In this document: positions 1 to 52,079 of the stretch, piece after piece
Layout of the letters: every line of letters starts with the position of its first letter
Numbering within the stretch: position 1 is the stretch's first letter
NCBI GenBank assembly: GCA_018335335.1
Contig: JAGXKG010000010.1
Span: 1-52,079 of the forward strand
Direction of reading: 5' to 3'
Origin: Candidatus Thorarchaeota archaeon
GTDB lineage: Archaea > Asgardarchaeota > Thorarchaeia > Thorarchaeales > Thorarchaeaceae
Length of the DNA: 52,079 bases
The notes under the pieces: model-generated
Databases searched by the model: none
What the model was told of the DNA's origin: nothing
What the model saw: the letters and a program-made list of their open reading frames with translations, nothing else
Translations under genes and position numbers: made by a program

Positions 1-626
1 GTATCGGCACAGGAAGCAGCATCATAATCCCCTATGACAATAATGCGGAAAGTCTTCACGAAATCAGGCACCATTTCGATGTACCTTGTTTGATAACCCC
101 GTGATTCTAAGAAGTCGACAGCTTCTTCGCGAGGCATGAAGCGCATCTCTACGTCAATACCTTCTTGAACGACTGAATTGACACCCTGCTCAGCGTCACG
201 CTTCATATCATCATCGAAATCATCAATGGGCTGATAGTCAGCACGACCATGGTCTGGCTTAATCATACTCCCAACGGTCTCAAGTCCGTAATTCTTCTGG
301 AGGTATCTAGACAGGATATGTTGAGCGGTGTGAAATCGCATGCAGCGATATCTTCGTTCCCAGTCAATAACACCGTGAACTTCATCATCAACTTCAATGC
401 CCTCCAATGAATCAATCTTATGATACACTGTCTGACCTTTCTTTGTAGTCCGATCGACATGATACTCTTTGCCTCCCACCTTGAGTACTCCGTAGTCTCC
501 CACCTGCCCTCCACCACGTGGATAGAAAGCAGTGCGATCGAGAACTACTGAATCATCCGTAATTTCCTCTACTTTTGCATCAAATTCCTTGGCGTAATTG
601 TTCTTCATATGCAGCAATTCAGTCAT
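1..626 (-). CDS. alaX: AlaX-type alanyl-tRNA editing protein (3' end cut by window)
   Basis: This stand-alone homologue of the alanyl-tRNA synthetase editing domain hydrolyses Ser- or Gly-mischarged tRNA-Ala in the cytosol. The reverse-strand reading frame begins at an ATG (MTELLHMKNN) 13 bp after the stop of the upstream membrane-protein gene, suggesting co-transcription. The N-terminal beta-barrel signature (AFYPRGGGQ) and the first zinc motif HxxxH (HTAQH, within RFHTAQHIL) are visible. The window edge falls inside the second zinc motif: the last residues are SCADT, just before the expected His of CxxxH. An in-frame TAG lies five codons upstream of the ATG, so no longer start is possible. 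AlaX family membership is clear; the subtype (AlaX-S, -M or -L) cannot be decided from the fragment. Confidence 0.93.
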   Translation of the reverse strand, partial: MTELLHMKNNYAKEFDAKVEEITDDSVVLDRTAFYPRGGGQVGDYGVLKVGGKEYHVDRTTKKGQTVYHKIDSLEGIEVDDEVHGVIDWERRYRCMRFHTAQHILSRYLQKNYGLETVGSMIKPDHGRADYQPIDDFDDDMKRDAEQGVNSVVQEGIDVEMRFMPREEAVDFLESRGYQTRYIEMVPDFVKTFRIIVIGDYDAASCAD

Positions 627-638
627 TGATGGTAGCCT

Positions 639-1145
639 CTATTTGCGATGCTGGCGCTTCCATTCATTGAGAGCTAGTTCTTTTGCCTCCTCGACTTCCC
701 GATTTGTAAAATCTACATCTCGCATTTCAGTGGCTGCTTCTACCACATCGAACATCTCTTCTCTCTTAAGAGTTGGTAAGTCGTCAAGAATAGCCCTCAT
801 AGTATCAGGGTCTACGCCGTGTTCTATCATGTAATCTGCAAAATCACCAGTTGATACAGGAATGAAACCGGCTTCACTTGCTGGCTCTAGGCCAATCTTG
901 TTCATCTTGCTTTCGAACAGCTCGGAAATGATATCCTGTCGAGAGCGGGTAACTGGAATATCTGGTTGATTTCCTTTTTTTATAGCGGAATGCATATGCC
1001 TAACCTTCTGAATCGGTGATCGATCTGCAGGCCCAACCATCTTCTTCTTAGCAAAATAAAGAACTACTACTACCAGAACCAAAACAAGAGAGATGATAAA
1101 CACCGGTGAGCTCAACAAATCTCCAAACGAATCAGGGAATTGCAT
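639..1145 (-). CDS. Single-pass membrane protein with charged cytosolic tail
   Basis: No family is recognised. The 168-residue product starts with a short amphipathic segment (MQFPDSFGDLL), then a strong hydrophobic helix at about residues 14-32 ending in a KKK stop-transfer, then a roughly 130-residue soluble tail rich in Asp/Glu. The frame is open upstream to a TTG at 1199, but that TTG sits inside the TATA-like element CCTTAAAGTT; the ATG at 1145 has a GAGGT ribosome site about 8 nt upstream and lies about 30 nt after the predicted transcription start, so it is preferred. It precedes alaX by 13 bp. A second, shortened copy of its N-terminus lies directly upstream (1244-1372). Function unknown. 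Confidence 0.75.
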   Translation of the reverse strand: MQFPDSFGDLLSSPVFIISLVLVLVVVVLYFAKKKMVGPADRSPIQKVRHMHSAIKKGNQPDIPVTRSRQDIISELFESKMNKIGLEPASEAGFIPVSTGDFADYMIEHGVDPDTMRAILDDLPTLKREEMFDVVEAATEMRDVDFTNREVEEAKELALNEWKRQHRK

Positions 1146-1195
1146 TCCTGTTTGACCTCGCAAATATCTATTTCTATTATCAACAGCAGTAAAGG

Positions 1196-1433
1196 GCAAC
1201 TTTAAGGTTTCTACGAGCTTCCATTATACTTCATCTAAGAGTGTTAATCAACTGAAAAACCAGATTTCTTTCGAATGCAGTATAGGATAATAACTGAAAG
1301 GATCACACCAAATAGAACTGTCAACATTGGCGGTTCCAATAAGTCACCAAGGGCTTCAGGAAAATGCAACATTCTCAACCCTCATAGGAACAAAGCTACA
1401 TATATATCGACAAACAGCAACTTTAAGGTTTCT
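1196..1433 (-). repeat. Duplicated 17-bp promoter element (1196-1212 and 1417-1433)
   Basis: The same 17 bases (plus-strand GCAACTTTAAGGTTTCT) occur at 1196-1212 and 1417-1433. On the minus strand each reads AGAAACC-TTAAAG, a BRE-plus-TATA-like arrangement, and each lies upstream of one copy of the related membrane-protein N-termini. Promoter and start region therefore seem to have been duplicated together. Confidence 0.7.
1244..1372 (-). CDS. 42-residue membrane mini-protein, paralogue of the downstream N-terminus
   Basis: A short frame with ATG start and TAA stop encodes MLHFPEALGDLLEPP, then a hydrophobic helix and a basic end (IRKKSG). It matches the first ~38 residues of the neighbouring 639-1145 protein (MQFPDSFGDLLSSP, helix, AKKKMVG) position by position with one one-residue gap, and then stops. 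TATA-like CGATATATATG about 30 nt upstream and GAGG just before the ATG are consistent with expression. It could be a genuine single-helix peptide or the remnant of a tandem duplication. The like-for-like substitutions (Phe-Pro-Glu for Phe-Pro-Asp, Gly-Asp-Leu-Leu kept) suggest protein-level constraint. Confidence 0.55.
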   Translation of the reverse strand: MLHFPEALGDLLEPPMLTVLFGVILSVIILYCIRKKSGFSVD

Positions 1434-1472
1434 TACTTTATGCAGTGAGGATATCAACAGGAATGAGTAAGA

Positions 1473-2255
1473 GTGATGCACGAGGTTCGTGAAATTCTAG
1501 AGGCCCTATCAGCTGGCAAAATCAATGTGAAAGAGGCGGAAGAAAAACTCCAGAGGCTAGAATTGCGAAGAATTGGAAGTCTAGCTGTCATCGACCCAGG
1601 CCGAGAGCATAGAAGCGGGATTCCAGAAGTTGTTATGGCAGAAACAAAGACGAGCGAACAACTGGCGAGGATCATTCAGGGTATGCTGGAGGCAAAGAGA
1701 TTCGTACTCACCACGAGAGCCTCAGAAGCACAAGTCGAATACTTGGAAGATTATCTGACAGATTTCGAATTCGATATCAGAGGGGGAAACAACCACATAA
1801 CTCTGCTAATTCACCATCCTGATTGGAAGCCAAAAAGGCGCGGCGGTACGATTGCAGTTATCACTGCAGGAACTTCGGATGAATTCTTCGCAGAAGAAGC
1901 GGAAGCAGTTGCAGAAGTAATGGGAGTCGAAGTACTGAAATTCCGTGATGTTGGCGTGGCTGGCATCCATCGACTTATCGAACCTCTTGAACAGATAAGA
2001 GAGAAGGGCGTGGATGCAATAGTGGTGTTTGCCGGAATGGAAGGAGCACTACCTACTGTTGTGGCTTCGTTAGTTGATATTCCAGTAATTGGTGTGCCTG
2101 TGCCCATTGGATACGGGCATGGCGGGAAAGGTGAGACCGCTTTATCATCCATGCTTCAATCCTGCGCTCCGGGATTAGCAGTTGTGAATATCGGAAATGG
2201 TCTTGGTGGCGGTGGAATTGCGGCACTTATTGCTCTGAAAGCATCATATGAGTGA
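1473..2255 (+). CDS. larB: LarB, pyridinium-3,5-biscarboxylic acid mononucleotide synthase
   Basis: LarB carboxylates nicotinic acid adenine dinucleotide and cleaves off AMP, the first step toward the nickel-pincer nucleotide cofactor of LarA-type racemases. The 260-residue protein has the usual N-terminal helical segment, the family block GREHRSGIPEVV (about residues 44-55) and the AIR-carboxylase-like core with AGTSDEFFAEEA, GMEGALPTVVA and the glycine-rich end NIGNGLGGGG. Start: GTG (1473) immediately followed by ATG (1476); either could be used, and the TATA-like TTTATG near 1437 would give an almost leaderless mRNA. It is divergent from the membrane genes. No larC, larE or larA is visible in this window, so the rest of the pathway must be encoded elsewhere or the product is used differently. 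Confidence 0.9.
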   Translation: MMHEVREILEALSAGKINVKEAEEKLQRLELRRIGSLAVIDPGREHRSGIPEVVMAETKTSEQLARIIQGMLEAKRFVLTTRASEAQVEYLEDYLTDFEFDIRGGNNHITLLIHHPDWKPKRRGGTIAVITAGTSDEFFAEEAEAVAEVMGVEVLKFRDVGVAGIHRLIEPLEQIREKGVDAIVVFAGMEGALPTVVASLVDIPVIGVPVPIGYGHGGKGETALSSMLQSCAPGLAVVNIGNGLGGGGIAALIALKASYE

Positions 2256-2279
2256 CAGGGGCACTCCAATATCTAGCAG

Positions 2280-3419
2280 TCAGCGGTTTTTGTCAAAATG
2301 ACGCGCAATCTCGAGATAGATTTCAACCGAATCGAGCAATTGATCTATTTCTATGTACTCGTCAGGTTGATGTGCCTGTTCTATAGATCCAGCTCCACAG
2401 ATGATATTCATAATCCCCACCTCCGGCTGCAGGACTGAACAATCAGTTCCGTACGTAGCGGTCGCTATGTCAGGATGGCGTCCTGTAGTTTCAGATATGA
2501 CCTTCTCTGCAATTCTCACTATTTCTGCATCCTTTGGTGTAAGAACTGGCGGATGAGCATCAATGATTTCTATCTCGATGTTCTCCTCTAAACCTGCATC
2601 CTGTAATCGTTCTTTTATGGACTGCAATAGAGATTCAGAAGTCTGGCCTTCGACTGTCCGCATGTCGATTTGGGCTTCACAATGTTCTGGAACAACATTG
2701 ATTTTTGTGCCGCCTTCGATTACACCTATGTTAACTGTAGGCTTGCCCAGTAATGATTCATCATATGCAAAGGCCTCACCAGCAATGCTTTCTAGAGCTT
2801 CCATACACAAGGAGATAGCATTGATTCCTTCTTGCGGCCTTGAACCATGAGCTGACTTTCCTTTCGCTACTATTCGCGTCCAGAAAGTCCCTTTTCCGCC
2901 CAAGAGAATACCTAGGCTCGTTGGTTCAGCACATATGCCCCATTCAATACCTTCCAGGATACCACTCTCTGCAACTTCTTGGGCACCCCCAAGTCCAGCC
3001 TCTTCATCCGATGTAGCAAGCATAACCAATGGTGTATCAGGGTTCTCAGCTTTGTACTGAATCATTGTCTCAGCTAGGGCAGCTACTGGCCCCTTCATAT
3101 CACACGCACCACGGCCATAGAGACGGCCATCAGAAATCTGAGCTCCAAATGGATCATAGGACCAGTTCTCTTCCGATCCAACAGGGACAGTATCCATGTG
3201 GCCATGTAGCAGGAGATGTCCAAATTCACCATCATGTGTAGAGAAAACAAGATTTGGACGATTCTTATCGTTTCCAACTTCTTTAGCGTGAATGTCATAC
3301 TGAGCAAGATGGTTGCGGAGCACATCAGCTACCGCGCGTTCATTACCAGGTGGATTTTCACTATTAGTCGCCACGAGTTTTTCCAGAAGAGTAAGAATCC
3401 TCGAACGGTCAATCATCAT
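2280..3419 (-). CDS. M20 family zinc deacylase (ArgE/DapE/LysK-like)
   Basis: A cytosolic di-zinc amidohydrolase of the family that removes N-acyl groups from amino acids (acetylornithine, succinyl-diaminopimelate, LysW-lysine). The 379 residues match the usual length. The metal and catalytic residues are visible: HGHMD (His74, Asp76), GRGACDMKG (Asp107) and the general base pair TSDEE (Glu139/Glu140), followed by the dimerisation lid and the C-terminal zinc ligands. It is transcribed in the same direction as the two aldolase-Fae genes, 312 bp downstream of them, with a possible small RNA in that gap on the opposite strand. The exact substrate cannot be read from the sequence; proximity to DapA-family genes does not prove a lysine pathway because those genes are fused to Fae. 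Confidence 0.85.
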   Translation of the reverse strand: MMIDRSRILTLLEKLVATNSENPPGNERAVADVLRNHLAQYDIHAKEVGNDKNRPNLVFSTHDGEFGHLLLHGHMDTVPVGSEENWSYDPFGAQISDGRLYGRGACDMKGPVAALAETMIQYKAENPDTPLVMLATSDEEAGLGGAQEVAESGILEGIEWGICAEPTSLGILLGGKGTFWTRIVAKGKSAHGSRPQEGINAISLCMEALESIAGEAFAYDESLLGKPTVNIGVIEGGTKINVVPEHCEAQIDMRTVEGQTSESLLQSIKERLQDAGLEENIEIEIIDAHPPVLTPKDAEIVRIAEKVISETTGRHPDIATATYGTDCSVLQPEVGIMNIICGAGSIEQAHQPDEYIEIDQLLDSVEIYLEIARHFDKNR

Positions 3420-3490
3420 CTATCATCCACTTGAATTCACAACATCTGATTAGGATTGTGAAAAAGCGAGCAAGAACATAAAGAATACAA

Positions 3491-3506
3491 GAAATAGTTC
3501 ATAAAG
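3491..3506 (+). promoter_or_regulatory. Putative BRE/TATA promoter of the small RNA
   Basis: GAAATA followed by TTCATAAAGC forms a BRE/TATA-like pair. Its centre (about 3502) is 24-25 bp before the first base of the structured element starting near 3526, the normal archaeal TATA-to-start distance. Confidence 0.4.
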
Positions 3507-3525
3507 CTTCTCTAAGAATACGAGA

Positions 3526-3609
3526 TGTGGCAGTCTATGACGTTGCAATTACCCCTGTATGAGCCGAAAGGCAATGATTATCCAAGAGCAGGCTGAGGCT
3601 TGCCACACC
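3526..3609 (+). ncRNA. Candidate C/D-box-like small RNA
   Basis: Within the 312-bp gap between the M20 and aldolase-Fae genes lies a self-complementary element. A closing helix pairs GTGGCAG (3527-3533) with TTGCCAC (3600-3606). Inside are box-like motifs in the order C (ATGACGT, 3537-3543), D' (CTGT, 3555-3558), C' (ATGATTA, 3574-3580) and a perfect D box CTGA (3593-3596). The C-D' spacer is 11 nt and the C'-D spacer 12 nt, the typical archaeal guide length. The D'-C' linker holds a GCC-GAAA-GGC hairpin, longer than usual. A CCTTTT run follows. The C boxes are imperfect, so it could be another structured RNA or an RNA read from the other strand. The rest of the gap (3614-3731) shows nothing further. 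Confidence 0.35.
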
Positions 3610-3731
3610 TTTTCTCATCTTACTCTTTAGATCCGGCTAGAAGAAAAAATCATACAAGCTCAAATCATTATTCGAATCTCAGTTTCGAACCTGTGGATAG
3701 GGTACTCCATTATAATTCTAGTGTTGCCTGG

Positions 3732-5207
3732 TTAGGGGCTATAGGCAAAAGGATGTCGTGATGAATCCTTCTGTGCTACGACCTTGGAGATCACGGGTCT
3801 TTGTTCAATGGCTCTCCTCAGGGCATGCCTGACCGCACGGAAGTTGTTTATGTGTACTCTCCGACGATTATTGGCGGTTGGATGAACAAAAGCATTGACT
3901 ACAATAACAAGATCCGGAACCAATTCCTCAGGTATAATCTGGTCGGTCACGGTTCGGGTAACCGCATCAGCAACTGCCTTCTCGGCTACATTGTAGACCA
4001 TATCCTTGTGTGATTCATCAGTGATATTTACTGTTGGAGCAAAAACCGTAGTGGGTTGCAAGTCTTTGATTGTATTTGACTGATGGAACCCTTTCATGAT
4101 TTTGTCTGCTGTTTCTAACGCTTGTTTCATCGGGCCTGTTTTGATGCCCATCAACAAGTCCACGTGAGCAACCTCATGACCGCCACCACACAAAGATTCG
4201 CCATGCAACAGAGTGAGGTCTTCAACAACATCAGGAACAATTCCCACAGCCTTTGGATACTGTTCCGCGACTATTTCTCTGTCACCCATTCGAAAGGCTA
4301 CAGGTCCTCTTGGAATTAGTTGCAGGTCCTCTAGGCACGTCCTAAGCTCATCCAAGTCTTCGAAACTGAATAAATCGCCTTCAAGAAGGGGTTTTCGAGC
4401 ATCACCCACGGTGATACCCATCATATTCAGAGCAGCCTTGACTGCAATTCCGCCACCCTTATTGACAAGTAGACGAACCGTCTTCTGAATTGTCCTTTGA
4501 ACAACCTTTGCATCATTGAGATTGCCACCCGACAAGGCATTTTGCATCTCAATGTAACGGTCGGGAAATATGTTTGCACTCATGAGTATAGCACCATCAC
4601 AACCCGTGGCAAGAGCTGGGAATGCAACTTCATCATGACCAACAACTACTTGAAAATCATGAGGGCGTCTAAGCAGAATGCTGGTAAGGTTGACCAAGTC
4701 ACCACTGGAATCTTTCATTCCAGCAACCCCGTCTATTTCTCGCAACCCATCAACTAGCTTCCAGTCAAGCTTGACGCCAGTTACCTGTGGAATGTTGTAC
4801 AAGAAAATCGGAATATCACTGGCTTCAGCTATCTTCGAATAGTGCTCGTATATCTCCTTTGTGGAGGGCTTAAGGAAATAGGGGGTAACCACAAGAGCAG
4901 CATCTGCACCCATCTCTGCCGCCCGTCTGGTGAGTCGTACTGCATCAGCCGTATATGGGGCACCTGTACCGGCCATAACACGAACGCGTCCGTTTGCTGT
5001 TTCACACGCAACTCGGATAGCCTCCAGACGTTCATCGAAAGTCATACTAGTGAATTCACCGGTAGTGCCGCAGGGGACTATTCCGGTAGCACCATGCCGA
5101 ATAACATGCTCGATTAGAGCTTGGTACTGTGACTCGTTCACGCCAGTCTCGTCAAATGGTGTAACGAGAGCCGGATAGACGCCTTGAAATTTGAAATCGT
5201 TACTCAT
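3732..5207 (-). CDS. DapA-family aldolase fused to formaldehyde-activating enzyme (Fae), copy 1
   Basis: The 491-residue protein joins two enzymes. Residues 1-300 are a DapA/NAL-type pyruvate-dependent class I aldolase: GTTGE (47-51), Tyr137 in LYNIP and the Schiff-base Lys165 in GMKDSSGD. Residues about 328-491 resemble Fae, which condenses formaldehyde with tetrahydromethanopterin: GHEVAHVDLLMG with the catalytic His at 348, IIPEELVPDLVIVVNAFVH, and the typical Fae tail ending HPFA. The middle of the Fae domain (about 375-405) has drifted from the usual PNLxxKPxTLM block. ATG start with GGAG inside the end of the upstream gene, which stops 4 bp before, so both copies form one operon. The likely role is aldol release or fixation of formaldehyde coupled to methylene-H4MPT; the aldolase substrate (for example 4-hydroxy-2-oxobutanoate) is inferred. 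Known Fae fusions are to hexulose-phosphate synthase, not to this family. Confidence 0.85.
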   Translation of the reverse strand: MSNDFKFQGVYPALVTPFDETGVNESQYQALIEHVIRHGATGIVPCGTTGEFTSMTFDERLEAIRVACETANGRVRVMAGTGAPYTADAVRLTRRAAEMGADAALVVTPYFLKPSTKEIYEHYSKIAEASDIPIFLYNIPQVTGVKLDWKLVDGLREIDGVAGMKDSSGDLVNLTSILLRRPHDFQVVVGHDEVAFPALATGCDGAILMSANIFPDRYIEMQNALSGGNLNDAKVVQRTIQKTVRLLVNKGGGIAVKAALNMMGITVGDARKPLLEGDLFSFEDLDELRTCLEDLQLIPRGPVAFRMGDREIVAEQYPKAVGIVPDVVEDLTLLHGESLCGGGHEVAHVDLLMGIKTGPMKQALETADKIMKGFHQSNTIKDLQPTTVFAPTVNITDESHKDMVYNVAEKAVADAVTRTVTDQIIPEELVPDLVIVVNAFVHPTANNRRRVHINNFRAVRHALRRAIEQRPVISKVVAQKDSSRHPFAYSP

Positions 5208-5211
5208 TCTC

Positions 5212-6612
5212 TCAGCTCCTAATAGAATTCATTGCTTTGCCGACGACTTTTTCAGTGGCAGTAACTAATCTTCTACGATCACGCGAGTTCAAATTAACAT
5301 CCATCATCAAAATCATCAGAGTGTCATCAATCTGCTCTTCCTTTATGAAACCAGAATCTACAGCTGTTGCTATCGCCTTTGCAGCACCAGATTGAACAGG
5401 CCCGTAGAAGAGAGATGCCTGACGCATTGATTTGATTCCCCTTGCAGGGACCATCAATGAGCTTGGTCTAACTGCCAGATTTGGTTCTAGTATAACAGTA
5501 AGACCTTCATAACCCTGCTTGGGGGTAGTAAGTAGACTGACGAATAGGTCGCCAGCTATAGATGCTTTGTTCCCAGCTAGAACAGTAACCGATACTGTAT
5601 CACTTGCCTCGGTTGCGAGGCTACATTCGTCAAAATCGGGGTTATCAAAACCAAGTTCCGTAGCTAGTTGACGTATATCAGGTTCCTTCCTGACTGGTTC
5701 TCTGGAAGGAGTATCTATGAGTGCTAGCTTTTCAAGCTCCAATCTTATTTCATCCTTGAGTTCCCGCGTAAAGGTCCCTCCCGAGTCTAGAGGCATTCGG
5801 GAATAACCAGCTTCAATCCCCATCATCTTAAGAGCAGCTTTAACAGGTGGAGCTCCACCGTTCCGTGTGACTATTCTAGAAAGCGTTTGAACGTCCAATT
5901 GCCTTTGCTGTGCTTTCTCCAAATTGCCATTTTTGATATTGTCCATTATTTCAAGCCAAATGTGTGGTATGATATTTGCTGAAGCCATAATGGCGGCACT
6001 TGCTCCTGCAGAGACTGCAGACAGAAAACATTCGTCGTGACCAATGAGTACCGGGATTCTGTCATCAACTTTCTGTATTAGCTCCATCGTGTGGCCAATA
6101 TCGCCACCACTATCCTTTATGCCAACAATGTTGTCGAGGTCCGCCAAGTCCTGAACTACGTTGGATTGCAGAGTTCCAAGTGTACATTGTGGGATGTTGT
6201 ACATGATAACAGGAAGATTTCCATTTCTCGCGATTTCCGCATAGTGATTGTAGTATCCCTTGTCAGTTGGGCGTAGAAAGAAGGGCGACACAACTAGAGC
6301 TGCATCACATCCGACATCGGCAGCATATTTTGTAAGTCGGATCGTAGCCTCTGTGCTATTCTCTCCCGTTCCTGCCACAACAGGAACGCGACCATCTACA
6401 TGCTCTACTGTTAGTTTGAGGAGTTTCTTTCTTTCTTCAGTCCGCATATAGACGAACTCGCCAGTAGTCCCAGCAGGAACTACCCCTGTAGCTCCTTTCT
6501 CAATAGTGTAATCGATTACCTGCCCAAGGCCTTCTTCATGTATATCGCCATGTCTGGTAAATGGCGTAACTAGAGCAGGCATCACTCCATGAGGAACGAA
6601 TCGTTTAGTCAC
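5212..6612 (-). CDS. DapA-family aldolase fused to Fae-like domain, copy 2 (catalytic His lost)
   Basis: Same architecture as the downstream gene. With the GTG at 6612 as start the protein has 466 residues: an aldolase half with GTTGEF, Tyr138 in MYNIP and Lys166 in GIKDSGGD, then a Fae-like half from about residue 330. Here the Fae core is well kept (LEPNLAVRPSSLMVP, SMRQASLFYGP) but the active-site region reads DTVSVTVLAG where Fae has EVAHIDLIIG, so the catalytic His and following Asp are missing, and the HPFA tail is absent. The Fae half may be structural or may complete active sites with copy 1. Alternative starts: GTG at 6630 (MWWLFP) or ATG at 6582; the GTG at 6612 best aligns with copy 1. 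A TATA-like CCTATATACG lies near 6652. First gene of the two-gene operon. Confidence 0.8.
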   Translation of the reverse strand: MTKRFVPHGVMPALVTPFTRHGDIHEEGLGQVIDYTIEKGATGVVPAGTTGEFVYMRTEERKKLLKLTVEHVDGRVPVVAGTGENSTEATIRLTKYAADVGCDAALVVSPFFLRPTDKGYYNHYAEIARNGNLPVIMYNIPQCTLGTLQSNVVQDLADLDNIVGIKDSGGDIGHTMELIQKVDDRIPVLIGHDECFLSAVSAGASAAIMASANIIPHIWLEIMDNIKNGNLEKAQQRQLDVQTLSRIVTRNGGAPPVKAALKMMGIEAGYSRMPLDSGGTFTRELKDEIRLELEKLALIDTPSREPVRKEPDIRQLATELGFDNPDFDECSLATEASDTVSVTVLAGNKASIAGDLFVSLLTTPKQGYEGLTVILEPNLAVRPSSLMVPARGIKSMRQASLFYGPVQSGAAKAIATAVDSGFIKEEQIDDTLMILMMDVNLNSRDRRRLVTATEKVVGKAMNSIRS

Positions 6613-6700
6613 AGGAAATAGCCACCACACTTTTCCCCCGAGCTAGTCCGTATATAGGTTTCCATCACAAAATGCCATCAAAACAGAATCTAGGGCCAGA

Positions 6701-7648
6701 TTAGTGACTTTTCACGGTCCAAATACTCTCTTCTTCATAAACCAACCCTGCTTTTTCCAGACTTCTAAGCCCTACGAGAACAGTTGTTGGCAATAGTGGT
6801 TTCATTTCCTTTGGATATGGCACCGAGTTGGATTTGGTAATATCAAACACAAGCTGGTCAATGTCTGCTTCGCCTCGAATCTTGAGATGTTCTAGAAGAC
6901 AGTTCTGGAATGCTATTACTCCTTCTACGGTCTCTTCGATTTGTACGTTCACATCGTCGAAAAGATGAGGTATATCGTGAGTAGGAAGAAGAAAATCAAT
7001 ATCCATATCCCCCATTTTCTCCAGAGCAGCCCTCTTGGAAACTAGACTTCCGGATAAATCAACGTAGAACTTCCGGGAATTATGAGGAAAATTGTTTATC
7101 TCATCTCCGCAGAACAGCGTCTTTCGGTTGGCATCATAGAATACGCAGTGACCAGCAGAATGCCCACCAGTGTGTATTGTTCGGAGTTCATGGTTGCCAA
7201 AACGCACTAAATCTCCATCGGTGATGATTCTATCCGGTTCCAAACCATCGTAATTGACTCGCAACGGTCCTTTTTCGAATTTCATGGCAATTCGGTCTGA
7301 AAGGGTCATTTTCAAACGCGATTTGATGAACAGGTCGGCATCTCGAAGGAGAGGAGCATCTTGTTCATGAACAATCACAGAGGCCCTAGTGCGTTTCTTG
7401 ATGTTTTTCACTCCACCGACATGATCAGGATGAGCATGAGTACAAAGGATAGCTTTGACATCCTTAGAGGGCTGCAATCCAATGTTCTTGATAGCGGTAA
7501 GTATTTTCTCACCAGGACTGCCAGCTGTACCTGGATCAACTATCAAACACTCATCTTCATTTGCAAGCAGATAGGCAGACAAGTAGCCATATTCCCCGGT
7601 ATAGTCTCCTTCTATTCGATAGACGTCGGGGAGTATCTCAGAAGTCAT
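6701..7648 (-). CDS. Metallo-beta-lactamase-fold hydrolase (LACTB2/glyoxalase II-like)
   Basis: A 315-residue cytosolic metallohydrolase. The zinc motif THAHPDH (about residues 90-96) is intact, as are the later ligands in GGHSAGHC, FCGDE and PTHD. After the catalytic domain, a C-terminal segment (about 245-310) reads like a winged-helix tail, as in LACTB2-type enzymes, which act on thioesters or RNA. It is divergent from the PP-loop ATPase gene with 72 bp between starts. ATG start. The substrate is not deducible. Confidence 0.85.
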   Translation of the reverse strand: MTSEILPDVYRIEGDYTGEYGYLSAYLLANEDECLIVDPGTAGSPGEKILTAIKNIGLQPSKDVKAILCTHAHPDHVGGVKNIKKRTRASVIVHEQDAPLLRDADLFIKSRLKMTLSDRIAMKFEKGPLRVNYDGLEPDRIITDGDLVRFGNHELRTIHTGGHSAGHCVFYDANRKTLFCGDEINNFPHNSRKFYVDLSGSLVSKRAALEKMGDMDIDFLLPTHDIPHLFDDVNVQIEETVEGVIAFQNCLLEHLKIRGEADIDQLVFDITKSNSVPYPKEMKPLLPTTVLVGLRSLEKAGLVYEEESIWTVKSH

Positions 7649-7720
7649 TTTGTAGTATGATACTCAACCTAGCAACTTAAGATGGTATCGACCCTGTTGT
7701 TATAATGGGTGACCCGTTCA

Positions 7721-8752
7721 ATGGATGCAGAGGAACTAACGAGACTGTTAAAGGAGACACGGAGAAAACTGAATCTTACCCGAGGGGCCTCTCCGCAGGT
7801 ACAACGAGTCCTAGAACATCCGGCGGGGCAGCTTCATGCGATTGTCCCAGATAGAGCCGAAAAGAGTCAGTGCATAGGGCCTGGAGGCAAGATAGTAGCC
7901 GAGTTAGCACAAAGAATCGGGAAGGATATAGCATTCCATGGTTTTGACGAGTTGGCTCTCAGACAAGTAAGACTCCGAGCAAGCAAATCGAGGATACACG
8001 AAATTACGGAAAGGGTTGAATCCGAAAATCGATCGCTCCTTGCAGTTTTCGAAAGGCTCATCGATCTAGAAATTGCCTTTCCTGCTCAATCAGTACATGA
8101 CTATGAGGCCTACCACAAAAATGGGGAAGTGGCGGCTTCTTATTCGGGAGGGGTAGACAGCTCTGCCGCCTTAGTCATTCTAGAACGAGCCCAAGTTGAC
8201 TGCGTGGCCTACACCGTATCTCCGGATCCCAGAATCCTCCCCCCGCCTCATATAGACGCTATTCAGGAATTTTGCAGAGAAATTCAGATAGACTGTCAAA
8301 TCATACATACACCTAATTTGATTCAAGGTATCATGAGTAGAGCCAAAGAAGGGCTGATTCATCCCTGTGGTGAGTGTCATGCTGCAATAATGGGGAAGGT
8401 GATTGAAGAAGCGACATCAAACGGTCACCATATGATAGTAACTGGACAAAGCCTTCCGACAGGAAGGCAAGCCATTCAAGAGAAAGAGGGGATAATACAG
8501 ATCCATTTGCCAGCACTTCTATCCTTTACGAAATACCGCATGAAGGAAATATTGAAGAAAAGAGGGTTCCCTCCGCATCGAGAGAAATTTGGATGTAATT
8601 TCCTCAGCAGTCTCCATAATGATGGGTGGAGTATGATTGGCCCGTCAGTTTATCGAATCCTGAGAGAACTCGAGGCAGGTGTTCTAACAAGTGGGGAATC
8701 ACTGCGACTCATCAAGAGTGTAGCAAAACAATCTATGAAGAGTAAGAAATAG
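7721..8752 (+). CDS. PP-loop ATPase with N-terminal KH-like RNA-binding domain
   Basis: The 343-residue protein carries a KH-type signature near its N-terminus (CIGPGGKIVAELAQRIG, about residues 48-64) and then an N-type PP-loop ATPase domain with SYSGGVDSS (about 141-149), the adenylating motif of tRNA-thiolation and amidotransfer enzymes. Conserved cysteines follow: CGEC (about 218-221) and GCNFLSS near the C-terminus. RNA binding plus PP-loop plus cysteines suggests a tRNA or rRNA modification enzyme, perhaps thiolation. I do not recognise it as TtuA, Ncs6, TilS or LarE. The GTG at 7709 is a longer alternative, but GGTGA at 7708-7712 is 8 nt before the ATG at 7721, which makes the ATG the start. 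The next gene begins 31 bp downstream. Confidence 0.75.
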   Translation: MDAEELTRLLKETRRKLNLTRGASPQVQRVLEHPAGQLHAIVPDRAEKSQCIGPGGKIVAELAQRIGKDIAFHGFDELALRQVRLRASKSRIHEITERVESENRSLLAVFERLIDLEIAFPAQSVHDYEAYHKNGEVAASYSGGVDSSAALVILERAQVDCVAYTVSPDPRILPPPHIDAIQEFCREIQIDCQIIHTPNLIQGIMSRAKEGLIHPCGECHAAIMGKVIEEATSNGHHMIVTGQSLPTGRQAIQEKEGIIQIHLPALLSFTKYRMKEILKKRGFPPHREKFGCNFLSSLHNDGWSMIGPSVYRILRELEAGVLTSGESLRLIKSVAKQSMKSKK

Positions 8753-8782
8753 GAGAAATAGAAAGTAAAGAGGACAAGGAAA

Positions 8783-9244
8783 ATGCAGGGTGTATATACT
8801 TTGATAATCGAAGTCACTAACCCACTGAATCTTGCAGCCGGAGGGTTGAGAGATTTGACTCTGGAGAAGGGGACTTACGTCTATGTTGGATCTGCAATGG
8901 GTACCGGGTCCACAAACTTGGAGAATAGACTGGCTCGTCATTTCTCTGAGAAAAAAACTGTTCATTGGCATATCGATTACCTTCTTAAGAAGGACGTAGA
9001 AAAGAAAAGCGCGGTATGGGCGGAGACTGAGAAATCAAGGGAATGCGATGTGGCCCTAAGAATTAAGATGAGCAATCATTTCGCGAACGGACCCTCTGGA
9101 TTCGGAGCATCGGATTGTAAAAAGAAATGTGGTACGCACCTATTTCGCCAAATATCAAAGAAGAGCACACCCAAAATCTTAGAGGAAATTTTCGAGCAAT
9201 TTGGGCTTACACCTCACATCGGAACCAAAGACAATTTTCGCTAA
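8783..9244 (+). CDS. DUF123 GIY-YIG-like protein
   Basis: A 153-residue protein of the archaeal DUF123 family, related to GIY-YIG nucleases and often found near or fused to DNA-repair endonucleases. The GIY-YIG-like strand pair is GVYTL ... TYVYVGSA; downstream come RLARH, the WHIDYLL block and the family cysteines (GASDCKKKCGTHLF). ATG start, AGGACAAGGAAA upstream. It lies in the same direction as the PP-loop gene, 30 bp after it. The catalytic state is uncertain because DUF123 members are poorly characterised. Confidence 0.85.
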   Translation: MQGVYTLIIEVTNPLNLAAGGLRDLTLEKGTYVYVGSAMGTGSTNLENRLARHFSEKKTVHWHIDYLLKKDVEKKSAVWAETEKSRECDVALRIKMSNHFANGPSGFGASDCKKKCGTHLFRQISKKSTPKILEEIFEQFGLTPHIGTKDNFR

Positions 9245-9313
9245 GTCAACATTCAGCAAGGGTTAAATCCCCTATCAAGATAAAGAGGGCATAGGACAGC
9301 GGAGGAAAAAAGC

Positions 9314-9532
9314 TTGGCTGAAACAAATTGGAAGCGGATATTTGAGGATTTGAAGAATACCGAAACGACATTTACGGTCTATTTGCGCTATCAGCAAAAG
9401 GATACATTAGCCAAAATTCCTAATGTGCAAGTTAACGAAATCAGTGATGATCATGTGAAGCTGGAAAACCCATCTGGCTTCGGTATACTCGGCTATAATG
9501 ACATCTTGTATCTCTCAATTCCTCGCAAGTGA
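9314..9532 (+). CDS. Small conserved-looking hypothetical protein (72 aa)
   Basis: No family is recognised. A compact soluble protein (MAETNWKRIFEDL ... ILYLSIPRK) with predicted alpha-beta character and no membrane segment; the pattern of a short basic helix followed by beta strands is reminiscent of Sm-like or small OB-type proteins, but this is only an impression. TTG start at 9314 is supported by GGAGG at 9301-9305, 8 nt upstream. Confidence 0.7.
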   Translation: MAETNWKRIFEDLKNTETTFTVYLRYQQKDTLAKIPNVQVNEISDDHVKLENPSGFGILGYNDILYLSIPRK

Positions 9533-9568
9533 CCATTTGTAGATATGAGACGTAATAGATACGGTCAA

Positions 9569-9597
9569 CCTTTTAATTGAAAAGCGGGGAACGTTCC
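9569..9597 (+). promoter_or_regulatory. TATA box with overlapping palindrome upstream of the PH-like gene
   Basis: CCTTTTAATTG (9569-9579) is a TATA-like element; the perfect 10-bp palindrome GGAACGTTCC (9588-9597) lies between it and the expected transcription start near 9600. A dimeric repressor bound there would block polymerase. Confidence 0.45.
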
Positions 9598-9625
9598 ACG
9601 ATAGTCATAAGATGGTGTTTCCAGA

Positions 9626-10585
9626 TTGTCGTCTCTAGTCTATATCCCAATTGATGGTGAGCAAAAGCTCGCGCAGGGCGATGAATACATTGTGAGTAAT
9701 TATCGTCTGGTCCAATACGATCGAGGTTCAAAAACCAGTGTCAGTCTTCCACTTCACATAATCAAAGAATACAAACTGACATCGGACAAAGCAATGTTCA
9801 AGGTCATCAACGGTATTGTCAACGTGATTGGCAAAATGCCGAAACGAGAAGAGTTGCGCTCTGCACTAAGTATGAGAGAATTTGACAACTTGACTGTAGG
9901 TGATCAGCGGAAACTCTGCGAAATCTCATCTGTACCTTTTATACATGAAAGACATCCCTACAACCATTGGACGACTATCGGCTACCATCGCAAATTCTCC
10001 CTGCACTTTTACCGCGTATATGCATGGATAAAGGGAGAGCAAATATTTACGTACTATCCTGATTCTTTCATTTTAACAAATTATCGTTTATATCAACGAG
10101 ATTCTCGGGAGAACAAGTTGTACATATTCCCGATGCACTGGATTCACACCTTTGAAGCCAAGAAAAATGAACTCGAGATGGAATGCAAGACAGGGGAGTT
10201 CAAAATTCGGGGTAGGGTTCCAAGGCAGGACCATTTGCTGAGGGTTTGGCAAGCAAGAGCATGGGATACCGTACCTGACGACCATTTAGACTGGCTGGTG
10301 CGGCCGTACGATTACATCAAGGCTCGACATCCACTGTCACAGTATGATATTCAAGATTATGAGAAAACCTCACCCATGGCAAAAGCAACCGAAACGGAAG
10401 AAGAAATGCAAGTCACTTCGGGCAGTCAATCCAGTGGTACAGTGTTCGTAAAGCCAGTAATCAAAGACAAATGCACTCACTGTGGAGCTCCGCTGTCATG
10501 GCAGGACATAGATTGGGTTGGCCCAGACCAGTACGAATGCCCAAACTGCGGTGCCACGCATCGAGTGGACTATGTACGGATGTAG
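9626..10585 (+). CDS. Double PH/GRAM-like domain protein with C-terminal zinc ribbon
   Basis: The 319-residue protein contains two copies of a ~62-residue unit, at about 21-81 and 148-209. The two align along their length: YIVSNYRLVQYD against FILTNYRLYQRD, LPLHIIKEYKL against FPMHWIHTFEA, and VIGKMPKREEL against IRGRVPRQDHL. The TNxRL-type strand is typical of PH/GRAM-like folds such as bacterial bPH domains and the GLUE domain of ESCRT-II Vps36. A low-complexity linker follows, then a zinc ribbon (CTHC ... CPNC, about 288-310). TTG at 9626 is the only start that includes the first strand. Role unknown; lipid or ubiquitin binding is a possibility inferred from fold resemblance only. Confidence 0.65.
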   Translation: MSSLVYIPIDGEQKLAQGDEYIVSNYRLVQYDRGSKTSVSLPLHIIKEYKLTSDKAMFKVINGIVNVIGKMPKREELRSALSMREFDNLTVGDQRKLCEISSVPFIHERHPYNHWTTIGYHRKFSLHFYRVYAWIKGEQIFTYYPDSFILTNYRLYQRDSRENKLYIFPMHWIHTFEAKKNELEMECKTGEFKIRGRVPRQDHLLRVWQARAWDTVPDDHLDWLVRPYDYIKARHPLSQYDIQDYEKTSPMAKATETEEEMQVTSGSQSSGTVFVKPVIKDKCTHCGAPLSWQDIDWVGPDQYECPNCGATHRVDYVRM

Positions 10586-10604
10586 AAGCAATCCCCGCTG
10601 AAAT

Positions 10605-12500
10605 CTAGTTCATGAAATCTCTCGTCCAATCGAGCGAGAGGTTCTTGATTATTTTGTCGGTAGGTAAGCCGGTTTCTTTGTCCCAGCCACGTCTTCGATA
10701 GTATGCATCAAGCATGGGATCCAGGTCCACCGTCTGACCCTTTCCAGGCCCCTCAGGCATGGGGTCCTTGGTAAACCTTCTTGGCAACGTGTCATCAGCA
10801 CGTGTGATGCCTTCCCGAGCATTGAATAGCCGCTTGAGGGTCACCTGTCTTTCTGCAATCAGGTTCAGATTATCAACACTACCGAATTCATCTATTCCCG
10901 TAACCAAGGGGAGGAGTTCAGCAAAATCCTCCATCCAGAAAATTGGAGGCCATGAAACAGAATACCAACAAACAATCAGGGTATCACGAATGCAATATGC
11001 ATTTTCAGTTTCAACCACAGCTGCAGCCTTGTACTTCTCAGTATAAGGATCGATTATTTCGGGTAGTTTGTCTTTGCCCCATCGCTTCGCTGCGACATCT
11101 TCATAGCCGAGCTGATCAACAGTCACCAGACTTCGCAGATGATCTGCACCGCGGGCAGCAGTTGCATGGGCTAAGCCAATACTTCTGTGAGTGCGCCCAT
11201 CCTGACCCGAGACTTCAAGGCCCTTGACATGCATAGCATATTGCTCAGCTTCAGGACCAATTGCTTCAGCTGCATTTTTGCTTCCTTGTGATAACAGCTC
11301 ACCCAAACCTTCACGTTCACCAATCATCTCAAGAAGCTGGATGGCGGCCTTTTTGTTTCCCCATTCTAGCTCTAATCCACCCGTATCTTCCGTTGTAAGA
11401 ATACCTTCTTCGTACAATTCCATGGCGAATGCAATAGTTGTTCCCACTGAGATGATATCCATTCCATACTTGTTGCAGATTTCGTTAGCCTTGAGTGTTG
11501 TCGGGTAGTCATCGATTCCCAAAGAACTGCCGAACGCCATGAGGCCCTCATATTCAGGCCCTTCTTCTAGCGTTCCAGCGTATTCGCCTTCTTTGATATA
11601 GTTCACCTTCTTACATCCAATAGTACATCCGAAACAAGCTCTATCGGAGACCGTATATCTTGGACGTATGTATCCAGCACTAATCTTCTCCCAACCTGAA
11701 AAAACGCCGGTTCGGTGATTGTAAGTTGGAAGTTCACCGATTTCCTGCTTGGTTGCTGTTAAGGACCACGTACCCCACTTGCTCATTTCCTGAGCCTGTG
11801 GATTCTCACGAGTTCTCCTGTGGGCTTGCTTTGCCAATTCCACGAACGCTTCGTGGTCATTCACCTGAACGGCTCCACGACCACGTATGGCAATAGCTTT
11901 CACATTCTTGGAGCCAAGGACAGCACCCATTCCAGTTCGACCAGCAGCTCGAGCATAATTAACAATGATTGACGAGAACCGCACACCATGCTCACCAGCA
12001 GGCCCGATTGCAGCAACTTGCGTATCCGGATCGCCTTCCAAGCGACGAACTCGTGAAGTTGTAGTATCGGTCATTTCGCCCCACAAATCACTAGCATCCT
12101 TGAGCTGTAAATCAGAATCTTCTATACTGATGTAAACAGGCTTCTCACAACGCCCTTCTATCACGAGAAGGTCATACCCTGCATACTTCAGCTCAGGTCC
12201 GATGAATCCGCCAACATGACTTTCGCCCCATATGCCTGTTAGTGCGGCTTTTGAGAAGAAGGCGGACCGGCCACTCGTAGGCCACGAGGTTCCTGTAACA
12301 GGTCCAGTTGCAAGAATTAGTTTATTCTCTTTATCCAGTGGGCGACATTCGGGAGGAACCTCCTCAAACAGAATTTTGGCTGCAAACCCGTCGCCTCCTA
12401 TGTAATCACGTATCCATTCTTTCGGAATGGGGTGTTCTTTGAACTGCTTATTGCCTAGGTCAACGCGCAGAATCGTGCCCTGATATCCTCCGAAACCCAT
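10605..12500 (-). CDS. aor: Tungsten-containing aldehyde:ferredoxin oxidoreductase
   Basis: A 631-residue cytosolic enzyme of the AOR family, oxidising aldehydes to carboxylic acids with ferredoxin as acceptor. It begins with the family start GGYQGTILRVDL and has the tungstopterin-binding blocks GGDGFAAK, ATGPVTGTSWPTSGR, the AGRTGMGAVLGSKNVKAI segment and GLEVSGQDGR. The [4Fe-4S] ligands are Cys289-x2-Cys292-x3-Cys296 plus Cys511 in DTLIVCWY. The ferredoxin gene ends on the base before this ATG, so the two are co-translated and probably form a complex. Substrate (acetaldehyde, branched aldehydes from amino acids, glyceraldehyde phosphate or other) cannot be read from sequence. Confidence 0.95.
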   Translation of the reverse strand: MGFGGYQGTILRVDLGNKQFKEHPIPKEWIRDYIGGDGFAAKILFEEVPPECRPLDKENKLILATGPVTGTSWPTSGRSAFFSKAALTGIWGESHVGGFIGPELKYAGYDLLVIEGRCEKPVYISIEDSDLQLKDASDLWGEMTDTTTSRVRRLEGDPDTQVAAIGPAGEHGVRFSSIIVNYARAAGRTGMGAVLGSKNVKAIAIRGRGAVQVNDHEAFVELAKQAHRRTRENPQAQEMSKWGTWSLTATKQEIGELPTYNHRTGVFSGWEKISAGYIRPRYTVSDRACFGCTIGCKKVNYIKEGEYAGTLEEGPEYEGLMAFGSSLGIDDYPTTLKANEICNKYGMDIISVGTTIAFAMELYEEGILTTEDTGGLELEWGNKKAAIQLLEMIGEREGLGELLSQGSKNAAEAIGPEAEQYAMHVKGLEVSGQDGRTHRSIGLAHATAARGADHLRSLVTVDQLGYEDVAAKRWGKDKLPEIIDPYTEKYKAAAVVETENAYCIRDTLIVCWYSVSWPPIFWMEDFAELLPLVTGIDEFGSVDNLNLIAERQVTLKRLFNAREGITRADDTLPRRFTKDPMPEGPGKGQTVDLDPMLDAYYRRRGWDKETGLPTDKIIKNLSLDWTRDFMN

Positions 12501-12995
12501 CTAAGATTCACCCTCACTTGCCGTACGGGTCATTTCTGCAAGATATGTTTCAGCCTTGTCATGTCTGTCAACAACTGTAGATCTTGCAGGCGGACCGAAT
12601 TGAATTGCTCCCGTTGGACATATCTTGACACATTCGGGATCTCCATCGCAATGGTCACACTTGATGATACGCATACTTTCAGTATCTAGACGAATGACAC
12701 CGTTGACACATGCTCCAACACAGGACTTGCAGAGAATGCACTTATCATAATCCACATAGGTCATATCCGTAATCGGATCCCTCCGCATCGCATATGTTGG
12801 ACAAACATCAACACACGGGGCCTCCTCACAGGGGCCACAGACATTCGGTATGTCTACTCCAATATCATCATAACGCACAATCTTCAACCGTGCCAGACTG
12901 GGTTGGAATTTGTTCTCATGATGAGCTGAGCAAGCCAATTCACAGAGCCTGCATCCTGTGCACTTCGTATAATCTACCGTTAGTTGTTGAGGCAC
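12501..12995 (-). CDS. HydN/AorA-type polyferredoxin (four 4Fe-4S motifs)
   Basis: A 164-residue electron-transfer subunit with four cysteine clusters: CTGCRLCELAC, CGPCEEAPCVDVC, CILCKSCVGAC and CDHCDGDPECVKIC. This pattern is the NrfC/HydN/HycB type that binds four [4Fe-4S] clusters. The gene directly abuts the oxidoreductase gene (TAG then ATG), so it is almost surely the electron wire of that enzyme, as AorA is in W-dependent AOR complexes. ATG start with GGTG upstream. Confidence 0.92.
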   Translation of the reverse strand: MPQQLTVDYTKCTGCRLCELACSAHHENKFQPSLARLKIVRYDDIGVDIPNVCGPCEEAPCVDVCPTYAMRRDPITDMTYVDYDKCILCKSCVGACVNGVIRLDTESMRIIKCDHCDGDPECVKICPTGAIQFGPPARSTVVDRHDKAETYLAEMTRTASEGES

Positions 12996-13094
12996 CTTAG
13001 ACCACCTCGGCCGAAGATTGTGGTGACATCAATTCACTAAAAGCTTTGGCAAAGGTTGGTATATGGATATGAATCCTTTATTAGCATAAAAGGA

Positions 13095-13772
13095 ATGCAG
13101 TTTCTCGTGAAAATAATGGTTCGCAAAGAACTCGAGAAAAATGGTGAGAGCATTGAGTTCGAATTTGAACTTGGTAGGCTGGAATTTGAAGCCAAGGGCA
13201 AAGCCAGCGTAATCGAACGAATGTTTAATCTTCTTCTTGAGAAGATTGAATCGGGAAAAATCCCGCTTGCAGAAGAGCTCGAATTTGAAGAAGAGGGCGA
13301 AGAGGAGAACGAAGGATTCGAAGAAGAATCAGAGGAAGAGGAGTCTGAGAAATACTCCTATGAAGAAACAGAATCTGAAGAAGAATGGGAGAAGGAACGC
13401 GAACTCTACGAGGAAGAAGAATACGAAGAAGAGGATGAAGAGTGGGAGGAGGAACGAGAACTCTATGAGGGGGAAGAACCTGAAGAGGAATCGGAACTCG
13501 AAGAAGAAATCTACGAAGAGGAAGAATCCGAACCATACGAGGTTGATGAAGAGTATGGAGAATATCCATATAGAGAGGAGGAGCCTGAAGAGGATTCCTA
13601 CGAGGCAGACGGATTGGAGGAGGAATCAGTCGGCTCAGAGGAGTATGAGGGGGAAGAAGATGTGAGCAAACCGCCCGAATGGGACAATTTGAATCCTGAT
13701 GAAAGTCGTTCAGAGCTGGAGCAAAAGCTTCGAGAAAAGGAAGAGGAAGACGAAGATCCAGGATGGGCCTGA
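13095..13772 (+). CDS. Glutamate-rich highly acidic protein
   Basis: No family recognised. A ~70-residue N-terminal part with alternating hydrophobic strands (EFEFELGRLEFEAKG) and a helix (VIERMFNLLLEKIESG) leads into about 150 residues dominated by Glu with interspersed Tyr, Trp and Pro. The tail is low-complexity and probably disordered, a possible histone-, metal- or cation-buffering or chaperone-like tail. TATA-like GGTATATGG (13058-13066) rules out the upstream TTG at 13056; ATG at 13095 would have a very short leader, and ATG at 13116 is an alternative. Several other-frame open frames here are by-products of the GAA/GAG bias. Confidence 0.7.
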   Translation: MQFLVKIMVRKELEKNGESIEFEFELGRLEFEAKGKASVIERMFNLLLEKIESGKIPLAEELEFEEEGEEENEGFEEESEEEESEKYSYEETESEEEWEKERELYEEEEYEEEDEEWEEERELYEGEEPEEESELEEEIYEEEESEPYEVDEEYGEYPYREEEPEEDSYEADGLEEESVGSEEYEGEEDVSKPPEWDNLNPDESRSELEQKLREKEEEDEDPGWA

Positions 13773-13794
13773 TCTAGAAGAGGTCATAACCATC

Positions 13795-14853
13795 CTATAC
13801 TTCGTAGATCCAGCCATATGAATCGTCGATTTCACCGCACTGGATACCTGTGAGCGTGTCGAACAATCTCTGTGAGAGGTCTCCAACTGTTCCATTTGCT
13901 ATCTGATAAGACGTATTTTCAAAGTGAAGTTCGCCTACTGGTGCTATAACAGCAGCTGTTCCTGTACCGAAAATCTCGAGTATCTTGCCCTTTTCGATAG
14001 CATCTATTGTTTCGTGAATTGAGATTTTTCGCTCGTTAACATGATAGCCCCAATCTCGCGCAAGTTTCAATACCGAATCCCGGGTTATACCAGGTAGGAT
14101 TGTATCATTGAGCGGAGGAGTAGCAAGTTCGTCATCAAAACGGACAAACACATTCATAGTGCCGCATTCCTCGATGTACTCGCGTTCTATGGCGTCAAGC
14201 CACAGAACCTGTGAGTATCCCTTCTCACTAGCCTTTTTCGTGGCTAACAGGCTTGTGGCGTAATTGCTCATAGTCTTAGCTGCGCCAACACCACCCCTGA
14301 CCGCTCTCGTGTATCTGCTTGAGACATGGATGCTAACTGGGCTGAATCCTTCCTTGAAGTATGGTCCAACAGGACTTAGGATAATGTAGAAGAGATACTC
14401 ATCGGAAGGTTTCACTCCTAGTTTCGGCTCTGTGGCAATCATGGTAGGCCGAATGTACAGGGAAGTCCCATGCTCCCGAGGAATCCAATCCCTTTCAATA
14501 TCGATGAGCTTTGCTAGGGCATCTAATATAAAATCCTGGTCTACTTTAGGCATGACCATGCGTTTGGCGGATCTGTTTAATCGCTTGAAATTCTCACGAG
14601 GACGAAACAGTAGTACCCGATTTCCCCGCCGGTAAGCCTTCATTCCCTCGAAGATGCCCTGGCCATAGTGCAATACTAATGCCGCAGGACTCAGCTCGAG
14701 TGGAGCATATGGCTTAATTTCAGGAGAGAGCCATTGTCCATTACGGTAGCACATAGTAAGCATGTGGTCAGTATATACACTGCCGAAGGTCAGATTCATC
14801 GGATCTGAAGGTTTCTGCTTTCGGTTGTCTTCTCGAACCAGAGTGACATCCAT
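13795..14853 (-). CDS. ilvE: Branched-chain amino acid aminotransferase
   Basis: A PLP fold-type IV transaminase interconverting Leu/Ile/Val and their 2-oxo acids with glutamate. The 352-residue product has HYGQGIFEGMKAYR, the substrate-specificity region, the PLP lysine in VGAAKTMSNYA (about residue 193), the ECGTMNVF block and the phosphate-binding GTGTAA near the C-terminus. This corresponds to the group-II BCAT type. ATG at 14853 is preferred over the TTG at 14865. With glutamate dehydrogenase nearby it could feed amino-acid fermentation; it could also act on 4-hydroxy-2-oxobutanoate if the aldolase-Fae system makes it, which is speculation. Confidence 0.93.
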   Translation of the reverse strand: MDVTLVREDNRKQKPSDPMNLTFGSVYTDHMLTMCYRNGQWLSPEIKPYAPLELSPAALVLHYGQGIFEGMKAYRRGNRVLLFRPRENFKRLNRSAKRMVMPKVDQDFILDALAKLIDIERDWIPREHGTSLYIRPTMIATEPKLGVKPSDEYLFYIILSPVGPYFKEGFSPVSIHVSSRYTRAVRGGVGAAKTMSNYATSLLATKKASEKGYSQVLWLDAIEREYIEECGTMNVFVRFDDELATPPLNDTILPGITRDSVLKLARDWGYHVNERKISIHETIDAIEKGKILEIFGTGTAAVIAPVGELHFENTSYQIANGTVGDLSQRLFDTLTGIQCGEIDDSYGWIYEV

Positions 14854-14968
14854 ATTCAAAGCCAACCCAACCCGGTTGATGCAATTCAGAAGTGACTCTT
14901 AGGTCTTTCCTCAAGAGACGGCGTAACAAATATCTTAAGTCACCAAGTCTCATGCTGCACTGATTTCA

Positions 14969-15571
14969 ATGAGTCACAGCGAAGGAGTAGATGACGAAGA
15001 TTTATTCTTGGAGCCGAAAGAAGTTCTGAGCCAGTACTCCGTGGAATGGGTTGCCCTTCGCAAATCCTATACTGAAACAAAAAAGGAACTCGAAGAGGTC
15101 AAAGAGAAACTCAACGAACTTGACGAGAAACTTGAGAATGGGGAGATAAGCGAAAAAGAACACATGGAACAGTACCGCTCCTACTGGGAAAAGTCTACGC
15201 AGATGATTGAGATAAAGCGTGAAGTTGAGTCAAGGTTATTCGAAATCCAACGAGAGATACGAAAGGCAAACCGGAAACTCAAGAAACTAGAAGAAGAGAA
15301 ACGTAGACAGAAACGTATTGAAAAAGAACGTTCCAACGCAATGATTGAATGGATGAGCTTGAAGCAGGGTTTTGATCTCGTTGGAGACAAACGTAGCGAG
15401 ATATCAACAAGAATGGATGAGCTAGAACTGAAACGTCGCAAGGGGGAAATCAGTGATGAGGACTACCGAAGACGACACGTTGAGAATCTGAAGGAACTGG
15501 CCAAGCTACGCACACTTGAAGTGGATATTCAAAATAGACTTGGTGAACTACTGGAAATCATCAGGAAGTAG
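14969..15571 (+). CDS. Coiled-coil protein with internal duplication
   Basis: A 200-residue, very charged helical protein. Residues 26-99 and 127-200 are two copies of one ~74-residue unit: EWVALRKSY against EWMSLKQGF, then NGEISEKEHMEQYR against KGEISDEDYRRRH, and FEIQREIRK against LGELLEIIRK. The central G-E-I-S-x-x-x-Y turn resembles SHOCT-like helical hairpins. The units are joined by a basic coiled-coil linker. Role unknown, perhaps a structural or oligomerising protein. ATG start. Convergent with gdhA. Confidence 0.8.
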   Translation: MSHSEGVDDEDLFLEPKEVLSQYSVEWVALRKSYTETKKELEEVKEKLNELDEKLENGEISEKEHMEQYRSYWEKSTQMIEIKREVESRLFEIQREIRKANRKLKKLEEEKRRQKRIEKERSNAMIEWMSLKQGFDLVGDKRSEISTRMDELELKRRKGEISDEDYRRRHVENLKELAKLRTLEVDIQNRLGELLEIIRK

Positions 15572-15610
15572 TCATTCCCCTCAAAGAAAATACTCGAAAA
15601 AATAAGGAGC

Positions 15611-15626
15611 GACCCCCGAAGGGGTC
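15611..15626 (-). terminator. GC-rich hairpin between the coiled-coil gene and gdhA
   Basis: GACCCC-CGAA-GGGGTC forms a 6-bp stem with tetraloop; on the minus strand the loop is UUCG, a very stable form. It sits 11 bp after the gdhA stop and 40 bp after the convergent gene's stop, so it may serve both. No long U-run follows. Confidence 0.5.
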
Positions 15627-15636
15627 TAAACTAATC

Positions 15637-16989
15637 TTACATCAAGTAGCCTTGTGTAATCATCGCATTTGCAACTTTCAGGAAACCAGCAATGTTTGCA
15701 CCAAGCATGAGATTACCTGGTTCACCGAACATTTCTGAAGTCTCGTAGGCAGTCTTGTGGATGTTTATCATGATGTCATGGAGCTTACGATCCACTTCTT
15801 CTCTGCTCCAGAAGTAACGCTGGCTGTTCTGAGCCATTTCCAAACCGGATACAGAAACACCACCTGCGTTTGCAGCCTTGCCAGGGCCGTATAGTACGTC
15901 AGCTTCCTGAATGATTTCGATTGCATCAGGTGTCAGGGGCATGTTTGCTCCTTCACCGAGTGCTATGACACCATTATCAACTAGAGCTTGTGCTTCTTTC
16001 TTGTCAACTTCGTTTTGGGTCGCACATGGAAGAGCCACATCACAACCAAGATCCCACGGACTGCTTTCGGGGTCGAAGTCAATATCATCAAACTCTTCGG
16101 CAAATTCCTTAATCCTTCCGCGGCGGACATTCTTCAGTTCAAAAATCCAGTCTAGTTTCTCCCAATCGATGCCATCAGGATCGTATACCGCACCATCAGA
16201 GTCGCTCATTGAAATGACCTTGGCACCCATTTGCAAGCACTTCTCGGCCGCAAACTGGGCAACATTTCCTGAACCGGATATACAGACCTCCTTGCCCTTG
16301 ATTGTGTCATCACGGCTCTTTAGCATCTCTTCGGTGAAGTAAACACATCCATAGCCAGTTGCTTCTGGACGAATCTTAGAACCGCCATAGTCGGGTCCTT
16401 TCCCAGTCAAAACACAGGTTCCATGCTTGTTGGTGACCTTACGGTATGTTCCGTAGAGATAACCGATTTCGCGGGCACCCACACCAATATCTCCAGCAGG
16501 CACATCAGTAAACTGACCAATGTGCTTATACAACTCAAGCATGAAACTCGTACAGAAATTCCGTACTTCTTCATCAGTTTTCCCGTGTGGATCGAAATCA
16601 GAGCCGCCTTTGCCTCCACCCATTGGTAACCCGGTTAGAGAGTTCTTGAAAATCTGTTCGAAACCAAGAAACTTGATTAGACCAAGTCTAACCGTTGGAT
16701 GAAATCTGAGTCCGCCCTTATAAGGTCCAATCGCAGAATTGAATTGAACCCTGAAACCACGGTTGACATTTATTTTGTTATCTCTATCAACCCAGGGAAC
16801 ACGGAACATAACTACCCTTTCGGGTTCAACTATGCGCTCAAGGATAGAATGTTCTTTGTATTTGGGGAACTTCTCTATAGCTGGCTCAAGGCTTTCCAGG
16901 ACTTCATATACAGCCTGATGAAAAACATCCTGACGGGGATCTTTTTCACGAACCGTTTCGTAAACATCTTCGATGTAGCTACTCACCAT
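15637..16989 (-). CDS. gdhA: NADP-type hexameric glutamate dehydrogenase
   Basis: Reversible oxidative deamination of glutamate to 2-oxoglutarate and ammonia in the cytosol. The 450-residue length and the motifs FRVPWVDRDNKINVNRGFRVQ, GPYKGGLRF, the catalytic lysine in GLPMGGGKGG and DVPAGDIGVG are those of the ~450-residue bacterial/eukaryotic-type enzyme rather than the shorter (~420-residue) thermococcal type. The Rossmann half begins at ISGSGNVAQFA. The start region is tandemly duplicated: a second ATG lies 17 bp upstream and opens a seven-codon frame (MVSEALW) whose stop overlaps this ATG. TATA-like ATTTATG near 17047. Confidence 0.95.
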   Translation of the reverse strand: MVSSYIEDVYETVREKDPRQDVFHQAVYEVLESLEPAIEKFPKYKEHSILERIVEPERVVMFRVPWVDRDNKINVNRGFRVQFNSAIGPYKGGLRFHPTVRLGLIKFLGFEQIFKNSLTGLPMGGGKGGSDFDPHGKTDEEVRNFCTSFMLELYKHIGQFTDVPAGDIGVGAREIGYLYGTYRKVTNKHGTCVLTGKGPDYGGSKIRPEATGYGCVYFTEEMLKSRDDTIKGKEVCISGSGNVAQFAAEKCLQMGAKVISMSDSDGAVYDPDGIDWEKLDWIFELKNVRRGRIKEFAEEFDDIDFDPESSPWDLGCDVALPCATQNEVDKKEAQALVDNGVIALGEGANMPLTPDAIEIIQEADVLYGPGKAANAGGVSVSGLEMAQNSQRYFWSREEVDRKLHDIMINIHKTAYETSEMFGEPGNLMLGANIAGFLKVANAMITQGYLM

Positions 16990-17012
16990 AATGCCTCACT
17001 CACCATAATGCC
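16981..17012 (-). repeat. Tandem duplication of the gdhA start region with a 7-codon upstream ORF
   Basis: On the minus strand GGCATTATGGTGAGT occurs twice in tandem (17012-16998 and 16995-16981; 17-bp period). Because 17 is not a multiple of three, the first ATG (17006) reads out of frame and ends at TGA (16985-16983), overlapping the gdhA ATG at 16989. Confidence 0.85.
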
Positions 17013-17109
17013 GTTGGTATTTCGGGCCAGCCATGCCCCATACATAAATGTGATGATTCGACTAGAAAGCAGCAATATAACGAAGAAACAACATTTTTCA
17101 TGGAGGAAT

Positions 17110-17841
17110 CTATTTGAGAAGGTCCTCTCGCTTTGTTTTCCCATAACCGGTTCGTGTACGCTCGAATCGTTTGTCTTTGTCAATATTCGAAGGCAAGAAC
17201 GAGTCGCCCAAACCAGAACTGCATTGTGAACACATGAGTCCAGAGGTTTTGTTGAAATCTACAATTTTGCCACAAGAGATGCATATCCACAGACCAGCCC
17301 TGTAAAGACGATCTCTACGGAAGATGATTCTGGCGGTTTCCTTTAGGGATTCAGGACACACCTTGGAGATACCTGCAATCATTCCATCAGACCAGCTGCA
17401 TATGAGGGTGACAAGGGTGGTCAATAACTCTATCAAGCGGGTCGTCTTCGCCTCAATCTCATTTGCCGACTCCTCTTTTTCGTCTTCTGGTGGTTCCTCG
17501 ATATCCGCCAAGAATTCCAAAAATGCAAAGAAAGCCGGCATTGGGAAATTGGATTCCTCATCAGAAGCAGCCATTCTAGCAAGCACAGCCGACATCATGA
17601 CTGTTTGGCTATAGTCTTGATTGAGAATAGAATCGATTTCTTGAGCAATAGCCGCTGGGCTTAAGCGATACTTGTTTAGTGGTAGTCCTTGTTGCTCAAG
17701 GACAAAGTCAATAGCTTCTACGAAGTCTCCTTCTTGATGCATGGCGATATTGACACGGTTTGCGAGCTCACTATATGGTATATCTGTTTCTTCTGCAATT
17801 TTCTCTAACAATGCACGTGCAGTATTGGGCAAGTTGAACAC
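17110..17841 (-). CDS. Hypothetical helical protein with C-terminal zinc ribbon
   Basis: Not recognised. About 244 residues: an all-helical N-terminal region (LLEKIAEETDIPYSELANRV, with leucine-rich amphipathic helices), an acidic linker (EEPPEDEKEESANE), another helical segment, then a zinc ribbon, CISCGK ... MCSQC, about 15 residues apart, and a basic tail. The zinc ribbon suggests nucleic-acid or protein binding. The start is uncertain: TTG at 17868 is the longest, while the TATA-like CCTAAAAT at about 17872 favours a near-leaderless GTG at 17841. Divergent from dcd. Confidence 0.7.
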   Translation of the reverse strand: MFNLPNTARALLEKIAEETDIPYSELANRVNIAMHQEGDFVEAIDFVLEQQGLPLNKYRLSPAAIAQEIDSILNQDYSQTVMMSAVLARMAASDEESNFPMPAFFAFLEFLADIEEPPEDEKEESANEIEAKTTRLIELLTTLVTLICSWSDGMIAGISKVCPESLKETARIIFRRDRLYRAGLWICISCGKIVDFNKTSGLMCSQCSSGLGDSFLPSNIDKDKRFERTRTGYGKTKREDLLK

Positions 17842-17921
17842 ACAGGGATATGAACTATGGAATAGCAACCATTTTAGGTTGTCGTCTATGAACTCAAAGT
17901 AACAGAAGGTAAAGAGAGGTA

Positions 17922-18470
17922 ATGTCCCTGCTATCCGATCGTGATCTCAAAACCGCAATAGAATCCGAAATAATCAGAATCGAGCCCTATGATCCTGATT
18001 CGGTTGGCCCGTGCAGTATAGATTTACGACTTGATTCAATATTCCGCACATACAACCCGGGAAAGCCAGTGGATATCAAGAAACCCCATGAAGCCGCAGA
18101 ATATACTAGGTTAGTTGACACTAAAGGAGAACCGTTTATGATTCTTCCTGGGCAATTCGTTCTTGCTCAAACAGAGGAGACAATTGCTATATCGAGTGAG
18201 TATGCCGGACTACTGGAAGGGCGTTCAAGCGTTGCACGGTTAGGAATAATTGTTCACGCCGCAGGATTAGTTAATCCCGGTACAGGAATGGAAGAGATGA
18301 CCAAGTTGACATTGGAGATCTATTGCTTCAATCTAAGCCCCGTTCTTTTGTATCCGGGCATGAGAATCGTTCAATTGATGTTGGTTCCCCTTAGTTCCCC
18401 TGCGGCTGTAGGTTATGATGAGAGGGCATCAAGCAGGTACGTTGGCCAAGATTCTCCAGATATGAACTGA
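17922..18470 (+). CDS. dcd: dCTP deaminase (dUTPase superfamily)
   Basis: Converts dCTP to dUTP (or to dUMP in the bifunctional archaeal form), supplying dTMP synthesis. The 182-residue, beta-rich protein has the start MSLLSDRDLKTAIE, the signature GRSSVARLGIIVHAAG and the catalytic region LTLEIYCFN with the conserved Glu, followed by YPGMRIVQLMLVP. A small insertion relative to the usual GFxG sequence occurs (NPGTGMEEMTK). ATG start preceded by GAGGT. The PRPP synthetase gene follows after 49 bp, so both may serve nucleotide metabolism together. Confidence 0.9.
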   Translation: MSLLSDRDLKTAIESEIIRIEPYDPDSVGPCSIDLRLDSIFRTYNPGKPVDIKKPHEAAEYTRLVDTKGEPFMILPGQFVLAQTEETIAISSEYAGLLEGRSSVARLGIIVHAAGLVNPGTGMEEMTKLTLEIYCFNLSPVLLYPGMRIVQLMLVPLSSPAAVGYDERASSRYVGQDSPDMN

Positions 18471-18519
18471 CGCAAGGCTCATAAAGAAGCAAGAATGAAA
18501 CCGGCATGGCGTATTGTTG

Positions 18520-19515
18520 ATGAACCCACCTAGGAAGGACTACGATATAGTCTTAGCTAGCGGCGCAGAGCATCTTAAATCTCGTTTCGAAGATAAGGGA
18601 TTTCGAGTATTCTGCTGTGCTAAGAACTATGATGACAAACGGATATTCCCCAATGGGGATATCTACGTCAGGATACAGGACATAGAAGAGCTCTCTGATA
18701 GGAGAGTTGTAGTTGTTCAAACCTGCACAGGAAAAATCCACGATGGTTCATTCTTCTCAACAGCAGATAGTGTGGTTGAACTCCTGCTCATGCTTGATGC
18801 ACTCAAGAGACCTGTAGACGTGGAACGCATAGCAAGCAAAAACTACGAAACAACACCAATTCCGCCACCAGCTCACGTAGAAGTAGTTCTGACTTTCCAG
18901 CCATTTGGACTGCAGGACAAGGCATTTGAAACCGGAGAAGCGGTATCTGCAAGATGGGCTACTGAGACAATAGCCCGTAACTGCAACAAGATATGGGTTG
19001 TGAATCCACACGCTACAAGAAATCTTGACTGGGTTCAAAATTTCATGGAACGTGATCTACTCGAATACATTGATGTTACACCTGAGCTCGTAAAATTCGG
19101 GGCGAAGAAGTTCGGATTCAAGGAGTATGAAGTCGTCACGCCTGATATTGGCGGACAACAAAGATTCAATGTTAAAGGCTTCAACAAGGAGAGGTCAAAT
19201 TCATTTCAAGTCCAGCTAACCGGCGATTTAGATGTGAGAGGCAAGAACGTCATAGTTATTGATGATTTAACAAAAAGCGGTAGCACGCTCCTAAAAGCAC
19301 AAGCAAGACTACGGGAACAGGGGGTAGCTGATGTTGGTCTTGCAGTCGTGCATGTACTTCCACTTATAGATAAGGGAGAGGATCTATTAGAAAACCTTTT
19401 TCAAAATAGTAATGGAGAAATTGTTACTACCAACACAGTCCGTACTGCTCTCTTTTGTGAAGAGCATCCTGAACTCGCATACAATATAGTTGATAGTCTA
19501 GTAAGGATTCTTTGA
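18520..19515 (+). CDS. prs: Ribose-phosphate pyrophosphokinase family protein
   Basis: PRPP synthetase makes phosphoribosyl pyrophosphate from ribose 5-phosphate and ATP. The 331-residue protein shows the N-terminal phosphoribosyltransferase-like half (FPNGDIYVRI, residues about 45-55), FQPFGLQDKAFETGEAVSA where classical enzymes have YxRQDRxFxxGE, and the PRPP-binding loop VIVIDDLTKSGSTLLKA in the second half. The divergent 'FQPFGLQDK' block and a C-terminal extension mark it as an atypical archaeal branch; a phosphoribosyltransferase-like role remains possible. ATG at 18520 is preferred over the two TTG codons just upstream. Confidence 0.82.
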   Translation: MNPPRKDYDIVLASGAEHLKSRFEDKGFRVFCCAKNYDDKRIFPNGDIYVRIQDIEELSDRRVVVVQTCTGKIHDGSFFSTADSVVELLLMLDALKRPVDVERIASKNYETTPIPPPAHVEVVLTFQPFGLQDKAFETGEAVSARWATETIARNCNKIWVVNPHATRNLDWVQNFMERDLLEYIDVTPELVKFGAKKFGFKEYEVVTPDIGGQQRFNVKGFNKERSNSFQVQLTGDLDVRGKNVIVIDDLTKSGSTLLKAQARLREQGVADVGLAVVHVLPLIDKGEDLLENLFQNSNGEIVTTNTVRTALFCEEHPELAYNIVDSLVRIL

Positions 19516-19596
19516 TTGCAAGGAGCTGTCAAATCAGCCGTAGCAAGAGTTAATTGATTGGTTGTTCAGCCAGATACTAAGGAGAGTATGCCGTAG

Positions 19597-21258
19597 ATGG
19601 TTAGGAGACTAAGGCTTCCGTTTGCATTGAAGACAACTGATTCAGGATTAGAACCGGTTTCCGAATCTGAATCTAGCGTTGTTGCTCTTGCAAGAACAGA
19701 ACCGAGTATAGAAGAGAAGATGAGTTATGCATTAGCAAGAGTTCCGATTCCATTCTGGTGCGTGCAGATTTCGGAACATGAAGCTATCATTCTCTCAGCT
19801 ATTAGAGATGAACCAACCGTTTTCGAATTCACCAACGATAAAGAACTAGGAACAATCAAACGCGTGGTAGGAAGTGAGATGGATAGCTGGCAAACAATTC
19901 CAAATGCGGTAGATCGAATCCTACCACTACTCGGTAGTATAGAGAAAGAGGTAAAGTATCTAAAAGGGTTAATCGATCCTGCTGTAATCTTGTCGGTCGG
20001 TAATCATTTCGTCCAGCAAGAAGGACAGACAAGTGGTGGGATTCTCAACGAGATTATCGACTCTCATGTTGCTCTGGATGCAAGCGAAGAATTCCAACAG
20101 ATTTTAGATAGTAGAAGGGCCAGATTGCAAAGCTTGCGTGAAATTCAGCAATTAGCAGAGAAAACGCTTGAATCAGAGACGAAGAAGCTGAACAATCTTA
20201 TCCAGAAGGAAAAAGAAAGGACCGAAGAGCGCACTAGAAATCTTCGCGATATCGTGGATATGGAAATCTCAATGCTCAAGGAGAAACAGAGTGACCAACT
20301 CCAAGAATTAGAACAAGAAGAAACCATGGATCTTAGAGCTCTGACCGCAGATTTTGCACGCAGCACCAACGAGCTGGAGACCTTTTTCTCGCAGAACATC
20401 CTTGAGACAATCAGGGACAGACGCAGCAAAATAGCACGCAGCAAGGAAGATGTAGAATCAGCAACTAGCCACTTCGAGGAACTTTCCAACTATTTGGAGG
20501 AGAATGTTCCAAAATACGAAGAAACCGTTTCCAAGCTCAACACAGAGGCAAAAGAAGTTCTTGTTCGCGAAAAAGAAATCAGAGAATCTTACGAAGATAA
20601 ACGTAAAAAGCTGGAAGAAGAAATCAACATGCAAATCAGAAATCACCAGCATCGCATTGTTGAATTTGAGCTTGAGCGGGATCAGACTGAAAATGAATTA
20701 CTTGAAGCGAAGAGCCGACTAGATCAAGCCAGTGAAAACTTGAGGGGAAAAATCGAGGGGCGTGTGCAACAACTCAAAGAAGAATTGCAATCACTGGAGA
20801 AGTTTGCTTTCAAGAGTGTCAATATTCCAGGTCTTGCTCCTTTGACCAAGCTCAATGTAGAGGTTTTCCTGCATAATCAAGACGATCATCTTGAAGTAAT
20901 GACACCCTGTATAATACCGAAAGAGGGGATTGGATTTGGACTGGAGTGTGAACATGCCGACCATCATCTTAGTACATTTCTCACAGAAATGATTACGGAA
21001 AGAATTGATTCTAGCATGTCATTTGCCAACGAAATAAATCAAGCTTGTATTTCACAAAATCTGTTTATGATTGACAAGATGAATCAATCTATTAAAGAAG
21101 GTACAGATCAATTGCATCAGAGTGGCCTTTTGGAAAGCCACAAGAAGTCCGCATTCACAAAGAGATTCAGCTTGAGGGCTGGAAAATGTCCATACTGTGG
21201 TGCTGAAATTGCTGAGTCAGTCCGCTTTTGTGGAGAATGCGGAAAGCCACTTCAATAA
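19597..21258 (+). CDS. Long coiled-coil protein with C-terminal zinc ribbon
   Basis: A 553-residue protein of unknown family. An N-terminal globular part (about 1-170) is followed by roughly 230 residues of uninterrupted coiled coil (about 170-405, Glu/Lys/Arg-rich), a compact beta-containing domain (about 410-520) and a zinc ribbon at the C-terminus (CPYCGAEIAESVRFCGECGKPL). The design is reminiscent of cytosolic scaffold or SMC-like proteins but no ATPase motif is present. ATG start, AAGGAG 11-12 nt upstream. The convergent winged-helix gene ends 3 bp after its stop. Confidence 0.8.
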   Translation: MVRRLRLPFALKTTDSGLEPVSESESSVVALARTEPSIEEKMSYALARVPIPFWCVQISEHEAIILSAIRDEPTVFEFTNDKELGTIKRVVGSEMDSWQTIPNAVDRILPLLGSIEKEVKYLKGLIDPAVILSVGNHFVQQEGQTSGGILNEIIDSHVALDASEEFQQILDSRRARLQSLREIQQLAEKTLESETKKLNNLIQKEKERTEERTRNLRDIVDMEISMLKEKQSDQLQELEQEETMDLRALTADFARSTNELETFFSQNILETIRDRRSKIARSKEDVESATSHFEELSNYLEENVPKYEETVSKLNTEAKEVLVREKEIRESYEDKRKKLEEEINMQIRNHQHRIVEFELERDQTENELLEAKSRLDQASENLRGKIEGRVQQLKEELQSLEKFAFKSVNIPGLAPLTKLNVEVFLHNQDDHLEVMTPCIIPKEGIGFGLECEHADHHLSTFLTEMITERIDSSMSFANEINQACISQNLFMIDKMNQSIKEGTDQLHQSGLLESHKKSAFTKRFSLRAGKCPYCGAEIAESVRFCGECGKPLQ

Positions 21259-21260
21259 GG

Positions 21261-21485
21261 CTATTCAATGTAATCTTCGGCGTCTCCGGTTGCTATCCAG
21301 CTTTTACTGCTGTATCGTTCAACCAAGTCGTTCTCCTCAAGGGAGTTCAAAGCTGCAACAATATCATTCCGGGTATAGCGTTGTTCTTGGCCGCTCAGTG
21401 CTTTCTGAATCGCAGAAGCACGATGATTATCCTCGAAAATGAAACGAAGGATTTTCTGCTCGAGATTTGAGATTTCTTGGCTCAT
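21261..21485 (-). CDS. Small winged-helix-like protein
   Basis: A 74-residue protein with the helix-turn-helix rhythm of small archaeal DNA-binding proteins: a first helix (SNLEQKILRFIFE), a central pair around RYTRNDIVAALNSLEENDLVERY and a beta-wing with Trp (SKSWIATGD). Likely a transcription regulator or a component of a DNA-binding complex; the target is unknown. ATG start. Stop lies 3 bp from the stop of the convergent coiled-coil gene. Confidence 0.7.
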   Translation of the reverse strand: MSQEISNLEQKILRFIFEDNHRASAIQKALSGQEQRYTRNDIVAALNSLEENDLVERYSSKSWIATGDAEDYIE

Positions 21486-21597
21486 TGTAATCCTATGTCG
21501 AGCAAGAATCTGAATCTTAAAAACGCTGTCATTAGGAAAGGGGCACGAAAACCCTTTTTACAACTTTGTCCTGCTCCGCACAAGCTAGTGAAAAGAT

Positions 21598-22347
21598 ATG
21601 AATGGAGCAGAATACCACATCGGAATAGCAAAAGGAGAAATGCCCCAACGCGTATTACTGCCTGGAGATCCAGGCAGAGCGAAAGCGATTGCAGAAACCT
21701 ACTTTGAGAATCCTACACAGGTAGCGCAGAACCGTGAGTACTGGAGTTATAAAGGAACATATGACGGGGTGGATGTTGGTGTCTGTTCGACAGGTATCGG
21801 TTGTCCATCTGCAGCAATCGCAATTGAGGAGCTTGTTAAGGTTGGCTGCAAATCTTTTATCCGTGTCGGTTCAGCCGGTGCCATAGATAGAACACTATCA
21901 GCTGGAGATTTGGTCATCTTCACTGGGGCGGTACGAGATGAGGGTACATCGGTGCAGTATGTGCCTATTGAGTATCCAGCAGTTGCGGATCCAAATCTGG
22001 TCCAGTCAATTGCAAAAGCAGCTGAACAAAGAGGGGCAACTTACAGGATTGGAATTGGACATAGCAAAGATGCCTTCTATAGTGAACATCCAGATATGAC
22101 AACAAATCCAGACGCACTTGAGAAGAAGTGGAAAAGCATGGAAAGAGCAGGTGTCCTTGCTACTGAAATGGAAGCTGCAGTTTTATTCGTTCTAGGACAG
22201 CTTCGCAATGTCAGAGTTGGAACCGTATGCGTTGTGATTGGGGAACCAATCCAAAACGAAGCAGAGATTACTGACAAGCCAGAAATAGACAACTTGGTTC
22301 CAGTAGCCCTAGATGCAATAACCACGACGGATATTCAAGAAAGCTGA
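21598..22347 (+). CDS. udp: Uridine phosphorylase-type nucleoside phosphorylase
   Basis: Phosphorolysis of uridine (or related nucleosides) to base and ribose 1-phosphate in the salvage pathway. The 249-residue protein carries LLPGDPGRAKAIAE, the NP family block STGIGCPSAAIAIEEL, VGSAGAI and the ribose-binding ATEMEAAVLF. ATG start with GTGA 8 nt upstream and a TATA-like CCTTTTTAC about 40 bp upstream. Substrate preference between uridine and other nucleosides is not certain. Confidence 0.9.
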   Translation: MNGAEYHIGIAKGEMPQRVLLPGDPGRAKAIAETYFENPTQVAQNREYWSYKGTYDGVDVGVCSTGIGCPSAAIAIEELVKVGCKSFIRVGSAGAIDRTLSAGDLVIFTGAVRDEGTSVQYVPIEYPAVADPNLVQSIAKAAEQRGATYRIGIGHSKDAFYSEHPDMTTNPDALEKKWKSMERAGVLATEMEAAVLFVLGQLRNVRVGTVCVVIGEPIQNEAEITDKPEIDNLVPVALDAITTTDIQES

Positions 22348-22403
22348 ATGTGAGAAATCCATCTCTCAGATTCAGCTTACGCATTGTTATTTCTGTCCAA
22401 CTG

Positions 22404-23189
22404 CTACACCCTTGCTCCCCAGACTTGTTTCTGTAGCTTAACCAATATTTCTTCAGCTTCTGATTCTTCTATGCCTACTGATCTTGCAATGGTTTTAGGA
22501 CTGGATGAGAGCAAATCCGTTACCCCTGTCAATCCAGCATCCACGACTGACCGAATAACATTGTCAGAAATACCAATTTGCTTGAGAGTGGTTCTCATTT
22601 CTTCAAGAGCTGTCTCATCAGCAGCTGGTTCACCAACGTCTGGCAAATCCTCAATTTCCTTTGATGGTTTCTGATCAACTCCACGCACATCAATCTCATC
22701 AAAATCCGCCATCTCATTAGTCGCAGAAAACTGGCTAACGAAGCTCGGTCGGAGCAAGAAAATGCCTAGGAGAAAAGAACCGATGAGCAAGGGAATAAGC
22801 ACAATTGGACCAAGGTTAAGGCCAACGATTTGACCTCCAAGGCCAACAATCGGCAGAGCATTCTGAAAGCCGAGCATTAGGATTTCATATACTGGATCAC
22901 CTGTCAGCTCGATATCAAGTAGTAACCATAACGGTGAGAAGAATGCTAGTCCCCCGATTTCAAATACAATAATCTCCTTTAGTACTTCTCTCTGACGAAA
23001 ATACACAAAAAGAAGTGGCAATACCACGATTACTAGCGAGATTACGCTCCATACTGTATACATCAGCCAAATTGTTTGCAGCACAGCAAAATCATTAAGA
23101 CCATATCCCAGCATCTTGATGACAGCGGCGCCATTGAATATGATACCTGAAAGGAGCGCTGAAAAGGCAATTCCATGGGCATATCTCAA
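22404..23189 (-). CDS. Four-helix membrane protein with cytosolic helix-hairpin-helix tail
   Basis: Residues 1-160 hold about four transmembrane helices (around 5-25, 37-63, 75-92 and 122-146). An acidic linker (EIEDLPDVGEPAADE) then leads to a C-terminal ~50-residue region (about 205-257) that reads as a helix-hairpin-helix/SAM-like domain: LKQIGISDNVIRSVVDAG, LTGVTDLLSSSPKTIA, VGIEESEAEEILVKLQK. This resembles the RadA/Rad51 N-terminal domain, which normally binds DNA. A membrane-anchored HhH could tether DNA or a protein partner. The only start that includes TM1 is TTG at 23189. Confidence 0.7.
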   Translation of the reverse strand: MRYAHGIAFSALLSGIIFNGAAVIKMLGYGLNDFAVLQTIWLMYTVWSVISLVIVVLPLLFVYFRQREVLKEIIVFEIGGLAFFSPLWLLLDIELTGDPVYEILMLGFQNALPIVGLGGQIVGLNLGPIVLIPLLIGSFLLGIFLLRPSFVSQFSATNEMADFDEIDVRGVDQKPSKEIEDLPDVGEPAADETALEEMRTTLKQIGISDNVIRSVVDAGLTGVTDLLSSSPKTIARSVGIEESEAEEILVKLQKQVWGARV

Positions 23190-23365
23190 AGAACATCAAC
23201 ACCTCTAAAGCCTGCTATTCGCTTAGTGAGCTTCAACTCACTTAAAGTTATTCCGAGAGAAATACTCCTTTTGAATCAATCAAATAGAAAGCGATTACCT
23301 GCGAGTGCAGAAACATCCACCATCCTTATGTGTATGTTAAATCTATCAGCTACCCGTGAGTTGAA

Positions 23366-24457
23366 GTGGAACCGTTCTTAGTCGTCGGGACTCGCCCCGA
23401 AATCATAAAGATGACACCGATAATCCATGCTTGGGAGAAAAAAGAGAATGATTTGTTCCTGCTTCATACGGGTCAGCATTACTCAAGTTACATGAGCGAT
23501 GCATTCTTCCAAGACATGGATCTGAGAGAACCGGACAAGAACTTGAATATTGGGTCAGGTTCACATTCTGAACAGACCGCGAAGGCACTACTGGGGATTG
23601 AAGAGCAATTACAGAAAGTCAAACCTCCACTTGTTGTCGTACAGGGGGATACAAACGCAGTGCTATCTGCCGCATTAGCCGCTGTTAAACTAAATATACC
23701 TGTAGCCCACGTTGAGGCAGGCCTCAGAAGTTTCGATATCCGGATGCCCGAGGAACACAATCGCAGATTAACTGATCATGCTAGTACTCTTCTTTTTGCC
23801 CCGACTACAGAAGCAGCTCAAACACTCGAAAGAGAGAACGTATGGGGGGAGGTATATGTTACTGGAAACACAGTGATCGATGCGGTCGAGAGGTACATGC
23901 CCATAGCACTGAAAAAAAGGGATATCATGGATAGGCTTGATATCGATTTCGAGGAATATGCACTCCTTACTTTACATCGCGCGGAGAATGTTGATGACCC
24001 TAGCATATTGAAAGGCCTAATAGAAGGTATTCTCCAGCTGGATGCGAATGTCGTCTTCTCTACTCATCCTAGGACAGTTGCTCGACTTGAGGAATTTGGT
24101 CTGATGAAGAAAGTAGAGTCTAGCAAGCACATGATACTGATTGAACCAGTTCCATATCTAGATTTCTTAAAATTGATGCACGGTTCCTCATATATCCTTA
24201 CAGATTCAGGAGGGATTCAAGAAGAAGCAACTGCACCATCTTTGAGTAAGCGTGTTTTTGTGCTTAGAACCTCAACAGAACGCCCTGAAGCGGTAGATTC
24301 TGGCTATGCTCATGTAGTAGGAGTAACCCCTGAAGTTTTTCCAAATCGAATCAAGACCATTTTGCACGAGCCCTTTGAGCCGGCAGCATGCCCATATGGA
24401 AATGGAAATGCCGCTAAGAAGATCACAAGAATCATGGTACAGCGGTACGAAAAGTAG
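23366..24457 (+). CDS. wecB: UDP-N-acetylglucosamine 2-epimerase
   Basis: Non-hydrolysing epimerase interconverting UDP-GlcNAc and UDP-ManNAc for surface polysaccharide or N-glycan synthesis. The 363 residues match the family length, with VVGTRPEIIKMTPII, LHTGQHYSSYMSD, VQGDTNAVLSAALAA, VEAGLRS, MPEEHNRRLTDH and the UDP-binding LTDSGGIQEEA ... TERPE. GTG start at 23366 preceded by TATA-like TGTTAAATC about 30 bp upstream, so the mRNA is probably near-leaderless. No neighbouring sugar genes are present. Confidence 0.95.
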   Translation: MEPFLVVGTRPEIIKMTPIIHAWEKKENDLFLLHTGQHYSSYMSDAFFQDMDLREPDKNLNIGSGSHSEQTAKALLGIEEQLQKVKPPLVVVQGDTNAVLSAALAAVKLNIPVAHVEAGLRSFDIRMPEEHNRRLTDHASTLLFAPTTEAAQTLERENVWGEVYVTGNTVIDAVERYMPIALKKRDIMDRLDIDFEEYALLTLHRAENVDDPSILKGLIEGILQLDANVVFSTHPRTVARLEEFGLMKKVESSKHMILIEPVPYLDFLKLMHGSSYILTDSGGIQEEATAPSLSKRVFVLRTSTERPEAVDSGYAHVVGVTPEVFPNRIKTILHEPFEPAACPYGNGNAAKKITRIMVQRYEK

Positions 24458-24491
24458 AAGAATCTTAGGAAAAAAGGATAAATTATTGGAA

Positions 24492-24561
24492 AAAACGAAA
24501 TATATATTCAAAGTGGGTTTAGAACACGTCTAGCAGGCATCTGGCGAAGTCTTATAAGGCA
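24492..24561 (+). promoter_or_regulatory. Promoters of the histone gene
   Basis: Two TATA-like elements precede the histone gene: CGAAATATATATTC (about 24497-24510, with a BRE-like AACGAAA) and CTTATAAGG (24552-24560). They would give leaders of roughly 90 and 40 nt. Confidence 0.5.
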
Positions 24562-24620
24562 TCAATTGTCTCCTTTTGTGCATTCCTATAAGAGGAGTGG
24601 AGAAAAACGGAGGAAAAACC

Positions 24621-24794
24621 ATGGCAGACTATGTAGTTAAGAAAGCAATTCAAGACTTCGCAAGAGAAAACGATCTAATGGTAGCATCAGATTTCTACGA
24701 TGAGCTGGACAAGCACGTCGAGAAGCTACTCAAGGCTGCAGCAAAGAGAACAACGGCCAATAGACGAAAGACACTAAGCCCCCACGATTTGTAG
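24621..24794 (+). CDS. Short histone-fold protein (DUF1931-like)
   Basis: A 57-residue DNA-binding protein with a truncated histone fold: KKAIQDFAREND, then VASDFYDELDKHVEKLLKAA as the central long helix, and the loop/L2 signature ANRRKTLSPHDL, the RKT-x-x-x-x-D pattern of archaeal histones. It is shorter than HMf-type histones (about 67 residues) and resembles DUF1931-type histones. ATG at 24621 has a strong GGAGG (24609-24613), 7 nt upstream; an upstream GTG (24576) is not used. A strong terminator follows, as expected for an abundant single-gene message. Confidence 0.85.
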   Translation: MADYVVKKAIQDFARENDLMVASDFYDELDKHVEKLLKAAAKRTTANRRKTLSPHDL

Positions 24795-24809
24795 AATCAG
24801 GTGGGTTTA

Positions 24810-24860
24810 GGAACTGGAACTGGGATATCTCCAGTTCCGGTTCATCTATTTTTTTTTTTT
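24810..24860 (+). terminator. Terminator of the histone gene
   Basis: GGAACTGGA (24810-24818) pairs perfectly with TCCAGTTCC (24830-24838); a run of twelve T follows at 24849-24860. Confidence 0.85.
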
Positions 24861-24929
24861 GAGTTACCAATCAGAGAACTCATTAGGAGTTCAGAGAGCT
24901 CTTTGGAAAAGTAACGGTAGTGATCACGG

Positions 24930-25706
24930 TTGAAAATATGTTTAACCAATGACGATGGCGCAGATCACCCAGGATTACTCAAGTTGGCGAGCAGTCTCAG
25001 CAAACTTGGTACTCTGACGGTTATCGTGCCAAGCAATCAGCGTAGTGCAACTGGCAAAGCACTCACTCTAAACAGCCCTATCAGAATCAGCGAAGGGATT
25101 CTGAAAGACAATTACGAAATGATAAAGCATTCGGGTCTTCCAGCTGATTCCGTTGTCTTGGCAAAAGCTTTCATGACCGACATCGACCTAGTAGTTGCAG
25201 GAATAAACGGTGGCGCGAATCTGGGGTATCAGAGTATGCTAACAAGCGGAACGGTAGGAGCAGTATTCGAAGGGGCAATTATGGGAATTCCTGGAATTGC
25301 CTTTTCGATGGTGGTTGAACCACATGAATGGTTTAATTCTCAGGGTGTGCAGGAAGACTACCAGAAGGCCGCTGAAATTGCTACTGGAATTACTGAGAAG
25401 GTTTTGAGCACGGGGCTCCCAGGGGGAATTGATGCAATTAACGTAAATTTTCCCTCAGAAATATCTGATAACACCAAAACTGTTGTTACGAAACCAGCAA
25501 AAGCACGCATTGAGAATGAACTAGATAGGCGTATAGATCCTAATGGAAGTCCATACTACTGGTTACGAGGCATACCGGCAGATGCTCCCGCTGGAACTGA
25601 TGCTCATGAGGTTCTACAAAATGGCAATATATCCATTGCACCGATAATAATCGACACGGTAGAAAATGAGCAGATTGAACAGCTTAAGACGCTTTTCTCT
25701 CTTTAA
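24930..25706 (+). CDS. surE: SurE 5'/3'-nucleotidase
   Basis: Survival protein SurE dephosphorylates nucleoside monophosphates and short oligonucleotides with a divalent metal. The 258-residue protein begins with the metal-binding LTNDDG and has VPSNQRSATGKALT, VAGINGGANLGYQSMLTSGTVGAVFEGA and the GTDAHE block. TTG start at 24930; GTGATC 5-6 nt upstream supports it and no earlier in-frame start includes this N-terminus. The last 23 bp overlap the end of the convergent HypE-like gene. Confidence 0.93.
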   Translation: MKICLTNDDGADHPGLLKLASSLSKLGTLTVIVPSNQRSATGKALTLNSPIRISEGILKDNYEMIKHSGLPADSVVLAKAFMTDIDLVVAGINGGANLGYQSMLTSGTVGAVFEGAIMGIPGIAFSMVVEPHEWFNSQGVQEDYQKAAEIATGITEKVLSTGLPGGIDAINVNFPSEISDNTKTVVTKPAKARIENELDRRIDPNGSPYYWLRGIPADAPAGTDAHEVLQNGNISIAPIIIDTVENEQIEQLKTLFSL

Positions 25707-26703
25707 GAATCTTCAATGCATCCCAAAGCGCATCAGTACCATATCGTTCAACAGGCTTAGATTCATCATCTTCTACAAGTAGTCTGGTTGTGCTATCATC
25801 GACGATTCTCCCAATAATGGTCGCCTGAAGACCATTCTCCTCAATGGCATGCACCACTTCCTCAGCATGGGTAGATGGGCAAGTTATGAGCATACACCCA
25901 CTGCTTATCAGATAAAGCCAGTTCACTCCAAGTGTATCACATATTGCAGTTGTTGCTGGATGTAGGGGAATGCTCTCCAAATCCACTTTGAAGCCGACAC
26001 CACTAGCATTACACATCTCATGCAACCCACCCACAATGCCACCTTCCGTCGGATCGTGCATTGCAGTTACATAGCCGGTTTGAAACGCGGCAATTCCCTC
26101 CTCAACAACACTTATGCTATCTCGAATTTGGACGGCATTTTCAACCAATCCTTCACCGATTATTTCTGAGAGGTACCCGCGTCCTTCTGAAGCCAAAATG
26201 GCCGTCCCTTCGATGGCTGCAGTCTTTGTCATAATTATAACATCTCCACTTCCCGCACCACTCGAAGTAACGTATTTTCCAGGTTCAGTAAGACCTAACA
26301 TGAAACCAGCTATTATAGGGCGATCCAGGCCCTGAGTGATTTCTGTATGCCCACCAGCCACGGATATCCCGAGGGATGCTGCTGCTTTGTGGATTTGTTG
26401 CATAATCTTTGCCAAATCGTCTTCATCTGATGTCTCAGGCAGCATAATGGAATTCAAGAACCATCTTGGAGCTACTCCAAATGTGGCAATATCGTTGGCA
26501 TTCACATGCACAGATAGCCACCCCGCGTCTTCAATAGAACCAGTAATGGGGTCAGTAGCCGCTACGAGTATCCTATCACCAAATCTGATGAGACATGCAT
26601 CTTGGCCTATTCCGGGACCAAGAATCAAATCGGGGTCTCTCTTGCCAAGATGTGTAAAAACAAGATCCTTCAACATTTCAGGGGGTATTTTTCCGGGCAG
26701 CAG
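25684..26703 (-). CDS. HypE-like AIR-synthase superfamily protein (apparent CTG start)
   Basis: Homologue of HypE/PurM/ThiL ATP-binding proteins. It shows GPGIGQDACLI, the nucleotide loop region (ATDPITGS, VNANDIATFGVAPRWFLNSIMLP), GGHTEI and AMHDPTEGGIVGGLHEM. The C-terminus ends in KERKAS, so the thiocarbamoylated Cys that defines true HypE is missing; it is a HypE-like paralogue of unknown reaction. The first ATG (26676) would cut off the family's N-terminal block, which is encoded just upstream (LLPGKIPPE). A perfect GGAGG (26712-26716) is 8 nt before CTG at 26703 and 35 nt before the ATG, so CTG initiation is proposed. No ATG, GTG or TTG exists between the upstream in-frame stop and 26676. 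Confidence 0.82.
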   Translation of the reverse strand: MLPGKIPPEMLKDLVFTHLGKRDPDLILGPGIGQDACLIRFGDRILVAATDPITGSIEDAGWLSVHVNANDIATFGVAPRWFLNSIMLPETSDEDDLAKIMQQIHKAAASLGISVAGGHTEITQGLDRPIIAGFMLGLTEPGKYVTSSGAGSGDVIIMTKTAAIEGTAILASEGRGYLSEIIGEGLVENAVQIRDSISVVEEGIAAFQTGYVTAMHDPTEGGIVGGLHEMCNASGVGFKVDLESIPLHPATTAICDTLGVNWLYLISSGCMLITCPSTHAEEVVHAIEENGLQATIIGRIVDDSTTRLLVEDDESKPVERYGTDALWDALKILKERKAS

Positions 26704-26828
26704 CTTTGTAACCTCCTTTCTAGTATGCTAATGCATAGCACTGCAGGTATCAGAGATATCATGTGGTCTTCATTGTATCATTCCGTACAGTTCATGCGAA
26801 TGAATCTGGGGGGCGTGGGGTTAATAAC

Positions 26829-28256
26829 TCAATCGAGATACGCACCAGCTTCCTTTAGATCTCGTACTTCGATTGTGGGCACATTTGCAGCTGCTTCAAG
26901 TAAAACGTCTATCACCGAATCTGCTCGAGTCACTTCTGAACAGAGCAAAGCACGACTACCTGCAATTCTTGCTACAAGATAGGCACCAAATTCTTTCCGA
27001 AATGCGGGAACTGATAATACCGTTTCAATAAGATTCGAATATCCCTCCTTTTTCATCCGAAGATGTGTTGCAAGTTCCAAGGCTTGATGGTATGGACGTT
27101 TCAAGATTGAACTCCATTTGGCTTGCCTTCTGTTTACGTTAATCGGTACCACAGGTACATCGTTTTTCTTCAAAATGCGTGTGGATTTGATTATATCTCG
27201 CACAGGCGTATAGCGAGGATGTCCAGGACCAGCCGATTGCTCAAGAGGAATGTTAGGAGCAAAATCTGAGAGGAGAACCACAAGCGGTTGAACCCCCCGG
27301 TTTCTCATCCGTTCTCTCTTAACAGTTTGAAGTGATTTCATAAGCCCTTCAGCCAGAGGGGTCAACCCGGAGATTCTGAGCTTCAAGAGAGCTCGATAAA
27401 GGCGATTCCAGTTAGTTGTTGGAGCTTGAACCTCAATGGCCCCACTATCCTTGAAAGCGATAAGCCCAACACGGTCTTTGGAGCCACGAGTCTCGTCCTC
27501 GATTCGCTGTACGATTTTCCGGATATGCTCCAAACTTCCTTTGACTGACATACTCACATCTATGACAAGTAGTATTGTCAAGGGTGTTTTGCCAGAGAAT
27601 ATCCGTTCCCTCAGGTCTGATTTCGTCATTTTCAAGCGGTCTGTTTCATCGAATTTCCCAGTTCGTGCAACAGCTGCGACCACCGATGCCGGAAGATCGA
27701 TACTCTGAACTTCTCCCACAGGTATACGCGACCTTGTGGATCGACCATACTGGGCAATTTCAGAGGATTGTATCGAACCAACGGAACGAGATGACCTATT
27801 CTTCCTTGACCATGCACCAGAAGTAACTCTAGATCGAACCATCGCTCTTCTCCTGAGCTCCTCCTCTTCAAAGATAGGTTCACCAGCATCCAGGTCCGGA
27901 GTCTTAACAAAGAAAGTGTTTTCGAGATCTTGAGGAGGTCGGCGGATTTCTGACTTGGAGCCAATCACCTCAGACTTCCTACTCTCGCTATATTCTCTTT
28001 TCGCTATACCCCACTCATCTCCCGGTTCGGGTGTTGCTTTTCCAGGCTCAACCACATCAATCCCAGCTGCAGGGCCGCTTTTTCGCTTCTGCATGGTACG
28101 AAGCCATTTTCTAACTGTATAAGCTATAAGTGGGACGTAAATCGCTGAATTAACAATCAGTAGTGAAACAGGCGGAAAAACCCCAAGTCCAGGTCCAAAA
28201 AGAAGATTCAATGGGCTCATGTAAATCCAAGCAAAGAATCCAAAGAATGCCATCAT
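26829..28256 (-). CDS. Membrane-anchored VWA-domain protein (ChlD/BchD-like)
   Basis: A 475-residue protein with two N-terminal transmembrane helices (about 2-20 and 25-46), a basic, Ser/Arg-rich linker of about 150 residues, and a von Willebrand A domain from about residue 225. The MIDAS metal motif DVSMS is intact in LLVIDVSMSVKGS, with LTPLAEGL and VLLSDFAP following. Together with the adjacent AAA+ subunit it corresponds to the ChlI/ChlD pair of magnesium-chelatase-type machines, but the membrane anchor is unusual and no ChlH/CobN-like subunit is seen. It starts 47 bp after the AAA+ gene. Confidence 0.85.
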   Translation of the reverse strand: MMAFFGFFAWIYMSPLNLLFGPGLGVFPPVSLLIVNSAIYVPLIAYTVRKWLRTMQKRKSGPAAGIDVVEPGKATPEPGDEWGIAKREYSESRKSEVIGSKSEIRRPPQDLENTFFVKTPDLDAGEPIFEEEELRRRAMVRSRVTSGAWSRKNRSSRSVGSIQSSEIAQYGRSTRSRIPVGEVQSIDLPASVVAAVARTGKFDETDRLKMTKSDLRERIFSGKTPLTILLVIDVSMSVKGSLEHIRKIVQRIEDETRGSKDRVGLIAFKDSGAIEVQAPTTNWNRLYRALLKLRISGLTPLAEGLMKSLQTVKRERMRNRGVQPLVVLLSDFAPNIPLEQSAGPGHPRYTPVRDIIKSTRILKKNDVPVVPINVNRRQAKWSSILKRPYHQALELATHLRMKKEGYSNLIETVLSVPAFRKEFGAYLVARIAGSRALLCSEVTRADSVIDVLLEAAANVPTIEVRDLKEAGAYLD

Positions 28257-28303
28257 GATGACCGCAATGAGAGTTCCTTTGATCGGGAGCCCCCTAGGAT
28301 TCC

Positions 28304-29503
28304 TTATTTTCGACGGGCTTTTTTTTTACCGTCTTGTTTTCCCCATGTCGCAAAAGAAGATTGTCTTCCAAACTTGCCCCCGCTCTTTCTTTCTCCTGTC
28401 TCCTCAGACGAAGCAGGAATCTCTGTTGGTGATTTACGCTTGTCATTAGTTTCGGTAATATTTGCTGCGCGAGTAATAGCCTTGTCAATTTCAGCTGGGG
28501 AGGGTGGTTCGAGTAGACCGCTACGTCGAGTCCTATGACTCAAAGCCAATTGAGCGCCCAGTTTCATATCTTCTAACGTGATATATTTTCGTTCTTGAAA
28601 GGCTGCATGGGTTATCGCGGTCTTGCTAATTACAATATCAGGTCTGACCCCATCTACCTCCAATGCGTCACAAGCCATGGCTATAGCACGTAACTTGGAT
28701 TCATCTAGCGTAACCTCATCTAGAATCTCGCGAGCCATGACAATGCGTTGCCGTAGCTCTTCTTGGGCTTCTGACCACTTCTTCCTAAACTTCTTAGGAT
28801 TCTGTTCGAATTGGAGATTGCGCCTGACCAGCTGCATCCTTTCGTCGATTGAGTGATCGCCTCCTACTGATACGTGTAGTGGGAAACGGTCCAACAGCTG
28901 AGGTCTAAGCTCGCCTTCTTCTGGGTTCATGGAACCCATCAACACAAAATCAGCGGGATGTGAAACAGAGATACCTTCACGTTCTATTACGTTCACTTCT
29001 GTTGCCGCAGCATCAAGCAAATCATCAACCAGGTGGTCAGGCAGCAAGTTTACCTCGTCCACGTACAATATATTCTGATTAGCCTCTGCCAGAATACCTG
29101 GCTGTAATGCACGAGTTCCTTCCTGCAAAATCTGTTCTATATCAAGGGATCCAACCAACCGATCCTCTGTCGTAGAAAGTGGCAGATTGACAACGCGCAT
29201 TTTTCTCTTTTCGGTCTGAAGAGTTTCACCTGATTCAACACGTGCACGACAATCGGCGCAGAGAATCTCTTCGTTTGAGGGATTGCAGCTAAATAGGCAA
29301 TCAGTCACAACTTCTACTTTGGGCAGCAAATCTGCTAGCGCTCGAACTATCGTTGTCTTACCAGTTCCCTTAGCTCCAGAAACCAAAACACCGCCGATAC
29401 GAGGATTCACGCCATTAAGTAGAAGTGCCAGTTTGAGTCGCTTCAAGCCCACTATGGCAGTGAATGGTAAAACTGACCTTCGCGACTCATTCAAAACGTT
29501 CAT
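28304..29503 (-). CDS. ChlI/BchI-like AAA+ ATPase
   Basis: A ~399-residue AAA+ motor of the magnesium-chelatase I subunit type. It shows the family N-terminus [18 protein letters not shown], Walker [11 protein letters not shown], a cysteine-containing insertion ([14 protein letters not shown]), Walker [13 protein letters not shown], sensor-1 [19 protein letters not shown] and a basic low-complexity tail. It drives its VWA partner encoded just downstream. TTG at 29536 lies in the TATA-like CCTTATTTGG; ATG at 29503, about 37 bp after that box, is preferred. Substrate unknown. Confidence 0.88.
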
Positions 29504-29530
29504 CCCTTTTTTGGGAGTAAATTGAAAAAC

Positions 29531-29545
29531 AACCAAATAAGGGTG
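29531..29545. promoter_or_regulatory. Shared divergent promoter (thrC / ChlI-like)
   Basis: ACCAAATAAGGG reads as CCTTATTTGG on the other strand, so one near-symmetric A/T element sits about 40 bp from both divergent start codons (29503 minus, 29575 plus) and may act as TATA box both ways. Confidence 0.4.
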
Positions 29546-29574
29546 TGCTTCCCCGTAGTTTGTGTGTTAGCATC

Positions 29575-30723
29575 ATGTACTCACAGATGACTCATCTTGA
29601 ATGCCCCAACTGCGGAACGCAATATGAATCTGAACAAGGAATCACCTACTGTTCTTGTGGGTCTCCGCTGTTCGCGATTTATGATATGGACAAGGTAAAT
29701 GACGACATTGCAAAAGGAAGATTTCCTACGAAAGAAAATTCGATGTGGAGATATGCCAGTCTACTACCTGTAGATTCTCACAGCGCGATTAGCTTAGGTG
29801 AAGGTTGGACTCCGTTGCTTCAAACAAAACGGATTCACGAATACTTAGACTTGGATTTGTTACATATTAAGCAGGAACCCCAGAATCCTACACTAAGCTT
29901 CAAGGATCGTGGATTAAGTGCAGCAGTCTCGAAACACAATCAGCTTGGAAGCAACCATTACGTCATTCCGTCTGCGGGCAATGCAGCAATATCCATGTCT
30001 GCATATGCTGCGGCTGCGGGGGACAAAGCAACAGTCTATATGCCTCAAGACACGTATACTGCATTTTTCCAAGCTTGTTCACAGTACGGAGCTGAGGTGA
30101 TCCCCATAGAAGGAACCATTGCAGATTGCGGGATGGCAGTGAATAAGAATAAGAAGAACTGGACGGATGTCTCAACAACAAAAGAGCCGTTTCGAGTAGA
30201 GGGAAAGAAAACACTAGGGTTTGAAATATGTGAGCAGTTGGAGTGGTCCCTTCCGGATGTAATTATATGTCCTACAGGCGGTGGAACTGCACTTCTTGGT
30301 ATATGGAAAAGTCTCAAGGAGCTCGAAGAAGTAGGACGTATTGGTGGTACTAGACCGCGTATGTTTGCCGCTCAAAGCGAGGGATGTGCGCCGGTTGTTC
30401 GAGCGTTCAAGGAGAAAGATGAGGAAATAGAGCCTTGGAGCGATAGCGAGACGAAGGCACTTGGACTCCGGGTTCCTAAACCCTTCGCAGATAAACTTGT
30501 TCTCGAAGTGTTAAGAGAATCACAAGGAGGGGCAATAGCTTCAAACGAAGAATCAATTCAAAAAACGAGAAAACTATTAGCAAAGAAGGAAGGGCTTGAT
30601 ATGTGCCCAGAGGCCGCAGTGGCTGTTGCTGGAACGAAAAAACTTGTTGAACAAGGAATCATAGACAAAAAAGAAGAGGTTGTAATTCTGAATACAGGGT
30701 CAGGTGTCAGATATCCACGGTAG
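29575..30723 (+). CDS. thrC: Threonine synthase
   Basis: PLP fold-type II enzyme converting O-phosphohomoserine to threonine. The 382-residue protein has an N-terminal zinc-ribbon-like segment (CPNCGTQYES ... YCSCGSP), LGEGWTPLL, the PLP lysine in LSFKDRG, SAGNAAISMSAYAA and the phosphate-binding GGGTALLG. ATG at 29575 is chosen because TTG at 29545 lies in the promoter; ATG at 29587 is also possible. Its last 24 bp overlap the 3' end of the convergent HAD gene. Confidence 0.93.
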   Translation: MYSQMTHLECPNCGTQYESEQGITYCSCGSPLFAIYDMDKVNDDIAKGRFPTKENSMWRYASLLPVDSHSAISLGEGWTPLLQTKRIHEYLDLDLLHIKQEPQNPTLSFKDRGLSAAVSKHNQLGSNHYVIPSAGNAAISMSAYAAAAGDKATVYMPQDTYTAFFQACSQYGAEVIPIEGTIADCGMAVNKNKKNWTDVSTTKEPFRVEGKKTLGFEICEQLEWSLPDVIICPTGGGTALLGIWKSLKELEEVGRIGGTRPRMFAAQSEGCAPVVRAFKEKDEEIEPWSDSETKALGLRVPKPFADKLVLEVLRESQGGAIASNEESIQKTRKLLAKKEGLDMCPEAAVAVAGTKKLVEQGIIDKKEEVVILNTGSGVRYPR

Positions 30724-31335
30724 AATAAGGCGCAAATCGTTCTCGGATATGACAACATCAGCAGCGTCTGCTACTTCCTTGTGTTCCGGGCAAAAAGCTA
30801 TGGAAAGCCCAACATGAGAAAATGCACTCACATCATTCCGTCCATCTCCTATATACGCTGTATGTTCTAGGGAAACATCGAAGTGTTCCGCTATTTTGCG
30901 TATTATAGTGCCCTTCGCACCCCATCCAACCTGAACATCCACTTCACCAGTTATTCTCCCATCCCTATGGAGCAACCGATTTGTCATCACGCAGTCTATA
31001 CCCAAATTCTTTCCAACATGATTTGCCGCGATATCAAGTCCACCAGATACGATGCCCAATTTGACACCGTCATTCCTCAGAGATTCCACCGTCTCTATTG
31101 CACCAGGAGTCAGCTCAGAAGATTGGACCAATTCTCTTGCATCATCAATCGCTTGTCCTTTCCATAATGACGCATCAAGTTCAGCCCATTGATCGTAGTC
31201 AATTTCACCAGCAAAATAGCGATCAAAATACTTCTGCCCTTTTTTCTCAGTCCCAAAGTGTTCATGCAGCCTCCACCAGATAGAGGAATGCGTTGTGAGA
31301 GTACCATCAACATCGAATATGGCAAGCTCTATCAT
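30700..31335 (-). CDS. HAD-superfamily phosphatase (SerB-like)
   Basis: A 211-residue HAD subfamily IB-type phosphatase. Motif I DVDGTLT (residues 8-14), motif II IVSGG, the motif III lysine (GWGAKG) and motif IV IGDGRNDVSAF are all present, as in phosphoserine phosphatase. Phosphoserine is plausible, but other small phosphates cannot be excluded. ATG start. It is convergent with thrC and shares 24 bp with it; the ESCRT-III gene lies 32 bp upstream on the same strand. Confidence 0.85.
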   Translation of the reverse strand: MIELAIFDVDGTLTTHSSIWWRLHEHFGTEKKGQKYFDRYFAGEIDYDQWAELDASLWKGQAIDDARELVQSSELTPGAIETVESLRNDGVKLGIVSGGLDIAANHVGKNLGIDCVMTNRLLHRDGRITGEVDVQVGWGAKGTIIRKIAEHFDVSLEHTAYIGDGRNDVSAFSHVGLSIAFCPEHKEVADAADVVISENDLRLILPWISDT

Positions 31336-31367
31336 TGTAATCCATCCTTACAGAATTCAGTCCGGGT

Positions 31368-32018
31368 CTAGGAGCTTCTCTCTTTCTCCATTCGGGCTTC
31401 CTCTTCGAGCTCCAGTAGAAGCTCTTCAACCCTATCAGAAGCAGCATCCTTTTTTCGTCTGGCTGCAATATGTTGCTCCCCTACGGAAGGAACAGTAGAT
31501 TTCTTCTCCATGAGAACTTCGGCTTCCATTTCGCTCAGTCGTTTTTCAATTTCTTCTTTCTCACTAATACTAGTTCCCGTTCCAACGAGATTCTCGGATA
31601 GAAGCTCGCTTGAAATAGAAATTCGCTCCAAGGAATCAGACAACTTATCCATTTCCTCCTGTATCTCAGCGGGGGATAGATTTTCACGAGCCTGATTCAA
31701 AGCTCTATTTGCAATCCGAAGAGTCTTTAGAATGTCAGTCTGATCACTCGATTCCTCGATGCTCATAAGCGCAGATTGAAGTGTTTGAAACTGCTGCTGG
31801 TACCTACCTAACCGTTTCTCAAGGTCTACCGCAACGCCCAAATGAGACTTGGCTAAGGTCTTGTTTCCTTGTTTCACAGCTTTCTTTGCCGCACTATGCT
31901 TCTGCGAGATTCGGGTTTCAAGCTGTCTTATTCTAAGCGTAATCGCATTCATAGTACTCTTTATTTCTAGAATTCCTCTTTCGGCATCAACTTCTTTCTT
32001 GCCGCTCAGGAAATCCAT
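31368..32018 (-). CDS. ESCRT-III (Snf7/Vps2-fold) protein
   Basis: Asgard ESCRT-III-like protein, expected to polymerise on membranes during fission or division. The Snf7 pattern is clear: a long basic helix (LRIRQLETRISQKHSAAKKA), the K-Q-G-N-K / A-K-S-H-L segment with VDLEKRLGRYQQQFQTLQSAL as helix 2, then LKTLRIANRALNQAR, the acidic LSPAEIQEEMDKLSDSLE and a C-terminal DRVEELLLELEEEAR that resembles an MIT-interacting motif. ATG at 32018 with GGTG 6 nt upstream is chosen over ATG at 32063, which overlaps a TATA box (GTTTAAATG). No Vps4 or ESCRT-II gene is in the window. Confidence 0.88.
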   Translation of the reverse strand: MDFLSGKKEVDAERGILEIKSTMNAITLRIRQLETRISQKHSAAKKAVKQGNKTLAKSHLGVAVDLEKRLGRYQQQFQTLQSALMSIEESSDQTDILKTLRIANRALNQARENLSPAEIQEEMDKLSDSLERISISSELLSENLVGTGTSISEKEEIEKRLSEMEAEVLMEKKSTVPSVGEQHIAARRKKDAASDRVEELLLELEEEARMEKERSS

Positions 32019-32059
32019 GATGTGCACCATTCCGGTTCTAAGATTTGTCCTCAGCGAGA

Positions 32060-32072
32060 GCATTTAAACGGT
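32060..32072. promoter_or_regulatory. Shared divergent TTTAAA promoter (ESCRT-III / phosphatase)
   Basis: GCATTTAAACGG contains the symmetric core TTTAAA about 48 bp from the ESCRT-III ATG (32018) and 39 bp from the phosphatase ATG (32105); a single box could serve both directions. Confidence 0.45.
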
Positions 32073-32104
32073 TGGAATATCAGCGCTATAATGGAAATCT
32101 CATT

Positions 32105-32920
32105 ATGACACTCATTGATCTTATCCAAAAAGCCGCAGAATCAGCTCGTGAATTAGTGCTTGGGAACATGGACAAGGCAACTGAGAAAACAGGAGAGAGA
32201 AATCCGTTTGGAGACCAAACTCTAGCTCTTGACAAGGAAGCAGAAGATGTTATCATCAAAGTCCTGCAACAATCTGACACTAGCTTTTCGATTATGACAG
32301 AAGAACAGGGCATAATCGAGAACGAAGGCAAACCAGAATATCTTGCTATCATCGATCCGATTGATGGCTCCGCTAACCTAGAACGTGGTATACCAATCTG
32401 CTCAATCGGTATCTCTGTCCTGCCCTATGACGAAAAAATGACAACGGATGATCTCGAGGCAAGTGTTATTCGTTCATTCTTCACGGATGAGATATATGTG
32501 GCAATCAAAGACCAAGGAGTTACCCTGAACGGTGAACCTGTTGAACCGGCTCAGCCCAAGCCAATGGAAGAGATAATTGTTTCTTATGATACCAAGAAGA
32601 AATGGGATAAAAAGTTCACAGCTGCCTCAGTACGGGTATTAGAAAATGTCTTTGATATGCGTCGCAGTGCAAGCAATCTACTAGATTTATGCTGGACTGC
32701 TGCGGGAGGGCTTGACGCAATGCTGGATCTCCGCGGTGTGCTACCGATTGTGCATGTTTCAGGTACACATATGGTTACTGAGGCTGGCGGTTATGTGGTT
32801 AATTCCACGGGCTCTCGACTTAACCTACCAATAGAATACGAACAAAGGATGAGCTTCATCGCTGCATCCACCGAAACACTGGCTAGAAACCTGCTTTCGC
32901 TGTGGAGAGGCACAAGTTAA
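32105..32920 (+). CDS. Inositol monophosphatase / archaeal FBPase-like protein
   Basis: A 271-residue member of the lithium-sensitive phosphatase superfamily, acting on inositol 1-phosphate or fructose 1,6-bisphosphate in most archaea. Metal motifs TEEQG (65-69) and DPIDGSAN (84-91) are intact. The third metal ligand, normally Asp in WDxAAG, is not present: the matching region reads IVHVSGTH (215-222) before TEAGG. Activity may thus be altered. ATG start. Divergent from ESCRT-III with a shared promoter; Mrp follows 78 bp downstream. Confidence 0.82.
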   Translation: MTLIDLIQKAAESARELVLGNMDKATEKTGERNPFGDQTLALDKEAEDVIIKVLQQSDTSFSIMTEEQGIIENEGKPEYLAIIDPIDGSANLERGIPICSIGISVLPYDEKMTTDDLEASVIRSFFTDEIYVAIKDQGVTLNGEPVEPAQPKPMEEIIVSYDTKKKWDKKFTAASVRVLENVFDMRRSASNLLDLCWTAAGGLDAMLDLRGVLPIVHVSGTHMVTEAGGYVVNSTGSRLNLPIEYEQRMSFIAASTETLARNLLSLWRGTS

Positions 32921-32998
32921 GACTCGGAATTTTTAGTCGTATCTAAATTCTTTTTTGATAGGAACGAGTTAGGCAATACAGCACAGAGGATTGTTGAA

Positions 32999-33814
32999 AT
33001 GTCCAAATCAAAATCGATGGTGCCTCCCGAAGTAGAGAAAGCTATGAAAAACGTCAAACACAAAATTGTGATACTTAGTGGGAAAGGCGGTGTAGGTAAG
33101 ACTACTGTTGCAACCAATCTGGCCATGTCTTTTGCTAAAAAGGGAAAACAAGCCGGCATACTAGATGTAGACATATACGGGCCTAATGTTCCAAAGCTCC
33201 TTGGTTTAGAAGGACAGCATCCAACGGCCGAGGAGAAGATGATTCAGCCAGTTAGGGGGCCACTGGATACAAAAGTCATGAGTATGGCCTTCTTATTGCG
33301 AAACAGGGATGACGCTGTAGCCTGGAGAGGGCCATTGGTGGCTAAGACAATCAGTCAGTTCCTTGGTAATGTTACGTGGGGAGAGCTAGATGTGCTGGTT
33401 GTTGACCTTCCACCAGGTACAGGTGATGAAATTCTTAGTATTCTTCAGTCTATTCCAGACATCGATGGAGTTGTCATTGTGAGTACCCCCCAAGAAGTTG
33501 CAGTGCTTGATGCTAGACGAGCCGTTCGTCTCGTCAAAAAGATGGGAATACCGATTCTAGGAATAATTGAGAATATGAGCGACTTTGTGTGCCCAAACTG
33601 TGGTGAATCATACAAGCTCTATGGTGAAGGAGCAGCACAAGAAGCAACAGAAGATTTCCAAATCGATTTGTTGGGCTCCCTTCCCTTAGATCCGAGAGTA
33701 ATCCAGCGCAGTGACGAGGGAAAACCATTTGTTATTTCAGAACCCGATACTGAAGTCTCAAAGGCATTCGAATCTGTGGTAGAGAAACTGGCTTCCAAAA
33801 TCAACATGGAGTAG
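32999..33814 (+). CDS. mrp: Mrp/NBP35 (ApbC) Fe-S cluster carrier ATPase
   Basis: P-loop NTPase that binds and transfers [4Fe-4S] clusters to apo-proteins. Residues 28-36 hold the deviant Walker A GKGGVGKTT, DVDIYGPNVPKLLG follows, and the cluster-binding Cys198-x2-Cys201 (CPNC) bridges the dimer. Length 271 matches archaeal Mrp. ATG start. With several Fe-S enzymes nearby (AOR, polyferredoxin) a general maturation role fits. Confidence 0.95.
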   Translation: MSKSKSMVPPEVEKAMKNVKHKIVILSGKGGVGKTTVATNLAMSFAKKGKQAGILDVDIYGPNVPKLLGLEGQHPTAEEKMIQPVRGPLDTKVMSMAFLLRNRDDAVAWRGPLVAKTISQFLGNVTWGELDVLVVDLPPGTGDEILSILQSIPDIDGVVIVSTPQEVAVLDARRAVRLVKKMGIPILGIIENMSDFVCPNCGESYKLYGEGAAQEATEDFQIDLLGSLPLDPRVIQRSDEGKPFVISEPDTEVSKAFESVVEKLASKINME

Positions 33815-33845
33815 AAGGAGCGGGTGACCCCCGCCACACTCCTAC
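33811..33845 (+). terminator. Hairpin after mrp
   Basis: GTAGaaGGAG ... CTCCTAC with an inner GCGGG/CCCGC helix forms a nested stem starting at the mrp stop codon. No T-run follows, so its role as terminator is only probable. Confidence 0.4.
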
Positions 33846-33938
33846 CAAAGAAAGAATTGGCAATGCTTTCCATTCGAGATGCAATCAGAATCTGAGTTCT
33901 CTATACACCGTCATAGTTCCTTTCAATGACTCCCCGCA

Positions 33939-34235
33939 CTATTTGGAGACATCTTCTGTATCAATTCGAACCAAATAGGCCTGTAATAGTAGGAAGCTGA
34001 AAAGTGCCAAACCCACCTCAATCCAAAAAGTAAGGTTTGCACCAAACCACTGCACCGGATTAATTACAAGATCACCGATTGCAGTTCCAAATACAACCGA
34101 CTCAATCCACATTGGAACAACAAAGACCAAGGGAAGAGAAACTAGCACTAGTAGAATTATTGAAGCTATTATCTCGGCCGTGTACATGAGAATCCGCTTG
34201 ACTGATTCTTTGACTCTTGAAAGAGTGTCTGACAT
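33939..34235 (-). CDS. Small two-helix membrane protein
   Basis: A 98-residue protein: a basic N-terminal amphipathic helix (DTLSRVKESVKRI), two transmembrane helices (about residues 17-42 and 61-85) and a short polar tail. No family recognised. The open frame extends far upstream, but that part is not protein-like. ATG at 34235 has GGGA about 7 nt upstream and lies ~40 bp after the TATA-like GTTAAAAG; ATG at 34271 is the alternative (110 residues). Confidence 0.65.
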   Translation of the reverse strand: MSDTLSRVKESVKRILMYTAEIIASIILLVLVSLPLVFVVPMWIESVVFGTAIGDLVINPVQWFGANLTFWIEVGLALFSFLLLQAYLVRIDTEDVSK

Positions 34236-34319
34236 CTTGGTTCCCTTTCCTGAGATTTCACTTTGTGTCATCCTTTTAACGCTTGCTAGCGTATCAAGAA
34301 TTTTTGGGAAAAAGAATAG

Positions 34320-34390
34320 GGGTGACCCCCGAGAGATGGTCAACAATTGAGTGTGGATGTCTTTCCGAGAGGGAGAGAGGTGGGTCACCC
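34320..34390 (-). ncRNA. Candidate structured RNA 1 (GGGTGACCC/GGGTCACCC closing helix)
   Basis: GGGTGACCC (34320-34328) and GGGTCACCC (34382-34390) are perfect reverse complements, closing a ~71-nt element without a protein frame. On the minus strand an A/T-rich stretch with TATATATTA at about 34413-34420 lies ~25 bp upstream of the predicted 5' end, and TATTCTTTTTCCC follows the 3' end. Family unknown. Confidence 0.35.
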
Positions 34391-34508
34391 GTTGAATATG
34401 CATATGTAATAATATATAATAAGTGTATATAGTATCAATATCGAGATCTTGTATAAGCAGGACTAAGATAAAGTACAAGGAAGGTAGAAAACAAAAAGAA
34501 GGGTAGCA

Positions 34509-34569
34509 GGGGGCACATCCAGAACGCGGAAGGAGGAGAGAGAACGTCGTTCGCGAAAGAGTAGCCCCC
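34509..34569 (-). ncRNA. Candidate structured RNA 2 (GGGGGC/GCCCCC closing helix)
   Basis: GGGGGC (34509-34514) pairs with GCCCCC (34564-34569) around an interior with further self-complementarity (GAACGTCGTTC, TTCGCGAA). On the minus strand TTATATGC lies about 25 bp upstream of 34575 and CTTCTTTTTG follows. A 107-codon frame crosses this region but has unlikely composition. Confidence 0.25.
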
Positions 34570-34733
34570 AGTCGCCTTCGCGAATATTAATGAGAGAATG
34601 CATATAATTTATGTTGTGATATAGTGATGGGAAAATTAGTATAAATATTGAGAAATTCACAATATTAGAATCCGCAGTCGCGAATATCACAATTCTTATT
34701 AGTACATTTGAATATACCTCAATCGAACGTGTC

Positions 34734-34857
34734 GAGGAGCGCCGGAATAAACTCCTACATCCTGGCGCCAAAATTCTTTGGCGCACACACTCCTCTCCTC
34801 CTCAAGCGCGGGTGTATAAGCCCGCAAACCAAGCAATCTTTTTCTCAGGCGCTCCTC
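34734..34857. ncRNA. Candidate structured RNA 3 (10-bp closing helix, two inner hairpins)
   Basis: GAGGAGCGCC (34734-34743) and GGCGCTCCTC (34848-34857) are perfect reverse complements. Inside are two more exact hairpins: GCGCCAAA/TTTGGCGC (34765-34784) and GCGGG/CCCGC (34808-34825). Three nested helices in 124 nt are hard to get by chance. The strand is unclear; on the minus strand a TATA-like TTTTATAC lies near 34922. The region 34236-34733 otherwise holds AT-rich DNA with the repeated word TCGCGAATAT (34578, 34679). Confidence 0.45.
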
Positions 34858-35069
34858 GCACCTTCACATTCTTCACCCCCATCAGGACATGATTCCTTCT
34901 GCGTAGATGCGGTTCATTGTATAAAAGCCAAGAAGTTATCTCGACAGTAGTACGCAATCCAATTTGAGTTGTTTGAGAATCAATGGTATAGTTTCTTCTC
35001 GCAAGTTTAGCTTGCTCCAGATTTATGAGGTGAAGTTCACCTAAACAATCTGATTCGAAAAGAGAATAT

Positions 35070-35543
35070 CTAAGTGAAGATTTTACCGAGATAGGGCTCT
35101 CTACTGTTTTGGAGACGCATTCGAATTGGGGCAGATCCATGTGAAAAGACTTCAACAAAAAAGGGATTAGATGATTCCGCGACTTTCAACCAATAGCCAC
35201 TTTCATTCCGATAATAGCTATAGTTCAGACTATTCTCTTTAACCTCTATAACAGACCCTTCACCAAGCTTGTCGAGTTCATTAACAACAAGTCTTGAAAA
35301 TTCAGACTTATCGTTAGCAGGATATGAAAGGTAGAATTTTTCGATCCTACCCCCTTTCCTGCAGAGAACTGCAACATGGGGGCGCTTGCAAGAATCCCAC
35401 TCAGTAGGTAGGGGTGGATTTCGACAGAGATACGCACCTGTAGCCGACGCGAGAACTGAATATGCACCCTCATCGATCATCATTGATTCAATACCTTTTG
35501 CTGCTGTTCCTTGTACCATGGACGAGGGACTGCCCAGTAGCAT
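35070..35543 (-). CDS. Hypothetical protein, possibly frameshifted at its 3' end
   Basis: No family recognised. 157 residues of soluble, mixed character (VAVLCRKGGRIEKFYLSYPAND, SRLVVNELDKLGEGSVIEVKE). The TATA-like GCTTATTATG sits about 27 bp before the ATG, supporting a near-leaderless start at 35543. After its stop (35070) a second frame, shifted by one, stays open from 35158 to 34802 with protein-like composition (LFESDCLGELHLINLEQ), so the gene may originally have been longer and be broken here or affected by a sequence error. Downstream lies candidate RNA 3. Confidence 0.5.
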   Translation of the reverse strand: MLLGSPSSMVQGTAAKGIESMMIDEGAYSVLASATGAYLCRNPPLPTEWDSCKRPHVAVLCRKGGRIEKFYLSYPANDKSEFSRLVVNELDKLGEGSVIEVKENSLNYSYYRNESGYWLKVAESSNPFFVEVFSHGSAPIRMRLQNSREPYLGKIFT

Positions 35544-35764
35544 GAGTCAATTACTCTCAAAGAACATAATAAGCTGATAGAAGCTCATAACTTGAGGGGG
35601 TTGTTTCTATACTGCATTCTATTGTACTTAGAGACGCTTTAGCAACCATCTTGTAAGAGTCATTTTGAGAAGGCTTTTGAATGTTAAAACACTGAAATCA
35701 TATCGGAAAGAGTGACATAAGTCGTGTCCTTTGTCTTAACAATCGGACAGCTGTAGGAAATCGT

Positions 35765-36442
35765 TTAACTGTTCAACCGTTTTCGCAATACGGGAAGAAT
35801 TCCTTTGAGCTCATCAAATACTTCTTCAGCTCCCGCTTCGAGAAGCTCTTCTTTCTTGACTTCGCCTGTTGCAACACCCCAGAAAGAAATGCCAGCTCTT
35901 CTTGCAGCTTCAGCATCTATACTTGCATCTCCAACGTATATAGCCTCACTCGGCTTCACATTGAGTCTTTTAAGAACACGAATCAAGCCATCTGGAAAAG
36001 GCTTCGGATTGGGCGATTCGTTGCGAGTCTGAATAACATCAAAAAGATGATCTACGTTGATTTGGTCCAATATCTTGTCAACCGCTTCCCGGCCATTATT
36101 GGTCAATATTGCTGTTTTTAATCCCATGTCGGATACGGAATTTACAACGGACTTGGCCTTATCAACCAGTCGTACTTCGTTGGCCGCGTCCGATTCATGC
36201 TTATTCAATACGACATCAACCTCTTTTTGAAGCTGTTCCCATTCTTCTTCGGGCATTCCTTGTTCCATGAAGTATTGCTTTGCCTTTTTGGTTGAACTGG
36301 ATATACCATCCGTAGGATCAAGAAGACTTGGAGGAAGACCTTTCTGCAAATAGAACTCCTTTGTGTCAGCTCGCATTTTGTTCAATGGTAGCGTTAGAGC
36401 TATTATTGTTCCATCGAGATCGAAAACCACAGCTTCTAGCAT
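35765..36442 (-). CDS. HAD-superfamily hydrolase (phosphoglycolate phosphatase-like)
   Basis: A 225-residue haloacid-dehalogenase-type phosphatase with a helical cap. Motif I FDLDGTI (residues 7-13), motif II LTNNG (about 113), the lysine of motif III (NPKPFPDG) and motif IV VGDASIDAEAARRAG are intact. Substrate unknown; phosphoglycolate or pyrophosphate are family examples. ATG start, with GGTGA 8-9 nt upstream (GGGTGACGCCCTGA). The 35544-35764 gap downstream shows nothing recognisable. Confidence 0.85.
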   Translation of the reverse strand: MLEAVVFDLDGTIIALTLPLNKMRADTKEFYLQKGLPPSLLDPTDGISSSTKKAKQYFMEQGMPEEEWEQLQKEVDVVLNKHESDAANEVRLVDKAKSVVNSVSDMGLKTAILTNNGREAVDKILDQINVDHLFDVIQTRNESPNPKPFPDGLIRVLKRLNVKPSEAIYVGDASIDAEAARRAGISFWGVATGEVKKEELLEAGAEEVFDELKGILPVLRKRLNS

Positions 36443-36530
36443 TCAGGGCGTCACCCGTTTAGCCTACATGAAAACCGAGAGGAATTGAATGGTTACTAAA
36501 ACCTATCGGATTCGCGAAAGAAAAAAAGAC

Positions 36531-37034
36531 TCATTCAGAAGAACCTCTGACGACGAGTGATTTTATACACGTCTTATCTTCATTTGCGGGTTCTATGACT
36601 TCCATCTTAACTGATGGTGCAACTCCCTCAGCAATGGCCCTAACATACGGTAGACAAACAGATTCGCAATACAATCTTCCCCGTTCATTGAATTTTTCAT
36701 GTTGTGGACAATATGGATGTTCAGTATTGACTCGATTGGAAGATACTTCGACAACCTTCATTTTTGCACCCATGATATGCCCTACAACCCTCCACGCGTC
36801 AACAGCGTCTTGTAATGTCTCACCCAAACCAAGCCGGCTTTTCATTTCCTCGGCATCTTCCTCACCAAGCCTTCGGAATACCTCTGAAAGGGCGTCGAGA
36901 CCTTCTTCGCCGAAGCGATCATGTAGAACAATAGCAGATTCTACCATTAATCTAGCCAAATTCTCCCGGAGCTCTGAGACCTTTTGACCGGAGGGGATAA
37001 GCCCTCGTTTTGCAAAAGCTCTTGTCAATCCCAT
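36531..37034 (-). CDS. Cysteine-containing small-domain protein (ATC-hydrolase/V4R-like)
   Basis: A 167-residue protein. After an N-terminal helical region (LRENLARLMVESAIVLHDRFG) and a central helical stretch, the C-terminal ~65 residues carry HPYCPQHEKF, GRLYCESVCLPYVRAIAEG and DKTCIKSLVV. This spacing resembles the L-2-amino-thiazoline-4-carboxylate hydrolase (ATC hydrolase) and V4R families, where the cysteines are catalytic or ligand-binding. Assignment is tentative. ATG at 37034 is chosen over TTG at 37040. Confidence 0.6.
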   Translation of the reverse strand: MGLTRAFAKRGLIPSGQKVSELRENLARLMVESAIVLHDRFGEEGLDALSEVFRRLGEEDAEEMKSRLGLGETLQDAVDAWRVVGHIMGAKMKVVEVSSNRVNTEHPYCPQHEKFNERGRLYCESVCLPYVRAIAEGVAPSVKMEVIEPANEDKTCIKSLVVRGSSE

Positions 37035-37175
37035 AATCAAAACCGAATCAAATCATCCCCCCGCGTCTAATGAAGCTTGTTGATAACGATGAGAAGAACC
37101 TCGTAATTGGTGGGAGATTACTAATGATGGAGATTAATATATGGCTAATGAAAAGAAAGGGAATAGGGATAAGAA

Positions 37176-38204
37176 TTGCAGGAATCATTAGACATTGCAA
37201 AAACCTCAATGAGTAAGTTGGTTGACGCTTTCTTCACTCTATTGGGTAAGAAAACGTTACGAGAAAACATCCAAGAAATAGCAACAAGCTTAGCAGCTCC
37301 CAGAAGCAAAGGCATTTGCACAGTTGGTATGGGAGGGAGCTCAATAGTCGGCCAAATTGCTATTGCATTACTCAAAGAATCATCTCCAGTACCTTTGTCA
37401 TTTGTTCGGGATTACCAACTACCAAGCTTCATTGATGATGAATGGACTGTAATTGCTGTCAGCTACTCCGGAAATACTGAAGAAACGCTATCTGCATATC
37501 AACATGCAGAATCCAGGGGGTGCGAACTCTTTGCAGTTACAACTGGAGGTCAACTGGAAGCAATGTCTAATCCAGATAGAACACATCTTTTGCTAGAAGG
37601 TATTCAGCCACGAGCTGCCCTACCCATGATGCTGGCAGCAGTTCTCCCACTCATGGAATGCTTGATTGGAAAGCCCCCCACCAATTTTGAGACACTGTCA
37701 AAGCGAATGAATAGTAGTCAGCAAAAAATGGAGGTTTCCACCAAGGAACCACAAGATCTAGCCATTCACATCCATGACCGCCTCCCGACTTTCATCGGAT
37801 GGCGACATCTTGCACCTGTTGCATATAGAGCAAAAACACAAATCAATGAAAACGCAAAATGGCCTGCATATAACCTCGAATTGCCGGAAGCCAATCATAA
37901 CGAGATAGAAGCCATAGGTGCATATAGCAGAAAATCGGTGATTCCTGTTCTACTAAGAAGTGCATACGAGGGAACACAAACACGCAAACGATTCAAGGCG
38001 ACATCGAAAATTCTTGAACGAGAAGGAATAGAAGTCGAAAGCATATCCTTCTCCTGCGAATCCAAACTTGAAGAGGTACTGGCAATCACCCAATATCTTG
38101 ACCGCTTATCAGTTAACCTTGCTGATATTCGCGGGGTGAATCCGATGGATGTACCTCAGATATCATTATTGAAGGCCATTCTTGGAGGAGAAACTGAATT
38201 GTAG
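37176..38204 (+). CDS. Bifunctional phosphoglucose/phosphomannose isomerase
   Basis: SIS-domain sugar-phosphate isomerase interconverting glucose 6-P, fructose 6-P and mannose 6-P, typical of Crenarchaeota and other archaea. The 342 residues show ICTVGMGGSSIVGQIA, VSYSGNTEETLSAY, the Glu of LPEANHNEIEA and the C-terminal VNLADIRGVNPMDVPQI. TTG start at 37176, behind AGGGAT about 8 nt upstream and a TATA-like TTAATATATGG; ATG at 37209 would be too late. Its end overlaps the convergent membrane-protein gene by 39 bp. Confidence 0.92.
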   Translation: MQESLDIAKTSMSKLVDAFFTLLGKKTLRENIQEIATSLAAPRSKGICTVGMGGSSIVGQIAIALLKESSPVPLSFVRDYQLPSFIDDEWTVIAVSYSGNTEETLSAYQHAESRGCELFAVTTGGQLEAMSNPDRTHLLLEGIQPRAALPMMLAAVLPLMECLIGKPPTNFETLSKRMNSSQQKMEVSTKEPQDLAIHIHDRLPTFIGWRHLAPVAYRAKTQINENAKWPAYNLELPEANHNEIEAIGAYSRKSVIPVLLRSAYEGTQTRKRFKATSKILEREGIEVESISFSCESKLEEVLAITQYLDRLSVNLADIRGVNPMDVPQISLLKAILGGETEL

Positions 38205-38747
38205 AGGCTCGACGATATCCACACCTACCCGACTGAATGACACAACACGAACCTGGGAAGCATCAGAATCGAAGGTATGATAGAATATGGTCAGGACAAT
38301 GGAAAAGGTCCAATTTGATTCATCGTATGCATTATAGAGTAGTTCTTTATCTGAAGCAACTTCAATTGTTGAACCAATGGTGTAGTTTCTGTTGTACCCG
38401 GGTTTCAACTCTCTATTCTCAACTGAGAGACGCTTTGTAAAAGAAGCATAATCGAAGTCCTCACCATTGAGATAGATACTGGCACGAAGAAAAGTAACTG
38501 ATGCGTCACCCGAGAGAGTGTCAGGAACCTGCATGTTGAAAGACACCGACAAACCCGGATTCACGGTCTCATTCTCAGGTTGGAGATTGTTCACTCTAAC
38601 ATTAATCAAATCAACTTCAAGATATTGAATCATGAGATAGCTACCAGAGTAGTATGCAGAGCTGCCAGCTAGGCTAACTCCGCTGAGTATACCGATTATT
38701 AGTGTTATCACCATGATTACATTTTGCGACCGTTCACTCGATATCAA
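38166..38747 (-). CDS. Membrane-anchored extracytoplasmic beta-rich protein
   Basis: 193 residues: a single N-terminal signal anchor (about 10-30, MVITLIIGILSGVSLAGSS) and an outer domain with alternating strands (VDLINVRVNNLQPEN, PGLSVSFNMQVPD, ASVTFLRASIYLNGED). The strand pattern resembles LEA14/WHy-like beta sandwiches; sequons NET, NRN-Y-T and NWT suggest N-glycosylation. TTG start at 38747 is backed by GGAG 8 nt upstream. The presenilin-like protease gene lies 57 bp upstream on the same strand, so this anchored protein might be linked to it. Confidence 0.7.
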   Translation of the reverse strand: MISSERSQNVIMVITLIIGILSGVSLAGSSAYYSGSYLMIQYLEVDLINVRVNNLQPENETVNPGLSVSFNMQVPDTLSGDASVTFLRASIYLNGEDFDYASFTKRLSVENRELKPGYNRNYTIGSTIEVASDKELLYNAYDESNWTFSIVLTIFYHTFDSDASQVRVVSFSRVGVDIVEPLQFSFSSKNGLQ

Positions 38748-38804
38748 TTGAATTTCTCCTTGGCCTTCCGTATTGTTTTGCGATTGCTATTACTTGTTTC
38801 TTTG

Positions 38805-39671
38805 TCATATTAGGTATATCAATGTGGCCAAATGAGCAGCCCAAGGAAACATACCGAGAATTGCAGGTATTGGAATTGCCGGTAGTATCTTACCCTTCTC
38901 AGCTATAACGGTCAGATTGATTACGATTCCTAAGAAGGATAATGCCATTGAGCTTAGCCAAACAAATTTCGGAAAGAAAAGGAATGCATGTGAAGAGATG
39001 AGTGAATAAGCAATGAAATCTCCAACACCAACTACGATGCTTTGTGATTCAATCCTTGTATAATCGAAGGGATCCTCACCAATTTTCCCGTCCATTTGTG
39101 CAGATCTGACAGCCGGAGAATAACGGGTAAGAAGATAATCCTCTGCTACAATGGTAAAAACAAGAACAAACATCGTAGAAGTAACTAAAGTTGCGGCAAG
39201 GAAAGTTCCAAACACAGCACCATAGAATGCCACGTATATGTTCCGGATTGCAGTGGGAATGGCATCTATTACAACAAGAATAATGGACACCATCGAAACC
39301 CCGATTGAGAGAACCATTACAAACCCTTCCAATGGAGTCTGTGCGCCCTTGAATAGTACCAGAAGGAAAGCTTGACCTAAGAAAAGGGAGACGAAGAAAA
39401 TGATAGGAGAGACAACAAAAGCCACAACTAATTTCTTTGCACCTCTACCACGCTTATGAAGTATCCAGAATAACGAGATTACAACAAGTGATCCAACAAC
39501 TGTTGATAATACTGCCTGCAGGACCAGTTCTAAAGGAGTGAATGAATCTCCGTTTCCTATCGTCTGCCCAATTAGTGACGTACCACTTACCACGTGGGCC
39601 AACCCAGAACCAACAAGTAGGGGAAGAGACGAAATAGCTATTCCGAAAAGATGTGACTTCTCAATATTCAT
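38805..39671 (-). CDS. Presenilin/signal-peptide-peptidase-like intramembrane aspartyl protease
   Basis: A 288-residue protein with eight or nine transmembrane helices. The second catalytic motif GxGD is present as VVGVGDFIAYS (Asp218), and the PAL motif near the C-terminus as LPAIPIPAIL (264-271). The first catalytic Asp is probably Asp178 in IVAEDYLLTRY, where presenilins have YD; about 40 residues separate the two Asp, a plausible loop. Archaeal presenilin homologues have this size. It would cleave helices within the membrane; substrates are unknown. ATG start with GGAG-like purines upstream. Confidence 0.75.
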   Translation of the reverse strand: MNIEKSHLFGIAISSLPLLVGSGLAHVVSGTSLIGQTIGNGDSFTPLELVLQAVLSTVVGSLVVISLFWILHKRGRGAKKLVVAFVVSPIIFFVSLFLGQAFLLVLFKGAQTPLEGFVMVLSIGVSMVSIILVVIDAIPTAIRNIYVAFYGAVFGTFLAATLVTSTMFVLVFTIVAEDYLLTRYSPAVRSAQMDGKIGEDPFDYTRIESQSIVVGVGDFIAYSLISSHAFLFFPKFVWLSSMALSFLGIVINLTVIAEKGKILPAIPIPAILGMFPWAAHLATLIYLI

Positions 39672-39742
39672 TGTTGCCAGCTAGAAGAAAAGGAGAAACA
39701 GGATAAAGCATCTGAGGTCAGGGCAATCTACCGTAAGTCGTA

Positions 39743-39782
39743 GAAAAAAACGAAAAAAATAGGAAAAGGGGGAAAATCCCCC
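39743..39782 (-). terminator. Terminator of the binding-protein gene
   Basis: On the minus strand GGGGG-attt-tCCCCC forms a tight hairpin (39768-39782), followed by C/T tract and two runs of seven T, 10 bp after the gene's stop. Confidence 0.8.
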
Positions 39783-39791
39783 GTCATTAAA

Positions 39792-41624
39792 CTATCGCTG
39801 TCTCATTAAGACATATCCGCCAACTAGAATGACAACTGCTGCGCCGACTGCACCGGCAACTAGAGCCAATGTAAGATCGGGAGCTGTGGGCTCTGGTGTT
39901 GTTGTCGTTGGAGTTGTTGGTTCTTGAGGTGCGTAGAAGTAGTTCGGGTTCCTGCTAATCTCGCAGAACTCTCCCGCAACGTACTCCGACACGTTGAACG
40001 GACCAGAGGTTACCATCTCTTCAGCTGGTGGATTGGGATCCCAAGTGTTCCAGGCATTAAGGCCAATTTCGGTGAATACATGCTTGGGAATGATTGGCTT
40101 GTACGAGACCGTGTGTAGGTGCCAGTATGACTCAGTGTTGAATTCCACCTCAAGTGTGTAAGGTGTCTTCGCGTAAGCCGCTGTCATCTCTGTTAAATCA
40201 GCACCATACGGATTACCGGGTGAATCACGGAAGTAGTTCAGCGAGAATGCAACGTCCTCGGCTGTTAGCGGTTCGCCGTCTGTCCAGGTTGCGTTCTGGA
40301 GCATATTGAAGGTAAACCGTGTGTGACCTTCTGTGATTTCTGCATTGTCTTCGTGAGTCTCTGCCGTGTAGTCGGTAATAAGCCAGTTGACATCTCTGCC
40401 TTCCCAGTCCTGAGTAATCAGGCTGTCGTACAGCATCATTAGGATGTTGTTGGTGTACGCAGAAGAGCTAACCATAGTATTGAAGGTATCAATATCGAGC
40501 GGATTGCTCCACGTGAAAGTACCTCCGAATGGGCCGCCCTGTGAGTCCTTCAGGTGAACCTTGTAGTTGGTCCAGTATCCTGGGACACCACCGCTAACAT
40601 CGTTCTTGAAGCCTTCGAATCTGTCGGTTCTGTAGGCCGAAATCTCGAAGTTCTCGTACGCGATAATCATTGGAGACTGGTAAACCCAAATCTTCTGCAT
40701 CTCCTTGGCTGCTTCCATTACCTCATTGTAATCAGTTGAGTGAAGCAGCTGATCCCTCCAGCTATCGTAGGTTGCGTTCTGGAAGTTCGGGAAGTTCCAG
40801 TATGGCTCATCAGCATATTCAGACCAGTACGAATAGGCAAGCCAGTCAACATCAAAAGTGCTGAATGACGAACCAAGGAATACCATGTCGTAGTCACCGT
40901 GGAAGTACAACCGGTTCAGGTATTCGTAGAAGTCAGTTGGCTCCGAGGTGGCATCAACATTGAGTGCCTGTAGAGCGTCAGCGAAAATTGCACCAACCTC
41001 AATTGCGATTTCGGATGAGTCAGCACACTCGATTAGGATATCAAAGTCCGAACCGTCGGGTGCTTCTCTGTATCCGTCATCATCAACATCAGCAAACCCG
41101 GCTGCATCAAGCATATTATTGCCAAGTTCGACGTTGGCCTCGTAGTAGTGGTATGTGAGCTCATCTTCAACAGAGAATGGGTTCACTTGCGGTACACAGC
41201 TGTCCTGTGGATAGGACAGACCATCCCAAACGTCGTCAGAAATGGCTTGCTTATCTACTGCGAAAGCAAGAGCCCTTCTGAAGACGGTCAGGTTCTGTGG
41301 ATACGCATCGTCTCTGGTGTTGATGGTTACATACCCGTATCCGTTTCTGAGATTATCCGCTGTATCGATGTTGTCTGCCTCGTCAAGTTCCTGCAGGAAG
41401 CTTGGATCGACCATGTCACCGATTAGGTCGATTTCACCATCTTGCAGAGCGAGAACAGCCTGGTCTTCCTGCGAAATCACATCGTAGACAACCTTGTCTA
41501 CATAGGGGCCAGTCTTAATATCGTCCACGTATTGTGCTTCCGCGAACAATGGTGAGACGGCCATAAATGTGAACGCAGCAACCAAGAGAACAGCGAGTAT
41601 TCTCTTTGAACGACTGCTAAACAT
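39792..41624 (-). CDS. Oligopeptide-type ABC substrate-binding protein with permuted domain order
   Basis: A 610-residue lipid-free, membrane-tethered binding protein: signal peptide (1-30), binding domain, Thr/Pro-rich linker (569-582) and C-terminal helix (585-606). Compared with family-5 (OppA/DppA) proteins the halves are swapped. Residues 38-360 are the normally C-terminal part (YVDKVVYDVI, ALQDGEIDLIGD, FRRALAFAVDKQAI, DGYREAPDG, AYRTDRFEGF). Residues 363-565 are the normally N-terminal part (FGGTFTWSNPLDIDTFN, YDSLITQD, TWTDGEPLTAEDVAFSLNYF, TSGPFNVSEY, RNPNYF). It captures peptides or similar solutes for the adjacent permeases. ATG start with AAAGGAGAT upstream. Confidence 0.88.
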   Translation of the reverse strand: MFSSRSKRILAVLLVAAFTFMAVSPLFAEAQYVDDIKTGPYVDKVVYDVISQEDQAVLALQDGEIDLIGDMVDPSFLQELDEADNIDTADNLRNGYGYVTINTRDDAYPQNLTVFRRALAFAVDKQAISDDVWDGLSYPQDSCVPQVNPFSVEDELTYHYYEANVELGNNMLDAAGFADVDDDGYREAPDGSDFDILIECADSSEIAIEVGAIFADALQALNVDATSEPTDFYEYLNRLYFHGDYDMVFLGSSFSTFDVDWLAYSYWSEYADEPYWNFPNFQNATYDSWRDQLLHSTDYNEVMEAAKEMQKIWVYQSPMIIAYENFEISAYRTDRFEGFKNDVSGGVPGYWTNYKVHLKDSQGGPFGGTFTWSNPLDIDTFNTMVSSSAYTNNILMMLYDSLITQDWEGRDVNWLITDYTAETHEDNAEITEGHTRFTFNMLQNATWTDGEPLTAEDVAFSLNYFRDSPGNPYGADLTEMTAAYAKTPYTLEVEFNTESYWHLHTVSYKPIIPKHVFTEIGLNAWNTWDPNPPAEEMVTSGPFNVSEYVAGEFCEISRNPNYFYAPQEPTTPTTTTPEPTAPDLTLALVAGAVGAAVVILVGGYVLMRQR

Positions 41625-41841
41625 TATATCTCTCTATCTCCTTTTCCGAGTCGAATCGGATAGTTGTGCCTAGTCAATATGCAATAAAAGGGTTATGTTG
41701 GGAGTTGGCACACAAAGAAAATCGTCGAGCAAGAGCTCGGTATATGACGATTTACAATATCATGTTTGGCGGCTCTGTCAATTGGAAGGTGCAAGCACCA
41801 GATATGGTTCGCACCTATACTTCAAGGAGGGGTACTGAACC

Positions 41842-41886
41842 AAAAAAAAAGAGTAAGAAAATACCCCACTTTTGGGATATTCTTAC
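41842..41886 (-). terminator. Terminator of the DppB-like gene
   Basis: On the minus strand GTAAGAATATCCC pairs with GGGGTATTTTCTTAC (41853-41886), followed by nine T (41842-41850), starting 14 bp after the stop. Confidence 0.82.
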
Positions 41887-41899
41887 CTGCTATTCTCAA

Positions 41900-42949
41900 T
41901 CAAGTATACTTGATTCTGGGATCTAGAACTCCATATAGCAAGTCTGCAACGAAGTTGGCTAGAATCGCGGTGATGGCAATAATCATGAAGATAGCCTGCA
42001 CCACCGGATAATCCAGAATTATCAGACTGCTATAGATATATCGTCCAAGCCCATACCAGTTGAACACTGTCTCTGTCAAAGTAGCGCCATTGATGAGGAA
42101 ACCAAAGGTCATTGCAATTATTGTAACCATCGGTAACATGGCATTCTTGAGTCCATGCTTGTACAGTACTTGACTCTCATTTAGACCCTTTGCACGTGCA
42201 GTAAGGATGTAGTCCTCGGTCATGACATCGATTAGATTGTTCCGCATGTATAGGAAGTAGCCACCATAACCGCCAACACCCAACGCAATAACAGGCAAAA
42301 TAAGGTGTCGTAAGATATCCGCTGCAACCATAAGAGCTCCAAATGGACTCGTTTTTGCGGCCACCCATACATCGTAGGAAATCGTTCCTTTCAATGGAAA
42401 GTCGATTAGCCCACCCGTCATGTTAGGCAAGTAGTAGGCAAATACCATGAGCAGCATCATACCAAACCAGAATATTGGTAACGAGTATATGAACAACGCC
42501 ACAGTCACGGCACCAACGTCTTTCTTGGAACCAGGATCAGAAGCGACTCTCACTCCCGTCCAAATGCCCAATACAATAGAGACGATTGAAGCTGTGCCCA
42601 TCAAGAGTAGTGTGTTTGGAAGTCTCGACATAATCTCGTTAATCACCTTTGTTTGTGTGACAAACGAAATGCCGAAATTCCCGGTAAACATATTGACAAG
42701 ATATCGCCAGAACATGTAAATCCAGTCAAAGATGTCAGGATCTGGAACTAGGCCAAATCGCATATATAACTCTTCAAGAGCTTTCTGTGTAAGGTTGCGT
42801 CGCAACTCGTCGCTTATCATGAGGTCAACTGGGCTTACATTCAGAACCAAAGTTGGAAGTCTGAATAGGAAGAAGTTGAAACAAACAACGGCTACTACAA
42901 GCAGGAACATGTAAATGGCCCGTCTCATAACGTATTCACGCAATCCCAT
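41900..42949 (-). CDS. Oligopeptide ABC transporter permease, DppB/OppB-like
   Basis: A 349-residue inner-membrane permease with six helices. TM1 (YMFLLVVAVVCFNFFLFRLP) is followed by an outer loop, then IMSRLPNTLLLMG and the core with the EAA-type coupling motif ARAKGLNESQVLYKHGLKNAMLP and the closing GRYIYSSLIILDYPVVQAI. ATG at 42949 is preferred over ATG-upstream candidates because GGAGAA lies 6-7 nt before it; the longer frame (43009) is not needed. It has its own terminator and a terminator also lies upstream, so it is likely its own transcription unit within the cluster. Confidence 0.93.
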   Translation of the reverse strand: MGLREYVMRRAIYMFLLVVAVVCFNFFLFRLPTLVLNVSPVDLMISDELRRNLTQKALEELYMRFGLVPDPDIFDWIYMFWRYLVNMFTGNFGISFVTQTKVINEIMSRLPNTLLLMGTASIVSIVLGIWTGVRVASDPGSKKDVGAVTVALFIYSLPIFWFGMMLLMVFAYYLPNMTGGLIDFPLKGTISYDVWVAAKTSPFGALMVAADILRHLILPVIALGVGGYGGYFLYMRNNLIDVMTEDYILTARAKGLNESQVLYKHGLKNAMLPMVTIIAMTFGFLINGATLTETVFNWYGLGRYIYSSLIILDYPVVQAIFMIIAITAILANFVADLLYGVLDPRIKYT

Positions 42950-43099
42950 TTCTAGTTCTCCTTGAATTGTTGATTTACCATACCTAGCATTGCTAGGTAG
43001 AGCATTCAATTATTGGAAGATGTACTGAGGGTAATAAAGATGGCGTTGTACGCTAAGGGAGAATGTGTGAAATCAACTTCTGAAATCGGAGTACTTCAC

Positions 43100-43146
43100 A
43101 AAAAAAAGAGGAAAACAATGGCACGACCCGAAATGGCATCGTGCCA
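43100..43146 (-). terminator. Terminator of the DppC-like gene
   Basis: TGGCACGA (minus, 43146-43139) pairs with TCGTGCCA (43126-43119); TTGTTTTCCTC and eight T follow (to 43100). It starts 12 bp after the stop. Confidence 0.85.
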
Positions 43147-43157
43147 CGTTCCTTATG

Positions 43158-44729
43158 CTAACGTTCTCGGAGTTTAGGATTGAGTATCTGATCCAGTGTG
43201 TGGCCAACGAAAGTGAATGCTAGGGAGAGGGTAGTGATGGTCACACCAGGGAATATTACAAGCCACCACGCACCATTTGCGAAAGCTCCTGAAGCTTGTG
43301 CGTCTGCAAGCATGCGTCCCCAGCTTGGTAAGCTAGGATCAGTCAGGCCCAGGAAAGCCAGTCCAGATTCAGATAAGATAGCTCCGACCACACCAAGAGT
43401 GATGTTTGCAAACAGGATTGGGGTGACATTAGGCAAGATGTGCCGAAACATAATGTAAGTATCGGACGCACCGATAGCACGAGCCGATTCAACATATGCT
43501 TTGTTCTTCTCCGCAAGAACCTGCGATCGAATCAGACGAGATGTGCCGGTCCAACCCAGTATAGCAATTACGACAATAATATTCTCTACACTTCTACCCA
43601 AGAAAGCTGCAAGAACCATCATCAAAGGTAAGCTCGGAATTACTAGCAAGAAGTCGACGACTCGCATCAGTGCTTCGTCTACTTTACCACCGAAGTATCC
43701 TGCAACAAGTCCAACTATCACACCAACAGCCGTAGAAAGCGCTGTGGCCATAACACCCACAATAAGAGAAACTCGGGAACCGTAAACGAGCTGGCTCCAT
43801 GCATCTGCACCCTTGTCGGTAGTGCCCAGTATTCCAAAGTATTCACCATATACTTTCATACCAAGCCTCGTAACTGTGACGTTAACAGACCCAGTCCATT
43901 CTTCCTCAGGTGACATACCACCATATGACAGGAATTTGTTGCTTGGTGCGAGAACACAGGCAACTGTAAGCTCATCACGTGGATCTTCTTGACTACCTTC
44001 TTCCTCCACCATCCCTTCCCAGCCTTCGCGCATATCCCAGTAGCTTAAGTCAATCCTTCGGCTTTGGATATTTGGATTGTACGGGGGGTAAGATTCGTAG
44101 ACTCGCCACCAGTTATCGGAACTATCCACAAGATAGAGGAAGACCTTGAACATCAATCCACCCTCTTCTTGACTGGCGAAGTCTCCGGTAAGTTCCGTAG
44201 CGTAGTCAAATGTCATGTTGACGTCGCCGGGTAGATTTTCATATGGCCAATCCAAAGTCTGTGTGAAATAGACATAGTCGTTACTCGAAGGGCGGTTCTC
44301 CGTATTGAGAGGTAAAGGCATAGGCCAATCCATTTCTCCAGGCGTATGTTCCCATATCATTTCGACTTTAGATTGATTGGCACCCGAACCGGCCCGATGA
44401 TCATACGAAAACTCATCCGTATTGGTTCCTTCCACAGTGAATGCTGGCTCCTCGTACAGATATTGGTCTGGCATATATTCATCTGTTACTACACCCTCAG
44501 GGTCAAATACAGATACCCATGAAGGAGCTCTGAATGTTGGTGCTACCTTGTTGTTAACCTTCGGATCATGTGTAGCAAGTGTTGGGGCAGAAACCGCCAT
44601 ACCAACATAGAATAACAGAATAACGATACCGACGAATCCTATTTTGTGTCGCCGGAACTCTTTCCAGAAGCCCATAAACGAGACATACCAGCCTGAATCT
44701 TTCCAACTGGTTTTCTTCTTTTCTGAAAT
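43158..44729 (-). CDS. DppC/OppC-like permease with large extracytoplasmic insertion (apparent ATT start)
   Basis: The permease core is clear: a first helix (FVGIVILLFYVGMAV), then ADAWSQLVYGSRVSLIVG and five more helices with EAA motif SARAIGASDTYIMFRHILPN. Between helix 1 and the core lie about 230 extra residues (Asp/Glu/Trp/Tyr-rich, strands, several Asn-x-Thr/Ser sequons), making the protein ~523 residues instead of ~300; this part must face outside. The first ATG (44675) has no ribosome site; upstream, in frame, ISEKKKTSWKDSGWYVSF resembles a normal OppC N-terminus, and GGAGG (44738-44742) is 8 nt before ATT at 44729 (5 nt before ATT at 44732). No ATG/GTG/TTG occurs between the upstream stop and 44675. 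Confidence 0.88.
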   Translation of the reverse strand: MSEKKKTSWKDSGWYVSFMGFWKEFRRHKIGFVGIVILLFYVGMAVSAPTLATHDPKVNNKVAPTFRAPSWVSVFDPEGVVTDEYMPDQYLYEEPAFTVEGTNTDEFSYDHRAGSGANQSKVEMIWEHTPGEMDWPMPLPLNTENRPSSNDYVYFTQTLDWPYENLPGDVNMTFDYATELTGDFASQEEGGLMFKVFLYLVDSSDNWWRVYESYPPYNPNIQSRRIDLSYWDMREGWEGMVEEEGSQEDPRDELTVACVLAPSNKFLSYGGMSPEEEWTGSVNVTVTRLGMKVYGEYFGILGTTDKGADAWSQLVYGSRVSLIVGVMATALSTAVGVIVGLVAGYFGGKVDEALMRVVDFLLVIPSLPLMMVLAAFLGRSVENIIVVIAILGWTGTSRLIRSQVLAEKNKAYVESARAIGASDTYIMFRHILPNVTPILFANITLGVVGAILSESGLAFLGLTDPSLPSWGRMLADAQASGAFANGAWWLVIFPGVTITTLSLAFTFVGHTLDQILNPKLRER

Positions 44730-44853
44730 AATTGTGACCTCCTTTGTTCAGGAGCAACAAAGAAACCCGATGACATACAAATACAAACGTTCGAGTTGCT
44801 TAGTACCCCTGACTGGTAATGATACTCACGAACAATCGCGGGGAGTGTGTCCT

Positions 44854-44880
44854 AAAAAAAGATTCTGTCTACGTAGAATC
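44854..44880 (-). terminator. Terminator of the small membrane-protein gene
   Basis: On the minus strand GATTCT-acgtagac-AGAATC (44861-44880) is followed by seven T (44854-44860), about 75 bp after the stop at 44954. A second hairpin, ATTCAAT/ATTGAAT, lies just upstream of it (about 44891-44911). Confidence 0.65.
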
Positions 44881-44953
44881 TATGTGCGCGATTCAATTTG
44901 AGGATTGAATTACTACGCTATTCGATAGTGTTGAAGGGTATAGGCTATGATTT

Positions 44954-45274
44954 CTAATCCTCCGAATTCCTGTTGCCTTCCCCTACAAGTTCAACAAATG
45001 GGTCATCCAACTCCTCTTCAGTAATTTTTTCCTCCCGTTCTTCTCGGGCCTTGATGATATCCTTTGTTCTTCTTGAAGAGACCCAAAGATCTGCAAAGAC
45101 CATTCCGACCAAAAATATGGTTAGCGTTCCAGCAAAGGCGAGGATGATACCAATGAATCTGAGAGCGGGATGAAGATTTGCAAGCAGGAATCCCGCTAGT
45201 ATCATTATTACAGGGATTAGCAGAATCCGCTTGCGCGGTTCCTCTCTTGATTTTGGGAAAGATCGAATCTTCAT
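44954..45274 (-). CDS. Small two-helix membrane protein next to transporter genes
   Basis: A 106-residue protein with a basic N-terminus (MKIRSFPKSREEPRKR), two hydrophobic helices (about 17-35 and 39-64) and an acidic C-terminal tail (KITEEELDDPFVELVGEG). No known family. It lies between the divergent permease and ATPase genes and might be an accessory subunit, but nothing in the sequence proves it. ATG start. The 45275-45582 interval upstream contains only the promoter region of the plus-strand ATPase genes. Confidence 0.65.
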   Translation of the reverse strand: MKIRSFPKSREEPRKRILLIPVIMILAGFLLANLHPALRFIGIILAFAGTLTIFLVGMVFADLWVSSRRTKDIIKAREEREEKITEEELDDPFVELVGEGNRNSED

Positions 45275-45513
45275 CTCTGAGATATACTGTTCAGTTATAG
45301 CCTTTTACGATTTTCGGACAACGTCCTGAACTACGTCTATTTCAGTTATGATTACTTAGGAGGGAGTGTCGGCTAAGGAAGCGATTCTACCACTCATTGT
45401 TTTATTGGTTGAGGGAAATATGAATCCAGTCAAAGAAACCTTGGACCATAAAGAATAAGTAAAGCACAAACTTTGGGTCGAGGTGATGATTACACTCTAT
45501 GCTTCAAGAAGAA

Positions 45514-45531
45514 GGTATTTAAGAAAATACC
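45514..45531 (+). promoter_or_regulatory. Palindrome covering the TATA box of the ATPase operon
   Basis: GGTATTT-AAGA-AAATACC is a perfect 7-bp inverted repeat; the TATA-like TATTTAAG lies inside it. The expected transcription start is near 45545 and the first ATG at 45583. A regulator bound here would compete with TBP. Confidence 0.5.
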
Positions 45532-45582
45532 AAGGTCCCCCCACTCGATACGCATAGGGATGTTCCGCCGGAGTGCGACAAA

Positions 45583-46572
45583 ATGACGTTACTTGACGTT
45601 CGTAACCTGCGCATGTATTACCAGACTCAAACCGGCTTGGTAAAAGCCGTTGATAATGTCTCGATGGAATTGGATTCTGGCGAGTCCTTAGGACTTGCAG
45701 GAGAAAGTGGCTGTGGTAAGAGCAGCTTGGCCTATTCCATTATGCAGCTTCTTCCGCCAGCAGCAAACATTGTCGGAGGAAATGTATACTTCAAAGGCAC
45801 TGACCTGCTCAGAAAATCAGCACGGGAAATGAGGGATATCCGTTGGAAGAACGTAGCAATCGTATTCCAAGGAGCCATGAATGCCCTTAATCCAGTATTT
45901 GAAATTGGTGAGCAGATAGCTGAGGCAATTCTGATGCACGAGAACGTGACTGAAGAAGAAGCCCTCGATCGGTGTGCGAAACTCTTTGAAATGGTTGGCT
46001 TAGATCCTGGTAGAATTCATAACTATCCACACGAGTTTTCAGGAGGAATGAGACAGAGAGCGATGATTGCAATGGCACTCGCGTGTAACCCCGATTTGGT
46101 TATCGCCGACGAGCCAACAACTGCTCTTGACGTTACCATCCAGGCTCAAATCCTGAAACTCATGCAGAAGTTGCAGAAGGACCTTGGTCTCTCACTCATC
46201 CTTATCACTCACGATCTCAGCGTCATTGCAGAAACCTGTGACAAAACAGCAATCATGTACGCAGGAAGAATAGCAGAACTAGCGGATGTTGTGTCCGTTT
46301 ACAAGGATCCTATTCATCCATACACAACCGGATTGGTTGGAGCAATTCCAAGCATGGTCAAAGCGGAAAAGAAGAAGCTTACTTCAATTCCGGGAATTCC
46401 GCCCGATCTTGTTAATCCGCCTACTGGTTGTCGGTTCCACCCGCGTTGTCCTTATGCACAGGACATTTGTACACAAGAAGAACCAAGCTTTGATGAGATA
46501 GAACCCGGTAGATTTGTACACTGTCATTTCGCTGAGCAGCTCAAAGGTGAACTGAAACTGGACCTAGAATAA
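45583..46572 (+). CDS. Oligopeptide ABC transporter ATPase, DppD/OppD-like
   Basis: A 329-residue ABC ATPase energising peptide import. Walker [13 protein letters not shown]-loop [10 protein letters not shown], signature [12 protein letters not shown], Walker [13 protein letters not shown] and switch His in LITHDLSV are all present. The C-terminal oligopeptide extension has the Cys pattern [15 protein letters not shown] ... HC seen in OppD/DppD. ATG start. The partner ATPase gene starts 13 bp after its stop. These ATPases are transcribed away from the permease and binding-protein genes but clearly belong to the same transporter. Confidence 0.93.
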
Positions 46573-46585
46573 GGAGGGCTGAATA

Positions 46586-47632
46586 ATGTCTATTGAACAA
46601 GTAGAAACTCAATTGGAAACCGACGAAATAAGGAAAGGTGAACCATTGATTCAAATCCGTAATATGAAAAAATGGTTCCCCGTCAACACAGGCTTTCTTT
46701 CCTCACTACTCTATAAGCAAGAGCTCTACGTCAAAGCTGTAGATGGTGTCACTTTCGACATCAAGAAAGGTGAAGTCCTCGTTCTTGCAGGAGAGTCTGG
46801 TTGTGGAAAGACAACCGCTGGACGAACTATTCTGCACCTTGATGAACCCACCGACGGCGAAATCATTTACGCCGGTCAGAAACTCTCTGGCCTCGATCGG
46901 AACGAAATGAAAGAACTGCGGAAGAGACTTCAAATTACTTTCCAAGACCCGTACGAGAGCCTAAATCCAAAGCAAAATGTGTACAGTATAGTAAAGGAAC
47001 CACTTGAAGTACATAATGTGCCTCTGACACCCAGCCAAAAGAGAGAGCGAGTGCTTGATGCACTTGAGAGCGTGGCCATGACGCCCGCTACAGACTTTAT
47101 TGACAGGTTCCCACACGAGCTTTCAGGAGGACAGCGTCAGCGTGTCTCTGTAGCAAGAGCACTTATTCTGCATCCAGACTTCATGGTTGCAGACGAGCCA
47201 GTATCCATGCTTGATGTGTCCATTCGTGCAGAGATTCTCAATCTGTTACTCAACTTGAGAGAAGAAATGGGACTGACGTACCTGTTTATCACCCACGACC
47301 TTGCTGTTGCAACATACATCGCAGACAGGATTGCAATCATGTACCTTGGGAAGATTATGGAGATAGGACCTGCCCATGATGTTGCCTTTGAGCCAATGCA
47401 TCCATACACCAAGGCGCTAATTTCTGCAGTTCCAACAGGAGATCCAACAGTCAAGAAGCGAGTAGAGTCCCTCAAGGGAGAGCCACCAAGCCCAATCAAT
47501 GTTCCCTCAGGATGCAGATTCCACCCTCGGTGTCCGTACGCCGAAGAAATCTGCACCAAAGAAATTCCTGAAGAGAGAGAAATGGGCGAAGATCACTATG
47601 TAGCCTGCCACTTTGCAGGAGAGCTTTGGTAG
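46586..47632 (+). CDS. Oligopeptide ABC transporter ATPase, DppF/OppF-like
   Basis: The second ATPase subunit, 348 residues: Walker [13 protein letters not shown]-loop [10 protein letters not shown], signature [12 protein letters not shown], Walker [34 protein letters not shown] and the C-terminal [15 protein letters not shown] ... ACHF. A typical OppF insertion for the membrane partner ([19 protein letters not shown]) lies near the start. ATG with AAGGAGGG 8-9 nt upstream. Forms the heterodimer with the preceding ATPase. Confidence 0.93.
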
Positions 47633-47706
47633 ATAACCAAGCTTGTAACCAAGCGACAGGAGAAAATATTCCCGGTATCCGTGGTAGTGAGGGTGGAGGG
47701 TAGGTT

Positions 47707-48159
47707 TTGTCAGTGTCAGAAGATTTGAAGCGAGGTACAATTCTCCGAGCGATCAAAAAGTGTCTTTCCGACAGTTATGGTCATTTTCAAGAAGCAATGG
47801 ATATCCTTGATGAGATTGGGAGGGGATCACTTGGCGCCAGTGTCACACCACTTGTTGGTGGCTACGCCATGAAGGATCCAAAGGAAATCTACAGGAAAGC
47901 TCTCATAGAAGTTGACGCAGGAGAAAAGGCTCTCCGTCCACTTGCAAAACGGTTCCAGGAAGGTATCGTGAATTCCAGTCACTTCAAAGATGATGAAGCA
48001 CTAATTTTACTCAAGGATGTTGTGGAGTACGACTATGATATCCTCGTTGATAAACTTGCTAAACGACGGAGTCGAGAAAGCGTCTGGTACAGACTCGATG
48101 AAATAAGTAAGAAGATACGGAGGGTTTTTGGACAGATAAGCGATACTTCACCATCATAG
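47707..48159 (+). CDS. Hypothetical helical protein
   Basis: A 150-residue soluble, largely helical protein (LKRGTILRAIKKCL, YRKALIEVDAGEKALRPLAKRF, LLKDVVEYDYDILVDKLAKRR). No family recognised and no motif that suggests catalysis. TTG start at 47707 is supported by GGAGG at 47695-47699, 7 nt upstream. It follows the transporter ATPase genes after 74 bp but need not be part of that operon. Confidence 0.7.
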   Translation: MSVSEDLKRGTILRAIKKCLSDSYGHFQEAMDILDEIGRGSLGASVTPLVGGYAMKDPKEIYRKALIEVDAGEKALRPLAKRFQEGIVNSSHFKDDEALILLKDVVEYDYDILVDKLAKRRSRESVWYRLDEISKKIRRVFGQISDTSPS

Positions 48160-48397
48160 AGAGTTGTATGAATTCTTATTTTTGCGCATTCCATAGTCAA
48201 TCATTGGTAATTTATCGTAAAGGGATTCGACAATTCACTTTATCAATGCCAAAGCTATAATAAGGACAATCCCCGGGGGTTTTTAGTAACAAGAAGCATC
48301 TTACTATGAAATGATATATGCTGATAAAACTGCTCACGCTTGGTTGTCACAAGAATCGCAATGAATACGCATCATTGATGCAAGGACGTGGAAATGG

Positions 48398-49312
48398 ATG
48401 TTTGTATATGAACTCATAACACACCCAGTAGTCTCGGGTCTACTACTCATGGGCTTGATTGGTCTACTGAGTTACAAGTTGGGTTTTGTTGACGTATCAG
48501 GATTGATCAGCGCTTTCGTTGTTGGATTTACAGTATGGTATACTGGTGGTCCAGCCCTGTTCTCGATACTGCTCTTCTTCTTTGTTAGTTCTGGATTGGC
48601 AACCAAATTCAAGTACAAGACTAAGGCAAAGAAAGGTGTTGCCCAGGAATCGAAAGGGAAACGGTCATACAGGAATGTCCTAGCAAGTGGCATCATTCCG
48701 ATGTTCTTCTCAATCAGCATGTACGTATCCCCTCTTGTTGGAGTTAATCCGTATTGGATGCTTGGGGGGTTTGTAGGTGCGGTTGGGACAACTTCAGCCG
48801 ACACTCTCGCAAGTGAAATAGGTGTCTTCAGTAAGCGTAAGCCTAGACTCATTACAAATCTGAGACGCAAAGTTCCTAGTGGGACAATTGGAGCTGTTTC
48901 TCTGCTTGGAGAGGCTGTAGCAGCTTTATCCGGTCTTGCCATTGGTATCATAGTTGCTCTTTTTACAATCATCACTCCAGGTTCGGTACCGATTGCGGGA
49001 ATCTTCGAACTGCTTATGATTATCCCACTTTCAGTTCTTACCGCCTTCATCGGGTGCAATCTCGATAGCTTTATTGGAGCCGTTGTACAAGACAAGTACG
49101 TCTGCGAGATATGCGGTGCAATTACTGATCGTGAGTTCCACTGCGATTATGAGACCAAGCATATTGGAGGATACAAACAGTTCAGCAATATCCATGTCAA
49201 TCTTGGCTCATCTGGTATGGGTGCAACGCTGGGTATTGTACTAGGAGCAGGATTGTTCATATGGATTCTCGGGGGACTCTTCTTCTGGATTCTTGCTTCT
49301 TCAAGTAACTGA
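48398..49312 (+). CDS. DUF92/TMEM19 family membrane protein
   Basis: A 304-residue integral membrane protein with about seven helices. The family blocks are present: KRSYRNVLASGIIP, GAVGTTSADTLASEIGVFS, RRKVPSGTIGAVSLLGE and GCNLDSFIGA. Plant VTE6 of this family is a phytyl-phosphate kinase, so a polyprenyl-phosphate kinase role linked to isoprenoid lipids is conceivable but not shown. A CEICGA ... HC segment near residue 235 is an odd cysteine cluster. ATG start; a hairpin CAATGA/TCATTG lies just upstream in the leader (48359-48377). The 48160-48397 gap holds a TATA-like GATATATGC near 48312. Confidence 0.88.
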   Translation: MFVYELITHPVVSGLLLMGLIGLLSYKLGFVDVSGLISAFVVGFTVWYTGGPALFSILLFFFVSSGLATKFKYKTKAKKGVAQESKGKRSYRNVLASGIIPMFFSISMYVSPLVGVNPYWMLGGFVGAVGTTSADTLASEIGVFSKRKPRLITNLRRKVPSGTIGAVSLLGEAVAALSGLAIGIIVALFTIITPGSVPIAGIFELLMIIPLSVLTAFIGCNLDSFIGAVVQDKYVCEICGAITDREFHCDYETKHIGGYKQFSNIHVNLGSSGMGATLGIVLGAGLFIWILGGLFFWILASSSN

Positions 49313-49444
49313 GTCTCATAGGCTCATGTACGAGGAAATCTATTCAGCAGAGGTAGTCATTCATAGGTGACACAAAGCTTAACGGGAACCCTATCTAAGA
49401 CTGAATTACGTCATCATATGTGGTTTGTACCAGAAGGAGTGCCA

Positions 49445-50224
49445 ATGGCAGACACGAAGACTTACGAATGGGCGCTAACAGGTATTTTCGCAGCTTTTCA
49501 TCTTGTTCTCACTATGATTCCCCTTTACCTCCTAGGAATGGGTGGTGGTTTCATTTCGTGGGGGCTTATCTCTGCACCCATTGTAGGCTTTCTGCTGGGT
49601 CCATTCTATGGCCTCATTTCCGTTGCGATAGGGTCGATTCTGGGAACCATGTTCTTCAATATTGGAGGGGTCCTAGGACCGATAATCCCGGTCTTTGCAC
49701 CCATGACAAGTGCCCTCGTAACGGGAAGCATCCGTTTCAGAAGGTTTCGTGCTATCCCAATCGTATTTTTTCTCGGTTTAGTTGTCTACATAGCCGGTCC
49801 GATAGGTCTCGTCACAATACCATATCTCTGGTTGCATCTTATCGCTGCACTCTTGTCTCTTTCCATGTTAACATCAATGACCACGCGACACTTCGACAGG
49901 CTTCTTGACCCCTCCGAAAATGAACCGACACCAACATCATCTGTCTTCGCATGGTTGACCGGATTCTTGGCCCTAATGGCAGATCACCTTGTTGGAGCAA
50001 CTATGTCTCAATACTATTTCTTCTACGTTCTTGGATTTGATGCAAACACTCTCACAACCTCTTACTTGGCCACCATCTTCTTGTATCCAATCGAAAGAGT
50101 CTTAGCCTCTATCATCACTGGATTTGTCCTTGTCCTCCTTGCAGTTGCTACTTCTCATGGTGATATTCCTCTCCCAGAAATCCCAGAGAAAAAAGCCGGT
50201 TTGAACGAAGGTTCTTATACATAA
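49445..50224 (+). CDS. ECF-type transporter S-component-like membrane protein
   Basis: A 259-residue protein with six or so helices. The N-terminal pattern WALTGIFAAFHLVLTMIP and the GPFYGLISVAIGSILG region resemble substrate-binding S components of energy-coupling-factor vitamin transporters; no ECF ATPase or T component is encoded nearby. ATG at 49445 has GGAG 6 nt upstream, so the longer frame from 49367 is not used. The substrate is unknown, and assignment to this superfamily is moderate. Confidence 0.65.
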   Translation: MADTKTYEWALTGIFAAFHLVLTMIPLYLLGMGGGFISWGLISAPIVGFLLGPFYGLISVAIGSILGTMFFNIGGVLGPIIPVFAPMTSALVTGSIRFRRFRAIPIVFFLGLVVYIAGPIGLVTIPYLWLHLIAALLSLSMLTSMTTRHFDRLLDPSENEPTPTSSVFAWLTGFLALMADHLVGATMSQYYFFYVLGFDANTLTTSYLATIFLYPIERVLASIITGFVLVLLAVATSHGDIPLPEIPEKKAGLNEGSYT

Positions 50225-50289
50225 ATCTACAGTAATTCCTCGGAGGAGCTGTTTTTCAGCGAATTCAAACCAAAGGAGAACGAAACATA

Positions 50290-51120
50290 TTGCAAGCAAT
50301 TAACATGTTTTTTCTTACGTTAACACTCATAGTGGTAGCATTCTTTCTCTTGATGTTCGTCGCTAGCGGCATCAAGGTGCTCAAGGAGTGGGAGCGTGTA
50401 GCCATCCTTCGGCTTGGTAAGTTCAGGCATATCCGGGGACCTGGTGTTATCTGGGTTACTCCGATACTTGATAAGATAGCCATGAAGGTCTCACTTCGTC
50501 TGCAGACCTATGCGTTCAAGACTGAACGATCTTTGACCAAGGATAACGTACCCGTCGTAGTTGACGCAGTCATGTATTTCCGGGTCATCGATGTCGAAAA
50601 AGCCATTCTCAGTGTCGAGCGGTACACTGTCGCTGTTGAACTAGCAGCACAGACAACGCTCAGAGAGACCACAGGCAAAGTGACCTTAGATGAACTACTG
50701 TCAGAGAGAGATGCTATCGCGTCACATTTGCAGGAGTTGATCGATGAGAAAACCGAACACTGGGGCGTTAAGACCTCGGCTATAGAGATCAGAGACGTCG
50801 TTATACCCTCACAACTGCAGGACGCCATGAGCAGAGAAGCTCAGGCTGAAAGAGAGCGCCGTGCCAGGAAGACTCTGGCTCAGGCAGAACTCGAAGCGGC
50901 AAAGGCCATGGAGGAAGCTGCTGAGGTGTATAAGGATTCAAAATATGGCTTTGTTCTCCGTACCTGGAATATAATGGCTGAACTTTCAAAAAACGCCAAT
51001 CTCATCGTCATGGTCCCAACGAACATACCAGAAGTGGGAGCAGCTACAGCGACATCCGTAGCAATGCAAGCTGGGACTGGTGGGCTGAAGGTGCCGAAGG
51101 ATAAGGGTACGGTGGAGTAA
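50290..51120 (+). CDS. Stomatin/SPFH (band 7) membrane protein
   Basis: A 276-residue SPFH protein: one N-terminal transmembrane hairpin (about 5-27), the band-7 domain beginning KEWERVAILRLGKF and including DAVMYFRVIDVEKAILSVERY, AQTTLRETTGKVTLDELLSERD and VKTSAIEIRDVVIP, then an Ala/Glu-rich helix (REAQAERERRARKTLAQAELEAA). It forms rings in membranes. The downstream gene encodes its usual partner NfeD, 23 bp away. TTG start at 50290 with GGAG upstream; ATG at 50305 is the alternative. Confidence 0.93.
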   Translation: MQAINMFFLTLTLIVVAFFLLMFVASGIKVLKEWERVAILRLGKFRHIRGPGVIWVTPILDKIAMKVSLRLQTYAFKTERSLTKDNVPVVVDAVMYFRVIDVEKAILSVERYTVAVELAAQTTLRETTGKVTLDELLSERDAIASHLQELIDEKTEHWGVKTSAIEIRDVVIPSQLQDAMSREAQAERERRARKTLAQAELEAAKAMEEAAEVYKDSKYGFVLRTWNIMAELSKNANLIVMVPTNIPEVGAATATSVAMQAGTGGLKVPKDKGTVE

Positions 51121-51143
51121 ACAAGGTAAGGTGTAGGAATCCA

Positions 51144-51851
51144 ATGGAAGCCTGGATAAAGATTTTCGTCGTGCTGATTCTCTTTTCAGCACTGAGCGTG
51201 GTCATCAACTACATGTTCTATGATCCGTTTCTGGGGCTTATCTTGCTGGGCGTCTTGTTAACCCTCTTGATACTCTCCCTAGAACCGGCCACTGGCAAGG
51301 CGATGGCACAAGTAGTGGTACCACTTACGATCATCCTGTTCGTCTTTCAGGTTCTCTTGAACCCAGCCTATGATTTCAGTCTGTGGACGCTCATCGTCAT
51401 CGGGGCAATCATGTATCTGATGTTTGCCATGTTTACTGGAGGCGGCGGGTTCATCGAGGGAGGTTTCATAGATGCGAAAGTAACACTGAAGCTCTTCCCG
51501 ATTTTTGGTGTTGCCATCTTCCTGTCTATGCTCGCGGATCCATCCTATCGAACAACCGTCTATATCATGGCTGGGACTATTCTCGGGCTGATGGCACTCT
51601 ACTTCGTTTTCCTCCGTGGATACGAAGACTGGCCTGAAGTCGAGTATACTGGGCCAAAAATAGCCACAGCAATCACGGATATAGATCCTGAAGGCAAGGT
51701 CAAGAGCGGTGCTGAAATTTGGTGGGCGAAAACTCGTGGCCCTGCCATAGAGGAAGGCGAAGAAGTCGTAGTCCGGGGTGTCATGGGACTGACGATGATA
51801 GTCTCAAAGGCTGAAGACGTTTCAAGGCCCGCCCCAGAGCCTATCGAGTAA
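51144..51851 (+). CDS. NfeD-like membrane protein with C-terminal OB fold
   Basis: 235 residues: five or six transmembrane helices (1-180) followed by an OB-fold domain with GPKIATAITDIDPEGKVKSGAEIWWA and GEEVVVRGVMGLTMIV, the hallmark of NfeD partners of stomatins. No N-terminal ClpP-like protease is present, so it is the short-type or a multi-helix variant. Operon with the stomatin gene. ATG start. Confidence 0.9.
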   Translation: MEAWIKIFVVLILFSALSVVINYMFYDPFLGLILLGVLLTLLILSLEPATGKAMAQVVVPLTIILFVFQVLLNPAYDFSLWTLIVIGAIMYLMFAMFTGGGGFIEGGFIDAKVTLKLFPIFGVAIFLSMLADPSYRTTVYIMAGTILGLMALYFVFLRGYEDWPEVEYTGPKIATAITDIDPEGKVKSGAEIWWAKTRGPAIEEGEEVVVRGVMGLTMIVSKAEDVSRPAPEPIE

Positions 51852-51883
51852 TTCAATGCAAGGGCGGGTTTATCCCTCCTCTT

Positions 51884-52079
51884 TCACTTTTTTTTCTTCT
51901 TCAAGTTAAGCAATAGCCATGCTACAGCTAAACCGACGAGAAATGCCGGAATGGTGGTGATACCCCATTCAATCTGAAACAATGCAGGGTTTTGGACCGG
52001 CTCTGTTGGGAAGACTGGGAATGCAACATAAGCAACAATATTCCATGCAAAATGAAACCCTATCGGAGCCCATATCCCC
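51884..52079 (-). CDS. CPBP-family intramembrane metalloprotease (3' end only)
   Basis: The last 64 residues of a membrane protein read from the right edge: GIWAPIGFHFAWNIVAYVAF, a loop, and a final helix (IPAFLVGLAVAWLLLNL) ending in a poly-lysine tail. The HFAWN box matches the last zinc-binding motif (HxxxN) of CAAX-processing/bacteriocin-immunity (CPBP/Abi) proteases. The start lies outside the window. It is convergent with nfeD; between them, 51862-51883 has GGGCGGG ... CCCTCC before a T-rich tract, a weak terminator. Confidence 0.75.
   Translation of the reverse strand, partial: GIWAPIGFHFAWNIVAYVAFPVFPTEPVQNPALFQIEWGITTIPAFLVGLAVAWLLLNLKKKKK

What the first reader, a model, noticed from the sequence alone, without database searches (positions are those of the whole stretch)
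39792..41624. Circularly permuted family-5 substrate-binding protein
The two recognisable halves of an OppA/DppA-like protein are in reversed order, with signal peptide before the normally C-terminal half and the membrane anchor after the normally N-terminal half. The old termini seem joined near residues 355-368 and new ones opened after RNPNYF. I know of no such arrangement in this family.
Basis: partly seen in the sequence, partly recalled or inferred. Interest (0 to 1): 0.82.

Follow-up and report, generated by a model that had tools for sequence, protein, structure and literature searches.

The report
Circularly permuted archaeal oligopeptide-binding protein
In this Asgard (Thorarchaeota-like) archaeon the protein that catches peptides outside the cell for an import pump is built with its two halves in swapped order; it is one of many such proteins, and the swap has happened several times, at two or three different places, in a protein family not previously reported to do this.

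Summary
The 610-aa protein at 39792-41624 (-) matches family-5 substrate-binding proteins (PF00496, 188 bits) in two out-of-order pieces. Residues 37-270 match profile 143-364 and the later half matches the profile's start. A model built only from normal-order relatives matches the native protein in two swapped pieces, and an in-silico rotation in one continuous stretch. AlphaFold gives one confident fold (pTM 0.79), with a signal peptide and a C-terminal anchor. The gene lies in an OppB/OppC operon next to divergent OppD/OppF.

It is no artefact or lone chimera. Relatives with the same junction are in nearly all same-family genomes (up to about 19 matches), including tandem arrays and 2300-2600-aa fusions to a subtilisin domain.

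It is also not the only permutation. A second type (C2-N-C1, opened in the other lobe) occurs in Asgard archaea, haloarchaea and alphaproteobacteria, usually in full ABC operons. A single Asgard protein shows a third. Trees reject one origin for all permuted forms and for the second type. I found no report of permutation in family 5 and no permuted chain in the PDB. The precedent is TpMglB-2, in another SBP class. Transport function and ligand are inferred.

The parts
41535..41624 (-). Signal peptide region of the permuted SBP (residues 1-30)
   Evidence: Hydrophobic segment 9-27; low-confidence N-terminal tail in the model
40563..41513 (-). Normally C-terminal part of the SBP_bac_5 domain, here first (residues 38-354; C1 38-188 and C2 189-354)
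   Evidence: Pfam 37-270 to profile 143-364; PDB phmmer 113-354 to 269-518
40533..40562 (-). Linker joining the old C- and N-termini (residues 355-364)
   Evidence: Gap between half-models; 63 homologues have median 10, range 4-18 aa
39927..40532 (-). Normally N-terminal part of the SBP_bac_5 domain, here last (residues 365-566), ending just after RNPNYF
   Evidence: Pfam: the second half alone matches profile 10-141; PDB phmmer 426-566 to 57-191
39879..39926 (-). Pro/Thr-rich stalk (residues 567-582)
   Evidence: Sequence EPTTPTTTTPEPT; residues 570-610 pLDDT below 50
39807..39878 (-). C-terminal transmembrane anchor (residues 583-606)
   Evidence: Strongest 19-residue hydropathy windows start at 583-589
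41900..43009 (-). Permease OppB, upstream in the same operon
   Evidence: PF00528 E 2.9e-39; NCBIfam Opp2B/DppB/Opp4B best matches
43158..44675 (-). Permease OppC with about 230 extra residues between its first TM helix and the permease core
   Evidence: PF12911 at 3-41 and PF00528 at 318-503 of 505 aa; Opp4C E 1e-72
45583..46572 (+). OppD-type ATPase, divergent
   Evidence: PF00005 and PF08352
46586..47632 (+). OppF-type ATPase
   Evidence: PF00005 and PF08352

Best explanation
The gene encodes a true, naturally circularly permuted family-5 (OppA/DppA/AppA-like) substrate-binding protein on the cell surface of a Thorarchaeota-like Asgard archaeon. The old N- and C-termini are joined by a linker of about 10 residues. 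The chain has been reopened in the loop after RNPNYF, equivalent to about residue 213 of mature E. coli OppA. From the published OppA domain limits (my own knowledge), the old termini and the new opening all lie in domain I, so the number of chain crossings between lobes should be unchanged and the ligand cleft can form as usual. The protein is secreted, held by a C-terminal stalk and TM helix, binds an oligopeptide (less likely an oligosaccharide) and hands it to OppBC, powered by OppDF. It most likely arose by tandem duplication and fusion of a normal SBP gene followed by loss of the outer halves, once for the main Asgard clade of this type, and then expanded. Shown: the permuted order, its conservation, the predicted single fold, the operon. 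Inferred: transport, ligand, the duplication route, any benefit of moving the tether.
For: Out-of-order profile matches. Normal-order HMM: two swapped pieces for the native protein, one continuous stretch for the rotation. One confident fold, pTM 0.79, only residues 1-31 and 570-610 disordered. Sequential Foldseek aligns only about 312 columns to full-length AppA (E 4e-21), as expected if the aligner can follow one part of a permuted chain. All 7 SBP_bac_5 genes found in this genome are permuted, one of them cut by a contig end. In 8 other genomes of the family I count about 38 complete permuted against 16 normal-order copies. The operon is conserved in relatives. A groups with normal-order Asgard SBPs of families f14/f16 (SH-aLRT 97). 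C-half and N-half trees each hold type A together and share main internal groups.
Against: Binding and transport are untested. I had no coordinates, so a non-sequential superposition on OppA was not possible. The N-half tree does not resolve the sister group of type A, so a fusion of two different SBP genes at the origin is not fully excluded. No duplicated-fused intermediate was found in Asgard archaea.
Confidence: 0.88

Rival explanations
1. The gene is a chimera of two unrelated truncated SBP genes, or a decaying gene, without one joint fold.
For: The N-half tree leaves the sister group of type A unresolved while the C-half tree groups it with normal-order f14/f16 proteins at 99.
Against: Intact ORF with signal and anchor; more than 70 distinct collinear homologues with both halves conserved and a 4-18 aa linker; pTM 0.79 over the whole chain; both half-trees hold the type together with similar main groups.
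Confidence: 0.04
2. Assembly or binning artefact: two neighbouring SBP genes misjoined.
For: Draft genome in 176 contigs; SBP genes occur in tandem in relatives.
Against: The same junction is present in independent assemblies of dozens of genomes, including single-contig ones (G021, G105) and long contigs.
Confidence: 0.01
3. The permuted form has left transport and works as a surface receptor, adhesin or protease helper; the fusions to Ig repeats and to subtilisin would be the main use.
For: Paralogues carry C-terminal Ig-like repeats or a Peptidase_S8 domain; many copies per genome, more than one transporter would need.
Against: The window copy and its orthologues sit in a conserved OppB/OppC // OppD/OppF cluster. 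Probably true for some paralogues, not for this one.
Confidence: 0.07

Closest known systems
Family-5 / cluster C substrate-binding proteins (PF00496; AppA 1xoc, VhCBP 6lzu, TM1223 4pft, OppA, DppA)
   Same: Both halves homologous, fold predicted, operon partners, secretion
   Different: Order of the two halves swapped; tether leaves from a domain I loop instead of a native terminus
TpMglB-2 (Tp0684) of Treponema pallidum, circularly permuted glucose-binding lipoprotein (PMC4990184)
   Same: A natural circular permutation in an ABC-transporter binding protein, in a membrane-tethered protein
   Different: Type I/cluster B sugar-binding fold, not family 5; its permutation needs a fourth hinge crossing according to its authors
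NCBIfam Opp4A (NF045467) oligopeptide-binding protein
   Same: Best NCBIfam match (E 4e-37, two stretches); neighbouring OppC best matches Opp4C
   Different: 127.7 bits, far below the 650-bit cut-off, and in swapped order

Membership tests
Extracellular solute-binding proteins, family 5 (PF00496) | Sequence match above the curated cut-off | tested here: met
   188 bits against 32.4
Extracellular solute-binding proteins, family 5 (PF00496) | N-part then C-part in one collinear match | tested here: not met
   Pieces in reverse order; it is a topological variant of the family
Extracellular solute-binding proteins, family 5 (PF00496) | One bilobed fold | tested here: met
   Predicted only: pLDDT 86, pTM 0.79; PDB matches are all family 5 at the top
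Extracellular solute-binding proteins, family 5 (PF00496) | Linked OppBC permeases and OppDF ATPases | tested here: met
Extracellular solute-binding proteins, family 5 (PF00496) | Ligand binding and delivery | not testable with these tools
   No assay; ligand class unresolved (nearest solved: peptide, chito- and mannooligosaccharide binders)
TpMglB-2-like permuted SBPs (type Ic / cluster Bc) | Homology to the MglB/type I sugar-binding fold | tested here: not met
   Only SBP_bac_5 matched in Pfam; no MglB-like chain among PDB matches
TpMglB-2-like permuted SBPs (type Ic / cluster Bc) | Circular permutation | tested here: met
   analogous, not homologous

The most novel reading that the evidence does not exclude
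Family-5 substrate-binding proteins have been circularly permuted repeatedly and convergently. There are at least two opening sites (the domain I loop after NPNYF, type A; the domain III loop at DGDG, type B) and perhaps a third (L103). The separate origins number roughly four or more, in Asgard archaea, haloarchaea and alphaproteobacteria, and the genes are carried in full ABC operons but annotated only as ordinary 'ABC transporter substrate-binding protein'. In some Asgards permuted forms appear to be the main family-5 binding proteins.
Probability: 0.8. Interest if true: 0.78.

Novelty: new variant of a known kind. Interest (0 to 1): 0.7.

Why it matters
It gives a natural, many-times repeated experiment on protein topology: the same large two-lobed fold, with normal and permuted forms side by side in one organism and working with homologous permeases. 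It lets one ask whether the place of the membrane tether or the order of folding matters for ABC import. It also means that profile searches, domain calls and annotation pipelines that assume linear order describe these proteins wrongly, and that family-5 SBPs tolerate new termini at defined loops, which is useful for biosensor design. The SBP-subtilisin fusions suggest a surface machine that cuts proteins and catches the peptides.

Tried and rejected
(1) Rhizobium plasmid hit H17 looked like type A in bacteria (one tblastn piece over 37-562); it is two tandem normal-order genes sharing a reading frame (N-C1-C2-N-C1), so rejected. It only illustrates how a duplication-fusion intermediate could look. 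(2) An internal repeat or duplicated domain as the cause: every type A protein has one copy of each half and there is no DNA repeat around the gene. (3) One origin for all permuted forms: rejected (delta lnL 213, p-AU 3e-142). (4) One clade for type A including L008 and L099: p-AU 0.011; without them 23 type A rows form one group (support 86). (6) Literature on Thorarchaeota peptide uptake and permuted family-5 SBPs: nothing found in the open library; PMC2588589 mentions both terms without a link.

Full report
OBSERVATION. The ORF at 39792-41624 on the minus strand encodes 610 aa. Pfam SBP_bac_5 covers it in two stretches in swapped order (188 bits, cut-off 32.4). The halves scanned alone map to opposite ends of the model: first half to profile 144-364, second half to 10-141. 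Fifty PDB sequences match, none of them in the permuted order. Best are the Vibrio chitooligosaccharide-binding protein, Thermotoga TM1223 and Bacillus AppA, with query 113-354 on chain 269-518 and query 426-566 on chain 57-191 for the top hit. As a direct test I built a HMM only from normal-order relatives. It finds the native protein as two pieces in the wrong order and a rotation (made for scoring only) as one piece covering model 3-493 of 504. Reversed ORFs give no hits with the segment HMMs.

ANATOMY. Hydropathy shows a signal segment (9-27) and a C-terminal TM segment (583-606) behind a Thr/Pro-rich stalk. The old termini are joined by about 10 residues; in 63 homologues the linker is 4-18 residues, median 10. 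The chain is opened between the motif RNPNYF and the strand that begins PYVDKVVY. On an alignment with E. coli OppA this is at about mature residue 213. From the published OppA domain limits (own knowledge: domain I = 1-44, 169-270, 487-517), old termini and new opening are all in domain I, so no extra chain crossing between the lobes is expected. AlphaFold2 on 35 homologues gives mean pLDDT 86 and pTM 0.79, with only the two tails disordered. Such a pTM over 610 residues, of which about 70 are disordered, would not be expected if the halves were placed independently (inference). Foldseek, which aligns in sequence order, returns family-5 structures with about 312 aligned columns of about 500, as expected for a permuted chain; it does not by itself prove the joint fold.

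CONTEXT. Upstream on the same strand are OppB (41900-43009) and OppC (43158-44675); divergent are OppD (45583-46572) and OppF (46586-47632). In relatives G011 and G009 the same cluster is kept, with two OppC copies around OppB, and downstream a presenilin-like membrane protein and a 180-aa membrane-anchored protein. The nearest named genomes are Candidatus Thorarchaeota, with one labelled Lokiarchaeota.

SPREAD OF THE PERMUTED FORM (TYPE A, C1-C2-N). In the genome itself all seven SBP_bac_5 genes are permuted, one of them cut by a contig end. A profile across the junction matches 45 of 47 genomes of the same family among the 228 genomes searched in the phylum. Sister genomes carry up to about 19 matches, including an array of seven in a row (L141). 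In eight well-assembled family members I counted by hand from the match list about 38 complete permuted and 16 normal-order copies. Type A also occurs in Asgard families f9, f20 and f21, and once in f8. It was not seen in the plasmid collection of other prokaryotes.

A SECOND AND A THIRD PERMUTATION. Segment HMMs for N, C1 and C2 show another order, C2-N-C1 (type B), opened in the loop that reads AG(F/Y)-D-DGDG-RE, at about OppA 356, in domain III. It is found in Asgard families f9, f12, f15, f16, f18, f20 and f22, in haloarchaea (Halalkalicoccus, Halorussus, Haladaptatus, Natrononativus, Natronorubrum, Halobacterium) and in alphaproteobacteria (Nitratireductor, Maritalea, Neorhizobium, Roseomonas, Ketogulonicigenium), mostly at the head of permease-permease-ATPase operons and annotated as ordinary SBPs. 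AlphaFold2 for one (L093) gives pTM 0.78. One Asgard protein (L103) has a third opening inside C1: Pfam stretch 379-585 on profile 3-177, with the later part of C1 at the N-terminus.

ORIGINS. With all proteins put into one order, a tree of 78 rows places 23 of 25 type A proteins together, next to normal-order Asgard SBPs of families f14/f16 (97). Type B falls into several places, one beside E. coli DppA. A single clade of all permuted proteins is rejected (delta lnL 213, p-AU 3e-142), and so is one clade of type B (delta lnL 133, p-AU 6e-11). A alone gives p 0.011 because of the long branch L008 and the f8 protein L099. These are quick searches on diverged sequences, and groups were partly named after seeing a first tree, so counts of origins are approximate; multiplicity itself looks firm. 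Separate trees of the halves agree in holding type A together; only the C-half resolves its sister. This favours permutation of one gene over a chimera without fully excluding the latter.

FUSIONS. Several type A paralogues continue after the SBP into Ig-like repeats. In G008, G001 and G016 they run into a complete Peptidase_S8 domain (E 1e-33 to 1e-35) followed by more sequence, with Ig-like matches in two of them, giving reading frames of 2310-2587 aa; the one read in full (G008) ends in a TM segment. A protease with a built-in peptide catcher is the natural reading (inference), and it supports peptides as ligands for those copies.

LITERATURE. TpMglB-2 of Treponema is a natural permuted binding protein of another class; its authors suggested that tethering may be the reason (PMC4990184). 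No paper in the open library was found on permuted family-5 SBPs.

VERDICT. Confirmed and extended: a real, conserved topological variant of a known family, most probably a working oligopeptide-binding protein, and one case of a recurrent, so far unreported, permutation of this family.

Noticed in passing
38805-39671 (-): Membrane protein directly downstream of the SBP with presenilin/signal-peptide-peptidase hallmarks conserved in four genomes (EDY, GxGD, PxIPxPA); weak Pfam Presenilin match E 7.5e-7, below cut-off. Conserved next to the permuted SBP.
   Followed up: partly
43158-44675 (-): OppC has about 230 extra residues between TM1 and the permease core, kept in relatives; the normal-order f16 cluster also has a long OppC, a type B cluster (L145) has the usual 303 aa.
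   Followed up: partly
L129:1298-9058, L130:1376-8935, L131:1684-8613: Reading frames of 2310-2587 aa fusing the permuted SBP to a subtilisin domain, in two of them with Ig-like matches further on.
   Followed up: partly
L109, L110, L113-L118, L126-L128, L093, L094, L101, L147-L156: Second circular permutation (C2-N-C1) of family-5 SBPs in bacteria, haloarchaea and Asgard archaea, annotated as ordinary SBPs.
   Followed up: yes
L103:775-2805 (-): Third arrangement, opened inside C1, single example.
   Followed up: partly
L141:2444-16222 (-): Seven permuted SBP genes in a row without transporter genes between them.
   Followed up: no
L133:5686-10399 (-): Two OppC-like permeases flank one OppB in the relatives' clusters, against one OppC in the window.
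   Followed up: no
L111 (Rhizobium plasmid CP087973): Two tandem normal-order SBP genes lie in one reading frame, the arrangement from which a permuted gene could arise; unannotated there.
   Followed up: partly
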